From: Candidatus Bathyarchaeota archaeon A05DMB-4
Lineage (GTDB): Archaea > Thermoproteota > Bathyarchaeia > Bathyarchaeales > SOJC01
Direction of reading: 5' to 3'
DNA: 64,000 nucleotides
Assembly (NCBI GenBank): GCA_019685575.1
Contig: JABFQO010000003.1
Span: 1-64,000, forward strand
The notes below the pieces were generated by a model. It saw only the letters and a program-made list of their open reading frames with translations, made no database searches and was not told where the DNA came from. Positions 1 through 64,000 of this stretch are shown here, piece after piece (within the stretch, counting starts at the first letter, position 1; the number at the start of each line of letters is the position of its first letter). A program made the position numbers and the translations under genes.

Positions 1-717
<717 letters not shown>

Positions 718-953
718 TTGCGATTATTTTTGAGTACAGCCTTTTTTGTTTGGCCTACTGTGCTGGAATTGTGGGTAAGCGCCAAGCCTATTTCTGACCT
801 AAACGGTCCTAGTGTGTTCAGGTCAACATGTTTGTCCCCGTAACCGGAGGTCACTTGCGTTTGCCGTCATCCAAGGGCGTCTTTTTGCGCCTTAAATCGT
901 CGGGTTGACGCCGCCGCCGGAAAGTTACGGGGCGTATGGTCTAATACGTTTGA

Positions 954-977
954 TTGGCGATGAGTAAATATCGCCAA
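954..977. repeat. perfect 8-bp inverted repeat at the predicted 5' end of the rRNA transcript
   Basis: TTGGCGAT (954-961) and ATCGCCAA (970-977) are perfect inverted copies separated by 8 bases. The rRNA TATA element lies at 1002-1012, so transcription would start near 980. The repeat would then form a hairpin at the extreme 5' end of the pre-rRNA, or act as an operator between the two divergent genes. Confidence 0.55.
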
Positions 978-1001
978 AAGATATCAGAGGCGGTTTTATG
1001 C

Positions 1002-1012
1002 GATATAAACGT
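1002..1012 (-). promoter_or_regulatory. TATA box of the rRNA promoter
   Basis: The minus strand reads CGTTTATATC here, a good archaeal TATA element. It lies about 285 bases upstream of the 16S 5' end, which leaves room for a processed leader. Called from sequence and position only. Confidence 0.45.
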
Positions 1013-1093
1013 TGCTGTGTCGGAAAATAGGTTTAAACAGTAAAAGCATAAAGTTTTAAGAATCTGTTTTGAATTGGTTTTGTTTGTTGGCGG

Positions 1094-2275
1094 TTGTGTA
1101 TGCGGAGAGTTTATGTTGATTATGCTGCGACTACGCCTGTTGACCCGCGGGTTTTTGAGGCTATGAAGCCGTTTTTCATGGAAAGTTTCGGTAATGCTTC
1201 TTCCGTGAATACGAGTGGCGTTACGGCAAGAAAGGCGATTGAAGAAGCGAGAGCGAAGATTGCTCAATTCATGAATGCCGACTCTCCAGAGGAACTCATT
1301 TTCACGGGAAGCGCCACGGAGTCGAATAATCTTGTGCTGAAGGGCTACGCCTTTAAGCATGGCAAAGCCAAAACGCACATCGCCGTTTCCACTATCGAGC
1401 ACGACTGCATACTCAACGCGGCAAAATGGCTGAAACAAATGGGTTACAAGGTGGACTTCATCCCGGTCGACCAGTACGGCTTAATAGACATGAATGTATT
1501 GGAAAGAGCCATAAAAGCAGGCGCCAACCTCGTCTCGGTTATCCATGGCAACAACGAAATCGGCACCATAGAACCCATACAAGAAATCTCAGAACTCTGC
1601 CACGAAAACAACGCCATATTCCACACAGACGCCGCACAGAGTTTCGGAAAAGTGCCAATCGACGTGAAAAGAATGGGCATCGACATGATGACCATAAACG
1701 CTCACAAGCTGTATGGACCGAAAGGCGTAGGCGCACTTTACATCAGAAAAGGCATAGAACTCGACCCGTTGCTCCACGGCGGGGGACACGAATTCGGCTT
1801 GAGGTCGAGCACCGAGAACGTACCGGGCATCGTTGGCTTTGCCAAGGCAGTGGAACTGCGCAAGGACGAGATGAAGCCAGAAGCAGGAAGGCTAACCCGA
1901 CTCAGAGATAAACTAATCAAAGGCACACTAGAAATTCCAGACTCCCACCTCAACGGACACCCAACCAAGCGGCTTCCGAACAACGCCAACTTCCGCTTCG
2001 CATACATCGAAGGCGAAGCCATAGTCCTCGGCTTAGACATGGAAGGCATCGAAGCCAGCTCAGGCTCAGCATGCGCCTCTAAGACAGAGTTGCCCAGTCA
2101 TGTGCTGTTAGCTATAGGGCTCAAGCCAGAAGAAGCGCGGGGAAGCCTAAGAATCTCGTTGGGCAAATACAACACGCCCGAAGACATCGACTACATCCTA
2201 CAAGTCTTACCAAAAGTCGTAGGCAGACTACGCGAGATGTCACCACTGTATACGAAAGCCAGCCAAAAACAGTAA
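1094..2275 (+). CDS. cysteine desulfurase (NifS/IscS family)
   Basis: PLP-dependent enzyme that takes sulfur from cysteine as a persulfide for Fe-S clusters or tRNA thiolation. The N-terminus YVDYAATTPVDPRV is typical of the family. The PLP lysine is in NAHKLYGPKGVG, and the sulfur-accepting cysteine is in the mobile loop SSGSACAS. At 393 residues it is close to the family norm. The frame opens with TTG at 1094, but ATG at 1100 gives a more usual start (MRRVYVDY). It is divergent from the 16S gene and no IscU scaffold is adjacent. A selenocysteine lyase of the same fold is possible, but the motif order fits NifS/IscS better. Confidence 0.93.
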   Translation: MCMRRVYVDYAATTPVDPRVFEAMKPFFMESFGNASSVNTSGVTARKAIEEARAKIAQFMNADSPEELIFTGSATESNNLVLKGYAFKHGKAKTHIAVSTIEHDCILNAAKWLKQMGYKVDFIPVDQYGLIDMNVLERAIKAGANLVSVIHGNNEIGTIEPIQEISELCHENNAIFHTDAAQSFGKVPIDVKRMGIDMMTINAHKLYGPKGVGALYIRKGIELDPLLHGGGHEFGLRSSTENVPGIVGFAKAVELRKDEMKPEAGRLTRLRDKLIKGTLEIPDSHLNGHPTKRLPNNANFRFAYIEGEAIVLGLDMEGIEASSGSACASKTELPSHVLLAIGLKPEEARGSLRISLGKYNTPEDIDYILQVLPKVVGRLREMSPLYTKASQKQ

Positions 2276-2288
2276 CCTTATAAAATAA
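2276..2288 (+). promoter_or_regulatory. TATA box upstream of the cupin gene
   Basis: CCTTATAAAATAA starts within the desulfurase stop region, about 45 bases before the cupin ATG at 2330. The spacing fits transcription starting near 2310 with a short leader. Confidence 0.5.
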
Positions 2289-2329
2289 TCCAGCCTATTT
2301 CGCCTGAACACAAACAAGGTGAAACAAAA

Positions 2330-2668
2330 ATGCCCTGCAAGATAGCACATTTTACCGAAGTTAAACAGGAAGACGCTGGCGAACCGGGCGTTAAGATAAG
2401 ATGGCTCATCAAAAAAGAGGATGGTGCGCCTAATTTTGCCATGCGCTATTTTGAACTTGAACCCAAAGCCAAATCACCTCATCATTCGCATGATTGGGAG
2501 CACGAAGTCTTCATCCTCGACGGCGAATGCACAGTGTTCTGCGAAGGCAAAGAAACCAAAACCACAAAAGGCTACGTCGTCTATATCCCGCCCAACGCAC
2601 TGCACCACTTCGAAAACACGGGCAAAAACCCCCTCCACTTCCTCTGCCTAGTCCCACACAAAAAATAA
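2330..2668 (+). CDS. single-domain cupin protein
   Basis: A 112-residue small cupin barrel. The metal-binding first motif is visible around PHHSHDWEHEVFILDGE (His, His, Glu) and the second around PPNALHHFENTG (His). Such proteins bind a metal and may be isomerases, sugar-binding sensors or have no catalytic role; the sequence does not say which. It has its own TATA box and stands alone. Confidence 0.85.
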   Translation: MPCKIAHFTEVKQEDAGEPGVKIRWLIKKEDGAPNFAMRYFELEPKAKSPHHSHDWEHEVFILDGECTVFCEGKETKTTKGYVVYIPPNALHHFENTGKNPLHFLCLVPHKK

Positions 2669-2706
2669 GCCAATTCATCCACCCGCAAAATAAACCTGAC
2701 GAAGAA

Positions 2707-2753
2707 CCTGCGTATTGAGAACTCAATTGGATCATACATGGAAGAAGACCTAA
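2707..2753 (+). repeat. degenerate copy of the dispersed 56-bp repeat
   Basis: The sequence GGATCATACATGGAAGAAG (2729-2747) and the bases on either side match the right half of the repeat at 44074-44129 with several substitutions. It lies in the gap between the cupin and the FAD dehydrogenase genes. Confidence 0.5.
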
Positions 2754-2779
2754 AACGCGCCAACACCGCAAATCATTAA

Positions 2780-2788
2780 GCATATAAG
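2780..2788 (+). promoter_or_regulatory. TATA box upstream of the FAD dehydrogenase
   Basis: GCATATAAG at about 40 bases before the ATG at 2821 is a good archaeal TATA element. Predicted transcription start is near 2808, giving a very short leader. Confidence 0.5.
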
Positions 2789-2820
2789 GCACTTGTGCTA
2801 TTCTGTTTTGGGCTTAAAAA

Positions 2821-4209
2821 ATGCCTACCAAATACGACGTAATAATCGTCGGCGCTGGTCCAGCCGGCATATTTTCAGCGCTCGAACTTGCGGAAAACAC
2901 CAAACTTAACATTTTGATGCTCGACAAAGGCTCAGACATCGACCAACGCAAGTGCTTATCAAGCCGTGGCTGGGGATGCACAAAATGCGTTCCATGCAAC
3001 GTTTTAAGCGGCTGGGGAGGAGCCGGCGCGTTCAGCGATGGCAAATTGACTCTTTCAACCGAGGTTGGCGGCTGGCTCACTGATTACGTCAGCCAAGAGA
3101 AGTTGGCAGAACTCATCGACTACGTCGACGGCATTTATCGAAAATTCGGCGCACCCAACAATCTCTACGGAATAGACGCGGACAAAATAGAAGAACTTGA
3201 ACATAAAGCGACGCTTGCGGGCTTGAAACTCGTGGAACAAAAAGTTCGCCACATGGGCACCGAAGTGTGTGCACAAACTCTACGGAAAATGCAGAAACAT
3301 CTGAATAACCACATCGAGTTCCGCGCAAGGACAGAAGTAAAAGGTTTAATCGTTAAAGACAAGACGATGGAAGGCGTAGAAACCGTTAACGGCGAACGAA
3401 TCTTCGGCAAATACGTAATTTTAGCACCCGGCCGAGTCGGCGCCGAATGGCTGAAAAGCGAAATGCAGGCTTTGGGCTTAAAGACTGTCAATAACCCAGT
3501 CGACATTGGCGTACGGGTTGAAGTTGACGCGTCGATTCTAGAACCTTTGACGAGTGTTCTTTACGAACCCAAACTTGTTTATTATAGTCGAAGTTTTGAC
3601 GACCACGTTAGAACCTTTTGCGTTGCGCCTTACGGCGAAGTAATCACTGAATCGTATGACGGTGTTTTAACCGTGAACGGCCAGAGCTACGCAGAACGCA
3701 AGACAAGGAACACTAATTTCGCGATACTTGTAAGCACACGTTTTACTGAACCATTTAAAGAACCAATAGCCTACGGTAAGTACATCGCGAGGCTTACAAA
3801 CCTTCTCAGCGGCGGCGTTATTGTTCAACGATTAGGCGATCTGCAGACTGGGCGACGAAGCACCGAAGAACGTATTGCGCGGTGCTTGACCGTGCCTACT
3901 TTGAAGAATGCGACGCCTGGAGATTTGAGTTTCGTCATTCCATACCGTTATTTAGCAGATATTCGCGAAATGCTCGAAGCGTTAGACAAGATTGCCCCCG
4001 GCGTTAATGGAAAGGACACGTTACTATATGGTGTCGAGGTAAAGTTTTACAGTAGCCGCGTGGAGCTAAGCGACTACTTAGAAACCAAGATCAGAAACTT
4101 GTTCACTATCGGCGACGGAGCAGGCATTACGCGAGGGTTGGTTCAAGCTTCCGCGTCAGGAATTATGACGGCGAGGCAGATCATAACGCGCGAGAAAAAA
4201 GCTAGTTAA
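2821..4209 (+). CDS. FAD-dependent dehydrogenase (COG2509-like)
   Basis: A 462-residue flavoprotein. The N-terminal dinucleotide-binding motif is VIIVGAGPAGIFSALELAE, followed by an acidic MLDKG strand end. A cysteine-rich stretch follows (RKCLSS, WGCTKCVPCN), then a GWGGAGAFSDGK loop. Near the C-terminus FTIGDGAGITRGLVQASASG is the second FAD contact typical of this family. The family is widespread in archaea and anaerobic bacteria, with no established substrate. The cluster of Cys residues near position 40-60 is shared by the family and might bind metal or act in disulfide chemistry; that is inference. Confidence 0.85.
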   Translation: MPTKYDVIIVGAGPAGIFSALELAENTKLNILMLDKGSDIDQRKCLSSRGWGCTKCVPCNVLSGWGGAGAFSDGKLTLSTEVGGWLTDYVSQEKLAELIDYVDGIYRKFGAPNNLYGIDADKIEELEHKATLAGLKLVEQKVRHMGTEVCAQTLRKMQKHLNNHIEFRARTEVKGLIVKDKTMEGVETVNGERIFGKYVILAPGRVGAEWLKSEMQALGLKTVNNPVDIGVRVEVDASILEPLTSVLYEPKLVYYSRSFDDHVRTFCVAPYGEVITESYDGVLTVNGQSYAERKTRNTNFAILVSTRFTEPFKEPIAYGKYIARLTNLLSGGVIVQRLGDLQTGRRSTEERIARCLTVPTLKNATPGDLSFVIPYRYLADIREMLEALDKIAPGVNGKDTLLYGVEVKFYSSRVELSDYLETKIRNLFTIGDGAGITRGLVQASASGIMTARQIITREKKAS

Positions 4210-4300
4210 AGAGGCTTGGGCTTCCGTTCTTTCTTAAGCGCCGTTTCTTGGATGATCTGAAATTGTTAGAGAACAGCGGGCTTTTGTTTAACAGTGAAGG

Positions 4301-4307
4301 TTTTTTT
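4301..4307 (+). terminator. poly-T terminator
   Basis: A run of seven T residues about 90 bases after the FAD dehydrogenase stop codon, in the convergent gap with pyrB. Oligo-T alone is enough to terminate archaeal RNA polymerase. Confidence 0.45.
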
Positions 4308-4323
4308 ATATTCAGTTTCTTGT

Positions 4324-5292
<969 letters not shown>

Positions 5293-5331
5293 TTACTTCA
5301 ACAAAAAACACAGAGAAAGAAGGAGGAAAAC

Positions 5332-5799
5332 ATGCCAAAGAAAACGCTCTACGTGGCAAAGATCCGAAATGGCACAGTCATCGACCACATCACCGCTGGT
5401 CACGCAATGGATGTGGCAAAAATTCTCGGGATTGCGGGCAGAACCAACGGAGGCATCGTAACAATCGCAATGAACGTTGCAAGCAAAAAACTGGGCAAGA
5501 AAGACATGGTGAAAATCGAAGGCAGAGAACTTAACCCTGATGAAGTAGACAAAATCGCGTTACTGGCACCCCACGCATCGATAAATATCATACGTAATTA
5601 TGAAGTTATTGAAAAGAAGGAAGTCAAACTTCCAAGAGTTTTAAAGGGCATAATAAAGTGTGCCAACCCAGCATGCATTTCAAACAGTGATGAACCAGTG
5701 CAACCCAAATTTTATGTGGAAAGTGAGGAGCCACTAAGCGTAAAATGTCACTACTGCGGCTACATAATGGAAAAACAAGATATACTAAAGCAATTCTAA
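5332..5799 (+). CDS. pyrI: aspartate carbamoyltransferase, regulatory chain
   Basis: Partner of PyrB in the dodecameric enzyme; binds nucleotide effectors in its N-terminal domain and zinc in its C-terminal domain. The zinc site is visible as C-x4-C in KCANPACIS and C-x2-C in KCHYCG near the C-terminus. 155 residues, normal for the family. The ATG is preceded by AGGAGGAAAAC, a strong ribosome-binding site. It is transcribed away from pyrB. Confidence 0.96.
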   Translation: MPKKTLYVAKIRNGTVIDHITAGHAMDVAKILGIAGRTNGGIVTIAMNVASKKLGKKDMVKIEGRELNPDEVDKIALLAPHASINIIRNYEVIEKKEVKLPRVLKGIIKCANPACISNSDEPVQPKFYVESEEPLSVKCHYCGYIMEKQDILKQF

Positions 5800-5810
5800 G
5801 CCACACGCGT

Positions 5811-6098
5811 CTATTCCGCGATTTCCTTGTAAACTATATCGTTCTCTCTCACACGGTCACTTACTTTTAAACCGATGCTTTGGCCTTTTGTGGCTTTTTC
5901 TACGTTCTTGTGTTCTATCTGCATCGAATCAACTGTCTGTTCAACGTTTGTCGATGGCCCCTTGATCAAGATTTTGTCCCCCACACTTAACGCATCTGAC
6001 AACTCCACGATGGCAACGCTAATTTTTGTGAAAAAATGGGTTACTTTACCAACTTCTTTCAATTCTTTTCCGCTCAACCCTTCTCTCACCTCAAACAA
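5811..6098 (-). CDS. EF-Tu domain 2-like small translation factor-like protein
   Basis: A beta-barrel protein of about 90 residues. GKVTHFFTKISVAIVELSD followed by GDKILIKG resembles domain 2 of translational GTPases, without a GTPase domain. Such stand-alone barrels are common in archaea and have no fixed role. The frame opens with TTG at 6098, but TTG at 6077 has GAGGTGA placed about 8 bases upstream and is the likelier start (88 residues). It lies in a minus-strand group with NAC and the PUA protein. Confidence 0.75.
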   Translation of the reverse strand: MFEVREGLSGKELKEVGKVTHFFTKISVAIVELSDALSVGDKILIKGPSTNVEQTVDSMQIEHKNVEKATKGQSIGLKVSDRVRENDIVYKEIAE

Positions 6099-6155
6099 GC
6101 CTAACTATCAAGCCAAGAACTAAATATAACTTACCATAACTGCATGGCCCGCTTG

Positions 6156-6509
6156 CTATTTTCCCTGAAGCAGAAGAATAGCCTTCGCCAAGTCACCACC
6201 GCTTTCTTCCAAGGCTTTTTTCGCTTCTTCAAAACTTTTACCAGTTTGACCCGCAACAAGTTGAATGTCCTCCTCGGGTATGCTCAACTTCTTCTCAACC
6301 GCAACTGCTTTCTCCGTCACTCGCCCACCGAGAACTTGATACATTTTTTGTCCTTGCATGTTGAGAATGGCGACTTCTGGTTCGTCTATGATGATTTCTT
6401 TGGTAGCAGTTTTCACTATCACCTGGGTAACTTCTGGAATAGAATCCATGCTCATACCCATACGTTGCATCATTCTGCGTGCTTCACGCGGATTAACACG
6501 CCGCAACAT
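6156..6509 (-). CDS. nac: nascent polypeptide-associated complex protein
   Basis: Archaeal NAC, a homodimeric chaperone at the ribosome exit tunnel. The N-terminal MLRRVNPREARRMMQRMG is typical, the NAC beta-barrel follows, and the C-terminus is a UBA-like domain (IQLVAGQTGKSFEEAKKAL). 117 residues, full length. Confidence 0.95.
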   Translation of the reverse strand: MLRRVNPREARRMMQRMGMSMDSIPEVTQVIVKTATKEIIIDEPEVAILNMQGQKMYQVLGGRVTEKAVAVEKKLSIPEEDIQLVAGQTGKSFEEAKKALEESGGDLAKAILLLQGK

Positions 6510-6547
6510 TCATCACTCCAATCACTAATTATTCGTCGTTTCTCCTT

Positions 6548-7060
6548 CTAAACTTTCTCTGCTCCCTGGTTGACACCCCTACGCACGCGTACGGCTACTC
6601 CATGCTTAAAAGCTTTCATCTCCTCTCCCGACAAAGCCGCTCTGCCTATAGCTAAAACTTTGCCGTCCTCATCCAATACTATTACTTCTTCTTTGGGACG
6701 AATATCATAGTCGATGTCGATCACATGCTTAGCAAAAACATTTTTCCCCATTTCAATAAACTTGGCGACATCTTTCTGTACTTTAACCCATTGACGTAAA
6801 GGCTTTACGTTTGCCACGATGCGTTGTGCGCCCCTGAGAGTTAAGGAAAACATACCATCATTAGGTCGTAACGTGGCAAGAAGGACGCCATCTAAAAAAA
6901 CATGTCGGATCCTGTTTGTCTGTTTAGAAAAACAGATTTCTACATCATCAGGAAACAGCACATCGCCAACTCCTCTGCCAAACTGGTAATCAGCAGTTTT
7001 TCTGATTCGCAGCAACGCCTCATCATTGTTCAATATTTTCAACTCTCCTCTATTCGACAA
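6548..7060 (-). CDS. PUA-domain RNA-binding protein
   Basis: 170 residues. The C-terminal half, from about residue 85, is a PUA domain (VFAKHVIDIDYDIRPKEEV, then IGRAALSGEEM and a basic tail). The N-terminal half resembles the domain that precedes PUA in archaeosine transglycosylase-like proteins. Likely an RNA-binding protein acting on tRNA or rRNA. The frame starts with TTG at 7060; TTG nine codons further in, with GAGGAGAG before it, is an alternative. Divergent from the MBF1 gene. Confidence 0.75.
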   Translation of the reverse strand: MSNRGELKILNNDEALLRIRKTADYQFGRGVGDVLFPDDVEICFSKQTNRIRHVFLDGVLLATLRPNDGMFSLTLRGAQRIVANVKPLRQWVKVQKDVAKFIEMGKNVFAKHVIDIDYDIRPKEEVIVLDEDGKVLAIGRAALSGEEMKAFKHGVAVRVRRGVNQGAEKV

Positions 7061-7081
7061 CTATAAAGAACCGAAACGCAA

Positions 7082-7089
7082 TTTAAATA
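7082..7089 (+). promoter_or_regulatory. TATA box of the MBF1-hflX genes
   Basis: TTTAAATA lies 28-35 bases before the first in-frame start codons of the MBF1 gene, so the transcript would have little or no leader. Confidence 0.5.
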
Positions 7090-7107
7090 CAGTTCACTCA
7101 CGAAGAT

Positions 7108-7638
7108 GTGACCAACATGCAATGCGAAGTATGCGGACGCAAAATAATCGGCAAACAATACACAGCCATAATCGAGGGCGCAAAAATGCTCGTCTGTAGC
7201 GAATGTGCCCATTATGGAACACGATTCTGGGAAGCTGAAACTGAAAGATCAAGCCCCAAAAATTTACCTCTGCCTTCTCCAAAACCAAAAACGATGTCTA
7301 AAACTGGGCCACTCCCAAAGTCAACAGAAGAAACGCTTGAATTGATTGGAGACTACCCAAAAAGAGTTCGGCAAGCAAGAGAAAAACTCGGTTTATCTCA
7401 CGAAGACTTGGGCAAAAAAATTAACGAAAAAGTTTCACTTCTCAAAAAAATTGAAACAGGAAAAATGAAGCCTACTCAACGACTTGCAGAAAAACTCGAG
7501 CGTACTTTGAAAATTAAACTTTTCGCACCGCTCACAGAACCTAAACTTCCACAAAAAGCCCTTGCTATAGCGAGGCAAAAACAGGAAATCACGTTAGGCG
7601 ACCTGATAAAAACCAAGGAAAAGCCGGAGGAAAAATAA
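7108..7638 (+). CDS. multiprotein bridging factor 1-like transcription factor
   Basis: Archaeal MBF1 family. An N-terminal zinc ribbon is visible (MQCEVCGRKI and VCSECAHYG), then a linker rich in Pro and Lys, then a helix-turn-helix of the Cro/C1 type (RQAREKLGLSHEDLGKKIN, then LLKKIETGKMKP). The first possible start is GTG 7108, but ATG 7117 directly before the ribbon is more likely. Its TAA stop at 7636 lies in the same frame as the HflX sequence that follows after a few bases. Confidence 0.9.
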   Translation: MTNMQCEVCGRKIIGKQYTAIIEGAKMLVCSECAHYGTRFWEAETERSSPKNLPLPSPKPKTMSKTGPLPKSTEETLELIGDYPKRVRQAREKLGLSHEDLGKKINEKVSLLKKIETGKMKPTQRLAEKLERTLKIKLFAPLTEPKLPQKALAIARQKQEITLGDLIKTKEKPEEK

Positions 7639-7641
7639 GAC

Positions 7642-8907
7642 ACGAAAGCCGTCATTGTCCAACGTCGCCTCCAACAAGAACGCCCAAGCCTCGACGAACT
7701 AGAAAGCCTAGCTCAATCCGCTGGATACACAGTTGTCGGGAGACTTGAACAAATAAGAAAACCCGACCCAAATTACCACATCGGAAGCGGCAAAGTTGAA
7801 GAATTAAAGGAACTAGTGTCTAAAACAGGCGCCGAAAAAATAATCTTTGACAACGACCTAAAACCCGTCCAAGCTTACAATCTTGCCAAAGCAACAGGAA
7901 TCGAAGCAATAGACCGTTTCCAGCTTATCCTGGAAATTTTTGCAAAAAGGGCTTCAACAAAGGAAGCAAAATTACAAATCCAACTGGCCAGACAAAAATA
8001 TGAGCTTGCACACGCGAAGGAAAAAGTGAAACTGGCGAAGATTGAAGAGCAACCTGGTTTCATGGGGCTGGGAGCGTACGAGGTAGATGTCTATCATGAA
8101 GCCGTGAAGCGTCAACTTCACACAATACAAAATAAGCTTAAAAAAATAGGGAAAGAACGGAGCTTGCATCGTTCAAGAAGGGTTGAATTAGGTTTTTCGT
8201 CAATTTCCTTGGCAGGCTACACGAACGCAGGCAAAAGCTCTCTCTTTAACACACTCGCTGAAGAAACCGCACGAGTCGGGCTAGAACTGTTTACGACGCT
8301 CTCTACAACGACCCGTATAATAGATTTATTTGGAAAAAAAGCATTGTTAACTGACACTGTTGGTTTTATAGACCGCCTTCCAATAACTCTAATCGAAGCG
8401 TTTCACTCTACACTCGAAGAAACCATCTTCTCTGATTTGATACTTCTAGTAATTGACTTGAGCGAATCTGAAGACGAGATTGAAAGAAAACTCTCATGCA
8501 GCTTGGACACGATTGAGAAGATAGGAGCATCCGGGATTCCCATGGTCACGGCGCTTAACAAGATCGATTTACTTTCAAAAGAGGAAGTCGAACAGAAGGC
8601 GGAGATGTTGAAATACATTGCACCGAATATTGTGCCGCTTTCTGCATTACAGAAAACTAACATAAACCGCCTCAAAGTTGAACTAACGAATTTCTTGAAA
8701 CAGTATATCCAAACAGCGTTCACGCTTCCCGTAACAGACGATTCATTGTCTTTCATTTCATGGCTTTTTTCTCGTGCAAACGTGCAAAAGGTGAACTACG
8801 AAGGCGATAGTGCAACAGTGATTTTCGAAGCTGTTCCCGACTTCGCCGACATGGTGAGGGGACGAGTGGAGAAACTTAACGGAAAGTTCGTTGTCTTAAA
8901 TCAATAG
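7642..8907 (+). CDS. hflX: GTPase HflX, with a non-standard start codon
   Basis: Ribosome-associated GTPase of the Obg-HflX group. The G domain shows the P-loop GYTNAGKSSLFN, switch sequence TLSTTTR, DTVGFIDRLP (G3) and NKIDLL (G4). The HflX N-terminal domain is complete only if reading begins well before the first standard start (GTG 7816): the frame from 7642 encodes KAVIVQRRLQQ, then HIGSGKVEELK, the hallmark of the family. No ATG, GTG or TTG lies between the MBF1 stop (7636-7638) and that sequence. ACG at 7642, with GGAGG at 7626-7630 before it, sits exactly where ATG is expected. Length from there is 421 residues, normal for HflX. Confidence 0.85.
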   Translation, partial: TKAVIVQRRLQQERPSLDELESLAQSAGYTVVGRLEQIRKPDPNYHIGSGKVEELKELVSKTGAEKIIFDNDLKPVQAYNLAKATGIEAIDRFQLILEIFAKRASTKEAKLQIQLARQKYELAHAKEKVKLAKIEEQPGFMGLGAYEVDVYHEAVKRQLHTIQNKLKKIGKERSLHRSRRVELGFSSISLAGYTNAGKSSLFNTLAEETARVGLELFTTLSTTTRIIDLFGKKALLTDTVGFIDRLPITLIEAFHSTLEETIFSDLILLVIDLSESEDEIERKLSCSLDTIEKIGASGIPMVTALNKIDLLSKEEVEQKAEMLKYIAPNIVPLSALQKTNINRLKVELTNFLKQYIQTAFTLPVTDDSLSFISWLFSRANVQKVNYEGDSATVIFEAVPDFADMVRGRVEKLNGKFVVLNQ

Positions 8908-8924
8908 GCATAAGAGGCGGTTGA

Positions 8925-9467
8925 ATGCAAAAAGTGGCAGTGTTAAGGTGGGGACATCGGGCTTTTAGAGATGAACGTCTCACCACACATCTTGTACTTG
9001 CAGCGCGCGCTTTTGGTGCCTCTGAATTTTTCTTGGCAGACGTTGAGGATGAGAAAATTAAGACGACAATAGAGAGGGCTGTGCAACAATGGGGTGGACC
9101 ATTCGCTTTCAAGATGGGAATCCCTTGGCGAGAAATTGTTAAAGATTGGAAAGCCAAAGACGGAACGGTTATTCATTTAACTATGTATGGAGAGAACATT
9201 CAAACCAGCGACGTCTTACAGAGAATAAAAACAACAAGAAAAGACGTGCTGGTGATTGTGGGAAGCCAAAAAGTTCCGAGTGAATTTTACAAAATTTCAG
9301 ATTTCAACGTTGCCATAGGAAACCAGCCCCACTCAGAATGCTCTAGTCTGGCCGTGTTTCTCGATAGGTTTTTTGAAGGCAAAGGATTAGAGAAGGAATT
9401 TAAGAATTGGAGGATTAAATTAACCCCCGACCCCCATGGGAAACACGTGATAAAGCGCGATGTTTAG
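8925..9467 (+). CDS. tRNA (cytidine-56-2'-O)-methyltransferase aTrm56
   Basis: Archaea-specific SPOUT methyltransferase that methylates the ribose of C56 in the T loop of tRNA. The opening VAVLRWGHRAFRDERLTTH is diagnostic of the family, and LHLTMYGENI-like sequence (HLTMYGENIQ) and VIVGSQKVPSEFY belong to the knotted SAM-binding fold. 180 residues, normal length. It starts 17 bases after hflX and is probably cotranscribed. Confidence 0.9.
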   Translation: MQKVAVLRWGHRAFRDERLTTHLVLAARAFGASEFFLADVEDEKIKTTIERAVQQWGGPFAFKMGIPWREIVKDWKAKDGTVIHLTMYGENIQTSDVLQRIKTTRKDVLVIVGSQKVPSEFYKISDFNVAIGNQPHSECSSLAVFLDRFFEGKGLEKEFKNWRIKLTPDPHGKHVIKRDV

Positions 9468-9502
9468 CCGGAATCCAGAGTGAACTTTAAGTTTTCCAAT
9501 AC

Positions 9503-9515
9503 AGATATATATTAT
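9503..9515 (+). promoter_or_regulatory. TATA box of the TFE operon
   Basis: AGATATATATTAT lies about 45 bases upstream of the tfe start, in the 90-base gap after aTrm56. Confidence 0.45.
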
Positions 9516-9557
9516 GTGAGGGCTAAGAGTAGCGTTTTGTAAAAAGAGGCTCGTTGG

Positions 9558-10070
9558 ATGTTGACGTTCGTTGACGAAGAAACACTACGCAAAGTTGCAG
9601 AAGTCGTAGGAAGCGAAGACGCAATTAAAGTTATAGAAATCCTAAAGGACTCCAACGAAATCACAGACGACGAAATCGCCAACAAAACTGAAATACGCCT
9701 AAACACTGTCAGAAAGATCCTATACAAACTTTATGACCATTCTCTTGTTTCTTTAAGAAGATCACGAGACGAAAACACAGGCTGGTTCATTTTTCACTGG
9801 AAACTCCAACCAGACCAACTTGAAGGCTTCATCCTAAACCAGAAACGCCGCGTCCTCGAAAAGTTACAAACTAGGCTCAATTATGAGAAAAGCCACGATT
9901 TCTATTACTGCCACACGCCCGGTTGTAAGCGGGTGCCTTTCGAAGAAGCCATGGAACTCGTTTTCCGCTGCCCAACATGCACCAAGCCCTTAATGCATTT
10001 TGACAACAGCAAAATTATAGAAATTCTAAACAAAAAAGTTGAACAGCTAAGGAAGGAACTGGGTGAGTGA
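9558..10070 (+). CDS. tfe: transcription factor E, alpha subunit
   Basis: Archaeal TFIIE-alpha homologue that helps open promoter DNA with RNA polymerase. An extended winged helix spans about residues 10-100 (AIKVIEILKDSNEITDDEI, then RLNTVRKILYKLYDHSLV). The C-terminal zinc ribbon has four cysteines: FYYCHTPGCKR and VFRCPTCTKPL. 170 residues, standard. Its stop overlaps the following HD gene by 8 bases. Confidence 0.95.
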   Translation: MLTFVDEETLRKVAEVVGSEDAIKVIEILKDSNEITDDEIANKTEIRLNTVRKILYKLYDHSLVSLRRSRDENTGWFIFHWKLQPDQLEGFILNQKRRVLEKLQTRLNYEKSHDFYYCHTPGCKRVPFEEAMELVFRCPTCTKPLMHFDNSKIIEILNKKVEQLRKELGE

Positions 10071-10596
10071 AACCCTACCATCACGGGAAATGGCGTTAAG
10101 TCTTCTTAAAAAAAGTGGCTGTTCAAGAATCGTGATCCAACACTGCAAAAACGTCTCAAAACTCGCGGTTAGAATCGCCAAAATTCTTCAAAAGAAAGGG
10201 TACATTGTTGATTTGAGGCTTGTCGAGATAGGAGCACTCTTGCACGACATCGGCCGCTCAAAAACCCACAGCGTGCATCACGCAATCGCAGGTGCAGAAA
10301 TCGCCAGATCATTTGCCTTACCAGAACCTATAGTTCGAATTATTGAACGACACGTTGGCGCGGGCATACCAAAGGCTGAGGCAAAGATGTTAGGGTGGCC
10401 CGAAAAAAATTACATGCCTGAAACTTTGGAAGAAAAAATAGTAACGTACGCAGACAAACTTATTGAAGGCACAAAAAGAGTCGACATTGAAGAAACAATT
10501 GCAAAAACATCCGAAAAACTTGGAAAAAAGCATCCGGCAACTGCGCGATTACGAACGATTCAAAAGGAATTCGAATCTTTGCTCGGTGAGTTTTGA
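10063..10596 (+). CDS. HD-domain phosphohydrolase (TIGR00295-like)
   Basis: The metal-binding HD motif is in IGALLHDIGRSKTHS; preceding VIQHCKNVSKLAVRIAKIL supplies the first His, and IERHVGAGI and VTYADKLIEG the later ligands. 177 residues. Probably a nucleotide or phosphoester hydrolase; the substrate is unknown. It overlaps tfe upstream and the next gene downstream (4 bases), so the three form one operon. Confidence 0.85.
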   Translation: MSETLPSREMALSLLKKSGCSRIVIQHCKNVSKLAVRIAKILQKKGYIVDLRLVEIGALLHDIGRSKTHSVHHAIAGAEIARSFALPEPIVRIIERHVGAGIPKAEAKMLGWPEKNYMPETLEEKIVTYADKLIEGTKRVDIEETIAKTSEKLGKKHPATARLRTIQKEFESLLGEF

Positions 10597-11354
10597 TGCC
10601 CACCGTGACTTTATTTGAAAAATTATATGGAGATTCATCGGTTAAATCTGTCGAGGCTAAACTGCAAGCGATTTGCGGGGATCTCAAAGTCCTCATCCAC
10701 GCTGAGACCACCGTGCGAGGCTGGATTCGCGTCAATATCGAAGGCGAAGATGAAGTAGCGGCGATAAGTTTGGTTGAGAAACAGTTTGGATTAGCGCCTA
10801 CGGATGCTACTCAGGTAAAAGAAGGCTTTGTTTACCGTGGGAAAATAGTTTATTCGCAAGGTAACTCTGCAGAAATGTACGTTGACTTGGGCGTGTTTTT
10901 CCCTTCATCCCTAGCCGCTTTTATTTCGCTACAACATTTACAAGCCCAACTCGTTGACGGCCGAAAAATGCCTCTTCAACGAATTGCCAAGCTTTTCTGC
11001 CTTCTCGACAATTTTCCTCTGGAAGTTCTAATAAAATATGCGGAACCGTCACAAAGACGTTTTTTGGCAGAATTAAGCGAAAAACAAATTATGTTATTTA
11101 ATGATTGGATAAATTCAAATCTTGAAAGAGTTATCGTTTTAGGTGCATTTTTTGAAAAAGTCGAAAACGCCGTAAAAGAATCGGGGCATTTCCGTGATGT
11201 AGTGGAAGTGGAAAGTTTAGGTTTACTCGAACAAAGCATCGTTTGTAAAGTAGGAACCGATGCCGCTGGGTTAATTCCTAAAATCGGAAAGAGGCTCCCA
11301 AGAACAGTGCTCGGCGTTTTTTCACCGAAAGAAATTATGCGCTATGCGGTTTGA
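10593..11354 (+). CDS. archaeal conserved protein, DUF2110-like
   Basis: 253 residues without transmembrane segments. It resembles the archaeal DUF2110 group, whose genes often sit near transcription and translation genes. A central stretch (VYRGKIVYSQGNSAEMYVD) and the C-terminus (VGTDAAGLIPKIGKRLP) look like small beta-barrels that could bind nucleic acid, but that is inference. Last gene of the tfe operon, overlapping the HD gene by 4 bases. Confidence 0.55.
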   Translation: MMPTVTLFEKLYGDSSVKSVEAKLQAICGDLKVLIHAETTVRGWIRVNIEGEDEVAAISLVEKQFGLAPTDATQVKEGFVYRGKIVYSQGNSAEMYVDLGVFFPSSLAAFISLQHLQAQLVDGRKMPLQRIAKLFCLLDNFPLEVLIKYAEPSQRRFLAELSEKQIMLFNDWINSNLERVIVLGAFFEKVENAVKESGHFRDVVEVESLGLLEQSIVCKVGTDAAGLIPKIGKRLPRTVLGVFSPKEIMRYAV

Positions 11355-11458
11355 TTTGGGTTACTGTTACTTGTATCTTTCTCTTCTCTTTTGGCGTTTT
11401 TTCTTTTGCTTTCGCATGCGTTTCTTTTTCCATTTCGCTCGGATAGTTCCATCTCCTT

Positions 11459-12076
11459 CTATTCTATTGTGGCATGTTTTGCCTTCAGTTCTTTTTCCGT
11501 CTTCTTAAGCGCATACATAAGCTCCACAACAAGGCTGTCAAGGAAAATCATACAATTATTCTCAAACATACTGCCCAACGGCGTTATTGATTCTTTTTCG
11601 CCGATAATTTGTCTCGCCATGTAATCCTCTTCTTTCGGCCAGCCAGTTTTAGTTCTGCCACCTATACACACGACGTGATCCGCAATTTTCCCAAGAGAAG
11701 ACTTCTCATAAGACGTGATTGCGGCGACTTTCGCTCCGATTTCTTTTGCCGCCATGCTCGCGGTTACTACCATTTTTGTTTCGCCCGTACCTGAGATGGC
11801 TATAACAAGATCTCCTTCTTCAGCCGCCGGCGTGATGGTTTCACCTATGAAGTATACATTGAGCCCTAAATTCATTAGACGCAACGCGAAGGACCTGCCG
11901 ACGAATCCGCTTCTGCCCATGCCAATGACAAAGATTTTTTTGTTTTTAGAGTTAACCAGCATCTCTATGAGTTTTTCTACGCTTTCTGGGTCAAGAGTTT
12001 CAATGGCTCTGCTTGCGCCTGATATGATTTCTTCCGCTGCCGCCTTCAACCATTTCAAATTTTTCACGCTCTGCAA
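11459..12076 (-). CDS. hxlB: 6-phospho-3-hexuloisomerase (SIS domain)
   Basis: Interconverts hexulose 6-phosphate and fructose 6-phosphate, the second step of the ribulose monophosphate route; in archaea this route mainly supplies pentoses or handles formaldehyde. The SIS fold is clear: IFVIGMGRSGFVGRSFALRL, AISGTGETKMV, AAITSYEKSSLGKIADHVV. The C-terminal LGSMFENNCMIFLDSLVV is typical of the family. 205 residues. No hexulose phosphate synthase gene lies nearby; the only other formaldehyde-related gene in the window is the Fae fusion at 34-35 kb. Confidence 0.9.
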   Translation of the reverse strand: MQSVKNLKWLKAAAEEIISGASRAIETLDPESVEKLIEMLVNSKNKKIFVIGMGRSGFVGRSFALRLMNLGLNVYFIGETITPAAEEGDLVIAISGTGETKMVVTASMAAKEIGAKVAAITSYEKSSLGKIADHVVCIGGRTKTGWPKEEDYMARQIIGEKESITPLGSMFENNCMIFLDSLVVELMYALKKTEKELKAKHATIE

Positions 12077-12125
12077 GAAGGCAATAGCGGGTATCTTGTT
12101 AAAAATCTTGTGGTAAAAGATGTTT

Positions 12126-12815
12126 TTATGAAAGCAACATTTGTCTGCCCTTGTTTACCTCTGGTTTGTACGGAGCGTCGAGGGTTTTAACTATTTTTTC
12201 GGCTTTTGTCCTTCCTACACCCTTTACTGTAGAAAGCTCTGCGACTGAAGCAGCAAAAACTTTTCGAACTGACTGAAAATGCTCTAAAAGTCTCTTGGCA
12301 AGTACAGGTCCAAGTCCAGGCAAGCTTGCGACTAGGTGAACTTGTGTTTTCTCAATCGATGTGCTCTTGGGTTTTTTATGCACGAAGGGAATGCTAGGAG
12401 GTATTTTGTTTTTTCGTTTCGCTAGACTATGGATGAGCTGTGCGGTTTGTTCTGCATCTGGTGTGAAAAACACGTTGACATTATACATAAACATGAGAGA
12501 AGTTAATGCGCCCCAGAAAGCGCCGGGCTTCTCCATTCTTTTTACAGTTAACGGCAATTCGCCTTCGACGATGAGCACGGGACGAAAGTAGCGCTCGCTT
12601 AAGCGTCGAATCTGGTCAAACAGTCGCCCAGAGTAGAGAGATTTCAGAAAATCACTCTCTTGTTTACGCTCTATTGCACATTCTGGCGAAACCACATAAT
12701 CAGCCACTTCAAGAAGGCGCGGTTCCACTTGTAAACCAAGGTTTTTCAAGAAACGGGGTACACGAGAGTTTTTCTCTCTTTCATCAACTATTACTCTTAA
12801 CGTTCCTTCCTTCAA
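12126..12815 (-). CDS. XPF/ERCC4-type structure-specific endonuclease, short archaeal form
   Basis: Cuts branched DNA (flaps, forks) in repair. The nuclease motif is IERKQESDFLKSL (ERK-x3-D), with VIVDEREKNSRVP before it. Tandem helix-hairpin-helix motifs follow (VASLPGLGPVLAKRLLEHF and LSTVKGVGRTKAEKIVKTL). At 229 residues it has no helicase part, as in crenarchaeal XPF, which works with PCNA. Starts with TTG at 12815. Confidence 0.93.
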   Translation of the reverse strand: MKEGTLRVIVDEREKNSRVPRFLKNLGLQVEPRLLEVADYVVSPECAIERKQESDFLKSLYSGRLFDQIRRLSERYFRPVLIVEGELPLTVKRMEKPGAFWGALTSLMFMYNVNVFFTPDAEQTAQLIHSLAKRKNKIPPSIPFVHKKPKSTSIEKTQVHLVASLPGLGPVLAKRLLEHFQSVRKVFAASVAELSTVKGVGRTKAEKIVKTLDAPYKPEVNKGRQMLLS

Positions 12816-12845
12816 TCAGTTTCATCTCCAACTGATAGCCAAGAT

Positions 12846-13634
12846 TTAATGACTAATTAAGCTTGTAAGCGACGGAATGGAAAGGTAAAGGCGAACATAG
12901 ACGGCTATGATTAACATGACTATTGTTAACGTTATGAGAATGTAATCGCCCTTTCTCACTTTCAACTCGTAAAGGTTGGTTCGTTTTTTGATTGCGCCCC
13001 AAGCTTTTGACTCCATCGCTTCGGCGAGTTCAAGGCTTCGTCGGATGGCGCTTACTATTAAGGGGATGAGTATGGGAATGTAGTTTCTGATTCTTTTCAA
13101 AAAGTTGCCTTTCTCTAATTCTAGCCCTCTTGCTTTCTGTGCGTCCATAATCGTCTGCGCTTCTTCTGCCAAAACTGGAACGAACCGCACTGCAGTCGTG
13201 AAGGCAAAGCAAAACTCGTAAGGTATGTGGCTTTGTTCGAGAGCAAGACCAAGATGATCTGGAGAAGTTGTGAGGAAAAAGATGGAAAATGACTCGACAA
13301 GCACCACAAAACGCAAGGTCAACGCAATCGCGTTCTCCAAAATCCACGGAGCGAGTTGATAGCCTCCATAAATGTAGGAAAAAACGAGGTTAGTTACGAA
13401 GATTATCGTAGCAAGAAAAGCCGCGCCTCTCATAGAACGAATCCATTCTCTTTGCACCTTTGCCACAAGGACTATTGGAATGTGGGCGAAAAACAAAACG
13501 ACTAACACAAGAAATTCGTTGAACATAATGGCAACGGCAAAGATTACGATAACAAAAATGAACTTGATTCTTGGGTCTAAATTATGAATTGGTGTTGAAA
13601 TTTTTCGAAATTGGAAGCCGCTGAACATGCTCAT
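12846..13634 (-). CDS. ecfT: ECF transporter transmembrane component EcfT
   Basis: Membrane scaffold that couples two ATPases to a vitamin- or metal-binding S subunit. 262 residues with hydrophobic segments around residues 28-60, 70-100, 120-150 and near the C-terminus (YILITLTIVMLIIAVYVRLY). The first Ala-Arg-Gly coupling motif is in DAQKARGLELE; the second is altered to SKAWGA. It overlaps ecfA by 4 bases and is the last gene of a three-gene operon. Confidence 0.9.
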   Translation of the reverse strand: MSMFSGFQFRKISTPIHNLDPRIKFIFVIVIFAVAIMFNEFLVLVVLFFAHIPIVLVAKVQREWIRSMRGAAFLATIIFVTNLVFSYIYGGYQLAPWILENAIALTLRFVVLVESFSIFFLTTSPDHLGLALEQSHIPYEFCFAFTTAVRFVPVLAEEAQTIMDAQKARGLELEKGNFLKRIRNYIPILIPLIVSAIRRSLELAEAMESKAWGAIKKRTNLYELKVRKGDYILITLTIVMLIIAVYVRLYLSIPSLTSLISH

Positions 13635-14455
13635 TTGCGTCTCGCCTCCAAACGTTTGAGCAGCACATCTCGGGCTTGGTAGACATCGATTATGTTAGCT
13701 GGGAAACCTAAATCCGAAAGTTGAAGAAAGATCTGAGAGATTTGCGGAGGTACTATGGAAGCCTTGGTTAAAAGTGCTTCGTCAGTGAGAATCTTTTCAG
13801 CCAACCCATCTGCCACAATTTTTCCTTCCGACATTAACACGACGCGAGGGTTACTTTCTGCCACGAATTCAACATCGTGCGTGACCACCACCACTGTTTT
13901 ACCTTGGGTATTGAGCTGAACAATAAATTGGCGAAGCTTTTCTTTCTGTCGATGGTCTTGCCCAATGGTAGGCTCGTCTAAAACAACCGTTTTTGGATCC
14001 CATGCAAGAACAGACGCTAAGGCAACACGTTTGCGTTCTCCTCCGCTTAACAAAAAAGGCGAAGTTTGACGGTATTTCGTAAGGTCAAGAAGGTTAAGCG
14101 CCCAATCAACACGTTTTTTAATGAGCGACTCTTCGAACCCGAAGTTGCGAAGGCCGAAGGCGATTTCTTCTTCCACGCTTTCGCAGAAAAGTTGGTGGTC
14201 AGGATTTTGAAAAACAAACCCAACGTTTCGGGCAAGTTTTGCGACGCTTGTTTCTCGTGTGTTGATGCTGTCGACTAAAACTTCGCCTTTTGTGGGTTTT
14301 AATAAACCATTAAAATGCTTTACGAGTGTTGTTTTTCCCGCGCCGTTTTGCCCCATGATTGCCACGAACTCGCCATCATTAATCAGCAGTGACACGCCTT
14401 TTAATGCTTCAACTCCGTTCGGGTATGTAAAGTAAACGTCTTTTGTTTCAATCAT
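13631..14455 (-). CDS. ECF transporter ATPase (EcfA1-type)
   Basis: 274-residue ABC ATPase. Walker A GQNGAGKTTLVKHF, Q-loop VFQNPDHQLF, signature LLSGGERKRVALA, Walker B TVVLDEPTIGQD, switch His in VVTHDVEFV. The Q-loop with NPDHQLF is typical of ECF ATPases. It overlaps its sister ATPase by 8 bases. Confidence 0.92.
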   Translation of the reverse strand: MIETKDVYFTYPNGVEALKGVSLLINDGEFVAIMGQNGAGKTTLVKHFNGLLKPTKGEVLVDSINTRETSVAKLARNVGFVFQNPDHQLFCESVEEEIAFGLRNFGFEESLIKKRVDWALNLLDLTKYRQTSPFLLSGGERKRVALASVLAWDPKTVVLDEPTIGQDHRQKEKLRQFIVQLNTQGKTVVVVTHDVEFVAESNPRVVLMSEGKIVADGLAEKILTDEALLTKASIVPPQISQIFLQLSDLGFPANIIDVYQARDVLLKRLEARRK

Positions 14456-15296
14456 GCTTTAAGATTCTCCGTAATGCTTTTGCGGCTTCGGCGGAGCTTA
14501 TGGGTACGCTTTTTATGTTTATGCCGTCTTCTTTGAGAATTTGGAAGAGTCTTGTTGCCTTGGGTATGCCTACGCCGATGAGGCGGGCTTCTTCAGAGTT
14601 GAAAATGTCGCGGGGGTTGCCGTCTAAAACCACTTTGCCTTCATCCATGATTATCACGTGGTCAGCGTATTGCGCAGTTAAATCCAATCTGTGTTCAACT
14701 AAAATCACGGTTATGCCAAGTTGTTCATTAAGCTCTGCGATTACTTCGAAAATTTTTTTAGCGGTAAGAGGGTCGAGAAACGATGTGGGCTCGTCGAGTA
14801 TCATTACGTTGGGCTGCATCGCTAGCACGGAGGCGATGGCTACTCGTTGTTGCTGGCCTCCTGAAAGTTCGTGGGGTGCTCTTTCACGGAGTTCGTAAGC
14901 GCCTACGGCTTTTAATGCCCATTCTATCCTCTCTTGCATTTCAGCCCTTGGTGTGCCTAAATTTTCCAAAGCGAACGCTACGTCTTTTTCCACTGACAAT
15001 GCGAAAAGTTGATTTTCTGGGTTTTGAAAAACAAATCCAACGTGCCTTGCGAGTTCGTGGATCTGGTGTTTTGTGACGTCAAGGTTTGCGACGTTTATGG
15101 TGCCGTTTAGTGTGCCAGTGTAGAAGTGTGGGATAAGTCCATTAAAACATCTGCAGAGTGTTGTTTTGCCGCAACCGCTTGGACCTGTGAGGATGACGAA
15201 TTCGCCTTTTTCAATTTTTATTGAAACTTCTCGGATAGATGGCTTGGTTGCGCCTTGGTAGGTGTATGTTAAATCTTTGGTTTCTATGATTGGCAC
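14448..15296 (-). CDS. ECF transporter ATPase (EcfA2-type)
   Basis: 282-residue ABC ATPase, first gene of the operon. Walker A GPSGCGKTTLCRCF, Q-loop VFQNPENQLFALS, signature LSGGQQQRVAIAS, Walker B VMILDEPTSFLD, switch His in LVEHRLDL. The two different ATPases are expected to form a heterodimer. No S component is encoded beside the operon, so several substrates may share the module. Confidence 0.92.
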   Translation of the reverse strand: MPIIETKDLTYTYQGATKPSIREVSIKIEKGEFVILTGPSGCGKTTLCRCFNGLIPHFYTGTLNGTINVANLDVTKHQIHELARHVGFVFQNPENQLFALSVEKDVAFALENLGTPRAEMQERIEWALKAVGAYELRERAPHELSGGQQQRVAIASVLAMQPNVMILDEPTSFLDPLTAKKIFEVIAELNEQLGITVILVEHRLDLTAQYADHVIIMDEGKVVLDGNPRDIFNSEEARLIGVGIPKATRLFQILKEDGINIKSVPISSAEAAKALRRILKHD

Positions 15297-15370
15297 GTTA
15301 ATGTCCTGCCGTTTCAGTTATACGTCATGGCGAAGGTTCTCTCATTTAAGAGTAGCTACCTAAAAAAGGG

Positions 15371-16363
15371 TTAGCTCGCTCCTAATTTCTCCTTCAACAA
15401 ACGAAGGCAACGTTTTAAACCTGTTTCCACGTCGCCCACGCCGTTAACGCCGGCAGATACCGAGTGGCCGCCGCCCATGCCTTGCAGATAATCGCCGAGT
15501 GGTTTTGCGATGTCTCGGCCTAAGTGCACATTGGTTTTCTTGTAAAAATCGCTGGTTGCCCGTAGGCTAATTCTTAAAGTGTCGCCTTTTTGTCCTGCGA
15601 CTACGGCCACGTGGGCGCCGAGGGAGATTAAAGCCCGTGCTGCGGAGGCTTGGTATGCGCTTACGTGGGAAAAAGCGACGATCCATCCGTCAACCTTCAA
15701 AAGTTTAACACGTCTTGCAGCCTTGAGCCTTGCAATTCGTTCTGATTCTTCCATGGGTAAAGAAAGCAGTGAGAGTGATTCTTCGACGTTTACGCCGGCG
15801 GCGATCAGGTCTGCGATTGTTTTGAATGTGGTGGATTTTGCTAAGACGAAATGGCGGGTGTCGAATGCTATGCCGAGGAATAGGGCTTTTGCTGCTTCTG
15901 GTGTTGGTGTTAGTTGTAGGTCTTGGTAGAATTTGTAGATGATTTCGCATGTGGATGCGGCATTTTCGTCTGCGACGCATAGGGTGGCGAGTTTTTCGGT
16001 TTCGGGGTGGCTTGCATGGTGGTCGATTACTATGAGGGGTGCATTTGCGGTTTTTATGCGGTTTGCCCAATCGTCGAGTTGTTGAATGGTGTTGGTGTCA
16101 AGTAGGATTAAAATGTCTGCGTTTTCGATGCGGGGTGATTTGGTTAGTTTTGCTGGGAGATGGTTTAGCAAATGTTTTGATAGGTGGCTTGGTCCTTGTG
16201 CTGCTGCGATTTCGGTTTCTAGTTGTGGGTGTGTTTTTTGGAGTAATCGTGACAGCGCAAATGCTGCGCATACAGCGTCAGGGTCGGCGTTGTGGTGGCA
16301 AAGTAGTGTGGCGAGTTTGGCGTTTTTCTTTTCGATGAGTTCTGTTATTTCTTTGATTTGCAT
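15371..16363 (-). CDS. DHH-family phosphoesterase
   Basis: 330 residues starting at ATG 16363 (MQIKEITELI); the open frame extends further upstream but that part is only the shadow of DUF3194. DHH motifs: CHHNADPDAVCAAFALS, LLDTNTIQQLDD and VIDHHASHPE. The C-terminal DHHA1 region has GMGGGHSVSAG. Related to NrnA-type oligoribonuclease/pAp phosphatases; the exact substrate is not deducible. It overlaps DUF3194 by 19 bases, after prefoldin beta. Confidence 0.9.
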   Translation of the reverse strand: MQIKEITELIEKKNAKLATLLCHHNADPDAVCAAFALSRLLQKTHPQLETEIAAAQGPSHLSKHLLNHLPAKLTKSPRIENADILILLDTNTIQQLDDWANRIKTANAPLIVIDHHASHPETEKLATLCVADENAASTCEIIYKFYQDLQLTPTPEAAKALFLGIAFDTRHFVLAKSTTFKTIADLIAAGVNVEESLSLLSLPMEESERIARLKAARRVKLLKVDGWIVAFSHVSAYQASAARALISLGAHVAVVAGQKGDTLRISLRATSDFYKKTNVHLGRDIAKPLGDYLQGMGGGHSVSAGVNGVGDVETGLKRCLRLLKEKLGAS

Positions 16364-16647
16364 GTGATTTCCTTCAGGTATGTTCTTGCTGCTTCTTGTG
16401 CTCGGTGGGTTGCTTCGTTTGCTAGTTGTTCTAGGTTTGGGTATTCGGTGTTGGGGTTTAGTGAAAGTTCTACGTCGATGTTTACTGTTATTGGTTTTTC
16501 GCCTTCTACTTCGACGGTGATGTTTAACGTTGCGAGTTTTTGTAGGGGGATTTTGGAGGTGATGTATTTGCGGGCTGCGTTTTCCGCCAAGTTGCATAGG
16601 TTTTCTTTTTGTTCTGGGGAAAGTGTGGGCAGCCCGATTTCTTCCAA
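16345..16647 (-). CDS. DUF3194-family archaeal protein
   Basis: A 100-residue small protein of the archaeal DUF3194 group, commonly encoded beside prefoldin beta. It has a helical N-terminus, a beta segment (LATLNITVEVEGEKPITVNI) and a helical C-terminus. Function unknown. It begins 11 bases after prefoldin beta and overlaps the DHH gene, so the three are cotranscribed. Confidence 0.8.
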   Translation of the reverse strand: MEEIGLPTLSPEQKENLCNLAENAARKYITSKIPLQKLATLNITVEVEGEKPITVNIDVELSLNPNTEYPNLEQLANEATHRAQEAARTYLKEITCKSKK

Positions 16648-16658
16648 CGTTTTTTCAC

Positions 16659-17048
16659 CTATGGTGGTGGGGGCGATTCTGTCGGGAAGGAAGAAGTTGG
16701 GGTTAGGTCCTGTTGTAGTTTGGTTTGTAGGTCTTTCATTTGGGTTCTTGTGCGTTCTTCTTGTTTGGCGAGTACGCTGAGCCTTGTGTTTAGGAGTTCT
16801 CTGCGTTCGGTTAGTTCTGTGGTGATTTTGGATTTTTCTGTTTTTACTAGGATGGATCCGACGGATTTGTAGATTGGGCAGTCATCGGCGGTTTTTTGCA
16901 TTTCTTCTAGTGCGGTGTCGATTTCGCCGATTTCGAGTTCGATTTGTTGTTTTTGTGTGATTATGGCTTGTAGTGTTTGTTGTACTTGTTGCAGCCTTAG
17001 TAATCGTTCTTGTACGGGGGCTGGGAGTTTATTTATGTCTTCGGTCAT
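16659..17048 (-). CDS. pfdB: prefoldin subunit beta
   Basis: Jellyfish-shaped chaperone subunit that passes unfolded proteins to the thermosome. Two long coiled-coil helices (VQERLLRLQQVQQTLQAII and ELTERRELLNTRLSVLAKQ) flank the beta hairpin (CPIYKSVGSILVKTEKS). 129 residues with a Pro-rich tail. First gene of the DUF3194-DHH operon. Confidence 0.95.
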   Translation of the reverse strand: MTEDINKLPAPVQERLLRLQQVQQTLQAIITQKQQIELEIGEIDTALEEMQKTADDCPIYKSVGSILVKTEKSKITTELTERRELLNTRLSVLAKQEERTRTQMKDLQTKLQQDLTPTSSFPTESPPPP

Positions 17049-17459
17049 TTTTTTGGTTCCTCAAAACTGTTTGTTCTGCTTTGGTATTTGTGTCGCATTA
17101 ATTAAGTATTTCCGCTAAAAACTTCTTTTCCAGAGGTGTGTGGCTGTGTGCCGCGTTTCTAGGCCCTCTTCCATATATGATCCTATTAGGATCCAAATAT
17201 ACCGCAAATATGAACAGAGAACCACGGGTTCACTTTTAGACCGTGTGGGGTTCGTACGCTTTTCTTTGGTCTAGGTGTCTGTTTTTGAATGGTGGAGTGG
17301 GTGGTTTTTTTGGGTTTTGGTGTTATTGATAGCCTTGGGAAAAAGGACGGGTACTTCTTTTAATTCAGAAATTATAATTTGTATCGAAAATTCAGAAGGG
17401 ATTTATGTCGTTTTCGTTAGAGATTTTGTAACGAAATAATCTTGGTTTGAGGAGTTTCA
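17049..17459. other. intergenic region with a dispersed repeat copy
   Basis: A 411-base gap between divergent genes. It holds a 56-bp repeat copy (17159-17214) followed by a small hairpin GAACC-ACG-GGTTC (about 17219-17231) and a wider inverted repeat TAGACC/GGTCTA (about 17238-17273). I see no protein gene. Confidence 0.6.
17159..17214 (-). repeat. dispersed 56-bp repeat, copy B
   Basis: On the minus strand this copy matches 44074-44129 at 54 of 56 positions by eye, differing only within GGATCC/GAAGCC. Its centre is an inverted repeat, GATCCTA and TAGGATC around one base. It sits in the gap between prefoldin beta and the kinase operon. Confidence 0.8.
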
Positions 17460-17837
17460 TTGCCTAAATCAGATTTCGAAGAGATTCTGCTCGAAGCAAT
17501 AGACGAAGGGTTGTCGTCGTTAGGCGAATCTTCTAAATGGGCAATCTATTTTCATCTAGAAAAAAACTTTAAAATTGAAAAACAACAAATTCCTCAAAAG
17601 ATCCAAGATTTTGCCGAGGCTTTAGAAGAAATTTTTGGGGTAGGTGCCAATTTTCTCGAGATTTTGATCATGAAACGGCTCTACGAAAAGATTGGTGTAA
17701 CCGTTGAATGGCCTGAATCAAAGGAATTTACGTTTTCTGAATTCTTACTCATGGCTAGGCGGGCTTTTCAAAAAAATCAAAATTTCATTTCAACCGTGAC
17801 TATTGAATCGACAGAGGGGGAGAAGGTTAGGGTTTGA
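17460..17837 (+). CDS. hypothetical protein of the histidine-kinase operon
   Basis: 125 residues, TTG start (17460) with GGAG shortly before it. No known domain recognised. It looks mostly helical (AIYFHLEKNFKIEKQQIPQK, FLEILIMKRLYEKIG). Its last codons overlap the start of the large kinase by 4 bases, so it is translationally coupled to it and may be a partner or sensor accessory. Confidence 0.7.
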   Translation: MPKSDFEEILLEAIDEGLSSLGESSKWAIYFHLEKNFKIEKQQIPQKIQDFAEALEEIFGVGANFLEILIMKRLYEKIGVTVEWPESKEFTFSEFLLMARRAFQKNQNFISTVTIESTEGEKVRV

Positions 17838-20800
17838 CCGTGGTTTCATTGAAAAGAAAAACTCTGGCTAGGGGAGAAGGACATGGACGTAAAGGGCGTT
17901 CTGTGCGGTTTAAGAGGCTTGTTAAGAGAGAGGCTGATTTTGAGTCTGAGAAGGGGCTTAGAAGCATTTTCGCCGCTTCTCCTGATGCCATTGTCGTTAC
18001 TGACTTAAAAGGAAAAATCATTGACTGTAATCGAGCAGCGTTAAGCATCTATCGTGGTTCATCGAAGTATGAGTTGATTGGCAAAAACGCCTTTGCCTTT
18101 ATTGCAAAAAAGGACAGGCAAAGAGCGTTAGAGAACTTGAAGAAAACGTTGGCTCACGGACTGGTTAAGAATGTTGAATATGCTTTCTTTAGGAAGGATG
18201 GCAGTGAGTATCCTGTCGAATTGTCTGCAAGTTTGGTCAAAGATTCCTCAGGCAAACCTACTTCTTTTGTTGCAATAATTAAAGATATAACTGAACGTAA
18301 AAGAATCGAGAAAAGCATTCGAGAGAGCCAACAGAAATTCGAAAGGCTGTTTATGCGTATTCCCGAAGCGGCTATTTTCACCGACGCAAAATGGCGTATT
18401 TTGGATGTTAATCCTCGTTTTACGGAACTTTTTGGTTACTCTTTGGACGAGGTAAGGGGTAAGAGCCCTACTCGAATTATTGTGCCGCGGGATAAGCTAA
18501 AAGAATCGAAAATATTGGGGCAAAAATCCAAAAAAGGATATACTTATTACGACACGGTTCGAAAGAAGAAAGACGGAACATTGGTTCCAGTTTCAATATC
18601 TGCTGCTCCGATTAAAGTCGACGGTCAAACAGTAGGGTTCGTAACATTATACAAAGACATGACCGAGTACCGAAAAACAGAAAAAGCGTTAATCGAGTCT
18701 GAAAAAAAGTACCGAAGCGTCGTAAACAATATCGGCGTCGGGGTGTCCGTTATAAGCCCCCGTATGGAAATTTTGTCGCTTAACCCTCAAATGAAAAAAT
18801 GGTTCCCGCACGTGGATGTTTCAAAACGCCCTATTTGTTACAAATCCTTCAACATCCCTCCTAGAAAAAGAATCTGCACTTACTGTCCAACTTTTAAGAC
18901 GCTAAAAGACGGAAAGACTCACGAGGCGATAACCGACACACCGAGCGGCGATAAAATAATAAACTACCGCGTAGTTTCATCGCCTATCAAGGATAAAGAC
19001 GGGAAAATCATAGCAGCCATAGAAATGGTCGACGACGTAACCGAGCGCAAACAGCTGGAGGAAAAACTTAACCAGTACTCTAAGCATTTGGAAGAATTGG
19101 TTCAAGAGAGAACACAAAAACTACGAGAAAGCGAAGAACGCTTCCGCTCAGTTGCAGACTACGCCTCTGAGGCAATTATCACGATAAACAATCATCTAAA
19201 CATAATTTTCTGGAACCAAGCTACAGAAACCATTTTCGGCTATTCAAGTAACGAAGCAATCGGCAAACCAATTACGTTCATAATGCCCAAAAAAGCGCGA
19301 AAACATTACCAAAAGATAATGCGTCGAGTGTTTTTCAGGAATAATACTCGCCCGCTGGGTAGGACTTTTGAGTTAACTGGACTAAGAAAAGATGGAAGCG
19401 AATTTCCTTTAGAACTTTCCTTCTCAGTCTGGGAGACAAAAGAGGGCATTTTTTCCACGGGCATAATACATGACATTACTGAACGAAAGAAAATGGAAGA
19501 AAGGCTCGCCACGTTAAACTTTTACGGCAGAAAATTAAATGCCGCGCGTACCTTTCAACAAATTTACAAGTTAACCTTAGAAGCCGTAGAAAAAACGTTA
19601 GGCTTTGAGTATGCAACGTTTGAAATCATAGAAAAAGACAAAATACGGGTTGCCTGTCACCGCGAGTATTCGAAGCCAATAATTAACGAACTGCCCTTAG
19701 ACGGCTCCAAAAAGGGCATAATCGTGAAAGCCGTAAAAACCCGCCAACCAGTCCTTGTATCAGACGTTAGCAAAGACGAGGATTACGTCGAAGTGGTTCC
19801 GGAAATCAAATCCGAACTCGCTGTCCCAGTCATTACAGAAAACGAAGTGCTAGGCGTTATAAACGTAGAAAGCAAGAAACTAGAAGCATTCGACGAAAAA
19901 GACCTCGTGTTGCTTCAAATACTCGCCTCTCACGCTGCAACCGCAATAAGCAACATAAAGAAGCAGAACGAAATCGAAAAACGAAGCAACCAACTAGCCT
20001 CGCTAATGAAAAGTTCAGCCGAAGTAATCCGCTCCACAAATTTAACCCAAAGCCTCCAAACAATCGTGGAAGCCATTAGAAAATCCGGATGGCGAAGAGT
20101 AGTACTTTCCGTAAGAGACAAAAACCTAGAAATAGCACACCCAAAAGACATAGTCACCGCCGGTTTAACGAAAAAAGAAAAAGAATTCTTATGGATCAAC
20201 AAACAACCCGGACAAGTCTGGCGAGAACGCTTCGGACCAGAATTCGAACGATTCAAAATCGGCGAATTCTACTACTTGCCGTGGAGCGATCCATGGGTTA
20301 GAAAAAAATTCAGCGAAGGCACAGTGCCAAGCCACCTCAGCGCAGAAGAAATGGTAGACTGGAACCCGGACGATCTGCTTTATGCACCGCTTAAGTTAGC
20401 AGACGGCCGCATCGTGGGCGTCGTAAGCATGGACGACCCTGTTGATGGAAAACGCCCCACAAGAAACTCCTTGATGCCGCTCGAACTGTTTTTGCACCAA
20501 GCCGCAGTAGCCATAGAAAAGGCACAATTAATCAATCAGTTAACCGAAGCAAAAGCCCAAATCCAAGAATACGCGGAGCATCTTGAAGCAAAAGTGGAAC
20601 AACGAACCCATGAACTATTGCAGAAAACCGAAGGTCTGCGAAAAAGCGAAGAGAAACTAAGAAGCATTTTCGCCGCCTCTCCCGACGCCGTCACAGTAAC
20701 CGACCTTCATGGAACAATAATCGAATGCAACCAAGCAGCCTTAACAATGAACGACTTTTCGAAGAGAGAAGAATTAATCGGCAAAAGCGCCTTCGAATTT

Positions 20801-21754
20801 ATAGCAGAAAAAGACCGCCAAAAAATAATAGAAAACCTAAAGAGAACACTCGAGCAAGGCTCAGTAAAGAACATAGAATACACATGCTTAACCAAAAACG
20901 GAAAAGAATTCCCAGCAGAACTCTCAGCAAGCGTCATCCGCGATGCTTCAGGAAAACCCGTGGCATTTGTCGGCATTCTAAAAGACATCACTGAACGCAA
21001 ACTGATGGAACAAAAACTTCTCAAATCCGAAAGGCTCGCCGCAATAGGAGAATTGGCAGCCATGGTTGGCCACGACCTGCGAAATCCGTTGACAGGCATC
21101 GCCGGAGCCACATACTACTTGCGGAACAAGCTGAATTCAAAAACAGACAAGAAAGCCATAAAAATGTTGAAACTCGTCGAGAAAAGCATCGAGTACTCGA
21201 ACAAAATCATAAGCGATCTTTTAGACTACTCTAAAGAATTACGACTGGAGCTTGTAGAAACCACGCCTTACTTTGTAGTCAACGAAGCTTTGACGCACGT
21301 CAAAATTCCGAGGAACATCCGAGTTTCTAACCTAGCGCAGAACCAGCCTGTGATTGTAGTTGACGTGGAAAAAATGACGCGGGTCTTCTCCAACGTTATC
21401 AAAAACGCGGTCGACGCCATGCCCAACGGCGGAACGTTGACGATTAAAAGCGAAGTAACAAACGGCAAATGGGAAATCTCGTTCACCGACACGGGTGTGG
21501 GTATGCCTAGGGATGTTTTGGAGAAAATCTGGACGTCGTTCTTCACGACGAAGGCGAAGGGCATGGGCTTGGGCCTGCCCATCTGCAAACGCATCATAGA
21601 CGCACATGATGGCAAAATTTCCGTGGAAAGTGCAATTGGAAAAGGTACAACCTTTACGGTAAGCGTTCCGGTTAATCCTAGAATTGAAGAAGGAGGTGAA
21701 GAAGTTTGGATGAACATCCCAGAATCCTTATTGTCGACGACGACGAAAACATAA
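17834..21754 (+). CDS. multi-PAS/GAF sensor histidine kinase
   Basis: 1306 residues, GTG start, no transmembrane segment, so a cytosolic sensor. Domains in order: PAS about 45-160, PAS 168-285, PAS 293-415 with a Cys cluster (RICTYCPTF), PAS 440-560, GAF 570-710, a second GAF-like region 720-910, PAS 950-1065, then HisKA and ATPase. The phospho-accepting His is H1080 in MVGHDLRNPL. The ATPase shows NVIKNAVDAMPNGG, TDTGVGMP and KGMGLGLPICKR. Helical linkers separate the sensors. The first and last PAS domains are close copies of each other. The response regulator gene begins inside its 3' end (49-base overlap). Confidence 0.95.
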   Translation: MTVVSLKRKTLARGEGHGRKGRSVRFKRLVKREADFESEKGLRSIFAASPDAIVVTDLKGKIIDCNRAALSIYRGSSKYELIGKNAFAFIAKKDRQRALENLKKTLAHGLVKNVEYAFFRKDGSEYPVELSASLVKDSSGKPTSFVAIIKDITERKRIEKSIRESQQKFERLFMRIPEAAIFTDAKWRILDVNPRFTELFGYSLDEVRGKSPTRIIVPRDKLKESKILGQKSKKGYTYYDTVRKKKDGTLVPVSISAAPIKVDGQTVGFVTLYKDMTEYRKTEKALIESEKKYRSVVNNIGVGVSVISPRMEILSLNPQMKKWFPHVDVSKRPICYKSFNIPPRKRICTYCPTFKTLKDGKTHEAITDTPSGDKIINYRVVSSPIKDKDGKIIAAIEMVDDVTERKQLEEKLNQYSKHLEELVQERTQKLRESEERFRSVADYASEAIITINNHLNIIFWNQATETIFGYSSNEAIGKPITFIMPKKARKHYQKIMRRVFFRNNTRPLGRTFELTGLRKDGSEFPLELSFSVWETKEGIFSTGIIHDITERKKMEERLATLNFYGRKLNAARTFQQIYKLTLEAVEKTLGFEYATFEIIEKDKIRVACHREYSKPIINELPLDGSKKGIIVKAVKTRQPVLVSDVSKDEDYVEVVPEIKSELAVPVITENEVLGVINVESKKLEAFDEKDLVLLQILASHAATAISNIKKQNEIEKRSNQLASLMKSSAEVIRSTNLTQSLQTIVEAIRKSGWRRVVLSVRDKNLEIAHPKDIVTAGLTKKEKEFLWINKQPGQVWRERFGPEFERFKIGEFYYLPWSDPWVRKKFSEGTVPSHLSAEEMVDWNPDDLLYAPLKLADGRIVGVVSMDDPVDGKRPTRNSLMPLELFLHQAAVAIEKAQLINQLTEAKAQIQEYAEHLEAKVEQRTHELLQKTEGLRKSEEKLRSIFAASPDAVTVTDLHGTIIECNQAALTMNDFSKREELIGKSAFEFIAEKDRQKIIENLKRTLEQGSVKNIEYTCLTKNGKEFPAELSASVIRDASGKPVAFVGILKDITERKLMEQKLLKSERLAAIGELAAMVGHDLRNPLTGIAGATYYLRNKLNSKTDKKAIKMLKLVEKSIEYSNKIISDLLDYSKELRLELVETTPYFVVNEALTHVKIPRNIRVSNLAQNQPVIVVDVEKMTRVFSNVIKNAVDAMPNGGTLTIKSEVTNGKWEISFTDTGVGMPRDVLEKIWTSFFTTKAKGMGLGLPICKRIIDAHDGKISVESAIGKGTTFTVSVPVNPRIEEGGEEVWMNIPESLLSTTTKT

Positions 21755-22176
21755 GAACCATGTTGTCCATGATACTTGAAGACGAAAAATACCTCGTCGA
21801 ATCCGTTGACACCGCGCAAAAGGCAATAGAAAAAACTGATAAAAAATTTTACAACGTGGCTCTAATAGACGTTCGTCTTCCAGACATGGAAGGAATTGAG
21901 CTTCTCACAAAAATAAAGCCCACAACGCCAAAAATGCGAAAAATAATCATTACCGGGTACCCAACACTACGCAACGCCATAGAAGCCGTTAACAGAGGCG
22001 CAGACGCGTACATAATGAAGCCTTTCAACATGGAAAAAGTTCTAAAAACCATAAAAGAGCAACTGAAAAAACAGGATGAAGAGAGGAAATACAGCCAAGA
22101 AAAGGTCACAGAGTTCATTGAAACAAGAGTTAAAGAACTGGAAAACGAAACTACGCATTTGAAAAAACCACGCTGA
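21706..22176 (+). CDS. response regulator with receiver domain only
   Basis: 156 residues. Receiver domain residues 1-120: acidic pocket ILIVDDDEN, phospho-accepting Asp in ALIDVRLPDMEG, conserved Thr in ITGYP and Lys in MKPFNM. The rest is a charged helix or coiled coil, with no DNA-binding domain, so it probably signals by protein contact. TTG start at 21706 with AGGAGGTGA ahead of it; this ribosome-binding site lies inside the kinase gene. Partner of the upstream kinase. Confidence 0.93.
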   Translation: MDEHPRILIVDDDENIRTMLSMILEDEKYLVESVDTAQKAIEKTDKKFYNVALIDVRLPDMEGIELLTKIKPTTPKMRKIIITGYPTLRNAIEAVNRGADAYIMKPFNMEKVLKTIKEQLKKQDEERKYSQEKVTEFIETRVKELENETTHLKKPR

Positions 22177-22269
22177 AAACTTTCCTCTTTTATCCTTATT
22201 TTTTTAACTTCTGCTATCGTGTCTAAGAAGTTATGCAAGAAATTGCACGAATTTTAGTTTTTAACGGTT

Positions 22270-23751
22270 CTAGCGTAGGTGCTTCATTATCGATGTCGTA
22301 AGCGGTTTCACATCTAAGCCCGAGTAGCCTAGAATTTTGGCCAACTCGACGACATTGTATTTCTGACCATAACTCCACAGATTCGTCAAATAGTTTCCAG
22401 CTTTAACGTTGTTAAACCACTCTTCTCCGTACTCACGAACGAGAAAATTCTTCAACTGTGCCTCGAATATCCACGCTTGCAAATATTGTGCTGAATAAAA
22501 GGCGTCATCGACCGTTATGAGATAATGCGTTGTGGGATGTTTGTATTTGAGCACTTTTTCATGGACGGTTTTGTATATTTCGTCCATCCCATCTAGGTGG
22601 TCTGTGTGCAGTTTAATTTCGTAGGAAATTTTTGCGCCGTACGCACGCAAGAAGAAAAGTTTGTAGAGAAAGACGAAGTTTAGGTATTGTTCAGTCTTGT
22701 CTATTTTAATGTGTTGTTCTAGCCAATTTTCATCGGTTAACAAGTACTCGAGCAAAAAAGCGAAACTTTCTGTGACTGAGTTGTCGCCTAACCACTTGTA
22801 TTCAATGGGCAATTTCGGATTAACGTACGCAAAGTGTTCAACGTGACCCGTCTCGTGGAGTAGCGTAGCATAATCATCATGTCCACCGTGTGGCATCATT
22901 ACTAACCGGACATCTTCGGGAATTTTTATCGGAGTACAGAAGGCTCGTGGATTCTTTTTCGGTCTCTCTTCCAGATCTAAAGTAACGTTCTTCTGTTTTG
23001 CTAGTTTGATACCCATGTTTGCCAAAGTTTTCTTTAACGCTGGAATCATCGACTGTTTCTTGAAATACGTGTCAAATTCTTTTGCTCTAAAAAAGAAGGA
23101 TACGTCATGTTTTTCAGCTTCTTTTATTCCCACGCCAACTTTTTCTCGCAACTCTTCATTCATTCGCTGCGTGTAAATGGATTCGGTTTGGCTGATGAAA
23201 TCTTGCATTGTTTTAGCTAAAGATGGAAAATCTATTTCTTTTGCATCCATGAAAAGAGCCATATAATCTTTATACCCGAAGTCTCGAGCGGCACCGTGAA
23301 GCTTTTGCATTCTCTCTAAAAGTGGGCCGTTGATTTTGTCAATGCACTTGTTTCTTGCCTGATACAGTTTTTCCCTTTTCTGACGGTTTGGCTCGTTTAT
23401 CATTCTTATCTGTGCAAGATGAAACGCCAGTTTTTCGCCGTCAACTTTAACCGTTCCTTTTGTTTGCATAGTTTCTGCTTTGTCTGTGAGTTCCTTTACA
23501 ACCATGCCCAAGTAGTATTCGAGTGAGAATGCTTGAAGATACCGCAGTTTTCTTTCGTCTTCGTCCCTTGCTTGTTTTCGCATTCCCGCGAGTGTTACTA
23601 TGAGTTTTTTGTCAAAAAGATGCGCGTACTTTTCGTATATGGCTGAAATATTAGACTCCTCCTTAAACCCTGCGTGAGTCAAAAAGTACTCCAGATTCAT
23701 CTCACTCGAAAAATTCTCTACATCCAACCTAATTCGATCAAGATTAACCAT
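22270..23751 (-). CDS. gluzincin metallopeptidase (M2/M3-like)
   Basis: 493 residues. The zinc motif is H299-E-T-G-H303 in LLHETGHVEH, with the third ligand probably E328 in SVTESFAFL. The helical architecture resembles oligopeptidase M3 and M2/M32 enzymes, which cut small peptides in a closed cleft. No signal peptide, so intracellular peptide turnover is likely. Divergent from the structured leader region at 23.8-24.0 kb. Confidence 0.8.
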   Translation of the reverse strand: MVNLDRIRLDVENFSSEMNLEYFLTHAGFKEESNISAIYEKYAHLFDKKLIVTLAGMRKQARDEDERKLRYLQAFSLEYYLGMVVKELTDKAETMQTKGTVKVDGEKLAFHLAQIRMINEPNRQKREKLYQARNKCIDKINGPLLERMQKLHGAARDFGYKDYMALFMDAKEIDFPSLAKTMQDFISQTESIYTQRMNEELREKVGVGIKEAEKHDVSFFFRAKEFDTYFKKQSMIPALKKTLANMGIKLAKQKNVTLDLEERPKKNPRAFCTPIKIPEDVRLVMMPHGGHDDYATLLHETGHVEHFAYVNPKLPIEYKWLGDNSVTESFAFLLEYLLTDENWLEQHIKIDKTEQYLNFVFLYKLFFLRAYGAKISYEIKLHTDHLDGMDEIYKTVHEKVLKYKHPTTHYLITVDDAFYSAQYLQAWIFEAQLKNFLVREYGEEWFNNVKAGNYLTNLWSYGQKYNVVELAKILGYSGLDVKPLTTSIMKHLR

Positions 23752-23842
23752 GACGCTATCCTCAGAAGCGTATTTTACGGCAGTTTACACTAAAAATCTT
23801 ATGGAAAACTCTTTTCTGTAATCTCGTGCATCGTACGGAAAC

Positions 23843-23863
23843 CTTAAATATGACGTATGTCAT
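23843..23863 (+). promoter_or_regulatory. TATA box with an abutting palindromic operator
   Basis: TTAAATA (23844-23850) is followed without a gap by ATGACGTATGTCAT (23850-23863), a palindrome with a 4-base centre. The identical 14-mer occurs in the same place and orientation relative to the TATA box of the DsrE gene at 60 kb. A repressor bound here would block transcription start. Confidence 0.6.
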
Positions 23864-23871
23864 AATTTATG

Positions 23872-23960
23872 TTAGGCGATGAATGGCGCGGTTGTTTCCC
23901 ATCGACCTTTCCTCACACTAACTCTCTTCTGAGGAAGGCTGGGAGCACGCGCTTTTTTTT
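23872..23960 (+). ncRNA. structured leader RNA ending in a terminator-like T run
   Basis: Downstream of the predicted start site the RNA folds into a long hairpin with three stacked stems. GCGCG (23886-23890) pairs with CGCGC (23948-23952), TCCCA (23897-23901) with TGGGA (23940-23944), and CCTTTCCTCA (23906-23915, one bulge) with TGAGGAAGG (23930-23938). Eight T residues follow at 23953-23960. A competing stem CGATG (23877-23881) with CATCG (23900-23904) would break the middle stem. This is the layout of an attenuator or riboswitch, or of a separate small RNA. It matches no class I recognise. Confidence 0.5.
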
Positions 23961-24043
23961 GACGCCAAAGTTTTTATTTAATGCCCACCGACTTTCTTAG
24001 CACTCGATTGCTCGATTGGGAAACCGTTGAAGAGGCTTTATGT

Positions 24044-24802
24044 TTGAGCCAGCCTAAAGTCGTTGTGGAAAACCTCTCCAAAACCTACATAACAAAGGAC
24101 GGCACACAAGTCGAAGCCTTAGAAAACATAACTTTCCACGTAAACGAACAAGAACTCCTCTGCATAATAGGCCCAAACGGATGCGGGAAAACCACACTCC
24201 TTCGCCTAATCGCTGGCATAGACACACCTACCCGAGGAAGAATACTCATAGATAACCAAGAAACAAAACCGGGAAGAGCCGCATTAATTTTTCAAGAATT
24301 CTCGCTTTTCCCTTGGCGCACGGTTCTCGACAACATAAAATTTGGGTTAGAAATACTAAACGTGCCAACACAAGAAAGCCACAAAATCGCACAAAACTAC
24401 GTCAAACTGGTCGGTTTAGAAGGCTTTGAACAGAAATTTCCGCACGAGTTATCTGAAGGAATGAAACAGAAAGTCGCCATCGCAAGGGCTTTGGCCGTAA
24501 ACCCGCCTGTCTTGTTGTTGGATGAGCCCTTCGCTTTTCTGGATGCACAGACACGAAACAGAATGCAAGAGGAATTGCTGCGAATTTGGGAGCAAGAGAA
24601 AAAAACCATGATTTTCGTGTCGCACAATGTTGACGAAGCCGTGTACTTAGCAGACCGCATACTCGCATTAACAGCCCGACCTGGCAAGGTGAAGACTGTT
24701 TGTGAAGTAGCCTTGCGCCGACCGCGACAACGCACATCGCAACCATTTATCAGAAAAAGAGAAGAAATGCTAAAGACGCTCATTGAAGAACTTGACACTT
24801 AA
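24044..24802 (+). CDS. ABC transporter ATP-binding protein (nitrate/sulfonate/taurine type), orphan
   Basis: ABC ATPase: Walker A GPNGCGKTTLLRLI, Q-loop IFQEFSLFPWRTV, signature LSEGMKQKVAIA, Walker B VLLLDEPFAFLD, switch His FVSHNVDEAV. FQEFSLFPWRTV is typical of the SsuB/TauB/NitT group. The signature has SEG rather than SGG. The open frame begins at ATG 23981, but TTG 24044 has AGAGG about 8 bases upstream and gives a usual ABC N-terminus (252 residues). No permease or binding protein is adjacent. Confidence 0.85.
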   Translation: MSQPKVVVENLSKTYITKDGTQVEALENITFHVNEQELLCIIGPNGCGKTTLLRLIAGIDTPTRGRILIDNQETKPGRAALIFQEFSLFPWRTVLDNIKFGLEILNVPTQESHKIAQNYVKLVGLEGFEQKFPHELSEGMKQKVAIARALAVNPPVLLLDEPFAFLDAQTRNRMQEELLRIWEQEKKTMIFVSHNVDEAVYLADRILALTARPGKVKTVCEVALRRPRQRTSQPFIRKREEMLKTLIEELDT

Positions 24803-24805
24803 GGC

Positions 24806-26347
24806 TCAGATGTCTTTCCGTTTTTTCAAGTACATTTTCCAACTTAAAGCCATACTCTGCGGGTGTGAAGCCTTGACCTCATCCAGCCTCGTGCAAGCAG
24901 TGTTCTGTGGCGCGTTTAAAACCAACTGCGGGTTCGAGTAGGCTTCTTGACTAATTTTTTTTACAGCATCAACGAATCTGTCGAGTTCTTCTTTTTCGAA
25001 GGATTCAGTCGGTTCAATCATCAACGCCTCGTCCACGATAAGTGGAAAGTAAGTGGTCGGCGCGTGGACACCATAGTCTAGTAGCCTCTTTGAAACATTT
25101 AACGCCTTAACCCCGGTTTCTTTCGCCATAGGCTTGGCGCTTATTACGCATTCGTGCTTGCGAGGCTTCTGTTTGTCGTATGGCAGTTCAAAACCGCGGA
25201 TTTCAGCCAGTTTTTTGGCTAGGTAGTTGGCGTTCAAAACAGAAACTTCGGCGACTTCTTGCAAGCCTTCAGCACCGAGGCTCAAAATATAAGCGTACGC
25301 GCGCACCAGCACTGCGATGTTGCCGTAAAAACTTCTAATCTTTCCTACGCTGTCGGGCTTGTTATAGTCCAAGAAATAGTCTTTACCGTCAAAACCGATA
25401 CGGGGCACAGGTAAGAACCTTTCCAATTCCTCAGAAACACCGACAGGCCCCGCGCCCGGTCCGCCTCCGCCGTGAGGGGTGCCGAAGGTTTTGTGAATGT
25501 TTATGTGTACAATGTCGAAGCCCATGTCACCGGGTCGGGTTTTGCCTAGTATCGCGTTAAGGTTGGCGCCGTCATAGTAGAGCAATCCGCCGGCTTCGTG
25601 CACTATTCGGGCGATTTCTTCAATATTTTTCTCGAAGATTCCCAGAGTATTCGGGTTAGTAAGCATCAGTCCCGCAGTGCGTTCGGAAACTACGGATTTT
25701 AAGGCTTCGATGTCAACGCAACCGTCGGCGTCAGAAGGCACGACTATCACGCGATATCCGCCCATGGTTGCACTCGCCGGGTTGGTTCCGTGTGCGGAGT
25801 CTGGAACAATTATTTCGCTCCGTTTCTTAAGTTCGCCATTTCTCTTGTGATAAGCCCGTATTATCAAAACGCCTAATAGTTCGCCGTGGGCACCAGCGGA
25901 AGGCTGAAGGCAAACCTCGTAAGTGCCTGTGATTTCGGCGAGCCATCTTGAAAGCGTGTACAATATTTGAAGAATTCCTTGAGTGGTTTGTGGGTCTTGG
26001 TACGGGTGGAGCAACGCGACGGTAGGAGATGTTGCCAATGCGTCGTTGATTTTCGGGTTATATTTCATTGTGCAACTGCCTAGCGGATAGAGGCCAGAAT
26101 CGACTCCATAGTTCATTTGTGACAAACGAATAAAGTGCCGTGTGACTTCGACTTCTGAAAGTTCGGGCAGTTTCGGCGGAGTTTCACGTTTCATCTTTTG
26201 TGGCATCAGTAATTGTACGTCGCCGATAACTTGTTTTATTTCTTCTTCGATTTCTGGTAATGCAAAGCCTCTTCGGTGAACTTTGCCTAACTCAAAAATA
26301 ATGGGTTCGTTCCATCTCGCTTGCCTAAAAGTCGACATTTTGCTCAC
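24806..26347 (-). CDS. gcvPB: glycine dehydrogenase (decarboxylating) subunit 2
   Basis: PLP half of the split glycine decarboxylase (P protein), which takes CO2 from glycine and passes the aminomethyl group to H protein. The PLP lysine is in HINIHKTFGTPHGGGGPGAG. 513 residues, normal. It follows gcvPA with a 4-base overlap. GcvT and GcvH are not in the window. Confidence 0.96.
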   Translation of the reverse strand: MSKMSTFRQARWNEPIIFELGKVHRRGFALPEIEEEIKQVIGDVQLLMPQKMKRETPPKLPELSEVEVTRHFIRLSQMNYGVDSGLYPLGSCTMKYNPKINDALATSPTVALLHPYQDPQTTQGILQILYTLSRWLAEITGTYEVCLQPSAGAHGELLGVLIIRAYHKRNGELKKRSEIIVPDSAHGTNPASATMGGYRVIVVPSDADGCVDIEALKSVVSERTAGLMLTNPNTLGIFEKNIEEIARIVHEAGGLLYYDGANLNAILGKTRPGDMGFDIVHINIHKTFGTPHGGGGPGAGPVGVSEELERFLPVPRIGFDGKDYFLDYNKPDSVGKIRSFYGNIAVLVRAYAYILSLGAEGLQEVAEVSVLNANYLAKKLAEIRGFELPYDKQKPRKHECVISAKPMAKETGVKALNVSKRLLDYGVHAPTTYFPLIVDEALMIEPTESFEKEELDRFVDAVKKISQEAYSNPQLVLNAPQNTACTRLDEVKASHPQSMALSWKMYLKKRKDI

Positions 26348-27741
26348 CTTTCCTTCAGAACCTCTTCTAAGGCTGTTGCGAGACGATCAATGTCATGCTT
26401 AGAGTGAACCTCGGTGACGCAGTAAAGCGCCGTGCCGCCTAGTTCAGGGAACTCCTTCGAAACATCTTTGCCACCGTGTACTCCATACAAAAGCAAGTCT
26501 TCATGAACGTGTTGAACGCTTTTTCCTGTATCGTCAAAGTTGACTGTGAACTCTTTAAAGTGTGGCGCATCGAAAATCGGCGTTTTAACGCCTTCAATCT
26601 TGGACAACTTCTTTATCGCGTAATCGGCTTTAATCATGCATGTCTCACCCAGTTCTTTCAAGCCTTGTGGACCGAGTAAAGCCAAATAAACCGCGGATGC
26701 CACGGCGCAGAGGGCTTCGTTAGAGCAGATGTTAGAAGTGGCTTTTTCTCGTCGTATATGCTGTTCACGTGTCTGTAGTGCCATACAGAAACCTCGCTTG
26801 GTTCCGTCTAGCGTGGTTGTTATGCCTATTGTCCGACCGGGCATCTGCCGAATCAACTCCATATCGCCACGACAAGCAAAAATTCCTAGTAATGGTCCGC
26901 CGAAATTCATGGCGATTCCGAGCGGTTGACCTTCGCCGACGACGATGTCTGCGCCGTATTCTCCTGGTGGTTTTATGATACCGAGAGAAACTGGGTCAAC
27001 GCCGACGATGAATAGTGCGCCTTTGTCGTGCGCGATTTGTGCAACTGCCTCTGCTTCGGTTTCTATAAAACCCAAGTAGGAGGGATTTTCCACGTAAACT
27101 GCTGCTGTTTGTGTTGAAATTTTTGTTTTCAGATCTTCGAGGTCTAATTGTCCAGTTGATTTATCATAATTTACGTGTTTTACTTGAACTTCTGCTGGTT
27201 CTACGTAGGTTTGGAGTGTCGCGTTTCTTTCTGGGTGGATAATTTTCGGAACCAGAATTTCTGAACGTTTCGTTATTCGCGCAACCATCCGTGCTGCTTC
27301 GCCTACCGCGGATGCCCAATCATACATGGAACAGTTGGCTACTTCCATGCCTGTCAACTCGCAGATCATGCTCTGGTATTCGAAAAGCGCCTGCAACATG
27401 CCTTGCGAGATTTCGGGTTGATACGGCGTGTAGGCTGTTAGCAGTTCACTTCGTAAGATGATGTTTTCCACAACCGCGGGCACGTAGTGCGGCCAGCAAC
27501 CCGCGCCTAAAAAAGTGGGCATTGTTGCTGAGGTTTTGTTTTTTGCAAGCAGATTTTCTACGTGTCGTTTTACTTCTGCTTCTGAGGAACCCTTGGGTAT
27601 GTTTAGTTTTTGTTTTAAGCGAAACTTTTCCGGTATGTCTCGGTATAGTTCGTCGATGTTTTGTATTCCAAGTTCTTTCATGAGTTCTTTTTTGGTTTCT
27701 TGAGCCGAATTGGGAATGTATGGATGACTGTGCCTTGGCAA
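26344..27741 (-). CDS. gcvPA: glycine dehydrogenase (decarboxylating) subunit 1
   Basis: Partner subunit of GcvPB, 465 residues. Family sequence is clear at FLGAGCWPHYVPAVVENI, TAYTPYQPEISQGMLQALFE and EGQPLGIAMNFGGPLLGIFA. The two genes overlap by 4 bases and form an operon transcribed away from the thioredoxin-like gene. The gap to that gene (27742-27874) shows no recognisable glycine riboswitch. Confidence 0.96.
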   Translation of the reverse strand: MPRHSHPYIPNSAQETKKELMKELGIQNIDELYRDIPEKFRLKQKLNIPKGSSEAEVKRHVENLLAKNKTSATMPTFLGAGCWPHYVPAVVENIILRSELLTAYTPYQPEISQGMLQALFEYQSMICELTGMEVANCSMYDWASAVGEAARMVARITKRSEILVPKIIHPERNATLQTYVEPAEVQVKHVNYDKSTGQLDLEDLKTKISTQTAAVYVENPSYLGFIETEAEAVAQIAHDKGALFIVGVDPVSLGIIKPPGEYGADIVVGEGQPLGIAMNFGGPLLGIFACRGDMELIRQMPGRTIGITTTLDGTKRGFCMALQTREQHIRREKATSNICSNEALCAVASAVYLALLGPQGLKELGETCMIKADYAIKKLSKIEGVKTPIFDAPHFKEFTVNFDDTGKSVQHVHEDLLLYGVHGGKDVSKEFPELGGTALYCVTEVHSKHDIDRLATALEEVLKER

Positions 27742-27840
27742 GGTGTTTCACCGATAGAAATAGGAGTAAGAGAGCATCTGTTCTTTAAAGGTTTATCAAA
27801 TACACAAATTTTTTCTAACACTCACTATGAAAAGACAGAG

Positions 27841-27850
27841 TTTTTAAATA
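27841..27850 (+). promoter_or_regulatory. TATA box of the thioredoxin-like gene
   Basis: TTTTTAAATA about 25-34 bases upstream of the ATG at 27875 implies a leaderless or nearly leaderless transcript. Confidence 0.5.
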
Positions 27851-27874
27851 TTCGATTTAACTTGCTAACATACC

Positions 27875-28306
27875 ATGGCAATTAACATTTTGGAATTCGT
27901 TGACCTTGAAAAGAGGATTCAAAAAACAGAGGATTCTTATCGAGACGTTTTAGCCCCAGACTTAGGCAAAGCGTATGTTATCGCCATCACCCGCGACGGA
28001 TGCCCCAGCTGTGAGAAACAAAAACCACTGTTCGAGTCGTTAGCGGCGAGAATGAAGAAAAAACATGGCGATAAAGTGGTTTTCACACGGGTGCACATCC
28101 AGCACTCTCAAAACTATACAACAGAATCCACGCGCAGTAAGGATGTGTTTCATCATTACTTTTATCCCACTAACTTGATACTTATACGTACCCGAGACCG
28201 AGGCGCGTTCGAGTACTACCGCAATACAGCCCCCGAAATGAGTGAATTAGAAAAGAATCTCGAATCAGCGATTGAAACTGCAGTTATGCTTGAAAAAGAA
28301 AGTTGA
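27875..28306 (+). CDS. thioredoxin-like protein with a CPSC active site
   Basis: 143 residues. The thioredoxin fold active site is RDGCPSCEKQKP near residue 45, with a following helix. The cis-proline of thioredoxins appears as YPTNLILI. No signal peptide. Likely a thiol-disulfide oxidoreductase in the cytosol, with FTR or a similar reductase as electron source (inference). Confidence 0.8.
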   Translation: MAINILEFVDLEKRIQKTEDSYRDVLAPDLGKAYVIAITRDGCPSCEKQKPLFESLAARMKKKHGDKVVFTRVHIQHSQNYTTESTRSKDVFHHYFYPTNLILIRTRDRGAFEYYRNTAPEMSELEKNLESAIETAVMLEKES

Positions 28307-28334
28307 TTTGGATTATGCATGTTTAGTTTTTGGT

Positions 28335-29681
28335 TCATGCCTCTGAGTTGAATAGTCTCGCAGTTTTCTGTGTCCATTCCTCAAAATCCCCAGGCGAATC
28401 GGGATAGCGTCCATACCATTCTCTTGCTTTCTTTATCAAAGCAACCGTGCTGCGAAGTTTTCTGAGAAAGCTGACTTTTCGTATCCCACGGAATACTCGA
28501 ACGGATTTTTCTGTGATGGTAAGTTTGACTTCTTTTCCTAGGCTGGTTTGGAGAAGGTCGTCTTCGGTGATCAGCCTAAGTCTCATGCTGTAGTTTAATT
28601 CATCATCGTCGGTCTCTTGAAGAAAAGCACGGAAAACATCCAGTCCCGCTTGTTTCAGTCCATAGGATTCCATGTATTTCACGTTGTACCCCCAAAGACC
28701 ATCACAACCGACGTCGTCTTTCTCCAACGCTTCAATAACAGTTCTACCAGCAAGCGTACCCCCCATCATCGACGGCCCGATGCCTCCGCCATGGATAGGG
28801 TTCACTTGGCATGCAGCGTCGCCAACTATGATGATACCGTTGCCGACCATGTTGTCCAAAGGTCTTCGGGTAGGTACATACCAAGCGCCGCCCTCAATCA
28901 ATGACGAATCCTTGAAAATAGGCTTGGACAGAACGTGCCGGTACAACGTTTCTCTTGGGTTGGGAAATTTATTTATCATCGCAACGCCCAAGCCGACGTT
29001 AACTTTCGAGTCGCCCTTTGGAAATATCCAGTAGTAGCCGCCGGGACAATGCTTTTGTGAGAGATAAATGTGGCACATTTCCGGGTCTTCAATGGGATCT
29101 TTCAGCTCACGGATTTCCCGGTAGCAAGCCTCCACGTCTTGGTTTTCCACTTCTGTGGGCACGCCCATTTCTGGTGGAAGTTTTTTTCGGATAATGGCTG
29201 GGAACCCGCTGGCTTCAATCGTGATTTTTGCATAAAATTTTGCGGTGGTTTCGGTTTTCTGGTTTTTGGCGGTTATGCCTTTCACGTAGCCTTTTTCGAT
29301 TATTGGTTCGAGGGCTTGTGTTTGGTCTTTTAATTGTGTGCCGGCGTCTAGTGCTTCCTTGAGCAGTCTTTGTCCGAATGCGTGACGATTCAGAAGAAAG
29401 CCCTTTAGCCCTTCACCTTTTACGTCGAAAATAGACTGCAAATCAGGCGAATATATCCGCACACCCGCCATGACTCGCTCCAACTCATCGCCCTTCGGAT
29501 AAGTTAAACCTAACTTGTCAAAGTGATGTTGCCCAACCGCGTCTCCACAGATTTTTCTGCCAATGTCTTGTTTTTGTTTGCGGTCAATCAAAAGTACGTC
29601 AAGTCCTGCCTTTGCAACAGTTTTTGCCGCCAAACAGCCCGCAGTCCCCGCGCCTACGATGACAACGTCGTATTTTTCCAA
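28335..29681 (-). CDS. geranylgeranyl reductase family protein
   Basis: FAD enzyme that saturates isoprenoid chains; in archaea this family reduces digeranylgeranyl lipids of the membrane. N-terminal FAD motif YDVVIVGAGTAGCLAAKTVA, second contact IIVGDAACQVNPIHGGGIGP, and the PxxYxWxFP-like CPGGYYWIFPKG. The open frame begins at 29741, but TTG 29681 with AGGAG about 10 bases upstream gives the standard start just before the FAD motif (448 residues). Confidence 0.88.
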   Translation of the reverse strand: MEKYDVVIVGAGTAGCLAAKTVAKAGLDVLLIDRKQKQDIGRKICGDAVGQHHFDKLGLTYPKGDELERVMAGVRIYSPDLQSIFDVKGEGLKGFLLNRHAFGQRLLKEALDAGTQLKDQTQALEPIIEKGYVKGITAKNQKTETTAKFYAKITIEASGFPAIIRKKLPPEMGVPTEVENQDVEACYREIRELKDPIEDPEMCHIYLSQKHCPGGYYWIFPKGDSKVNVGLGVAMINKFPNPRETLYRHVLSKPIFKDSSLIEGGAWYVPTRRPLDNMVGNGIIIVGDAACQVNPIHGGGIGPSMMGGTLAGRTVIEALEKDDVGCDGLWGYNVKYMESYGLKQAGLDVFRAFLQETDDDELNYSMRLRLITEDDLLQTSLGKEVKLTITEKSVRVFRGIRKVSFLRKLRSTVALIKKAREWYGRYPDSPGDFEEWTQKTARLFNSEA

Positions 29682-29783
29682 TGAAGGAACACTCCTACGC
29701 GTAAATATTTGCTTATGTGCAGTAGTTACCTTGATAAACATTTTCCAAAAAAATCACAATGTCCTCAAAAGATTTCCATAAGG

Positions 29784-29857
29784 GGCCGGAGCCGGGATTT
29801 GAACCCGGGCGCTAGGCTCCACAGGCCTATAGGCTACCAGGCTACCTCACCCCGGCC
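29784..29857 (-). tRNA. tRNA-His (GTG)
   Basis: Full cloverleaf on the minus strand. Acceptor stem GCCGGGG/CTCCGGC with one G-T pair, anticodon stem TAGGC/GCCTA with loop CTGTGGA (anticodon GTG), T arm CCGGG-TTCAAAT-CCCGG. An extra G at position -1 opposite C73 is the identity mark of tRNA-His and is encoded. CCA is not encoded. No intron. Confidence 0.96.
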
Positions 29858-29899
29858 ACTATTTTGGTGATTTCGGTTATTTTTTTATGGTTGTCTTGC

Positions 29900-30508
29900 T
29901 CATTTACGTTTCTGCAGTGGCATCTTTGTTTTTTGGGTTTTCGGGTCTTTTTTGCGGTTGACGGTTTTTCTTACGGTTTTCTTTACTAACTCTACTAGTG
30001 ATTCGCCGTTGGTTGAAATGTTGACGAGGGGTAGGTTAAATATTTGGGATTTTGACGTTAGGGTGGCAAGTACGCCTGTTGCTGCTAAGATTGGGGGGAC
30101 AGTTCCGCGGAGTGTCTTCTTAAGGTCGTCTTCGTTTTTGGCGGTTATGATTTTCTGAATGTCCTTTCTCTTCGCAGTCGTCGAGTGGAAGCCTTCTAAA
30201 AAGACAACGTCCAAGTTTTCCTTGTTTATGAGGTTAAGGATTTCGGGTAAATGAAAACTTTCGTCGGGTTGTGTGCTTTTCTTTATGATGGCTATTTCTC
30301 GGCTTGTTGCGGCGACGATGATTTTTGCTCCGGCTTGGGCGAACCTGAACGTGTCTTTTCTAGGCGTGTCGATGGAAAAGGCCGGGTCGTGGATGTGTTT
30401 TATTGCGCCTACTTTGAATCCTTCTTTGGCTAATTGTCGGGTCAGGTATTCAATCGTAGTTGTCTTGCCTGACTCTTTGCTGCCGACAACTGCGAAGATC
30501 ACGGTCAA
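29900..30508 (-). CDS. mobB: molybdopterin-guanine dinucleotide biosynthesis protein MobB
   Basis: 202-residue P-loop GTPase that assists cofactor nucleotide attachment in Mo/W enzymes. Walker A VVGSKESGKTTTIEYLTRQL, then VGAIKHIHDPAFSIDTPRKDT and FLEGFHS, all typical of MobB. The tail is basic. No other Mo-cofactor gene is in the window. Confidence 0.9.
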   Translation of the reverse strand: MTVIFAVVGSKESGKTTTIEYLTRQLAKEGFKVGAIKHIHDPAFSIDTPRKDTFRFAQAGAKIIVAATSREIAIIKKSTQPDESFHLPEILNLINKENLDVVFLEGFHSTTAKRKDIQKIITAKNEDDLKKTLRGTVPPILAATGVLATLTSKSQIFNLPLVNISTNGESLVELVKKTVRKTVNRKKDPKTQKTKMPLQKRK

Positions 30509-30816
30509 CTGGTTTTACCCTCTGGTTTTCGAACAGCAACGTTTATTTTTCGTTTAGTGATACATTGACTTTTATCTTCCTCTTAATAACTACTCCTCAA
30601 TTTGACGCGGTAACACGTGTCTTCAGAGGTTGAAAACATACCTTTTTCGTGTTGGTTTGCTTGTTCTTTGTCACCGTCTCGTAGCGCGCGGTGGTTACAC
30701 TGTCTTTACATGGATTTTTGTGGTTAATTGTATTATGATGACGTGTCTGAAAAATGACATGTTGTCTGTTCATACAACTAAAGAACTGTAGAACAAAAAG
30801 GCAGGTGGAGAAAAAA
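30509..30816. other. intergenic region, nothing clear
   Basis: A gap of about 308 bases between divergent genes mobB and the small membrane protein. It is A+T rich with no RNA gene or convincing repeat. ATGACGTGTCTG near 30738 only partly resembles the palindrome at 23850. Confidence 0.5.
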
Positions 30817-31167
30817 ATGTTAGAACTGCTGGTTTGGGCTTTCTGGTCGGTTTTCGGAGCCTACAGCATCTGGTACTTTTCACAAGCAGAAACACTTCAA
30901 CCAGTAAGCATTTACGACCTGACATTAACGTGGGAACTGCACAAATTGCAAACTGGCTGCAACGCCTCACGGCTCAATTGTCTTTTTGCGAAGAACGGTG
31001 AAATTGTGGGTTTTGATTGTGAATGCGGCTATAGGTTTTTGCAGAAACGAATACTCACTCAAAAAGCAAACGAGTATGCTTCAAGAAGCATTTTTGCAGA
31101 CGTGTTGCGTGCGAGAAGTTCTTCGCAAGAACTTGGTATTCACTATTCATGCATCAAGGAAATCTAG
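30817..31167 (+). CDS. hypothetical small membrane-anchored protein
   Basis: 116 residues from ATG 30817, chosen because GGTGGAG lies just upstream; the open frame extends to 30754. One N-terminal membrane segment (LLVWAFWSVFGAYSIWYF) is followed by a soluble part with a Cys group (VGFDCECGYRF). No family recognised. Its 3' end overlaps the convergent TrmB gene by 14 bases. Confidence 0.5.
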   Translation: MLELLVWAFWSVFGAYSIWYFSQAETLQPVSIYDLTLTWELHKLQTGCNASRLNCLFAKNGEIVGFDCECGYRFLQKRILTQKANEYASRSIFADVLRARSSSQELGIHYSCIKEI

Positions 31168-31963
31168 GCAGTAGGAGAGAAAACAAACTGCATACAAGCG
31201 AGTTATAACAGACTACAGCCACGCTTTTCTCAGCCAAGCCACTATTGGCAGGGTAAAGTTTTGCCAAAAGAAAGAATTGCTCATCAATGCACATGTAAAA
31301 TAAAGGTGGTTTGACTTTCATGTTTTTGACTTTACATACATACTTAAGTTCTTTTGTCAATCGAGCATTAGATGTGTTGACCGGAGTCCCTATCATGACG
31401 TTCACGCCGTTGTCGACGAGTTTGTCAATAAGTTTGCTAAAAGATTTGTAGAAAAAGACGAACCCTTCATCCCAAGCCACGACAACGACGGTTTTCTTGG
31501 CTCGAGAAACCAATTCTTCCGCTTTTTTTAAAATCTCAGCGTGCCCTTGAACAACCCATGCTTCTTCTTTTTCTGGCTTACGGGTTGATTGTGTTTTCTT
31601 GTATATTTCCTCCAGCAAAGACACAAGACTGTCCGATTCGAGCATAGAAATTATTTCGGCAGAGGTTTTTTCTCTGAAACGATGCAAGTATGGTTTGAAG
31701 GATTTTGCAGGTGAATTCGGCATGAATTTTCTGGGATGTTCGGGAAGCTCAGAGACCAAGCCCCTTTCGACGAGTTTCTTTAAAGTGGCGAAAATTTTGG
31801 TTCTCGGCACTTGACATTTTATGCTTAATTTTCTTGCTTCTGCAGGGCCTTCTGAAACGAGCGACACGTAGACTCTGGCTTCGTAATCTGATAGTTCAAG
31901 ATAACGCGAAACCTTCTGAGATAGTTCATCTTCGACGCGTTTTGGATTTTCTGGAAACGGCAT
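31154..31963 (-). CDS. TrmB-family transcriptional regulator
   Basis: 269 residues. The N-terminal winged helix (LELSDYEARVYVSLVSEGPA, then VPRTKIFATLKKLVERGLV) is typical of TrmB, an archaeal sugar-responsive repressor family. The C-terminal region from about residue 135 (EEAWVVQGHAEILKKAEEL) is the phospholipase D-like sensor part. The effector is unknown. Candidate targets are the neighbouring small protein or the surface protein at 32 kb. Confidence 0.85.
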   Translation of the reverse strand: MPFPENPKRVEDELSQKVSRYLELSDYEARVYVSLVSEGPAEARKLSIKCQVPRTKIFATLKKLVERGLVSELPEHPRKFMPNSPAKSFKPYLHRFREKTSAEIISMLESDSLVSLLEEIYKKTQSTRKPEKEEAWVVQGHAEILKKAEELVSRAKKTVVVVAWDEGFVFFYKSFSKLIDKLVDNGVNVMIGTPVNTSNARLTKELKYVCKVKNMKVKPPLFYMCIDEQFFLLAKLYPANSGLAEKSVAVVCYNSLVCSLFSLLLPRFP

Positions 31964-32138
31964 CCTATCACCTTTGTTGTAGACTCGAATCGAATGATAA
32001 AATCTGCGAAGTATAATGGTTATGAAAATGGGATACTAATCACAAAGATTGGAGATTCAGATTCAGAATTCAAATAAAAAAACTTATAGTTTAACAAACA
32101 TAGCTGTTTTCAAGCGAGTTTCGTCTTCTGGGTGGTTA

Positions 32139-32152
32139 AAAAGTTATATACT
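32139..32152 (+). promoter_or_regulatory. TATA box of the surface protein gene
   Basis: AAAAGTTATATACT lies about 40 bases upstream of the ATG at 32192 and is one of the strongest TATA elements in the window. It supports the downstream start instead of the longer open frame from 32132. Confidence 0.55.
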
Positions 32153-32191
32153 AAATGCCATAAAATCATACGATTTGTAAAGGGAACAAAA

Positions 32192-33091
32192 ATGAAAAAG
32201 CCAATTTTAGCTGTGATAGCTTTACTCTTAGTAGCGGCAATGGTGATACCAGCGCACGCTGAAATAACAGGTTACACGTGGCTCGGAGCAAAGTACACAT
32301 ATGATGATTACTACAACCAATGGATCTATGGCTATAAAGAAGGAACCACAGCGGTCCTTGCGGTTTGGGTGCGCAACAATTACACTGGACCCAACGCACG
32401 CCAGATCAATGTGACGAAAGTTTATGTGAGCTTCGATTGGGGAGAAAAATACGAAGCAGCCCAAATAAGCTCCACAAACCCATTTGGAGTAATAATCCAA
32501 GCTGGCACCCAACGCGTTCTCTATGTAAACTTCACCGTCCCATCAATCGCGGTCGCCTCCAACATGTACACCCACGCATACACTATCTACAGTGACTACA
32601 AAGTCAAGAACGCAACAGGTACGAATTGGTTCTCACGTACCTACGAATCTGCAATCTACCAAGATTTTGTCGTCTATTCCGAAGACCAAGCAACCGCCGT
32701 GGACCTAGCAAGAATCATTGACGACTACCCAATGCCTTCCTACTGGCGAAGCACTCGCGCCGAAATACTTTCAAACAAGGCTGAAAACGAGACCGCAAGC
32801 GCTAGGGCGTACTACCAAGCTGGAGACTTTACTCATGCAAAACAACGTTTCGCGACGGCTTTAGACTATCTTAATCAAGCATGGGACGCAGAAGAAGCAT
32901 ACCTCACAGTGTGGGAGGAACTGGACATGGAAGAAACACGTGCTCACATTAGATACTTTGACGCCATGAGCAGCTTCCTCAACGGACTCTCAACCATGTG
33001 GGTGCTTCTCGGCATCGGCTGGGTACTCTTAGGCATCGGCTACATCATAAAGTACTTGCGGGCAAAACGACCAGAAGCCGCTGCAGCGTAA
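32192..33091 (+). CDS. secreted protein with C-terminal membrane anchor
   Basis: 299 residues from ATG 32192. A signal peptide (KKPILAVIALLLVAAMVIPA, cleaved after AHA) leads to an extracellular beta-rich domain with several N-glycosylation sequons (NYT, NVT, NFT, NAT). A helical domain (about 190-260) precedes a C-terminal membrane segment (VLLGIGWVLLGIGYIIKYL) and a basic tail. Cell-surface location is likely; role unknown. It converges on trmI with a 1-base gap. Confidence 0.8.
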   Translation: MKKPILAVIALLLVAAMVIPAHAEITGYTWLGAKYTYDDYYNQWIYGYKEGTTAVLAVWVRNNYTGPNARQINVTKVYVSFDWGEKYEAAQISSTNPFGVIIQAGTQRVLYVNFTVPSIAVASNMYTHAYTIYSDYKVKNATGTNWFSRTYESAIYQDFVVYSEDQATAVDLARIIDDYPMPSYWRSTRAEILSNKAENETASARAYYQAGDFTHAKQRFATALDYLNQAWDAEEAYLTVWEELDMEETRAHIRYFDAMSSFLNGLSTMWVLLGIGWVLLGIGYIIKYLRAKRPEAAAA

Positions 33092-33092
33092 A

Positions 33093-33890
33093 CTACCCTT
33101 TTCTTTTTTCTATTTTTTCTGTGCTTTTTCTTGCGTAAGTAATGTAACCCGTGTGGGCGGTCATCAAGGTTTCTGGCCGCGTTTTTCCTCTTTCCACTTG
33201 CATTCCCCGTAGGAGGCATTCGACGGTTTCGACGCCTATGAATTTGTTCTCTCTCAGGGCTTCGACGGTTTTGACAACTTGATCTATAGTCGGGCTGAAC
33301 GAGACAATCGTGCCGCTTCCTTTTAACGCGCGGTATGCGTGTGGCACGACGAGCCAAGGCGTTGCTAAGTCAAGAATTACAGCGTCGGCGTTTTTTTCGT
33401 CTATTTCTTGGGTTACGTCTTTATTTTTGATTTTCACAAACTTTTCCAAGCCTGCACGTTCAAGGTTTTTCTGGGCTGTTTGGATGAATTCTGGTCTGAT
33501 TTCGTAACTGTAGACCTTTCCCGTGGGTTTTATGTAGTGTGCAATTGCGGTGGTTAAAGCGCCCGTGCCTGTTCCCGCTTCGACTACTTTGCTGCCGGGT
33601 CCGATGCCGCTGAACATTATTATGAGGGCTATGTCTTTTGGATACATGATTTGGGTTTGGCGTTGGGTTTTGAAGATGTAGTCTCTGAGGGTGGGGTCTA
33701 GTGCGTAAAATTCTACGCCAGTGTTGCTTGCTATTGGTGTGCCGTATTCTTTGTCGATTAGGCTGTCGAGTTGCACAAAGCCCTTGTGAGTATGAAGACT
33801 CTTGCCCCTCTCTACTTTAACTAGATACGTGCGTCTTGGGGTAAGGTACAGCAGAACCTCGCTGCCTTCGGTTATTCTTTCTTTCTTCAA
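33093..33890 (-). CDS. trmI: tRNA (adenine-N1)-methyltransferase TrmI
   Basis: 265 residues. N-terminal beta domain (VLLYLTPRRTYLVKVERG), then SAM fold: IGPGSKVVEAGTGTGALTTA (motif I), YSYEIRPEFIQTAQKNLERA (motif II) and ADAVILDLATPW (motif IV). Archaeal TrmI methylates A57 and A58 in the tRNA T loop, complementing aTrm56, which is also in this window. Confidence 0.93.
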   Translation of the reverse strand: MKKERITEGSEVLLYLTPRRTYLVKVERGKSLHTHKGFVQLDSLIDKEYGTPIASNTGVEFYALDPTLRDYIFKTQRQTQIMYPKDIALIIMFSGIGPGSKVVEAGTGTGALTTAIAHYIKPTGKVYSYEIRPEFIQTAQKNLERAGLEKFVKIKNKDVTQEIDEKNADAVILDLATPWLVVPHAYRALKGSGTIVSFSPTIDQVVKTVEALRENKFIGVETVECLLRGMQVERGKTRPETLMTAHTGYITYARKSTEKIEKRKG

Positions 33891-33900
33891 CCTTGGCTCA

Positions 33901-35379
33901 CTATGGCGTGTATTTGAACGGATGCTTGGCTCGGTCTTTGTTTTCTATTATCTCGTCAGCTGTTGGGCGGCCTTCGATGGCTCGGCGGATGGCGTGGCGC
34001 ATGGCTTTATAGTTGTTGATGTAAACCCGTTGTCGGTCGACGGCGGATGGGTGCACGAACACGTTGGCGATTATGATGAGATCGTCTGCGGCGGCTTTCG
34101 GAATTGTGCCGTCGGCGAGGCTGTCGGCTACGGCTTTGGCTACTGCGGTTTGTGCTGGTCCGTACACCATGCTGGCTTGTCGCATGTTGCGGATGGTAAC
34201 GGTGGGGACGATGAGGGTTTCGGGCTTGACTTTTAGGTTGGGTTCAAGTATGGCTTCGAGGGGTTCGTGTCCTTGTGTAGGTGTGGCGCGGGCTTTCGCG
34301 TAGGCTTCGGCGAGTGGGCCGTTTTTTGTGCCTATCATCAAACCAATATGCGCGACTTCTGAACCCCCTCCCGCCAGTGCTTCGCCGATTTTCAGTTTGA
34401 AGTCACGGATGATTTCGGGCGTGACGTCAATGGCTCGGAACTGTTCGGTTATGGCTTTCTTTTCGATTTCGAACTTGACGGGCTTGGGCTGGATTTTGCC
34501 GATTTTCTCCAAGTCTAAGCGTAGTTCTTCGCGTTCTTCATAAGTGAGTTCGCCACCGACGCTGAGGGGAAGCCTAACGGGACCGACTTTGAAGCCCATC
34601 ATGTTCAAGGCTTCTTTTGTGCCGACGGGTCCGCTTTTGGCTGTGATGCGGGCGATTTTTTGTATTTTGTACTGTATTTCTCGGGCTTGTTGGAGTTCGT
34701 TTTTTTGGATGTGGTTGTAGATTTTCACCCATAAATCTGGGATGAAGTTGGCGCTGGCTAGAATTGCGCCTGATGCGCCTGCTGCTAGGGCTGCGGTTAC
34801 TACTTCATCATGTCCGCATAAGACGTTGATTTTGTCCCTGACTTTTTCGAGCACGGCGAGTATGAAGCTGAGTTGTCCGCTGCTGTCCTTAACGCCTACT
34901 ATGTTGGGGATTTGTGCCAAGTCTTCGACCATCTGCCACGGAAGGGCTAAGCCTGTGCATTGGGGAATGTTGTAGAGGATTATGGGCAAGTCCACTTTAG
35001 ACGCGATGGTGTCGTAATGTTCATAGATGCCGCGGTCGGTGGGCTTCAAATAATAAGGCGTGACAATAAGTGCCGCGTCAGCACCTGCATTCTTGGCGTA
35101 TTGCGTCATTTCTAACGCTTCTGCCGTGTTGGATGCACCCGTGCCCGCGACCACTTTGACCTTATGGTTGGCTTCGTCGACTACGATGTCTATTACGCGT
35201 TTTCTTTCTTCAATTGTCATGTTGACGAATTCGCCCGTGGTGCCGCAGGGAACGAGCCCGCTGACGCCTTGGTCGATACAATGATTAACCAGCATGCGAA
35301 GTTGCGGTTCGTCCACTTCTTTGCCGTCCTCAGTAAAAGGTGTAACAAGGGCGGGCATAATACCCGTGGGTTTAAACAT
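33901..35379 (-). CDS. DapA-family aldolase fused to formaldehyde-activating enzyme (Fae)
   Basis: 492 residues from ATG 35379 (AGAGGT ribosome-binding site ahead; the frame opens at 35400). Numbered from 35400: residues 8-305 are a class I aldolase of the DapA/NAL superfamily, with GTTGE 53-57, Tyr143 and Schiff-base Lys171 (VGVKDSSG). At YNIPQCTG the arginine of dihydrodipicolinate synthase (YNxPxRTG) is missing, so lysine synthesis is unlikely. Residues 336-485 are a complete Fae domain: GEALAGGGSEVAHIGLMIG with catalytic His351, VTIRNMRQASMVYGPAQ, ADDLIIIANVFVHPSA. Fae condenses formaldehyde with tetrahydromethanopterin. Fusion suggests that formaldehyde released by a retro-aldol reaction is captured at once (inference). 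Confidence 0.9.
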   Translation of the reverse strand: MFKPTGIMPALVTPFTEDGKEVDEPQLRMLVNHCIDQGVSGLVPCGTTGEFVNMTIEERKRVIDIVVDEANHKVKVVAGTGASNTAEALEMTQYAKNAGADAALIVTPYYLKPTDRGIYEHYDTIASKVDLPIILYNIPQCTGLALPWQMVEDLAQIPNIVGVKDSSGQLSFILAVLEKVRDKINVLCGHDEVVTAALAAGASGAILASANFIPDLWVKIYNHIQKNELQQAREIQYKIQKIARITAKSGPVGTKEALNMMGFKVGPVRLPLSVGGELTYEEREELRLDLEKIGKIQPKPVKFEIEKKAITEQFRAIDVTPEIIRDFKLKIGEALAGGGSEVAHIGLMIGTKNGPLAEAYAKARATPTQGHEPLEAILEPNLKVKPETLIVPTVTIRNMRQASMVYGPAQTAVAKAVADSLADGTIPKAAADDLIIIANVFVHPSAVDRQRVYINNYKAMRHAIRRAIEGRPTADEIIENKDRAKHPFKYTP

Positions 35380-35381
35380 GT

Positions 35382-35411
35382 TATGATTACCTCTGTGCAT
35401 ACAGAATCATA
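35382..35411. promoter_or_regulatory. palindrome at the predicted start site of the aldolase-Fae gene
   Basis: TATGATT (35382-35388) and AATCATA (35405-35411) enclose CTGT-GCAT-ACAG (35393-35404). It lies between the TATA-like TTTTAAAT (about 35421-35428, minus strand) and the ATG at 35379. It could be an operator, or a 5' hairpin that hides the ribosome-binding site. Confidence 0.4.
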
Positions 35412-35478
35412 AAAACGACAATTTAAAACCTATTATGGCGGGTCATAGAACTGTGATGTTTGATGGGAAAAGTCTTAT

Positions 35479-36819
35479 GTGAATGAAAACTTAAAGAGAA
35501 ACATCTATCCAATTCGTGGAGAATTGTCACCTATGCCAGACATCAGAGAAAAATTGCGAATTAACGAGGAAAACCTGAAGGCGGTTAATGATTTTCTTCT
35601 CAAAAAAGACAATCCCCTTGTAAACAATTTGCTCAAAATTATAGACAAATATGGTGGCTTGCAGGAAATCAACCGCAAAGCGCGAGCATGCTGCAAACTC
35701 GAAGCCTTCATGAAAAGACTGGAAAAGAAAAAATCACCCTTCCTAAAAGACCTTGAATGGCTCGTCAAGCAACGCGACGAAGGCGCCTTCATCACGATTC
35801 CAGAATACCGACGCAAGATTTTGGGCAAAAAAGCTGGTTCTATGAGTTTTGACGAGTCCTTCGCTGTTACTCTCGAAATCAGCGCCTTCAATTTCTTCCC
35901 GTGGCTTGTTGAAGAAGCCAAAAAAAGCATAAAAAATCAAGAACTCATGCCCGCCCGCTATATCCGCGTCCGCAACATGAAGGAACAAGTCGAAGACGAC
36001 GACCTCCTCGCCACCCAAGCAGCCATGCAAATCATAGGTGCCTCTTTCGTAGAAACTTTGGACACGAAGGGCACGATGCCCGGACCCGACGGCGCACCCA
36101 TCAACGTGCACTTGGGCGGGCCAGACACTATCACGGGCTATTTTGGCGGTGTGGGTGTGCCTAATGATTACGCCTTAAAGTGGGTTGAGGAGTATCTGCA
36201 TTATTACACGGAATACGGCGTCCGCCAAGTCCTCAACGTTAACGCTGGAACTATACTTCTGGGCTACATGCTTCACAAACTGGGCATAGACATCGAATTC
36301 AAAATCAGCGTGTACATGGGCAACGACAACCCCTACAATATACTTTGGACGCTTATGACCGCCAAACTCTTCAGTCGACCCGACGGCACCACGCCCTTAA
36401 TCGGCTTCAACTTGTCCAACAGCGCCAACAACGAAACCATCGAGTTGGCGGCGTACATCCGCAAGCCGTGGGGTTTCGAAGACATCGTTCGCATCGAGCA
36501 TCACATCACCGAAGCCTACAAAAGCATAGTCCGCCAGCCCTACAACCGCCAACCCGAACTCCTCGCTCTCGCCGACCATGTTAAGAACATCAGCGCCAAA
36601 CACGAGGGCGGCTTACCCGAAACCGAACGTAAACGCGACCACCCGAGCGACATACTCGACTACTTCATGCCCAAAAAAGACATCATCGAAAAAGGCTTAA
36701 TGCCCAAACTATTACAGAACTACCTTGACAAACACGACGCCCTCAACAAAACCGCAGAGATGCTCACCAAAAAGGGCTTAACCTTCATCGCAGCACGAAA
36801 CCTACACAAAACAAAATAG
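35479..36819 (+). CDS. conserved protein of unknown function, divergent from aldolase-Fae
   Basis: 446 residues from GTG 35479, or 428 from ATG 35533 with GGAG ahead of it. I do not recognise the family. A helical N-terminal part (residues 20-130, with a Cys pair RACCKLEA) precedes a part with alternating strands and helices that could be a TIM barrel. Marked motifs are NVHLGGPDTITGYFGGVGVP, LNVNAGTILLGYML, VYMGNDNPYN and IGFNLSNSANNETIELAAYI, which look like an active site with several Asn and His. No membrane segment. The divergent layout suggests shared control with the aldolase-Fae gene. Confidence 0.75.
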   Translation: MNENLKRNIYPIRGELSPMPDIREKLRINEENLKAVNDFLLKKDNPLVNNLLKIIDKYGGLQEINRKARACCKLEAFMKRLEKKKSPFLKDLEWLVKQRDEGAFITIPEYRRKILGKKAGSMSFDESFAVTLEISAFNFFPWLVEEAKKSIKNQELMPARYIRVRNMKEQVEDDDLLATQAAMQIIGASFVETLDTKGTMPGPDGAPINVHLGGPDTITGYFGGVGVPNDYALKWVEEYLHYYTEYGVRQVLNVNAGTILLGYMLHKLGIDIEFKISVYMGNDNPYNILWTLMTAKLFSRPDGTTPLIGFNLSNSANNETIELAAYIRKPWGFEDIVRIEHHITEAYKSIVRQPYNRQPELLALADHVKNISAKHEGGLPETERKRDHPSDILDYFMPKKDIIEKGLMPKLLQNYLDKHDALNKTAEMLTKKGLTFIAARNLHKTK

Positions 36820-36820
36820 C

Positions 36821-37123
36821 TTATCGCCTAAGTGAACGGATAAACCGCAAAAACACGTGCCCAAAATACAGCGCTGTAAAACCTGACAACAAAATCTCCA
36901 CGCCCAAAATTAACGGATTATTCTCCACCGCGAAGAAATATCCACGCATGCCGATGTCCGAAAACACCAAAACCTGCAGAAAAACAGCCCCAGCTAAGCA
37001 ACTTAGTCCGAACCCGTGAAAAACCTGCTGCAAACGCCGACTAATCCGCTGCATCTGTTCCTCAAAAAAGCCGTTCTCAAAAACCAAATTAACCATTGCG
37101 CACTGCAAAACCAAATGTTGCAT
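36821..37123 (-). CDS. small hypothetical membrane protein
   Basis: 100 residues with two likely membrane helices (FGLSCLAGAVFLQVLVF and LILGVEILLSGFTALYFGHV) and a basic C-terminal tail. It follows the RNase J-like gene by 18 bases on the same strand and may be cotranscribed. No family recognised. Confidence 0.5.
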   Translation of the reverse strand: MQHLVLQCAMVNLVFENGFFEEQMQRISRRLQQVFHGFGLSCLAGAVFLQVLVFSDIGMRGYFFAVENNPLILGVEILLSGFTALYFGHVFLRFIRSLRR

Positions 37124-37141
37124 ACGTATTGTTTTTTCATA

Positions 37142-38560
37142 CTACAATTCATACTCAACGGCTTCTTTGACAAGCCTTATGCTACGAAGTTTACGGCAAA
37201 ACAGTCGAGGATGTTCGGTGTGAACCGGGAAAATGGTTTTCGGCTTAATCTGCCTTGCCAAGTCAATCAGTTCTTCTCCGCAAGCGTGTCCAGAACAGTG
37301 ACTTTGAAACATCCTTAACTTGAAATGCTGTAGCCAATTCCTCAATCGCTTAAAGTCAACCCGCATTTCCTCGTTGAAGGGCTCACTCAAAGAGTGAATG
37401 AAAAGGCTGCCGTCCTCAGGTTTGATGTCAATTAACTCGTTGAAGTTGTAGAAACTCAAAACCGAAATTACGCGCTTCTGGTTTTTTCTAATCTTTTCCG
37501 CTGTCCATGAATTGTTTAGGTTGAGGAATTGGCGCTCGTTGACGCTGTAGTCGTTTTCTCGGTACGTGCCCGTACCTCGTTTCGGGATGTGAATAATGAT
37601 GTCTTCATCCGAATAGCTTGGAACGTTCAGTTTCGGATCTCGGCTAAGCCACTTTAACATAAACGCGTCTTTCAGTGAAACAACCAATTTTCGACTATTT
37701 GACCTTGCGATCTCGAAAAACGTTCGAAGTCTGTCGACGTCTTTAAAGTTGAAATCAGCCACGACAAACTTATCCGTCTTCGCAACAGCATTGTTGCATT
37801 CTTTTTTTACCTTGTCTTCACTTGAGGGTTCATGCGAAACATCGATTCTTGTCCCTTCTACTATCAGAGCAGCCGGTTCAGAGGCTTTGGCGCGTTCAAT
37901 AAACTCTCGTGTCATTTTTGGCTTTGTGCCGTGCATCCTCAAATCGCCAGTATAAACCACTGCGCCCCGGCTTGTATGAACGATGAAACCGTAGGCGCCG
38001 GGTACGGAATGGTCAACGTGGACGGGTTCAATCTCTAACGTGCCGATTTTGATTTTCGCGCCTGTTCGGAAGGGTTTGAATGTTCTTTTCACGGGTTCTT
38101 CTTTTTTGCTCTCGACGGGGCGTCTTTTGAAGTCTATTATTTCGTATTCCATGCTTCGTGTTCCGCTTTCAGCTGCCGCGTTGAGCATTAAAAACGCAGT
38201 TTCGCCCAAGTATATTGGAATCTCTTCGTGCAGAAAAGATATGTAGTTGGCGTGGTCTGCATGTGCATGGGTTAAGAAGACGGCGTCGATTTTTGGTTTC
38301 TGTTTTTTCATTCCGCACATCGCTAACAGGTCTTCTCGGTAGATTCCGTCAACGTTTGGAAGCAGACCCATTTCGATAAAGTCGCCGAGTCCGCATGCAC
38401 TCCGCGGAGACAAAAACTCGTCATAAAAGATGCTTCTTTTTCCAAAACTCAACCCAAAATCAAGAAAAACACGTGCATCGCCGTCTTGGAGAAGGATTTT
38501 GTTCCCGCCGATTTCGTTGACCCCACCGTAGAACGTGAGGCTTGTCTTATTCTTCACCAT
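37142..38560 (-). CDS. RNase J-like metallo-beta-lactamase nuclease
   Basis: 472 residues. The MBL metal site is HAHADH (FLTHAHADHANY), with VHVDHSVPGAYGF and VVYTGDLRMHG further on; the beta-CASP motifs include ALIVEGTRID and the C-terminal FQSHCSGHA and FPVHTEH. The start TFYGGVNEIGGNKILL is typical of RNase J/CPSF-like enzymes. Likely RNA decay or processing. It starts 2 bases after the end of the nucleotidyltransferase-kinase gene. Confidence 0.88.
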   Translation of the reverse strand: MVKNKTSLTFYGGVNEIGGNKILLQDGDARVFLDFGLSFGKRSIFYDEFLSPRSACGLGDFIEMGLLPNVDGIYREDLLAMCGMKKQKPKIDAVFLTHAHADHANYISFLHEEIPIYLGETAFLMLNAAAESGTRSMEYEIIDFKRRPVESKKEEPVKRTFKPFRTGAKIKIGTLEIEPVHVDHSVPGAYGFIVHTSRGAVVYTGDLRMHGTKPKMTREFIERAKASEPAALIVEGTRIDVSHEPSSEDKVKKECNNAVAKTDKFVVADFNFKDVDRLRTFFEIARSNSRKLVVSLKDAFMLKWLSRDPKLNVPSYSDEDIIIHIPKRGTGTYRENDYSVNERQFLNLNNSWTAEKIRKNQKRVISVLSFYNFNELIDIKPEDGSLFIHSLSEPFNEEMRVDFKRLRNWLQHFKLRMFQSHCSGHACGEELIDLARQIKPKTIFPVHTEHPRLFCRKLRSIRLVKEAVEYEL

Positions 38561-38561
38561 G

Positions 38562-40256
38562 CTATCGCCTCGCTCGAGTGCCCACTTTTCTACAGATGCT
38601 TGAGATCGTAAAAATAACCTGTGGTGGGGTAAATATGGCGAAGACTTTCGTGTACTGTGCTGACCATGCCTTTTTTATTGTTTCCGTTTTTCCTCCCCCT
38701 TGCAGGTAACCTTCGATAAAGGCGTTAGCGATTAACTCTGCCGCGTTCGTGTTTGCGAGAGGTGAAACGTAATGTCCCGAATAATAAAGAAACTCTGCGA
38801 TGTCCCATGCTTGGTTCCCGTTTCTGGTTGCTTGCTCCAAATCAAGAAACACTGGCTCGCCGTCTTTTGTGATTACAATGTTTTCCGGTTTACAATCACC
38901 CAGCGCAACTCCAAGCGCGTGTGCTTTGGCCATTTTTTCGCCTATTTTTCTGACGGTTGCCAAGTCTTTTTCATTTTTGTTTTCGGAAGTTACGATTTTT
39001 TTAATTATTTTTGTCATGCTGGTGCCTTCGACGTATTCTTTGAAGATTAGGCGTTGCTGTGGGCTTACGTGCAGAATTTTGGGCACTGCAAAATTGTTTT
39101 GGCTTAGGAACTGGTTAATCGCATATTCTCTTTCCAATCGTGTCTGCCCGAGCACGGCGAACGAATGCGTGCCCAACGTCCAAAAAGCCAAGGGAAACCA
39201 TTTAAACGCAAACCAATCCTTGAATTTCTTAACAGCGATTCTCTGTTTTTGTCCATTCTTCTCAAAGCTAACCAGATAAACCGTGTTCAAAACTCCGCCT
39301 AAACGTTTTAGTTCCATTCTTGTTGTTCCTTCGCGGGGGGCAAGTTTACACACAAAATCTTCAATGCCAGTAGTGTCGGAGAAAGAAACCAACCCGTACG
39401 GTGTAGGAACAAGCAAGAATCTCTGCGAAGCATTCAACTGAAAAACCAATCTCTCTTCAGCCGCTTGCTTATGCGTTTTGAAGTAAAGTTCTTGGTCTTC
39501 TAAGATGGGGCGGATAACGCCGGGAAACGTTCGGAGCAGATACATCAATAGTCCTCTTTGTATTGTGCGGAATAATGCGAGAAGCCGGATGCGGCGTTTA
39601 TTCACTTTTTTGATGAAAGTTTTGTTTATTTTGATCGTTCCTTTGGCGAGGGTTATCCAGCCTTCTTCTGCTAATTGGTCGAGGGCTATTGTGTATCCTT
39701 TCATCACGCGTTCGGTGTTGCGTTTTCTTAGGTCACTTCTGAACGTGTTGAGAAAAGTGTAGGTCATCAACGGAAACAAGCGGGCTTTCCGCGCCATGTC
39801 CTCGTACATAAAGTACTTCGGTTTCAACACAAACTCGTACGACATTTCCGGGTATTCTAATACAAGGTTTTCCAGAAGTTCCCATATGACTCTCTTTTTC
39901 AGTTTGACCTCTTGAAATTGGAGGTAATCGGGGTTGATTATGGGTTTATAGGGGAGCATGATTTTTTCAGCCACGAATTCGCCTATGATTCCTTGTTGTA
40001 TGTCTGCCTCGAAAAGTCCAGAATCTACGACGAAGAAGAAGACGTTGACATCGTTTAGCATTTTGGGGTACACCATAAGTCGCGACGGATAATTCTTCAC
40101 TATCAACAAAACATCGATGTCGCTTTTCTCGGTTCCGTAGCCGCTGGCCCGTGCGCCAAAGACACAAGCGCTGACGATTTCGCGGGTTCGGGCAATCTGT
40201 CTGCATAAGTTCAAAATCTGTTCTTGTTGTTGGGAGTGTATGGTTTGGTTTTCCAA
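38562..40256 (-). CDS. nucleotidyltransferase-kinase fusion protein
   Basis: 564 residues. N-terminal domain (about 15-95) is a minimal nucleotidyltransferase: ACVFGARASGYGTEKSDIDVLLI holds the GS-like turn and DxD metal site. A middle helical and winged-helix-like region (110-280) has many basic residues. The C-terminal domain (290-540) is a RIO/Bud32-like kinase with RIAVKKFKDW (ATP-binding Lys), EYVEGTSM, GDCKPENIVITKDG (catalytic loop) and VFLDLEQA (metal Asp). It could nucleotidylate or phosphorylate RNA or protein. Encoded directly before RNase J. Confidence 0.8.
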   Translation of the reverse strand: MENQTIHSQQQEQILNLCRQIARTREIVSACVFGARASGYGTEKSDIDVLLIVKNYPSRLMVYPKMLNDVNVFFFVVDSGLFEADIQQGIIGEFVAEKIMLPYKPIINPDYLQFQEVKLKKRVIWELLENLVLEYPEMSYEFVLKPKYFMYEDMARKARLFPLMTYTFLNTFRSDLRKRNTERVMKGYTIALDQLAEEGWITLAKGTIKINKTFIKKVNKRRIRLLALFRTIQRGLLMYLLRTFPGVIRPILEDQELYFKTHKQAAEERLVFQLNASQRFLLVPTPYGLVSFSDTTGIEDFVCKLAPREGTTRMELKRLGGVLNTVYLVSFEKNGQKQRIAVKKFKDWFAFKWFPLAFWTLGTHSFAVLGQTRLEREYAINQFLSQNNFAVPKILHVSPQQRLIFKEYVEGTSMTKIIKKIVTSENKNEKDLATVRKIGEKMAKAHALGVALGDCKPENIVITKDGEPVFLDLEQATRNGNQAWDIAEFLYYSGHYVSPLANTNAAELIANAFIEGYLQGGGKTETIKKAWSAQYTKVFAIFTPPQVIFTISSICRKVGTRARR

Positions 40257-40407
40257 TTAGTGTTTCATTCCGTCTAGCATGGTTCTTTATTGTGTTTCCT
40301 TTTAAGAATATTCGCTGATGTTTTTATTTAAACATCTCATCCTCTAATTACAGAGGGAAGAACTTAAATGCAGATTGAAGCCTAATATGCTAAAACGGTG
40401 TGGGCTG

Positions 40408-40770
40408 ATGGGAATTCAGTCTAAGCCGCGAAAGGCAACTTTAGGCTTTCTTTTATCGATCGTGGCAGGAGTTTTTATATTACTCAACGGTTTAGTGTGG
40501 TTTTTGATAGGAAATTTCATTTGGATGCTCAGCGAAGAGACAATGGTTCCCATTTTTGCGCTTCCATTGTTCCTTCTGGGAGTGTTGTCAATTCTTTTCG
40601 CCATCGCAGTATTCCTTGGTGCATTGGTGATTTACTGGTTCAGAAAAGTGTCTTTAGGTGGAAAAATCGTGCTGGTTTTTTCGATTCTCAGCACTTCAGT
40701 CGGCGGCGGTTTTCTCTTAGGAATGGCTTTGGGCGTAGCCGGCGGCGCCTACAGCATTAGAAACAAGTAA
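40408..40770 (+). CDS. four-helix membrane protein, paralog 1
   Basis: 120 residues from ATG 40408, a start supported by alignment with the next gene; the frame opens earlier at 40375. Four hydrophobic segments (TLGFLLSIVAGVFILLNGLV, the region around FALPLFLLGVLSILFAIA, GGKIVLVFSILSTSV, GGGFLLGMALGVAGG). Function unknown. It is a diverged copy of the gene at 40863. Confidence 0.7.
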   Translation: MGIQSKPRKATLGFLLSIVAGVFILLNGLVWFLIGNFIWMLSEETMVPIFALPLFLLGVLSILFAIAVFLGALVIYWFRKVSLGGKIVLVFSILSTSVGGGFLLGMALGVAGGAYSIRNK

Positions 40771-40862
40771 AAAATCCCTGCAAATTATCTTTAAAGCGTC
40801 TTGTCTATGGAAGGTTTTAAATGCTGAACGCTTCTAAAATATTGATTTAAAGGAGGTATAAG

Positions 40863-41222
40863 TTGGAAGGTTCAACAGGGGCAAAAAGAGCAACCGTCGG
40901 CTTCGTGCTGTCTCTGATCGGCGGCATCTTCATACTGATCAACGGTATAGCATGGTTTGCGTTGTCGAATTTGTTTGACCAATTAGGCTTAGGCGGACTA
41001 TTTGGCTTCGGTCTAGCATTAGATGTCCTAGGCGGCGTAATGGTAGTTTTTGCCATACTAGTTTTCATCGGTGCATGGCTCATCTACACTCCAGGAAAAG
41101 AAATGATCGGCGGCATACTAGCGCTAATCTTTTCAATCATCAGCTTTATCGGCGGTGGCGGCTTCGCCCTCGGGGCTATACTTGGCCTTATCGGCGGTAT
41201 ACTCGGGCTCTTGAAGAAATAA
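40863..41222 (+). CDS. four-helix membrane protein, paralog 2
   Basis: 119 residues, TTG start with AAAGGAGG upstream. Its segments match paralog 1 in order: ATVGFVLSLIGGIFILINGI, VMVVFAILVFIGAWLIY, GGILALIFSIISFIGGGG, LGAILGLIGGILGLL. The two are separated by 92 bases and arose by tandem duplication. Confidence 0.75.
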   Translation: MEGSTGAKRATVGFVLSLIGGIFILINGIAWFALSNLFDQLGLGGLFGFGLALDVLGGVMVVFAILVFIGAWLIYTPGKEMIGGILALIFSIISFIGGGGFALGAILGLIGGILGLLKK

Positions 41223-41257
41223 CCCCCCACTTTTTCTTTTTTCCTTCTTTCTTTTTC

Positions 41258-42631
41258 CTATTTCTTAGTGACTTTCGCGTAGAGCCTTAGTGCTTTCAGT
41301 GCTCGTGCGGCTTTTTCTGGAAGGTTATAAAGTGGCAGGCTACTCTTTCCCAGTGTTTTGTGGATGCGGTTATAGTCTTCTCCGCCTGCTGGCACGTCTA
41401 CTACGGGTTTCCCCGAAAATTTTTTAACGGTCTTCGCTACAACGAGTGCGTCTTTTGGTTCGAAAAACGTAGACTTTAACATGTTAATCACCATGACGCC
41501 GTCCACGTTCGAGTCGGCAAGCACCAAGCGAAGCACGGTGGCGAACCTTTCAGCCTTTGCGTCGGCTATCATGTCCACGGGGTTCGAAGCGTCAACGCCT
41601 GGATAACGCGTCTCTATCTCTTTCTTCGTAGATTCTGAGAGCCGTGCTAGTTTAAGCCCGTTTTTCGCAACTGCATCCGCAGCGAGTATTGCTGGACCGC
41701 CCACGTTGCTTACTATGGCAATGTTGTCGCCTTTTAGCGGGGGTTGTTTTGAGAGCGCTATGGCTGCGTTGAGAAGTTCTTCCAAGTCTTCGACACGTAT
41801 TATTCCAGCCTTTCGAAGCGCAGCGTCAAACACCTCGTCTTTTCCTGCCATCGAAGCCGTGTGACTGAGCGCTCTTTGAGCGGCTTCTTTTGTTACGCCT
41901 CCTTTCACTGCGAGAATCGGCTTTTTCTCTACGACTGTTTTGGCGGTTTCTATGAATTTTCGTCCGTTTTCGACGCCTTCCATGTAGAGGCATACGACTT
42001 TGGTTTTTGGGTCTTGGTTAAAGTATTCCAACAAATCCACGTCGTTTACGTCGACCTTGTCGCCCATAAAAGCAAACTTGCTTACGCCCACTTCATAAAA
42101 GCACGCCCAATCCAAAAGACAGGCGCCCACCCCGCCGCTTTGTGAAATCACGGCGATGTTGCCTTTCGGCGGCATTAAGCCTCTTTCAAAAGTCGTGTTC
42201 AGTCCGTTGGCAGTGTTTACCACGCCCATTATCGTGTTTGGTCCCAAGATTCTGATGTCATAATCGCCCCTCATCTGAACAAGTTGTTGACGCTGATGAT
42301 TCTTGAAACCGCCGGTTATCATCACCAACGCCTTGACGCCGTAATCTGCACATTTTTGGGCTTGTTGGAGCGATAGATTTGGGGGAAGCATGATCACGGC
42401 AAGTTCAGGTTTTGTTCCTTCAAAGCGGTCTTTCAAGGTTTTCTCGTTTATGTCCACGATAATGATTTTGCCTTTGAAATATTTTCGCATGTTATAAACT
42501 ACGTTTGTGAACAAATGCGGCGATGTCATGCCGACTTTTTCTCGAAGCTTGCTCGAACCTATCAGCACGACTTGTTTTGGTTCGAATAGATACTTGACGC
42601 TGCTCATGGGCTTCAATCCTTTTCTCTGCAA
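41258..42631 (-). CDS. ADP-forming acyl-CoA synthetase, alpha subunit
   Basis: 457 residues: CoA-binding fold (YLFEPKQVVLIGSS), succinyl-CoA synthetase-like ligase domains (GNIAVISQSGGVGACLLDWA), and the phospho-accepting His in RALSHTASMAG. This enzyme makes ATP from an acyl-CoA in archaea. The beta (ATP-grasp) subunit is not adjacent, unlike in many genomes, so the partner must be encoded elsewhere. Confidence 0.88.
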   Translation of the reverse strand: MQRKGLKPMSSVKYLFEPKQVVLIGSSKLREKVGMTSPHLFTNVVYNMRKYFKGKIIIVDINEKTLKDRFEGTKPELAVIMLPPNLSLQQAQKCADYGVKALVMITGGFKNHQRQQLVQMRGDYDIRILGPNTIMGVVNTANGLNTTFERGLMPPKGNIAVISQSGGVGACLLDWACFYEVGVSKFAFMGDKVDVNDVDLLEYFNQDPKTKVVCLYMEGVENGRKFIETAKTVVEKKPILAVKGGVTKEAAQRALSHTASMAGKDEVFDAALRKAGIIRVEDLEELLNAAIALSKQPPLKGDNIAIVSNVGGPAILAADAVAKNGLKLARLSESTKKEIETRYPGVDASNPVDMIADAKAERFATVLRLVLADSNVDGVMVINMLKSTFFEPKDALVVAKTVKKFSGKPVVDVPAGGEDYNRIHKTLGKSSLPLYNLPEKAARALKALRLYAKVTKK

Positions 42632-42698
42632 AGATTAGCGGTAGAGGAAAGAAGAGAAGTAGATGTGCATAGATTCTTAAATGTTTAACGAAAATTCG

Positions 42699-44033
42699 CT
42701 AATGAACCAGTAGATTTTGCGCTGTTTTTTGTGCTTTTTCTAAGATTTTCTCTTCATCTGTCACAGTAACTTGACGGTTTTCCATCAAAATTTTGCCGTT
42801 TACCATGACAGTGTCAACATCGCTTCCCGTTGCCGAATAAACAAGGTTCGCATAAATGTCGTGCACGGGTAACAAATGCGGCTTCTTTAAATCTATTATA
42901 ATCAAATCCGCCTTCTTACCAAGTTCCAACGTGCCCACGATATTTTCGATGCCTAAAACTTTGGCGCCGTCGCGGGTCGCCATCTCCAACGCTTGATGTG
43001 CAGGTAAAACTGTAGAGTCTCTGTAACGAATTTTCTGCAATAGACTTGCTGTTTTAACGGTTTGAAACATGTCGAGCGAGTTGTTGCTTGCAGGACCGTC
43101 GGTGCCTATCCCCACCGAGACCCCCGCTTCGAGTAAGTCGACTATTGAGGGCATGCCTTGCGCCAATTTCATGTTTGCGACGGGATTGTACGCCACCTTA
43201 ACTTGATGCTTTGCAAGCGTTTTGATTTCCTGCTTTGAAACATGTATACAGTGCGCAGCAAGCACACTTGGGCCCAAAAATCCGATTTTTTTGAGAAGCG
43301 GGATTTCGGTCACGCCATATTTTTCTTTCACTTGTCTCGCCAAATCTTCAGACTCTGCAAGATGAATGTGCAAACCCACACGAAGTCTCAACGCCGCCTT
43401 GTGGATTCTCTTTAAAAGTTCTGGGCTACAAGAATAAACAGCGTGCGGACCCAACTGAAAGCGAATTCTTCCTTGAGCGGTGGCATGAAGTTTCTTCGCG
43501 GCGATTATGCTTTCTTCTAGCATTTTTTCGGTTTGAGCGGCATTTTGGCTTTCTATTATGCCCGGCGCAAGTGTGGCTCTAAGACCGAGTTCTTGTACGG
43601 CCTTGGCAACCATGTCTTCACGGAAGTACATGTCGGCGAAGCACGTGGTACCTGTCTTTAGCATCTCCAGACAACCCAAAAGCGCCCCAACATAGATGTC
43701 TTCGGGCTTAAGTTTAGCTTCTAAAGGCCAAATTGTCTCTCTAAGCCACCGTAGAAGCGGCTGGTCTTCAGCTAAACCTCGAAACAGCGTCATCGACACA
43801 TGCGTGTGACAGTTCACCAAACCCGGCAAAATGGCTTTGCCTTTTCCTTCGATAACCTTTTCAGCAATGAACCTTGGCGATTTTGATGCTTTCCCCACAT
43901 ATACTATCACATCCTTCTTTATCGCAACCAAACCATCATCAATCGCACCTCGCCCCTTCATAGGCAAAACAACACCGCCACGAATCACTACGTCCACATT
44001 TTCCAACGAAACCACCAAACAACCACAGTTCAC
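42699..44033 (-). CDS. 5'-methylthioadenosine/S-adenosylhomocysteine deaminase
   Basis: 444-residue amidohydrolase. Metal and active-site motifs: LVNCHTHVSMTLFRGLAED, ETIWPLEAKL, LHIHLAESE, AAHCIHVS and GIGTDGPASNNSLDMF. It deaminates SAH or MTA to the inosine analogue as part of archaeal SAM recycling. The first Met is followed by further possible starts (VENVDVVIRG region). Confidence 0.88.
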   Translation of the reverse strand: MNCGCLVVSLENVDVVIRGGVVLPMKGRGAIDDGLVAIKKDVIVYVGKASKSPRFIAEKVIEGKGKAILPGLVNCHTHVSMTLFRGLAEDQPLLRWLRETIWPLEAKLKPEDIYVGALLGCLEMLKTGTTCFADMYFREDMVAKAVQELGLRATLAPGIIESQNAAQTEKMLEESIIAAKKLHATAQGRIRFQLGPHAVYSCSPELLKRIHKAALRLRVGLHIHLAESEDLARQVKEKYGVTEIPLLKKIGFLGPSVLAAHCIHVSKQEIKTLAKHQVKVAYNPVANMKLAQGMPSIVDLLEAGVSVGIGTDGPASNNSLDMFQTVKTASLLQKIRYRDSTVLPAHQALEMATRDGAKVLGIENIVGTLELGKKADLIIIDLKKPHLLPVHDIYANLVYSATGSDVDTVMVNGKILMENRQVTVTDEEKILEKAQKTAQNLLVH

Positions 44034-44073
44034 AATACATTAGGCACATTACGAAAATTAAGATTATCATAAC

Positions 44074-44129
44074 TTCATATTTGCGGTATATTTGAAGCCT
44101 AATAGGATCATATATGGAAGAGGGCCTAG
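44074..44129 (+). repeat. dispersed 56-bp repeat, copy C
   Basis: Begins TTCATATTTGCGGTATATTT and ends GGAAGAGGGCCTAG. It matches copy B (17159-17214, opposite strand) at 54 of 56 positions and lies in the gap between the deaminase and MetE-like genes. See the partial copies at 2707 and 50575. Confidence 0.8.
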
Positions 44130-44167
44130 CCCAGCGCCGAGAAACACGAACACGATAAAAACAAACC

Positions 44168-45268
44168 TTAAACATTTAATTGCTTCGTTGCTCCAGCCAC
44201 CCGTCTCAAACACTCGACGCCACATTCGTAACTCGGAAACCCACGCAAACCGCATTCAGGACCCACAAACAAAACCCGTTCAGCGCCAAACTGCTCAACA
44301 ACCCTCAACGCTCTTTGCTTGATCACTTCTTCGGTTTCCAGAAATACCTCAGGCGCAACCAATCCTTTCCGAATCTTCTTCCAAACCTCAGCCAACTCTT
44401 GATTCAGCGACGAATCACTCACCATGCCTGCCGAGGATCTTCCAACCGCTTCTTTGATAAGCCTATCAAAATCAGTTATGCATACGCTTGCCTTCAAAAA
44501 CTTGTCCTCCGCCTCTAAAAGTTCTTTTGTTTTCTTCAACTGATAAATTGAATCGTCCACATGCGATTCTATAACATCCAAACCCTCGACATCCCAAAAA
44601 AGACCATCAGAAGTGTTATGAAGATGAAGACACGTTTGCACACCACAAGCCTTGGCAGAACCAAAAATCCCCCTCCATGCACTAAACAAGTTCTCCCTCC
44701 CAAAAGAACCACGATCAATTAAAGGATCATTCAACACCCCAAAAAGCGGCTCATCAATCGAAACAAGCACCACGCCTCCAGCCTTTTCACGAAAAACATT
44801 ATGCTCAACAATACGCGAAAGAACAACCCCGAGATTGCCGAAAGTTTCGCTGGTTCGATAAGGGAAAAACGAAGCCAACGTATACGGACCAGTAACGCAA
44901 ACCCGCATACTGAAAGTTTTTCCATATTTTTCATGAATCTCACGAGCATTCTTCTTCAACGCCGAAACTTCAGGCAAACATCCTCTTCCCCGCTTCAATT
45001 CTAAACGCTCAACCTCGACATACCCCTCCTTTGTCTTCTCCAACCCCGTCATCATACCCAAAAACATCAGGCTCATGTCACGAAACTGTGGAAAATTAGG
45101 CACATCTATCCCGGCGCGCAACTTATCCAAAAAAACGTCAGTCACAGTTTTTTCAAAATATTCCGCCCACTCGCCGACTCTTCCTTCCTCAAATGCCTCG
45201 GCACCTTTCACGTATTTCTCCAAACCTTGAGGAAAAGGCAAACTACCAACATCACAAGATTTAACCAA
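44168..45268 (-). CDS. MetE-like cobalamin-independent methyltransferase
   Basis: 366 residues of the MetE C-terminal (core) fold, COG0620. SCDVGSLPFPQ begins the barrel, and GPECGLRGFPSYECG near the C-terminus carries the last zinc-ligand Cys. The usual His-x-Cys zinc pair appears as LHLHNTSDG, so the Cys seems replaced by Thr. It may methylate homocysteine using a methylcobamide donor, or another thiol. Adjacent SAM-recycling deaminase and ThiL on the same strand. Confidence 0.75.
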   Translation of the reverse strand: MVKSCDVGSLPFPQGLEKYVKGAEAFEEGRVGEWAEYFEKTVTDVFLDKLRAGIDVPNFPQFRDMSLMFLGMMTGLEKTKEGYVEVERLELKRGRGCLPEVSALKKNAREIHEKYGKTFSMRVCVTGPYTLASFFPYRTSETFGNLGVVLSRIVEHNVFREKAGGVVLVSIDEPLFGVLNDPLIDRGSFGRENLFSAWRGIFGSAKACGVQTCLHLHNTSDGLFWDVEGLDVIESHVDDSIYQLKKTKELLEAEDKFLKASVCITDFDRLIKEAVGRSSAGMVSDSSLNQELAEVWKKIRKGLVAPEVFLETEEVIKQRALRVVEQFGAERVLFVGPECGLRGFPSYECGVECLRRVAGATKQLNV

Positions 45269-45281
45269 ACAAAAACCTCTC

Positions 45282-46256
45282 TCATGCTTTGCTTTTGAAA
45301 TGCTCCCAACCTTTTGGCTCTATTGGCACGGTTCTCCCCCCCACTTGAAGAGCCACTTCCGCATCTTTCGTAACCTTACCTATCCGAATAAGCGAACCGC
45401 CCACTCGCTTCACCGCAGCAACGGCTTTATTCCAAAGTTTAGGTTTGATCGTCACCACCAATTCGTATTCTTCCCCCCCATACAACGCCAACGGTTGCGG
45501 ATCAACACGGTTTAGTTTAGCGAACTCTAAAACTTCTGGCGCCACTGGAAGATTATCAATCAAGAAACCTGTCCCGCTTGCTTTTTTAAGTTCATAAAGA
45601 CTCCACGCCAAACCGTCACTAGAATCAATAGACGCCGACACCGCACCCGTCGCCGCCAAAGCTAAGCCTTCCTTTAACCGCGCCTTAGGCAACAAAACCG
45701 CCTCCAAAAGAAAACGCTTAATCCTCGAAGAAACAGCAAGCCCCTCCAAAAGCACCTTCAACCCCGCAGATGTTCTACCGAAAACCCCAGTAACAGCAAC
45801 AATATCTCCAGCTTCTGCACCATCCCGCAACATCAGAAAACGCTTCTTAACTATTCCGAAAAGCGAACAACTTATTATCAGATCAGATGCTTCGTTTGTG
45901 TCACCGCCAATCACATAAGCGCCGTACTCCCTTGCCCCAGCATTCAAGCCTTCCGCTAACTGTTCAACATCAGCCTTCGAAAAATTAAGAGGCAACCCCA
46001 AAGAAACCAACAAAGCCGTCGGCTTCACACCCTTTACCGAAAAATCACTAACGTTCATCACCACCGCTTTACGTGCCGCTTGCCAAAAATTCATAGCCGG
46101 CGGCATGTCTGTTTTTCCGACAAACATGTCCGTCTTCAAAACCGCAACCATCCCCCGCCCAATATCTACGCCAGCAACATCGTCGCCAAAGGGAATCGGC
46201 ATGGTAGGCAAAGCCAACTTATGAAAAATCGTTTCGATCACTTTTCGCTCGCCCAT
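45282..46256 (-). CDS. thiL: thiamine-monophosphate kinase
   Basis: 324 residues from ATG 46256 (MGERKVIE); the frame opens at 46307. It phosphorylates thiamine phosphate to the diphosphate. Family motifs: GDDVAGVDIG, the MNVSDFSVKGVKP loop, VIGGDTNEASDL, SIDSSDGLAWSLYEL and LYGGEEYELVVTI. It lies 13 bases upstream of the MetE-like gene, so the two may be cotranscribed. Confidence 0.92.
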   Translation of the reverse strand: MGERKVIETIFHKLALPTMPIPFGDDVAGVDIGRGMVAVLKTDMFVGKTDMPPAMNFWQAARKAVVMNVSDFSVKGVKPTALLVSLGLPLNFSKADVEQLAEGLNAGAREYGAYVIGGDTNEASDLIISCSLFGIVKKRFLMLRDGAEAGDIVAVTGVFGRTSAGLKVLLEGLAVSSRIKRFLLEAVLLPKARLKEGLALAATGAVSASIDSSDGLAWSLYELKKASGTGFLIDNLPVAPEVLEFAKLNRVDPQPLALYGGEEYELVVTIKPKLWNKAVAAVKRVGGSLIRIGKVTKDAEVALQVGGRTVPIEPKGWEHFKSKA

Positions 46257-46403
46257 ACTCGCCACGGTAACCAAGCATAACCCTTCCAACAAATCAATAA
46301 TACACACAACATCTTAAAAACAATCGCACCAAAAGCGACCAGAAAAGAATATCTCTAACTTCACCGACACGCTTCAATAAAGCACAACACCAAAACAAAC
46401 AAC

Positions 46404-46478
46404 GCCTCGGTAGCTAAGCTCGGCCATAGCAGCGGTTTCGTAAACCGCAGGTCGCGGGTTCAAATCCCGCCCGGGGCT
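46404..46478 (+). tRNA. tRNA-Thr (CGT)
   Basis: Cloverleaf: acceptor GCCTCGG/CCGGGGC with one T-G pair, anticodon stem GCGGT/ACCGC with loop TTCGTAA (anticodon CGT), T arm GCGGG-TTCAAAT-CCCGC, discriminator T. CCA not encoded. No intron. Confidence 0.94.
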
Positions 46479-46488
46479 TCACATAGGC

Positions 46489-46578
46489 ATGATGCAAAAC
46501 ACTTCGGCTATATTCCTTACAATAATCACCGAAAATCGTTCGTTAAACTAATAAAATTATCAAATAAACTTGCATCAT
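46489..46578. repeat. 9-bp inverted repeat pair downstream of tRNA-Thr
   Basis: ATGATGCAA (46489-46497) and TTGCATCAT (46570-46578) are perfect inverted copies 72 bases apart, just after the tRNA. They could form a stem in the trailer or be chance. The rest of the gap to 46713 shows no gene. Confidence 0.3.
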
Positions 46579-46713
46579 AAATTCCAAAAAGCTAGACAAC
46601 GGTTTTGTTTAAGAAAAGGTAGAAATGGGTTTCAAGAGTGAAATATATAAAGGAGCGATTTATCTTTTATTTCAATCTCGTGTCGCAGCCTCAAATTTTG
46701 GGCGAGAAATGGA

Positions 46714-47019
46714 TCATAATTGTTTTTTGGCCTTTTTTTCTCTTTTGGGTTTGTCTTCAGCTATTTGCACGCTGGGTTGCATGGTTAATCCTTCAATTTT
46801 AGCTCCCGGGTAGTATTGCTGCAGTTTTCTTCGTAGCAGTATTGAATCTACTTCTCCATAGGTTTTCACGTGGACAACGGTTACGCCGTCGGTGTTGTCC
46901 AAGGCGATGGAGTACCCTGAGCCTAATTCTATACCGCCCTCGTCTACAAGCAACCCTTCGGCTGCAGCATCCAAGCTTGGAAGTTCATCTCTTCGTTTTC
47001 TTTCCTGCATAACAGTCAC
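46714..47019 (-). CDS. hypothetical protein
   Basis: 101 residues (GTG 47019; ATG 47010 is an alternative). A beta-rich middle (YSIALDNTDGVTVVHVKTYG) is followed by a helix and a very basic tail (DKPKREKKAKKQL) that could bind nucleic acid. No family recognised. Confidence 0.55.
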   Translation of the reverse strand: MTVMQERKRRDELPSLDAAAEGLLVDEGGIELGSGYSIALDNTDGVTVVHVKTYGEVDSILLRRKLQQYYPGAKIEGLTMQPSVQIAEDKPKREKKAKKQL

Positions 47020-47095
47020 TCTAAAAAAAGAAAGATGTTTTCTCGCAAATTAAACGTTGCCTAACTTGAATACTTATTTTATATTCATTCTGTTT

Positions 47096-48016
47096 TTACG
47101 GAAATTTCGGTTTTATTGCTTTGGTAGAGCAAGCATCTACGCACTTGAGGCAGTAGATGCACTCTGGGTCGGTAAATTTTTCCCAAGGAAGATCCAAGAT
47201 AGGAACCTTCATGGGACAAACTTGGACGCAGTCGCGGCACGTTGCTTTTGTGCATTTTATTGCTTCTCTTTTCAAACCTAGAAAACTGAAACGATTCAAG
47301 AACGCCAAAGCAGCGCCGTGAGGGCACAAGTAACGGCACCATGCGCGGGGAATGTAAACGGCTAAGATTATGACGGCTGTAAGGATGGCCACGCGTATCC
47401 AGAAAAGCAAAGAGAAAGACGCTATGCCGCCTAAGACGGTGTTAATTGATTGTTCACTGAGGGCGTAACGTAAGTCAAGCGCCATTTTTGGAATGATGGC
47501 AAACAAAGTGTCCGCTGGGTTCAGAAAGTTAAAGGGTGCATTCCCAAACTCGCCCAACGCATTCCTGTAGCTGTCGCCTACACCCATGACTAACGAAAGC
47601 CCCAGAGTCGAACTAATCAACACCACGATAGCCAAAATCGCATACTTTAGATAAATCATCTGCTTATGAGTCCTCTGCGACACTTGCATCTGGCGACGCT
47701 TAAAATAGCTCAGTATTTCCTGCACAAAACCAAACGGGCAAACCCAACTGCATGTAGCCCGTCCCAAAAAAATGGCGAACAAGAAGAAGGCGGCCAAGGG
47801 TACCCATGGAAAAACTGCTTCATACAACAATTGCTGGATGGCGGCGAAGGCGTCGCCAACAGTTTTCTGCGGTGTTCCTGAGCTGTGCAGTACAGGCAAA
47901 ACAAGAGGCACCGGCGCGACTCCAAAAATTACAGCGTTAAGCAAAATGAAAAAACAAAGTTGACTTATCCACCGCAACGTCTGGAACCGCAGTAGTTTCT
48001 CCTTGAATCTTTTCAA
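47096..48016 (-). CDS. membrane 4Fe-4S protein of the NapH/polyferredoxin type
   Basis: 306 residues. Several membrane helices, two cytosolic CxxxCP motifs (TCSWVCPFGFVQEIL and WCRYLCPHGAALAF) typical of NapH/NosR/CcoG proteins, and two C-terminal 4Fe-4S ferredoxin motifs (CRDCVQVCPMKVP and CIYCLKCVDACSTKA). Likely passes electrons between the membrane and a soluble partner. No reductase subunit is adjacent. A TATA-like element (minus strand, about 48071-48083) precedes it. Confidence 0.87.
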   Translation of the reverse strand: MKRFKEKLLRFQTLRWISQLCFFILLNAVIFGVAPVPLVLPVLHSSGTPQKTVGDAFAAIQQLLYEAVFPWVPLAAFFLFAIFLGRATCSWVCPFGFVQEILSYFKRRQMQVSQRTHKQMIYLKYAILAIVVLISSTLGLSLVMGVGDSYRNALGEFGNAPFNFLNPADTLFAIIPKMALDLRYALSEQSINTVLGGIASFSLLFWIRVAILTAVIILAVYIPRAWCRYLCPHGAALAFLNRFSFLGLKREAIKCTKATCRDCVQVCPMKVPILDLPWEKFTDPECIYCLKCVDACSTKAIKPKFP

Positions 48017-48114
48017 AGAGCCTTTTGTGCCTCCTTCACTGAGTATTGGCTAAAAACGTGCGTTTAAGTATTATAAAAAGGTTAAGTCGCCCATCACGTT
48101 TCATTCGGGTCGCT

Positions 48115-48531
48115 TTAATCATGTTTTGGTTTCCAGTTTACGATAAAAAGAAGGAATAAGTAAAGCCCCGCGCCGATTGATTGGTAAAGTAGGCTAGGGC
48201 CGATTAGCACCCAGCTAAGCGCACCGCTGAAGTGCGCGCCTGCAACAAACCATGCGAAAACAACGTCTAGACCAGAACATGCCAAGGGAGAGGACGCGAA
48301 GCTTAGCGGTTGCGGATAGAATGTGAAAAGTCCAAGAATGACGTATATGGGTAAGTTTACTAAGACGCTGAAAAAAGTAAGACCAACCGTGACCCCAAAC
48401 ATCTCCATGAAAACTCTGGCAAGCGCGTTGGCTTCCTCGTGTGGATAAGAAATCATAACCAACGTGACAAGGTAGTCTAACAAGATGAATAACGAAAGAA
48501 GCAGCATTCTCTTGCTCCAAGAGGCTCTCAT
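48115..48531 (-). CDS. hypothetical membrane protein
   Basis: 138 residues with four likely membrane segments (LLLSLFILLDYLVTLVMI, GLTFFSVLVNLPIYVILG, the region after SGLDVVFAWFVAG, and LYLFLLFIVNW). An Asp in the first segment stands out. No family recognised. Confidence 0.6.
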   Translation of the reverse strand: MRASWSKRMLLLSLFILLDYLVTLVMISYPHEEANALARVFMEMFGVTVGLTFFSVLVNLPIYVILGLFTFYPQPLSFASSPLACSGLDVVFAWFVAGAHFSGALSWVLIGPSLLYQSIGAGLYLFLLFIVNWKPKHD

Positions 48532-48728
48532 GGGTTATCACTTATTTGTTTGTTGAACGGTTTGTCTGTTTTCCTTGTGAACAATATGTCTGAAAACAGA
48601 CACGTCTATAAGAATTATTGACGACAAAACATAAAAACGTTTCTAAAAGCCGTTAAGCAAAAAACGAGACGAACAGAGGATTCGCTCAAAAAATGTCGAG
48701 AAGAAAAAGAAGGCTATTAAAAAGCCCT

Positions 48729-49184
48729 TTACACAATATGCGACGGGTCTTTGACTATCAGGTACTCGCTCCACCACTGCAGCTCTAGATGGACTATGTG
48801 CCCGTTTCGGTATATAATATCGGCTTGAAGTTTCGCGTAATTACTTTCAAGCGTTTGCACTTGAGTCTCCAAAGTCAATATTGCGGCTTGTAGATCTGTT
48901 ATTTCATTTGATAGGTTGGTCACGTTAGTTTGAAGGGCGCTTACTTGTTGTTGTAAGCTGGCTTTTTGCGCTTCTAAGGTTGCTATTTGGTTTTGCAAGT
49001 CAAGGTTTTCTGCCTGAAGGGCGCTGTTGTCTGCTTCGAGCGTACTTGTGTTTTTTTGCAGGATTGAAATTTGTCCGTAGGCAACCAAGACGACAGCGAT
49101 GATACAGACTCCGAGTATGATTCCGAGCAGATTTAATTTTTTGTCGTTTGCTGAGTTTTTGGAAAGAGGGTTCAACATTTTCAC
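48729..49184 (-). CDS. membrane-anchored coiled-coil protein
   Basis: 151 residues. One membrane segment (LLGIILGVCIIAVVLVAYG) follows a short basic N-terminus. A long coiled coil of about 90 residues comes next, rich in Leu, Gln, Asn and Thr with clear heptads (LQNQIATLEAQKASLQQQVS). The C-terminus (LQWWSEYLIVKD) is short. Possibly a structural or tethering protein at the cell surface; function unknown. Confidence 0.7.
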   Translation of the reverse strand: MKMLNPLSKNSANDKKLNLLGIILGVCIIAVVLVAYGQISILQKNTSTLEADNSALQAENLDLQNQIATLEAQKASLQQQVSALQTNVTNLSNEITDLQAAILTLETQVQTLESNYAKLQADIIYRNGHIVHLELQWWSEYLIVKDPSHIV

Positions 49185-49278
49185 CTTTACATGAAGGTTG
49201 CAAAGTAGATATTTGGCACTTATGAAATCGCAATAAAGACTCGGTCTAAAGAAGCAGAATAAACACTTTTATGGCAAT

Positions 49279-50283
49279 TTACTCGGCCATTTTTGGCATA
49301 ACCAGATCGGCGATGTCGACGCTTAATTCATAAATTCTTCCGATGTGATCCACGGTTGAAACTACAACGCCTACTATGTTTACGTCGCGTTCATCCTTCG
49401 CTAGCGCTTCGACTTCCTTCATTAAACTCTTAATACTTTCGCGTTCATTACGTACGCTTTCCGCAAGTCGCGTATTTCGTTCACGTAAAGCCTTCAACGC
49501 GTTTTCATGTGTATTAAAAACCGCTCGATGCAACTTTAGCAACGCTTGAGGGACATCACCGCCAAGTTTCGTGCCCTTTAGCGCGTTTGATCTTTCGGCT
49601 ATCTGTGCACTTTGATCACCAATTCCTTCCACAAAACTGGCTACCAACCTGTAATCTAAACAGTCAAGTGCCGAAATGCCCAAACGTTCACTCAACCGTG
49701 GATTACGGATAACAGAACGTAAGATGCGTACTAAAAGAAAGTACTGCCTGTTGACATCGTCATCTCTAGCGGCAACGTTGTTTGCCAAATGTACGTCGCC
49801 ATCGACCAATGCTGTAACTGCGTCATGATGCATGCTTGCCGCGATGGTGTATTCTCTAAACAGAATTTTCTCGGGTGGGATACCTGGGTCCAAAAGGCAC
49901 TGCATCACGATGCTTTTGTAATCTTCCTCAACAATTTCCAATCCGACAAGGCGACTTGCTGCTCGTTTCACGAGTTCTCGTTGTTTTGCGGTGATTTGGT
50001 CTTTCGCTTCGACACGGATGATGTCATACCCGAGCAAATATTTTCCAACAACCTCGCGGTCTAGAAGTTCGCTTGGTTCTACAGTAACAACCTGTAATGC
50101 TCGTTCTTCTTCATATTTTGGGTCGATAAGTAGCCTTCCATCTGCCGTTTCAACCACCGAAACAGTTGACCCGCGCTTCAAACCGAGGCGTTCAGCCCAT
50201 TCCTTTGGTAAGCAGACAAAGAATGTGCCCCCACCGGTTCGTTGAAGTTTACGCATCGTCATATTAAGCCCTCTTCGATCCAT
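49279..50283 (-). CDS. PhoU-like regulator with AbrB-type DNA-binding domain
   Basis: 334 residues from ATG 50283 (ATG 50262 is possible; the frame opens at 50391). The N-terminal SpoVT-AbrB domain (RKLQRTGGGTFFVCLPKEWA, then LKRGSTVSVVE) binds DNA; the C-terminal PhoU-like helical bundles (RLVASFVEGIGDQSAQIAER) sense phosphate state with metals. Archaeal members act as phosphate-uptake regulators. No pst genes are adjacent. A TATA-like element (CAATTTATATTAC, minus) lies at about 50308-50321. Confidence 0.85.
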   Translation of the reverse strand: MDRRGLNMTMRKLQRTGGGTFFVCLPKEWAERLGLKRGSTVSVVETADGRLLIDPKYEEERALQVVTVEPSELLDREVVGKYLLGYDIIRVEAKDQITAKQRELVKRAASRLVGLEIVEEDYKSIVMQCLLDPGIPPEKILFREYTIAASMHHDAVTALVDGDVHLANNVAARDDDVNRQYFLLVRILRSVIRNPRLSERLGISALDCLDYRLVASFVEGIGDQSAQIAERSNALKGTKLGGDVPQALLKLHRAVFNTHENALKALRERNTRLAESVRNERESIKSLMKEVEALAKDERDVNIVGVVVSTVDHIGRIYELSVDIADLVMPKMAE

Positions 50284-50391
50284 CGCCAAATTTAAAATAA
50301 ACGTCCGTAATATAAATTGCGGTAAGATAATTAAAAATATCACGCTTTGTTGCAATGAGTATATAGAACCAACAAAAATTGAACATAACAT

Positions 50392-50777
50392 AAAGCGGCT
50401 ACTTTCTTAGTATTATCATTCGGACATAGACACCTCTTTACATAATTAGAATTTAAAACTAAACCTTTGTCTCACTAAGCACGACGCCACACACAACCCT
50501 ACTACCCGAGACCACACTGCCACCGACTGCTCTCAAAAATTCACAACTGGCTGAGTTGAACCCACGCTTCTCGGTTCATATTTGCGGTGTATTTGGAACT
50601 TAATAGAGAGGTTCAGTCTACTACCGTGTGTGCATTCGCATAGAAAACCAAACCCTCAACACAATCCATTGCAGAAACGACACTAGACCCGCCTAAGCGT
50701 GCACGCGCAAACGAAAAACAGTGATTACCCCGCAACAAAACATATATCCTATAATGCGAAGTTTCTCTCCATATGAC
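50392..50777. other. intergenic region before tRNA-Trp
   Basis: A 386-base gap with a partial dispersed-repeat copy (50575-50607). No protein gene seen. The tRNA promoter probably lies in ATATATCCTATAATGC (about 50742-50757). Confidence 0.5.
50575..50607 (+). repeat. partial copy of the dispersed repeat, copy D
   Basis: TTCATATTTGCGGTGTATTT followed by GGAACTTAATAG matches the left half of the 56-bp repeat with a few substitutions, then the match ends. It lies about 170 bases before tRNA-Trp. Confidence 0.65.
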
Positions 50778-50963
50778 GGGGCTGTAGTCTAGCCAGGGAT
50801 GACGACGGGCTCCAGAACGCAAAACACGGGTTTGCGGACCGCCACGCGGAATGACGAATTTCTGGAGCGGTCACCCAAACGTAGAGAAACCCGTAGAAAG
50901 CACGCAAAAATAAGCCGTGATTTCGGGTAAAGGTCACCGGTTCAAATCCGGCCAGCCCCACCA
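50778..50963 (+). tRNA. tRNA-Trp (CCA) with two introns
   Basis: Exons 50778-50815, 50889-50894 and 50931-50960 join to a full cloverleaf. Acceptor GGGGCTG/CAGCCCC, anticodon stem ACGGG/CCCGT, loop CTCCAGA (anticodon CCA at 50812-50814), T loop TTCAAAT, A73, and CCA encoded at 50961-50963. Intron 1 (50816-50888, 73 bases) is at the usual 37/38 site. Its motif has 3-base bulges AGA and AAA around a helix CTCC/AGAG with one mismatch. Intron 2 (50895-50930, 36 bases) is at 43/44, with a perfect motif: helix ACCC/GGGT, bulges GTA and AAA, and inner stem GAAA/TTTC. Position 49:65 is an A-C mismatch. Confidence 0.9.
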
Positions 50964-51037
50964 ACTTTGCTAAGCCTACAGATTCTGGATTCATAACACT
51001 GAAAATACCATCACATACAACCTCTATACGAGAGACT

Positions 51038-51364
51038 ATGGCTTCCTGCGTGAAATGCGGCAAACCAATAGGCTTAATAGAATACGTTCTCGGCGACTCA
51101 AAACAGCAAGGACTATGCAAAACATGCCGCAAAAACCAACACTGGTGCAACCAATGCATACACTTCCTCACCATCACCACCCGCGACAGCACGGCAGTAA
51201 GCCGATGCCTAAAATACGGTTACGACCTCACAGACAAAAAAACATGGAAAACCGCCACCAACTGCCCCGAATACGCAACAAAGACCATAAAAAACAACAT
51301 CAAGAAAAAACCACTAAAAAAACCAAAACACTCAAAATCAATATTATCCAATCATTGGTTTTAA
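51038..51364 (+). CDS. zinc-ribbon hypothetical protein
   Basis: 108 residues. Three Cys pairs near the N-terminus (SCVKCGK, LCKTCRK, WCNQCIHF) and further Cys (SRCLKYG, NCPEY) suggest one or two zinc ribbons, followed by a very basic tail (NIKKKPLKKPKHSK). Possible nucleic-acid binding; family not recognised. Confidence 0.65.
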   Translation: MASCVKCGKPIGLIEYVLGDSKQQGLCKTCRKNQHWCNQCIHFLTITTRDSTAVSRCLKYGYDLTDKKTWKTATNCPEYATKTIKNNIKKKPLKKPKHSKSILSNHWF

Positions 51365-51373
51365 CTAAAAACT

Positions 51374-51532
51374 CTAATCCAAAACCACGATCTTCTGGAT
51401 TTCACCTTGCCACGGAATCTTCGGCATGCCCTCGGCAAGTTCTTGCATTATCTCCTTTTCAATTCTTCTGTTCGACTTGCCGTCGGCTTCCTTGATTAGG
51501 CGAACCACGATGATAACTTTCTTGCCTTCCAT
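51374..51532 (-). CDS. small 52-residue hypothetical protein
   Basis: A short gene below the usual length cutoffs. ATG 51532 to TAG at 51374-51376. The protein begins MEGKKVIIVVRLIKEADGKS and ends with EIQKIVVLD; it looks like two beta strands around a helix (RRIEKEIMQELAEGMPKIP). Codon use is normal and it fills the gap between the zinc-ribbon gene and the ABC operon. Function unknown. Confidence 0.6.
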   Translation of the reverse strand: MEGKKVIIVVRLIKEADGKSNRRIEKEIMQELAEGMPKIPWQGEIQKIVVLD

Positions 51533-51732
51533 GAATCATCTTTCTCCATACATTGCTTACATGAAGGAAGAGTGCACGACGCCTATTTTAAACGATGCTT
51601 CTCATAGGCTAATATTACCATGAACAAATTATCCGAAGGCTGAGATACCCGCACCTTGAAACAGAGCCGCAATTTCAACAAAAGACTTAAAAGAAAAGAT
51701 GAACCTTCGCAGTTTCAACGGGCGGAAGACCC

Positions 51733-52464
51733 ATGACCTTGGCAGTCGAAACGAAAAAACTAAGAAAACTCTTCGGACCCATAAAAGCATTAGACGAACT
51801 TAGTTTCCAAGTAGAAGAAGGCGAAATCTACGGACTCATAGGACCCAACGGCGCAGGAAAAACCACTTGCCTCCGAATAATCTCCACCCTCATACTTCCC
51901 ACATCGGGCTCAGCAACCGTTTTCGATCATAACGTGGTTAAAGAAGCCACAGAAATCCGCAAACTCATCACATACTTGCCTGAAGAAGCGGGCGCCTACA
52001 AGAACCTGTCCGGACTCGAGTATCTCGAGTTTATGGCAAAATTCAGCACTCGAAACAAGAAAGAAACGGAAAGCATAATTGATAACGCGGCGAAAATTTC
52101 AGGCTTAGGCAGCCGTCTCAACGATAAAGTGAAAACCTATAGTAAAGGTATGAAACGGCGGCTTCTGGTGGCGCGTGCGTTGATGACGCGGCCTAGGCTC
52201 GCTGTCTTGGACGAGCCCACGAGCGGCTTGGACGTGCTCCATTCTTTTCATGTCAGGGGAATCATTAAGGAATACGTGAAACAACACGGCGTCACCGTCT
52301 TGCTTTCTAGTCACAACATGCTGGAAGTCGAATTCCTCTGCGACAAGGTTGCACTCGTAAACAAGGGAAGAATAATAGCGGAAGGCACGCCCGACGAACT
52401 AAAAACCAAAAACAAGGTGAGCAACTTGGAAGAAGCATTCGCGAAGGTGGTAGGACTTGCTTAA
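51733..52464 (+). CDS. ABC-2 type transporter ATP-binding protein
   Basis: 243 residues. Walker A GPNGAGKTTCLRI, Q-loop YLPEEAGAYKN, signature YSKGMKRRLLVARAL, Walker B LAVLDEPTSGLD, switch His LLSSHNMLEV. The signature reads SKGM, as in NatA-like and drug-export ATPases. It overlaps the permease gene by 8 bases. Confidence 0.93.
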   Translation: MTLAVETKKLRKLFGPIKALDELSFQVEEGEIYGLIGPNGAGKTTCLRIISTLILPTSGSATVFDHNVVKEATEIRKLITYLPEEAGAYKNLSGLEYLEFMAKFSTRNKKETESIIDNAAKISGLGSRLNDKVKTYSKGMKRRLLVARALMTRPRLAVLDEPTSGLDVLHSFHVRGIIKEYVKQHGVTVLLSSHNMLEVEFLCDKVALVNKGRIIAEGTPDELKTKNKVSNLEEAFAKVVGLA

Positions 52465-53728
52465 GGGATTAAGCACGATTGTTATAAAAGAGATTAAAGA
52501 GCTTGTCCGCGACCCGAAGATTCTGATAGGCATGATAATCGTGCCCTTGATTATGTTTCCGCTGATGGGGTTTGCGGTGCAGACGTCGAGGCAATCTGCC
52601 GAAGAAAGCCTAAAACTCGTTCCCATAGCCGTCGCAGACTTCGACCAGAGCAGTTCCTCCCGAAACTTGACCAACTATATCGGAAGCCAAACAAACCTTC
52701 AAGTAACATGGCTTAACGTTTCAACCGTTGACGACGCGTTGGATTTCATGCGCGATTCCAACGCCACGGTTCTCATAGTGATTCCACGCGACTTTGGGTT
52801 AAACTTGAGCACTTGGGGAAAAGGAGTGGTTGAGGTGTTTAGTGTTTTTTCCGGCAAGTCAATAACAGAGGACGTGGGTTCTCAAGTAGTCAACGCTTAT
52901 TTGGACGCTTACAATAGCCGCTGGGAGCCCTTAGCCTTGAAGCAGTCGTCAATAGTGAAGGGCGAACCCGTCAATGTCGACCCGCAAATTCTCTTCGGAC
53001 TCACGTTTTCGCAAGTGTTCATCATGCCCTTCACCATTCTCATGCTTCTCATTTTCGCCATGCAAATAGCCGCTACTTCGGTTGCTATGGAAAAAGAAGA
53101 GAAAACGCTTGAAACCCTGTTGACCGTGCCCGTTAGCCGTTTCACTATTCTCGCTGGAAAACTAGCAGGCTCGGTGGTGGTTGCCTTGGTCGGCGCGGCT
53201 GCGTATTTGGTGGGGTTTGTTTACTACTTTAGCTCTTTTAGTTTCGTTACAGATACGGGTGGGGTTTCTGTGGATCTTGCGGCGCTGGGTTTGATGCCTT
53301 CGTCTTTGGGCTATGTGTTGATTGGTGCGTCTTTGTTTGTTTCTCTCTTGTCGGCGTTGGCTTTGGCCGTGGTGTTGTCGGCGTTTGCGGATGACGTGCG
53401 TGGCGCTCAGTCGCTGGTGGGTTTTCTCTATGTGCTGTTTATTCTGCCCATGTTCTTCATGATGTTCAGCGACATTAACACTCTGCCGTTGCCTCTGAGA
53501 ATCTTGTTGTTGGCAATTCCTTACACGCATCCGATGCTGGCGGCGAAGGCGTCGATCACTGGGGATTACTTGTTGGCGGGATTGGGCGTGGTTTACGTGA
53601 GCCTCTTCACGGTTGTAGTGTTGTATCTGGCGGCACGTTTATTTGCAACAGAAAAAATTCTTACCATGAAGCTAAAATTTGGCTGGTTCAGACGCGGGAA
53701 AAAACAGGTTGTTGAAGAACTGCAGTAG
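52457..53728 (+). CDS. ABC-2 type transporter permease (NatB-like)
   Basis: 423 residues. One N-terminal helix (LIGMIIVPLIMFPLMGFAVQ), a large extracellular domain, then five to six helices, with EKEEKTLETLLTVPVSRFTI the typical ABC-2 coupling segment. Probably exports sodium, lipids or drugs; the substrate cannot be read from the sequence. Operon with the ATPase; TTG start. Confidence 0.9.
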   Translation: MLKGLSTIVIKEIKELVRDPKILIGMIIVPLIMFPLMGFAVQTSRQSAEESLKLVPIAVADFDQSSSSRNLTNYIGSQTNLQVTWLNVSTVDDALDFMRDSNATVLIVIPRDFGLNLSTWGKGVVEVFSVFSGKSITEDVGSQVVNAYLDAYNSRWEPLALKQSSIVKGEPVNVDPQILFGLTFSQVFIMPFTILMLLIFAMQIAATSVAMEKEEKTLETLLTVPVSRFTILAGKLAGSVVVALVGAAAYLVGFVYYFSSFSFVTDTGGVSVDLAALGLMPSSLGYVLIGASLFVSLLSALALAVVLSAFADDVRGAQSLVGFLYVLFILPMFFMMFSDINTLPLPLRILLLAIPYTHPMLAAKASITGDYLLAGLGVVYVSLFTVVVLYLAARLFATEKILTMKLKFGWFRRGKKQVVEELQ

Positions 53729-53797
53729 TTAGAAGACGACAGTCTTGCGTAAGCTTTTCTACCTTTGACACGTATTTAATGAGGGGATGAATAATAA

Positions 53798-54904
53798 TTG
53801 GGCATCCAAAGAATAGAAGTTTACGAAGTTACGCTACGTTACAAAGAACCTTTCGTCATTTCAGCAGGCACAAGCACCGAAAACCGTAACACCCTCGTGA
53901 AAATAATCACGGACTATGACGTTTTTGGTTGGGGAGAAGCCTCGCCCTCCAAACGAGTCACGAATGAAACCCCCGAAACAATACTCAAAACGCTCGACAA
54001 GATTGGTCCTCGCTTGATCGGCATGTGTCCGCTCCGCATCGCACAAGACGTTGACCTCATGGACGCCATAGTTGCGCATAATCCAAGCGCGAAAGCGGCA
54101 ATCGACCTTGCGTTGCATGATGTTCTCGGCAAAACCGCGCGCAAACCAACATGGCGGCTGTTGGGAGGGTTCCGAGAAAGAGTCTTGACTGACATTACGT
54201 TGAGCATTAAATCGCCCAATGAAATGGCAAAGGATGCTGTGAAGGCGGTTAAGATGGGGTTTAAGGCGTTGAAGGTGAAAGTCGGCGTAAACCCGAAAGA
54301 GGATGTAGAAAGAATCAAACTCATCCGCGAAGCAGTGGAACCTAAGATTGCGGTTCGCATAGACGCTAACCAAGGCTGGACAGTAACCCAAGCCATAGAC
54401 GCTCTCAAAAAACTGGACAAATTTCACATAGAATTCGTTGAACAACCCACAGACGCAAAAAACACTCGAGGCTTAGCAAAAGTTAGAAAAGAATCGCCCG
54501 TCTCCATCATGGCGGACGAAAGCGTGCACTCGCCAGCCGATGCACTGCAACTTATCAAAGCAAACGCGGTGGACATGATTAACATCAAACTCATGAAAAG
54601 CGGAGGCATCCACAACGCCCGAAAAATAGCTCACATAGCCGAAGCAGCAAACATGCCATGCATGATAGGATGCATGGGCGAGTCCACAGTCGGCATAACC
54701 GCAGCCGTCCATTTCGCCGCAGCTACTAAGAACGTGCAGTACGCTGATTTAGACTGTGACATTTTGTTAGCCGACAAACTGGTCTCTAAGGGCGGGGCTG
54801 TAGTGAAAGATTCTGAAAGGATACCGGGCGACGAGGCTGGCTACGGCATAACGGAGTTGGATGAAACGCTTTTGAGGAAGCCCGTGAGAGTTTATGGAAA
54901 ATAG
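53798..54904 (+). CDS. enolase-superfamily dipeptide epimerase
   Basis: 368 residues, TTG start. Catalytic lysines in KALKVKVG and INIKLMKSGG, metal ligands in VRIDANQG, EFVEQP and IMADESVHS; DLDCDILLADKLV near the C-terminus is typical of L-Ala-D/L-Glu epimerases. May recycle cell-wall-like or other dipeptides; muconate-lactonising enzymes share this fold. Confidence 0.85.
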   Translation: MGIQRIEVYEVTLRYKEPFVISAGTSTENRNTLVKIITDYDVFGWGEASPSKRVTNETPETILKTLDKIGPRLIGMCPLRIAQDVDLMDAIVAHNPSAKAAIDLALHDVLGKTARKPTWRLLGGFRERVLTDITLSIKSPNEMAKDAVKAVKMGFKALKVKVGVNPKEDVERIKLIREAVEPKIAVRIDANQGWTVTQAIDALKKLDKFHIEFVEQPTDAKNTRGLAKVRKESPVSIMADESVHSPADALQLIKANAVDMINIKLMKSGGIHNARKIAHIAEAANMPCMIGCMGESTVGITAAVHFAAATKNVQYADLDCDILLADKLVSKGGAVVKDSERIPGDEAGYGITELDETLLRKPVRVYGK

Positions 54905-54907
54905 AGG

Positions 54908-55849
54908 CTAGATTTTTTCTCCTATTACTATTACGAGGGCTTGAGTAAGCGATGCGACGTATGTTTTTTCTTTGACTTGTCGCTGGCGAATTTCATGCTC
55001 TTTCTTCATTAGGCTTACGTATTCTTTGAATTCTTCTTCGGTGCCTCCTCCAGCGAGAAACTCGGCGCGGGCGTCGAGTTTTTCAAAATAAAATTCGGGC
55101 GGCAGAAGAAGTTGTTCTAGTTCAAGGTCGTTTCCTTTTCGGTCGTAAGGCGGAATGAGCCAAAACACTCGGTCAAAGCAGCGAACATCCACCACGCGGA
55201 GGCCACTTTGGAAGAAGAGTGGAGCCAGTTTTGAGCCGATGTCGTCGTCGCCTTTGCCGAGCTTCTTCTTTCCAATTCTTCTCTGTAGTTCCCACCGCCA
55301 AAACTTTGCGCGGTCGTCGACAGAGTAGCCCATTTTCTCGAAAGCAGAGTCAAAGAAAGACACGCTCCCATAGTCCGGTTCGATCGCAACCACCCGTCCA
55401 CCTTTTTTGGTTACGCGTTGCATTTCATGAAGGGCTTTCAACGGTTCTTCCAAATGCATAAGCACACACTGGCAGATTGTAAGGTCGACACTTTCACTTT
55501 CGACGGGCAACTCGTAAGCGTTACCAACGCGAAAATCAAAGGCATGATTAGGAAAGATTTTTTGCGCAACTTTCTTCGCGGATTCGACAAGCTTTGGGTC
55601 CAAGTCTACGCCGATTGATTTGCCCTTCGGATGGTGCTCTGCGAGTTTTCGCGCCAAGAACCCCAATCCGCATCCTACGTCTAATACTGTGGAATCATAC
55701 CTCAGGTTGAACAGCGGAACGAGAACGTTTCGCCAATAGTCATCGTTCCACATGAATTCGCGTTGTTTTTCAAGGAAAAGCTCCTTTATCTCTTCGTCGC
55801 TCCAAAAACCCTCGGCGAAGCCTTTCTTAATTTCAGATTCGCTACTCAA
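54908..55849 (-). CDS. SAM-dependent class I methyltransferase
   Basis: 313 residues. Motif I is VLDVGCGLGFLARKLAEHHP, motif II IGVDLDPKL, motif post-I DLTICQCVLMHLEEPLKALH. The C-terminal half (from 165) is extra and helical. Target unknown; small molecule methylation is likely. Converges with the epimerase gene. Confidence 0.82.
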   Translation of the reverse strand: MSSESEIKKGFAEGFWSDEEIKELFLEKQREFMWNDDYWRNVLVPLFNLRYDSTVLDVGCGLGFLARKLAEHHPKGKSIGVDLDPKLVESAKKVAQKIFPNHAFDFRVGNAYELPVESESVDLTICQCVLMHLEEPLKALHEMQRVTKKGGRVVAIEPDYGSVSFFDSAFEKMGYSVDDRAKFWRWELQRRIGKKKLGKGDDDIGSKLAPLFFQSGLRVVDVRCFDRVFWLIPPYDRKGNDLELEQLLLPPEFYFEKLDARAEFLAGGGTEEEFKEYVSLMKKEHEIRQRQVKEKTYVASLTQALVIVIGEKI

Positions 55850-55927
55850 CCCGAATCACCTTTAACATTGTGTCGTGTGAAGGTTTTTACGAAAAAGAGG
55901 TATTTCACTGTTGTTGAGGCGGTAACA

Positions 55928-56143
55928 CTATACTCTTAAAAGTTTTGAGGGAACATTGTCCAAGCACAGGCTGGCGTCTTTGCCGGCGACTTTCTGCACC
56001 ACCCAATGAAGAACTTCATGACTGATTATGTCTTCAATTAAGCCGTCATGATCGCCGAAAATATATATCGTCCCGTCTCCAGTGTCATAAACCCCATACA
56101 AGGGCGGAAAACAGAACTTAATCTGCAAAGTTCGAAGCGTCAT
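55928..56143 (-). CDS. mini-zincin-like small protein (HEVLH)
   Basis: 71 residues. The middle contains ISHEVLHWVVQK (HExxH with His42, Glu43, His46), the zinc motif of zincin peptidases, preceded by a short beta segment. There is no obvious third ligand and the protein is shorter than known minigluzincins (about 100 residues). It could be a true small peptidase or a fragment of one. Confidence 0.55.
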   Translation of the reverse strand: MTLRTLQIKFCFPPLYGVYDTGDGTIYIFGDHDGLIEDIISHEVLHWVVQKVAGKDASLCLDNVPSKLLRV

Positions 56144-56243
56144 GTAAGACCCTTTTCTTCCTCAAAACAAAACTTGAACAAAACCAAATATATCCATAAT
56201 TTTAGATTGCAAAATATTCCAGCAGCCGATACATCTCTGAGAA

Positions 56244-57533
56244 CTACTCTTCTCGAGTTTCAGGCTCCTTAATTTTAAAGAAAACTACAACTAAACTTAG
56301 AATCATAAAAACAGTCAAGACGATGAAAGGAAAACGCGGATCTACCGCATCATACTCAAAACCACCAAGCGCTTGCCCAAAAGCGCCCGAAAGACTAGCA
56401 ACGAACGCTAACGCCGCCGTAACACGTCCCCGTTTTTCTCGAGGAATATAATCTGCCTCCAGCGCGGAGACCGCGTTAACTTGCGCAACGTTGGCCAACA
56501 GTATGGCTGAATAAATCGTGACGAGGATAAGTAGACGCAAGTCGTATGGCATGTTTAGCGGAGCCACGGCGTAGACGAAACTGAAAACCACGAGAGAACC
56601 CAAAGAGAGTAGAAGAATTTTTCTCCGTCCGAACTTATCAACCATCAACCCCGTCGGAACCAGCAACACCAAATAGAGAACGTAGGAAACCACATACATT
56701 ACACCCCACCCAGCATCGCCCAACCCCATAAAAAACTTAGCGTAAATCGAGAAAAGCGGACTAGCCCCCAAAAAAGCAAAGTTGTAAAGTATATAAAACA
56801 GGGCAATGTTACGCATGTTTTTAAAAATAAACCTCACAGCGTCCGCGTACTCCTTCTTGAAATCACTTTGAAACTTACCCTGCCTTTTATCCTTCCTCTC
56901 CGGAAGGGTTTCTTTTAGCCAAAGCCGAACAACCCCTGCCGCGACGCCTAGGGCGAAGGCAGCGAAATACGCAATTTGCATGCCCCGCACGGTGCCATTA
57001 GTGATAACCAGCCAAGCCGCGATGATGGGGGCTGGGATGCTGATTATTCCAGGCAGGAATTCTGTGAGGGCAAAGCCGAAGCCTCTCTTTTCCGCTGGCA
57101 CACTGTCAGCTCTTAACGCAATGAGTGCTGGTTGATACAAGAGAAAAACATTCTGTAACGTAGCACCAATGAGTATCCACTGCCAACCTGGCAACAGCCA
57201 CTCCAAATCTGGTGCAAAGGCGTAGATGAGATACGTGGCTGTAATGGCGAATGTCATGGTTGTTAAGATTTTTTTTCTTCCATATCGGTCGGCGATGTAT
57301 CCGCCTAGGATTCGCACGATGGAGAGGGTTGCGGTGGAGATGGAGTTAATTGCGCCCAAGATTATGGTGGAGGCGCCGAGGGCTACGATGTAGAGTTGAC
57401 CATAGCTTTCGGTGAGCCTTATGGCGGGAAACCAAAACATCCAGCTAACCGTCAGAATCAGAAGGTTGCCTTTGAGAAAAGAGAAATTAGCGGCGAATTT
57501 GTGGAGTCGTCCTTGTCTACTGATGCGCCTCAT
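56244..57533 (-). CDS. MFS transporter
   Basis: 429 residues with about 12 membrane helices. The loop 2-3 motif GGYIADRYGRKKIL and the matching second-half loop TGLMVDKFGRRKIL are classic major facilitator signatures. Substrate unknown; a drug or metabolite exporter is likely. It is divergent from the winged-helix gene. Confidence 0.92.
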   Translation of the reverse strand: MRRISRQGRLHKFAANFSFLKGNLLILTVSWMFWFPAIRLTESYGQLYIVALGASTIILGAINSISTATLSIVRILGGYIADRYGRKKILTTMTFAITATYLIYAFAPDLEWLLPGWQWILIGATLQNVFLLYQPALIALRADSVPAEKRGFGFALTEFLPGIISIPAPIIAAWLVITNGTVRGMQIAYFAAFALGVAAGVVRLWLKETLPERKDKRQGKFQSDFKKEYADAVRFIFKNMRNIALFYILYNFAFLGASPLFSIYAKFFMGLGDAGWGVMYVVSYVLYLVLLVPTGLMVDKFGRRKILLLSLGSLVVFSFVYAVAPLNMPYDLRLLILVTIYSAILLANVAQVNAVSALEADYIPREKRGRVTAALAFVASLSGAFGQALGGFEYDAVDPRFPFIVLTVFMILSLVVVFFKIKEPETREE

Positions 57534-57682
57534 GTGCTGAATCCTCGAAGCCGAAGATTACGCTTATACTTTTCTCAACAAAATAAACTTTAACGATTTC
57601 AACGCTCGCTTTTGCGTAGTCAACCATTTAAACAATTAAAAATAATTATTTACTCACGTAACGTTCGAGAAGCCGAAAAGCC

Positions 57683-58123
57683 TTGAGCGAAAAAGAAACC
57701 TCTGATTCCAGCGCAGAAGAACTCAGCAAAAAACTCGACCAGATAATCCAGAGGCTCGATTTTCTCGAAAAACTAATCCTCGAAAAACCCGAATACGAGG
57801 GATTAGCGACTACTTTGCGGTTGACAAAAGCCGGTTTAGGCTTGTACGGTGAACCGTTAAAAATTGCTTCTCGCTTGAAAGCCGCTGAAAACTATATGCG
57901 GCAGAAACCAATCGCTCAAGATGATATTTCCCGATGTATTGTTCAAGCATTGGCGATGAAGGGCGCGCTTAACATTTCTGCCATCACTCGGCAAGTTGCC
58001 ACGATGAGGGGGAAGGCTAGTAGGCGAATCGTGCGGGAGAGAGTTAAGAGGCTGGTGGAGCAAGGTGTTTTGGCTAAGGTGGACGGTCAAGTTCCGAAGT
58101 ATGAATTGGTCGAAAAGGGTTGA
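57683..58123 (+). CDS. winged-helix-like regulator of the MFS genes
   Basis: 146 residues, TTG start. An N-terminal coiled coil (ELSKKLDQIIQRLDFLEKLI) precedes a winged helix-turn-helix (ALAMKGALNISAITRQVATM, then RIVRERVKRLVEQGVLAKVD). Placed between two MFS exporter genes, it probably controls one or both. The palindrome of the next entry overlaps its stop codon. Confidence 0.7.
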   Translation: MSEKETSDSSAEELSKKLDQIIQRLDFLEKLILEKPEYEGLATTLRLTKAGLGLYGEPLKIASRLKAAENYMRQKPIAQDDISRCIVQALAMKGALNISAITRQVATMRGKASRRIVRERVKRLVEQGVLAKVDGQVPKYELVEKG

Positions 58124-58181
58124 CCACTTTGACTGGTCATTTTTGCGCATAATGTCTAACTTGTGTGACCACCTTTTTATT
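58121..58181 (+). promoter_or_regulatory. TGACCA operator-like sites and TATA box before the second MFS gene
   Basis: TGACCA (58121-58126) and its inverted copy TGGTCA (58134-58139) form a palindrome with a 7-base spacer. A third TGACCA (58166-58171) touches the TATA-like CTTTTTATTT (58172-58181). Three half-sites in 50 bases suggest a binding site for the upstream regulator. Confidence 0.5.
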
Positions 58182-58223
58182 TCTCTGTGCATGTAGGCTA
58201 AAGGCAAAGCATGGTGAAAAAGT

Positions 58224-59480
58224 ATGGAAACCCCAGCAAACGAAACAACTTTCAAGGATTATCTTGCCTTCTTCGCTGGACAACAGGCTTCGTTGTTGGG
58301 TTCTTCGGTGGCACAGTTTGTTATTATTTGGTGGATAACCATAACAACTGAAAGCACAATGTACCTTTCCGTCGCTGCTTTCCTAGGCTTGACGCCTATG
58401 ATAATTTTGTCTCCCGTCACCGGCGTGTTCGCGGATAGGTGGAACCGTAAATTGTTGATTGGTGTCGTAGATTTTCTTCAAGCTTTGACCGCGTTAGGAG
58501 TAATCTTTCTGTTCTGGGCGGGCATGGTTTCAGTTTTTCACATTTTTGTTGTACTTGCATTGAGAGGCGTTTTTCAAGCCTTTCATATGCCGACGGTGTC
58601 AGCTATCACGCCTTTGATGGTTCCTCAAGATAAACTAAGCCGCATTAATGGTCTCAGTTACCTTCTTAACGGAGTCATGACTATAATCGGGCCAGTTCTT
58701 GCTGCGCTGTTGTTGGCGTTTTGGCAGATTTATCAGGTGTTATGGATTGATGTGGCTACTTTTTTGATTGCGTTAGTGCCGTTGTTGCTGATTAGGATTC
58801 CGCCTGTAAAAATTGGACGAGAGAAATCTTCTTTTAGAAAAGAGTTTACTGAAGGTTTTGGCTTTATCAAAAATGGTAAAGGTTTTATGACTTTGTTGAT
58901 GCTGGCGACCGTGTTGAATTTTTTGTTGACGCCATTGTTTACCTTGTTTTCCTATTTTGTGATGATTGACCATGCTGGCACGGCTCAAGAGTTTGCGTTC
59001 GTCTCGGCATTTGTTAACGGAGGCATTCTTGCTGGCGGATTGTTAATGTCGGTGTCTAAGGGCTTCAAGGACAAGATGGTTGCCACTGCGCTTTCTATAT
59101 ACGTCATATTCGTAGGCTACGCGCTGATCGCTCTCACGCCGATGGGCATGTTTTGGTTTATGGCGTTGGGCGGTTTGATTATGGCGGTTTGTCTTCCAAT
59201 AGCAAACGTTTCAACTCAGACAATAGTTCAAACTGTCGTGCCCTTGGAAATGCAAGGCAGAGTAAACGCAGTAACCATAGGGTTGGCGTCAGCGGCACAA
59301 CCGTTGGGAATGATTCTTGCTGGAATAATAGCGGGCACTATTGGAACGGCGAACTTGTTCTTGGCGTGTGCCCTGTTAGGGATTATTGCGATGACTGGGG
59401 CGTGGTTCTTAACAGACGTTAAATACGTGGATAAAATGAAAAACCCAAACGCTACGGTCAATAATCCGCAAGCAGAATGA
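58224..59480 (+). CDS. MFS exporter (macrolide-efflux-like)
   Basis: 418 residues, about 12 helices. The loop 2-3 motif GVFADRWNRKLLIGVVD and the AAFLGLTPMIILSPVTG helix fit the MefA/DHA3 branch of exporters. Follows the regulator gene on the same strand, so drug or metabolite export under its control is likely. Confidence 0.9.
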   Translation: METPANETTFKDYLAFFAGQQASLLGSSVAQFVIIWWITITTESTMYLSVAAFLGLTPMIILSPVTGVFADRWNRKLLIGVVDFLQALTALGVIFLFWAGMVSVFHIFVVLALRGVFQAFHMPTVSAITPLMVPQDKLSRINGLSYLLNGVMTIIGPVLAALLLAFWQIYQVLWIDVATFLIALVPLLLIRIPPVKIGREKSSFRKEFTEGFGFIKNGKGFMTLLMLATVLNFLLTPLFTLFSYFVMIDHAGTAQEFAFVSAFVNGGILAGGLLMSVSKGFKDKMVATALSIYVIFVGYALIALTPMGMFWFMALGGLIMAVCLPIANVSTQTIVQTVVPLEMQGRVNAVTIGLASAAQPLGMILAGIIAGTIGTANLFLACALLGIIAMTGAWFLTDVKYVDKMKNPNATVNNPQAE

Positions 59481-59529
59481 AGTTTTGTTGCTTGTTTGTT
59501 TTAGAAAAAGAAAAGGGAACGGGTATGAC

Positions 59530-59970
59530 TTAAACTAGCAGAGTAATGTCTGCGTCTGAAGCAACATCGAGAAAAGCCGAAGCACCTGCGATTTCGTCTA
59601 CTTCTGGAATTAGGTTTTCTCTTTTAACGCCGAACATTTCCATAGTAGGGCTGCACGCGTAAATCTTCAACAGCCCCGATGCTTTCATCCTTTTCAGCAT
59701 GTCATAGGGCGTGGGGTACTTCATCTCTTTTAGTTTCTTCCGCATGGGCTCTTCCATCTGCTTATAATCCGCTGGGAGACCGGCTTTTTCTAAACCGCCT
59801 TTCACCAAAGCGTTGAGCCCCCAGAACGTGAAGTACAAGTGCACCTCGATGTCCTGCGACACAGCGGTAGAACCAAGAATAAAAGCACAATAAAGCTTGT
59901 CCAAAGTGCCACTGTGAACAATCATTGCCAACTTTCTTTTTTTAGACATAACATTTCGCTCCAGTTTCAA
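59530..59970 (-). CDS. DsrE-family sulfur-relay/peroxiredoxin-like protein (DsrE2-like)
   Basis: 146 residues; ATG 59949 (MSKKRKLAMIVHSG) is an alternative to the first start at 59970. DsrE fold with a central Cys in KIYACSPTMEMFG, the site that can carry a persulfide. Long insert (MEEPMRKKLKEMKYPTPY) matches the DsrE2 group. Handles sulfane sulfur. It carries the same operator as the ABC gene at 23.9 kb and precedes FTR and glutaredoxin genes. Confidence 0.85.
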   Translation of the reverse strand: MKLERNVMSKKRKLAMIVHSGTLDKLYCAFILGSTAVSQDIEVHLYFTFWGLNALVKGGLEKAGLPADYKQMEEPMRKKLKEMKYPTPYDMLKRMKASGLLKIYACSPTMEMFGVKRENLIPEVDEIAGASAFLDVASDADITLLV

Positions 59971-59979
59971 ACATAATCA

Positions 59980-60006
59980 TATGACATACGTCATGCTTAA
60001 ATATTT
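59980..60006 (-). promoter_or_regulatory. TATA box with the shared palindromic operator
   Basis: Read on the minus strand, the TATA element AATATTTAAG is followed one base later by ATGACGTATGTCAT (59981-59994 on the plus strand as ATGACATACGTCAT). The 14-mer, its orientation and its position after the TATA box are the same as at 23850-23863. Confidence 0.6.
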
Positions 60007-60046
60007 TTCCAAAAAACAGAAAAACAACAAAAAAGAGCGAGAAAAA

Positions 60047-60592
60047 CTACCCCCGCACAAATGCGCCTATGGTAATTTCGGCGAACAGTTCCCGTTTTGC
60101 TTTACAGATCGGGCAAATGTACGGCGGGTCTTCGCGAAACACCGTGTATCCGCATTGTTTGCAGTACCAAAATTTCTTTTTCACCTGAGCAGTTTCCTCT
60201 GCAACCCCAACAGTTGCACGTGCGGGTTTTTCGATAACTTCCGGCGCCATTGCATAAGCCCTCGCTTGCTTCTCTACGGGTCTACGTTCAGGGATTGAGT
60301 GAATCGGCAGTTTCTTTTCAACCACATCCTTGCGTACGAACAACCCACAATAACAGAAGCCAAACTCTGCCACATCAGGATCTCGATAGTCACAGGGACA
60401 GATTATGTCGCGGTCAAACTCAAACTTTCCCGACGCAACTCTACACGGACAAGAAGGATATCCATAACGCTCTTCGTTCTTCTTAAGCCCCTCCAGAAGA
60501 TCATTCAAAAACTCTGGATCAGGATGCAAATAGTAACCATAAGTTTTTGCATCCGCTTCCGCCCTCTGACGTACCTTTTCTAACGTCGTCAA
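60047..60592 (-). CDS. ferredoxin:thioredoxin reductase catalytic subunit fused to rubredoxin
   Basis: 181 residues. N-terminal FTR-beta domain with its 4Fe-4S and disulfide cysteines (CPCRV, ICPCDYRD, FCYCGLFV); C-terminal rubredoxin-like ribbon (YCKQCGYTV and ICPICKAKRELF). Transfers electrons from ferredoxin to a disulfide in thioredoxin- or glutaredoxin-like partners. It overlaps the glutaredoxin gene by 4 bases. Confidence 0.92.
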   Translation of the reverse strand: MTTLEKVRQRAEADAKTYGYYLHPDPEFLNDLLEGLKKNEERYGYPSCPCRVASGKFEFDRDIICPCDYRDPDVAEFGFCYCGLFVRKDVVEKKLPIHSIPERRPVEKQARAYAMAPEVIEKPARATVGVAEETAQVKKKFWYCKQCGYTVFREDPPYICPICKAKRELFAEITIGAFVRG

Positions 60593-60873
60593 ATTCCAAG
60601 TGCCTCCTTTATCTCGTCGGGACTGTACCCAGTAATTATTTTCTTGTCGTCCACAATTATCGTCGGGTAGCTCAGGCTTCCTCCCCGACGGCGGATGTCA
60701 TCTCGGATTTTTTGGCGGTCTTCTTCACTGCATAAATCTACATCAATGTACTCGTATTCAACTTCATTATCAACAAGAAACTTCTTAGTCTTCTTGCACC
60801 AAGCACACGTGCTTATAGCGTACATGAGAACCTTATGCTTCTTGTTTTTGCCCGGAACCTTAACTTTGTCCAT
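60589..60873 (-). CDS. glutaredoxin-family protein (CAWC)
   Basis: 94 residues from ATG 60873 (the frame opens at 60942). Glutaredoxin fold: active site STCAWCKKTKKFL, cis-Pro in SLSYPTIIVDDKK, C-terminal ITGYSPDEIKEAL. Probably the direct substrate of the FTR encoded next to it. Confidence 0.9.
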   Translation of the reverse strand: MDKVKVPGKNKKHKVLMYAISTCAWCKKTKKFLVDNEVEYEYIDVDLCSEEDRQKIRDDIRRRGGSLSYPTIIVDDKKIITGYSPDEIKEALGI

Positions 60874-61062
60874 TGATCGTTTTCTCCGTCTTTCCTTTAA
60901 GGAGTGACATTCAATATAAGCATTTACAAAATTCGACTCCAAAGTTGCCTACCGGGCGATTTTGCTAAAATTCTGAATCCGAACTTCAAACGTTTGAGAT
61001 TCATACCGTTATTTCACACAGTTTTTAGGCGAACGGTTGCATCAAACATTACATGATGGCCT

Positions 61063-61446
61063 TTGTCGTTCGAAAATTGGCTTTACAAGAAAGCTGACCA
61101 GAATGCTCACAATGAAATTTTGGCGTTCTTAATGATGACTATAGGCATGAACCTTCTCATAGGTGGTCTGGTGATAACAACGATCGCAATCGGTGAGCCA
61201 GTTTTGTTTCCTTTCATAACACAGCAACCTATGACCTCTTCTGAGGTTTTGGGCTTGGTCTTAACAACCGCGGGCTTCGCTGTGGTTTCGGTCGGGTTTC
61301 TTTTGGTGATTCATTACGACAAAGAAGCATCTTGGTACATGCACGAAACCGAAAAATCCACCATCCGCAAAAAGAAAACCGTAAACAGAACAGCAAACAA
61401 GGCACTCGAAGAATGGCTTGGAAAAACAAAAAAAGATGCCGATTAG
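61063..61446 (+). CDS. hypothetical membrane protein
   Basis: 127 residues, TTG start. Two membrane helices (MNLLIGGLVITTIAIG, then LGLVLTTAGFAVVSVGFLLV) and a basic C-terminal tail. No family recognised. Confidence 0.6.
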   Translation: MSFENWLYKKADQNAHNEILAFLMMTIGMNLLIGGLVITTIAIGEPVLFPFITQQPMTSSEVLGLVLTTAGFAVVSVGFLLVIHYDKEASWYMHETEKSTIRKKKTVNRTANKALEEWLGKTKKDAD

Positions 61447-61510
61447 AGGGCTACTGTAGTCACATTAGGGGGAATTTACTCGAAAGGATTTTTCGCCCGG
61501 CTTTCTGCTG

Positions 61511-62125
61511 TTATCGCGTCGCCTCTTCAAGTCGCTTGTTAACCGTGTCCCAGTTGACGATGCTCCAGAAAGCCTCGACAAACTTTGCTCGATCATTTTT
61601 GTAGTCGATGTAGTATGCGTGTTCGAACACGTCGAGCACCATCAAGATGCGAAACGCCGGATAAACGTTCATGTTGTGCTTCTCCACCTGCATAATCAAC
61701 GGACGATTCGTTTGTCTGCAAAGAGTCAACGCTGCCCACCCGGAACCTTCCACGCTTACGGCTGCGGTTGTGAATTCTTTCTTGAACCTTTCAAGGCTTC
61801 CAAACTCCTTGACCAAAGCGTCGGCTAATCTTCCACCGGGTTTTCCTCCGCCCTTGCCTGACGGTGCCAAGTTTATCCAGAATAGAGAGTGAAGCAAGTG
61901 TCCCCCTATGTTCCACGAGAGTTCTTTCAGCGTGGCTTTGACGTCGAAATCTACACCGTCTTTTCGGGCTTTGTCCATTCGTTCGAGAATCGCGTTGGCT
62001 CCGTTGACGTAGGCTTGGTGATGCTTAGAGTGATGTATCCTTAATTGTTCCTCTGACATGTAGGGCGCTAGGTCTTTGTAGTCGTACGATAGTTTTGGCA
62101 AAACATAAAATTTAGTCTGTTCCAA
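61511..62125 (-). CDS. sod: superoxide dismutase (Fe/Mn)
   Basis: 204 residues, TTG start with GAGGTGAG about 9 bases upstream. Metal ligands are visible in [28 protein letters not shown] and [12 protein letters not shown] (Asp and His). Detoxifies superoxide; it suggests occasional oxygen exposure. Confidence 0.96.
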
Positions 62126-62196
62126 ACCTTTTTCTCACCTCTTTTAAGTTTAAATTATCCACTATTTTTAACTTCTGGAATCTTAGATGCCGCGGG

Positions 62197-63054
62197 CTAT
62201 TTCATTTCTTCGAGCAGGGAATTTATGTTCACGTCGTCTATTGGTACTTTCGTGAGCGGCGTGTTCTTTATGTGAGTAAGGTTGTCGCGGTAAGTGGGTC
62301 GTTCTTCCTTGTAGAATATGCCGATAGGTATGCGGTCGCCCCATTCGAAACTTTTTTCAATAGCCTTCTCGCGGCTGGTAACGTCGTGTCCCTCGTCTTG
62401 AAGTTTATACACTCGTTTGCGGAACCAGTCATAAGTGTTAAGATAGTTGAAGGTCACGCACGGCTGAAACACGTCGATGTACCCGAACCCTTTGTGCCTA
62501 ACCGCCTCCACAATCAGGCTCTGAAGATGTTTCGGGTCGCCTGCAAAACCGCGAGCAACAAACGTCCCGTGAGCAACAAGTGCGTGGGCTAACGGATTTA
62601 ACGCTGGAGGAATCGCTCCGAAAGGCGTGGATTTGGTTTTGAAACCCGGCATGCTTGTTGAGGTTGCTTGACCTGTTGTTAAGCCGAGGATCATGTTGTT
62701 GTGCACGATTAGTGTGATATCGATGTTTCTTCGAATGGCATGACAGAAATGGTCCCATCCCTCGTCATAACAGTCAGAGTCGCCGGAAAATCCTATAACA
62801 GTCAAATCAGGGTTGACCAGTTTAATGCCCGTCGCCAAGGGTAAAACTCTGCCGTGAATGCCGTGAAAGCCGTTTACGTTTACATAATCGTTTATCTTTC
62901 CATGGCAACCGATTCCTGACACCATGACCACTTGTTCTCGTTCGAATCCCAGTTCGACAAGGGCGCCCTTAAACGCTGAAAGAATACCGAAGTTTCCGCA
63001 TCCGGGGCACCACGTGTTCTTTTTGGGCGTGTTAAGGTCCTTTATTGTGACCAT
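62197..63054 (-). CDS. korB: 2-oxoacid:ferredoxin oxidoreductase, beta subunit
   Basis: 285 residues. TPP-binding and first Cys in WCPGCGNFGIL, GIGCHGKINDY, the TPP motif GDSDCYDEGWDH and NNMILGLTTGQAT. With the alpha subunit it converts 2-oxoglutarate or a related 2-oxoacid to the acyl-CoA and reduced ferredoxin. Follows korA by 2 bases. Confidence 0.93.
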   Translation of the reverse strand: MVTIKDLNTPKKNTWCPGCGNFGILSAFKGALVELGFEREQVVMVSGIGCHGKINDYVNVNGFHGIHGRVLPLATGIKLVNPDLTVIGFSGDSDCYDEGWDHFCHAIRRNIDITLIVHNNMILGLTTGQATSTSMPGFKTKSTPFGAIPPALNPLAHALVAHGTFVARGFAGDPKHLQSLIVEAVRHKGFGYIDVFQPCVTFNYLNTYDWFRKRVYKLQDEGHDVTSREKAIEKSFEWGDRIPIGIFYKEERPTYRDNLTHIKNTPLTKVPIDDVNINSLLEEMK

Positions 63055-63056
63055 TC

Positions 63057-64000
63057 TTAAAGCACCTCCTTAATCTTTTGTGTTAAGGCGCCCGGGTTGA
63101 ACGGTCTTCCGTCATACTTGAGAATCTTATGATCCACATCGCGGAGGTTGTTGTCGCGTATAAGGCTTGAAAGTTGAGAAGTAACATTGTGCTCAATCGC
63201 GATTGTTTTCTTTGCGGTGCCAAGAATTTTCGCAACTTTCCTTGCTGGAAACGGGTGTAGGTAAATGATTTGCAGATAATTTACCGCGATGTTTTCTCGA
63301 CTAAGAAGTTTCATGGCTTCGAGTAAAGGTCCTTTAGTAGAGCCCCATGAAATTATAGTTGCTTGAGCGTCTTCTGGACCATAAAACTTAACTGTTTCTA
63401 TTCCGCGTTCTTCGAGTTCTTTAGTAAGGCAAACGAGTTTTCTCATTCTTTTATCGGCATTTTTTGTTGTCAATTCAGGGTCTTCAGTGGTGTACCCGTA
63501 CTCGTCTTTTTCGTCAGCACTGGTTCTAACGATTGCGCCCTTTGTTAACGGAAACGCTCTAGGTGAAACCTCTGTTTCGGTGATTTTATGCCTCTTATAC
63601 TCCTCTTGCTCAGTGTACTGGCCGGTTATTATGGCGCCTCTTTCAATCTTCACTCGGTTAATATCAAAAGGCTCAACTGACCTTTGGCTTTCGACTAGAT
63701 ACTTGTCGGTTAGAAGGATGACTGGCATCTGATACTTTTCAGCCCAATTAAACGCCCGCATTGTCTCATAAAAGCACTCTTCAATGTCGCCCGGCGCTAT
63801 GACCACTCTGGGAAACTCACCTTGTCCAGCGTGAATAACAAACCTCAAATCACCCTGCGCCGAATAAGTCGGCAACCCAGTGCTCGGACCTGGACGCTGC
63901 CCCATCACAATAACCACAGGCAATTCAGTCATACCCATCATTCCCAAAGCTTCACTCATCAAACAAAAACCACCGCCAGAAGTCGCTGTCATTGCACGAA
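63057..64000 (-). CDS. korA: 2-oxoacid:ferredoxin oxidoreductase, alpha subunit (partial)
   Basis: The N-terminal part lies beyond the right edge; the Met at 63992 is internal (ARA-MTATSGGGFCLMSEA is mid-protein). Visible: pyrimidine-binding-domain sequence (GMTELPVVIVMGQRPGPSTG), GQGEFPRVVIAPGDIEE, and the C-terminal domain with TIAIEHNVTSQLSSLI. KorA type rather than pyruvate oxidoreductase is likely but not certain. Confidence 0.9.
   Translation of the reverse strand, partial: RAMTATSGGGFCLMSEALGMMGMTELPVVIVMGQRPGPSTGLPTYSAQGDLRFVIHAGQGEFPRVVIAPGDIEECFYETMRAFNWAEKYQMPVILLTDKYLVESQRSVEPFDINRVKIERGAIITGQYTEQEEYKRHKITETEVSPRAFPLTKGAIVRTSADEKDEYGYTTEDPELTTKNADKRMRKLVCLTKELEERGIETVKFYGPEDAQATIISWGSTKGPLLEAMKLLSRENIAVNYLQIIYLHPFPARKVAKILGTAKKTIAIEHNVTSQLSSLIRDNNLRDVDHKILKYDGRPFNPGALTQKIKEVL

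Follow-up and report, generated by a model that had tools for sequence, protein, structure and literature searches.

A gene in which a DapA-family class I aldolase is joined to a formaldehyde-activating enzyme (Fae) domain was identified in the window, i.e. the whole stretch of 64,000 nucleotides of Candidatus Bathyarchaeota archaeon A05DMB-4 that was used for the analysis. DapA-Fae is a conserved and apparently unreported fusion, and it follows the known logic of tying Fae to an aldolase that makes formaldehyde. Our preferred reading, with a probability of about one half, is that the protein is a pyruvate/4-hydroxy-2-oxobutanoate aldolase coupled to Fae and that it more likely acts in the direction of cleavage; we infer the substrate, the direction, the role of formaldehyde, the activity of the Fae half and the channelling from sequence and gene context.

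The fusion gene and its distribution

The fusion gene is located at positions 33901-35400 on the minus strand and consists of a single open reading frame of 499 amino acids, with the aldolase preceding Fae and with zero internal stops. Its first ATG lies at 35400, so that the end given in the earlier note (35411) is 11 bases past the ATG; comparison with homologues indicates that the true start is the second methionine (Met8, MFKP...), at about 35379. The PF00701 (DHDPS) match covers residues 11-298 (34507-35370, minus strand; E 8.3e-85, profile positions 2-287 of 289) and the PF08714 (Fae) match covers residues 338-495 (33916-34389, minus strand; E 5e-60, profile positions 1-158 of 159). The gap between the two Pfam matches, residues 299-337 (34390-34506, minus strand), represents the inter-domain linker. 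Both halves also score above the NCBIfam cut-offs (dapA TIGR00674, 264 against a cut-off of 206; one_C_fae TIGR03126, 214.9 against 118), and zero matches to PF00215, the Hps/OMPdecase family, were found within the fusion protein. The earlier note described one frame joining a class I aldolase to Fae, and this description is borne out by two near full-length Pfam domains without an internal stop; the aldolase features that it named (Lys171, GTTGE and YNIPQCTG) are all present.

The fusion gene is followed, 10 bp downstream, by a tRNA methyltransferase gene of the GCD14/TrmI family (33093-33890, minus strand). On its other side lies a divergent partner gene, c1 (35479-36819, plus strand), whose conserved part begins at about 35533. 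Judging from the coordinates, the stretch between the two genes (35380-35532) presumably serves as a shared promoter region.

The earlier note proposed a search for proteins with PF00701 and PF08714 in this order, and the architecture was recovered in 61 distinct sequences, with identity down to about 50% and all from Bathyarchaeia where labelled; the architectures of the relatives were read from fetched genomic regions. In the order and family of the window's genome, 61 genomes were examined; a Fae domain was found in 42 and the DapA-Fae fusion in 22. A scan of GTDB contigs yielded some 40 fusion loci, mostly at 50-80% identity and nearly all labelled Bathyarchaeota. When 250 genomes were sampled from the phylum, complete fusions were confined to the same class, including two families beyond the order, and none was found outside the class Bathyarchaeia. 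Class-wide regions revealed the fusion in three further families (G307, G413 and G453). Overall, the halves remain joined in every genome sampled, a range of about ten groups at family level within one class; among plasmid records, none spans both halves.

A frameshift or misassembly merging two genes, named in the earlier note as what would refute the reading, has a negligible probability. The architecture is repeated in 61 distinct sequences from independent genomes, several of the fusion-bearing assemblies are single-contig chromosomes that were assembled independently, and support for an artefact was looked for and none was found. Since conserved homologues exist in independently assembled genomes, chance or assembly error is excluded.

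Analysis of the aldolase half

Comparison of the 61 distinct fusions with E. coli DHDPS revealed that the Schiff-base Lys171 (K161), Tyr143 (Y133), Tyr117 (Y107) and Thr55 (T45) are present in all of them and Thr54 (T44) in 60. Position 148, equivalent to R138 of the E. coli enzyme, is occupied by C/V/A/L in 61 of 61 fusions (Cys148 in the window) and never by arginine, in agreement with the earlier note, which had reported this arginine missing from the aldolase half. The arginine, whose role in DHDPS is to bind aspartate semialdehyde, is retained by two archaeal relatives that stand alone and by DapA of M. jannaschii. If the aldehyde substrate carries no carboxylate, it would not require this arginine.

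The NCBIfam dapA match implies a lysine-pathway dihydrodipicolinate synthase to which an unrelated Fae domain has been appended. The score over the TIGR00674 cut-off fits this assignment, the nearest solved structures by sequence are DHDPS (2yxg, E 1e-59), and a full-length TIM-barrel profile, a Schiff-base lysine and the catalytic Tyr/Thr residues place the protein in the DHDPS/NAL superfamily. However, the R138 equivalent is absent in 61 of 61 fusions, and DapB was found above cut-off in 0 of 22 fusion genomes compared with 26 of 39 others. Because of the lost arginine and the absence of DapB from 22 of 22 fusion genomes, a DHDPS role is very improbable, the annotation is very likely wrong and we reject this identity. 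The non-DHDPS role anticipated in the earlier note is thereby strengthened. The fusion is the sole PF00701 protein in the window's genome.

Analysis of the Fae half

For the Fae domain we take the ligand site to be that of the M. extorquens structure (Asp19, Leu48, Lys66, Thr68 and Gln83, with His17 as the catalytic residue). The catalytic histidine, His351 in the window, is kept in 58 of 59 fusion Fae domains, as is Gln83 (58/59), followed by Asp19 (55/59) and Thr68 (50/59). The Lys66 position is occupied by threonine in 58 fusions and by serine in one, compared with lysine in all 31 Fae-Hps domains; as this change is clade-wide, caution is needed against presuming ordinary Fae activity. The window copy differs further and is alone among the 59 in having AHIG for AHID (Gly353, GGT codon, window 34342-34350) and glutamic acid at the Leu48 position, so that this Fae half is possibly impaired, or else the sequence contains an error. 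The complete Fae domain with His351 described in the earlier note is thus full length with its histidine kept, but its ligand-site residues are partly changed. Overall, the Fae half is a conserved, full-length family with an altered ligand site, whose pterin binding or rate may differ from the usual.

When a Fae tree was rooted on the M. extorquens sequence, DapA-Fae and Fae-Hps domains separated into two clades, with support of 0.83 and 0.97 respectively, which makes the former an old, distinct Fae lineage. The window's genome also encodes a separate Fae-Hps on another contig. The Fae-Hps proteins of some Bathyarchaeia (L001:1222-2682, L003, L012 and L031) carry an additional N-terminal region of about 85-115 amino acids. 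Its helix-turn-helix matches (HTH_29, HTH_28 and HTH_23) are weak and all under the Pfam cut-off, but they suggest that the extension may bind DNA or have a regulatory role. At another locus (L240:3195-6099), two tandem DapA-Fae fusions adjoin a c17 gene and the Fae half of the second is without the AHID motif.

The altered ligand site bears on a different reading of the protein, namely a KDG-type aldolase for longer sugar acids whose Fae half scavenges or senses formaldehyde made elsewhere, or is degenerating. In its favour are the replacement of the ligand-site lysine throughout, the two further changes in the window copy, the AHID-less member of the tandem pair, and a stand-alone aldolase relative (L207) found near a mandelate-racemase-like gene and an AOR gene, i.e. 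near sugar-acid-type genes. The conservation of the histidine and glutamine (58/59 each) and of the aspartic acid (55/59) at the Fae site speaks against it, the halves are joined in all genomes sampled, and a scavenger would need no fusion to a pyruvate aldolase. We consider this reading possible but rather unlikely.

Partner families and gene neighbourhood

The c1 gene encodes 446 amino acids and belongs to a strongly conserved family, for which zero Pfam, NCBIfam or PDB sequence matches were found. Of 46 loci, 33 have a member of the c1 family close to the fusion; in a distant locus (L086) it lies downstream of the fusion on the same strand. In the fusion genomes that are without c1 (G015, G022 and G048), a gene of 310 amino acids, c17, lies directly upstream of the fusion. 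Taken together, c1 or c17 is present in 22 of 22 fusion genomes compared with 2 of 39 others (Fisher 1e-14, uncorrected for relatedness). Comparison of c1 with c17 by hhalign gave 74%, with the families aligning across most of c17. The predicted model of c1 is a TIM barrel whose best fold matches have a TM below 0.55, none of them close; the predicted model of c17 is likewise a TIM barrel (pLDDT 86), with class II aldolases as best matches (TM about 0.5). Relatives of c17 on bacterial plasmids are labelled 'U32 family peptidase', and the neighbourhood of the Thermomicrobium roseum relative includes genes for a sugar ABC transporter and for a member of the mandelate-racemase family. In G021 (L138), c1 is divergent from nrdR/nrdD-like genes instead of the fusion.

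In two distant lineages, L082 (on the same contig as L241, G307) and L255 (G453), a UxaA-type dehydratase (PF04295 and PF20629) and a SAF-type subunit are encoded next to the fusion but on the other strand; L255 additionally has an adjoining fragment of the LarA (lactate-racemase) family, and there c17 follows the fusion. This neighbour is confined to the two lineages, and none was found near the window's fusion. UxaA-type dehydratases convert sugar acids to 2-keto-3-deoxy acids, which are the usual substrates of DapA-family aldolases. Only from a C4 acid would the released aldehyde be formaldehyde, the substrate of Fae. G028, a fusion-less genome, has c17, a second PanB paralogue and a class I/II aminotransferase in that order (L125:9686-12806). 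The reaction of PanB is the transfer of a hydroxymethyl group between a tetrahydropterin and a 2-oxo acid. The gene context, with UxaA beside the fusion and a PanB paralogue in its place, points to 2-oxo-acid and hydroxymethyl chemistry.

Among other neighbours, several fusion loci include a nearby AOR gene, and the GCD14/TrmI-family tRNA methyltransferase, a neighbour in 27 of 46 loci, is probably a housekeeping gene outside the pathway. Two candidate pathway genes were rejected: the mandelate-racemase-like gene at window positions 53798-54901, considered as a sugar-acid dehydratase, scores best as a dipeptide epimerase, and a PALP gene downstream of the fusion (L075/L076), considered as a threonine synthase, reads as the serine/threonine dehydratase type.

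Further genes were observed around the fusions. A window gene at 38562-40256 encodes 564 amino acids with a nucleotidyltransferase-like match at the N-terminus and a Bud32/Kdo-type kinase-like match at the C-terminus; it adjoins a gene for an RNase J-like protein (37142-38560), and the pair is near the fusion in many relatives. About 6 kb from the fusion, the window contains split glycine decarboxylase genes, gcvPA and gcvPB (24806-27741); glycine decarboxylase is another supply of C1 units on tetrahydropterin. Near a distant fusion (G201, L205:7848-9728), genes for a DUF39-like protein and a NIL/ferredoxin protein, recognised by eye, resemble the aspartate-semialdehyde-dependent homocysteine system.

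Proposed reaction

In the preferred reading, the N-terminal class I pyruvate aldolase would act reversibly on 4-hydroxy-2-oxobutanoate (HOB), the 2-keto-3-deoxy acid derived from a C4 sugar acid, splitting it into pyruvate and formaldehyde or forming it from them, and the C-terminal Fae would condense the formaldehyde reversibly with tetrahydromethanopterin (H4MPT) to methylene-H4MPT. The net reaction would be HOB + H4MPT = pyruvate + methylene-H4MPT + H2O, and formaldehyde would be kept on or near a single protein and never set free, as in Fae-Hps. Formaldehyde is a plausible intermediate common to both halves. Fae is a pentamer and DapA-family enzymes are usually tetramers, so that the assembly of the fusion is not obvious.

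In the upstream step, a dehydratase would convert a C4 sugar acid, for example erythronate or threonate, to HOB, which the fusion would then split; the pyruvate would enter fermentation and the C1 units the H4MPT branch. This would amount to a naturally occurring C4 version of the non-phosphorylative Entner-Doudoroff pathway, in which a UxaA-type enzyme converts a tetronate to HOB and the fusion splits HOB and loads its formaldehyde directly onto tetrahydromethanopterin. We put this route forward tentatively, with clearly less than even odds.

Alternatively, the fusion may run in the building direction, with Fae freeing formaldehyde from methylene-H4MPT and the aldolase adding it to pyruvate to give HOB, which would be transaminated to homoserine in place of the homoserine dehydrogenase route. 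Homoserine dehydrogenase was found in 0 of 22 fusion genomes compared with 31 of 39 other relatives, and within families f4, f6 and f7 it and the fusion are mutually exclusive. The order c17, PanB paralogue, aminotransferase in G028 would also suit such a route, and engineered E. coli makes homoserine in the same way (PMC8879981). On the other hand, the true threonine synthase (above 300 bits, sitting with homoserine dehydrogenase) is also missing from the fusion genomes, the window's genome has only a 35-bit partial match to it, and G028 itself carries homoserine dehydrogenase. DapB is lost too, so the whole aspartate family seems lost, a pattern that auxotrophy would also explain. Given these further absences, replacement of homoserine dehydrogenase was demoted to an alternative that we regard as unlikely, and cleavage is preferred with moderate confidence, since the pattern may just mark aspartate-family loss.

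Across the 61 relatives, no fusion genome has homoserine dehydrogenase, the threonine synthase that accompanies it or DapB, which may reflect loss of the aspartate family or the presence of unrecognised substitutes.

The fusion could also act as an alternative ketopantoate hydroxymethyltransferase for coenzyme A, in place of PanB, as might be read from the position of c17 beside a PanB paralogue in G028 and from the lack of PanB in the window's genome. That genome, however, is also without phosphopantothenate synthetase, and PanB is present in 10 of 22 fusion genomes compared with 4 of 39 others, so this replacement is unsupported by co-occurrence. DapA-family Schiff bases form with pyruvate and not with branched 2-oxo acids, which also counts against a PanB-like role. 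We rejected it as very unlikely.

The retro-aldol interpretation of the earlier note is supported in part: the genuine fusion, the arginine loss, the non-DHDPS role and the plausibility of formaldehyde all stand, and the cleavage activity itself is what we infer.

Anoxic sediments are rich in Bathyarchaeia, of which almost none have been cultured. If the preferred reading is true, a fused pyruvate-formaldehyde aldolase would give C1 units a new way into or out of the one-carbon pathway of these archaea, and Fae would have become tied in evolution to a formaldehyde-making aldolase for a second, independent time, the first being Fae-Hps. The fusion would also be a natural enzyme for the pyruvate plus formaldehyde step, for which synthetic methylotrophy now borrows promiscuous aldolases. 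If the C4 route is true, sugar-acid breakdown would be linked to the methyl branch of the archaeal Wood-Ljungdahl pathway, and HOB would be a natural intermediate, although a review on formaldehyde metabolism (PMC8879981) classes it as non-native.

Comparison with known systems

A search of openly accessible published papers found no mention of a DapA-Fae fusion, and an earlier mention is possible. Fae/Hps appears in a survey of fused archaeal proteins (PMC11237513), from which DapA and formaldehyde are absent.

DapA-Fae resembles Fae-Hps in coupling Fae to an aldolase that produces or consumes formaldehyde (presumably, in the case of DapA-Fae), and both fusion types occur in the same genomes. 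Unlike Fae-Hps, DapA-Fae has the aldolase first, its partner is a Schiff-base pyruvate aldolase and not a member of the Hps/OMPdecase family, and its Fae domains form a separate clade with the ligand-site lysine changed to threonine. The E. coli 2-keto-3-deoxy-D-xylonate aldolases YagE and YjhH are likewise DapA-family class I pyruvate aldolases, and they are among the pyruvate aldolases deleted to block the splitting of HOB to pyruvate and formaldehyde (PMC13279387); however, these enzymes are stand-alone proteins without Fae and their HOB activity is promiscuous. DHDPS (DapA) has the fold and the Schiff-base catalysis in common with the fusion and provides its nearest structures by sequence, but Arg138 is lost in all 61 fusions and DapB is absent from the fusion genomes. 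PanB carries out an equivalent hydroxymethyl transfer between a 2-oxo acid and tetrahydropterin, and a PanB paralogue replaces the fusion beside c17 in G028; PanB is nevertheless unrelated in sequence, metal-dependent and without a separate Fae domain.
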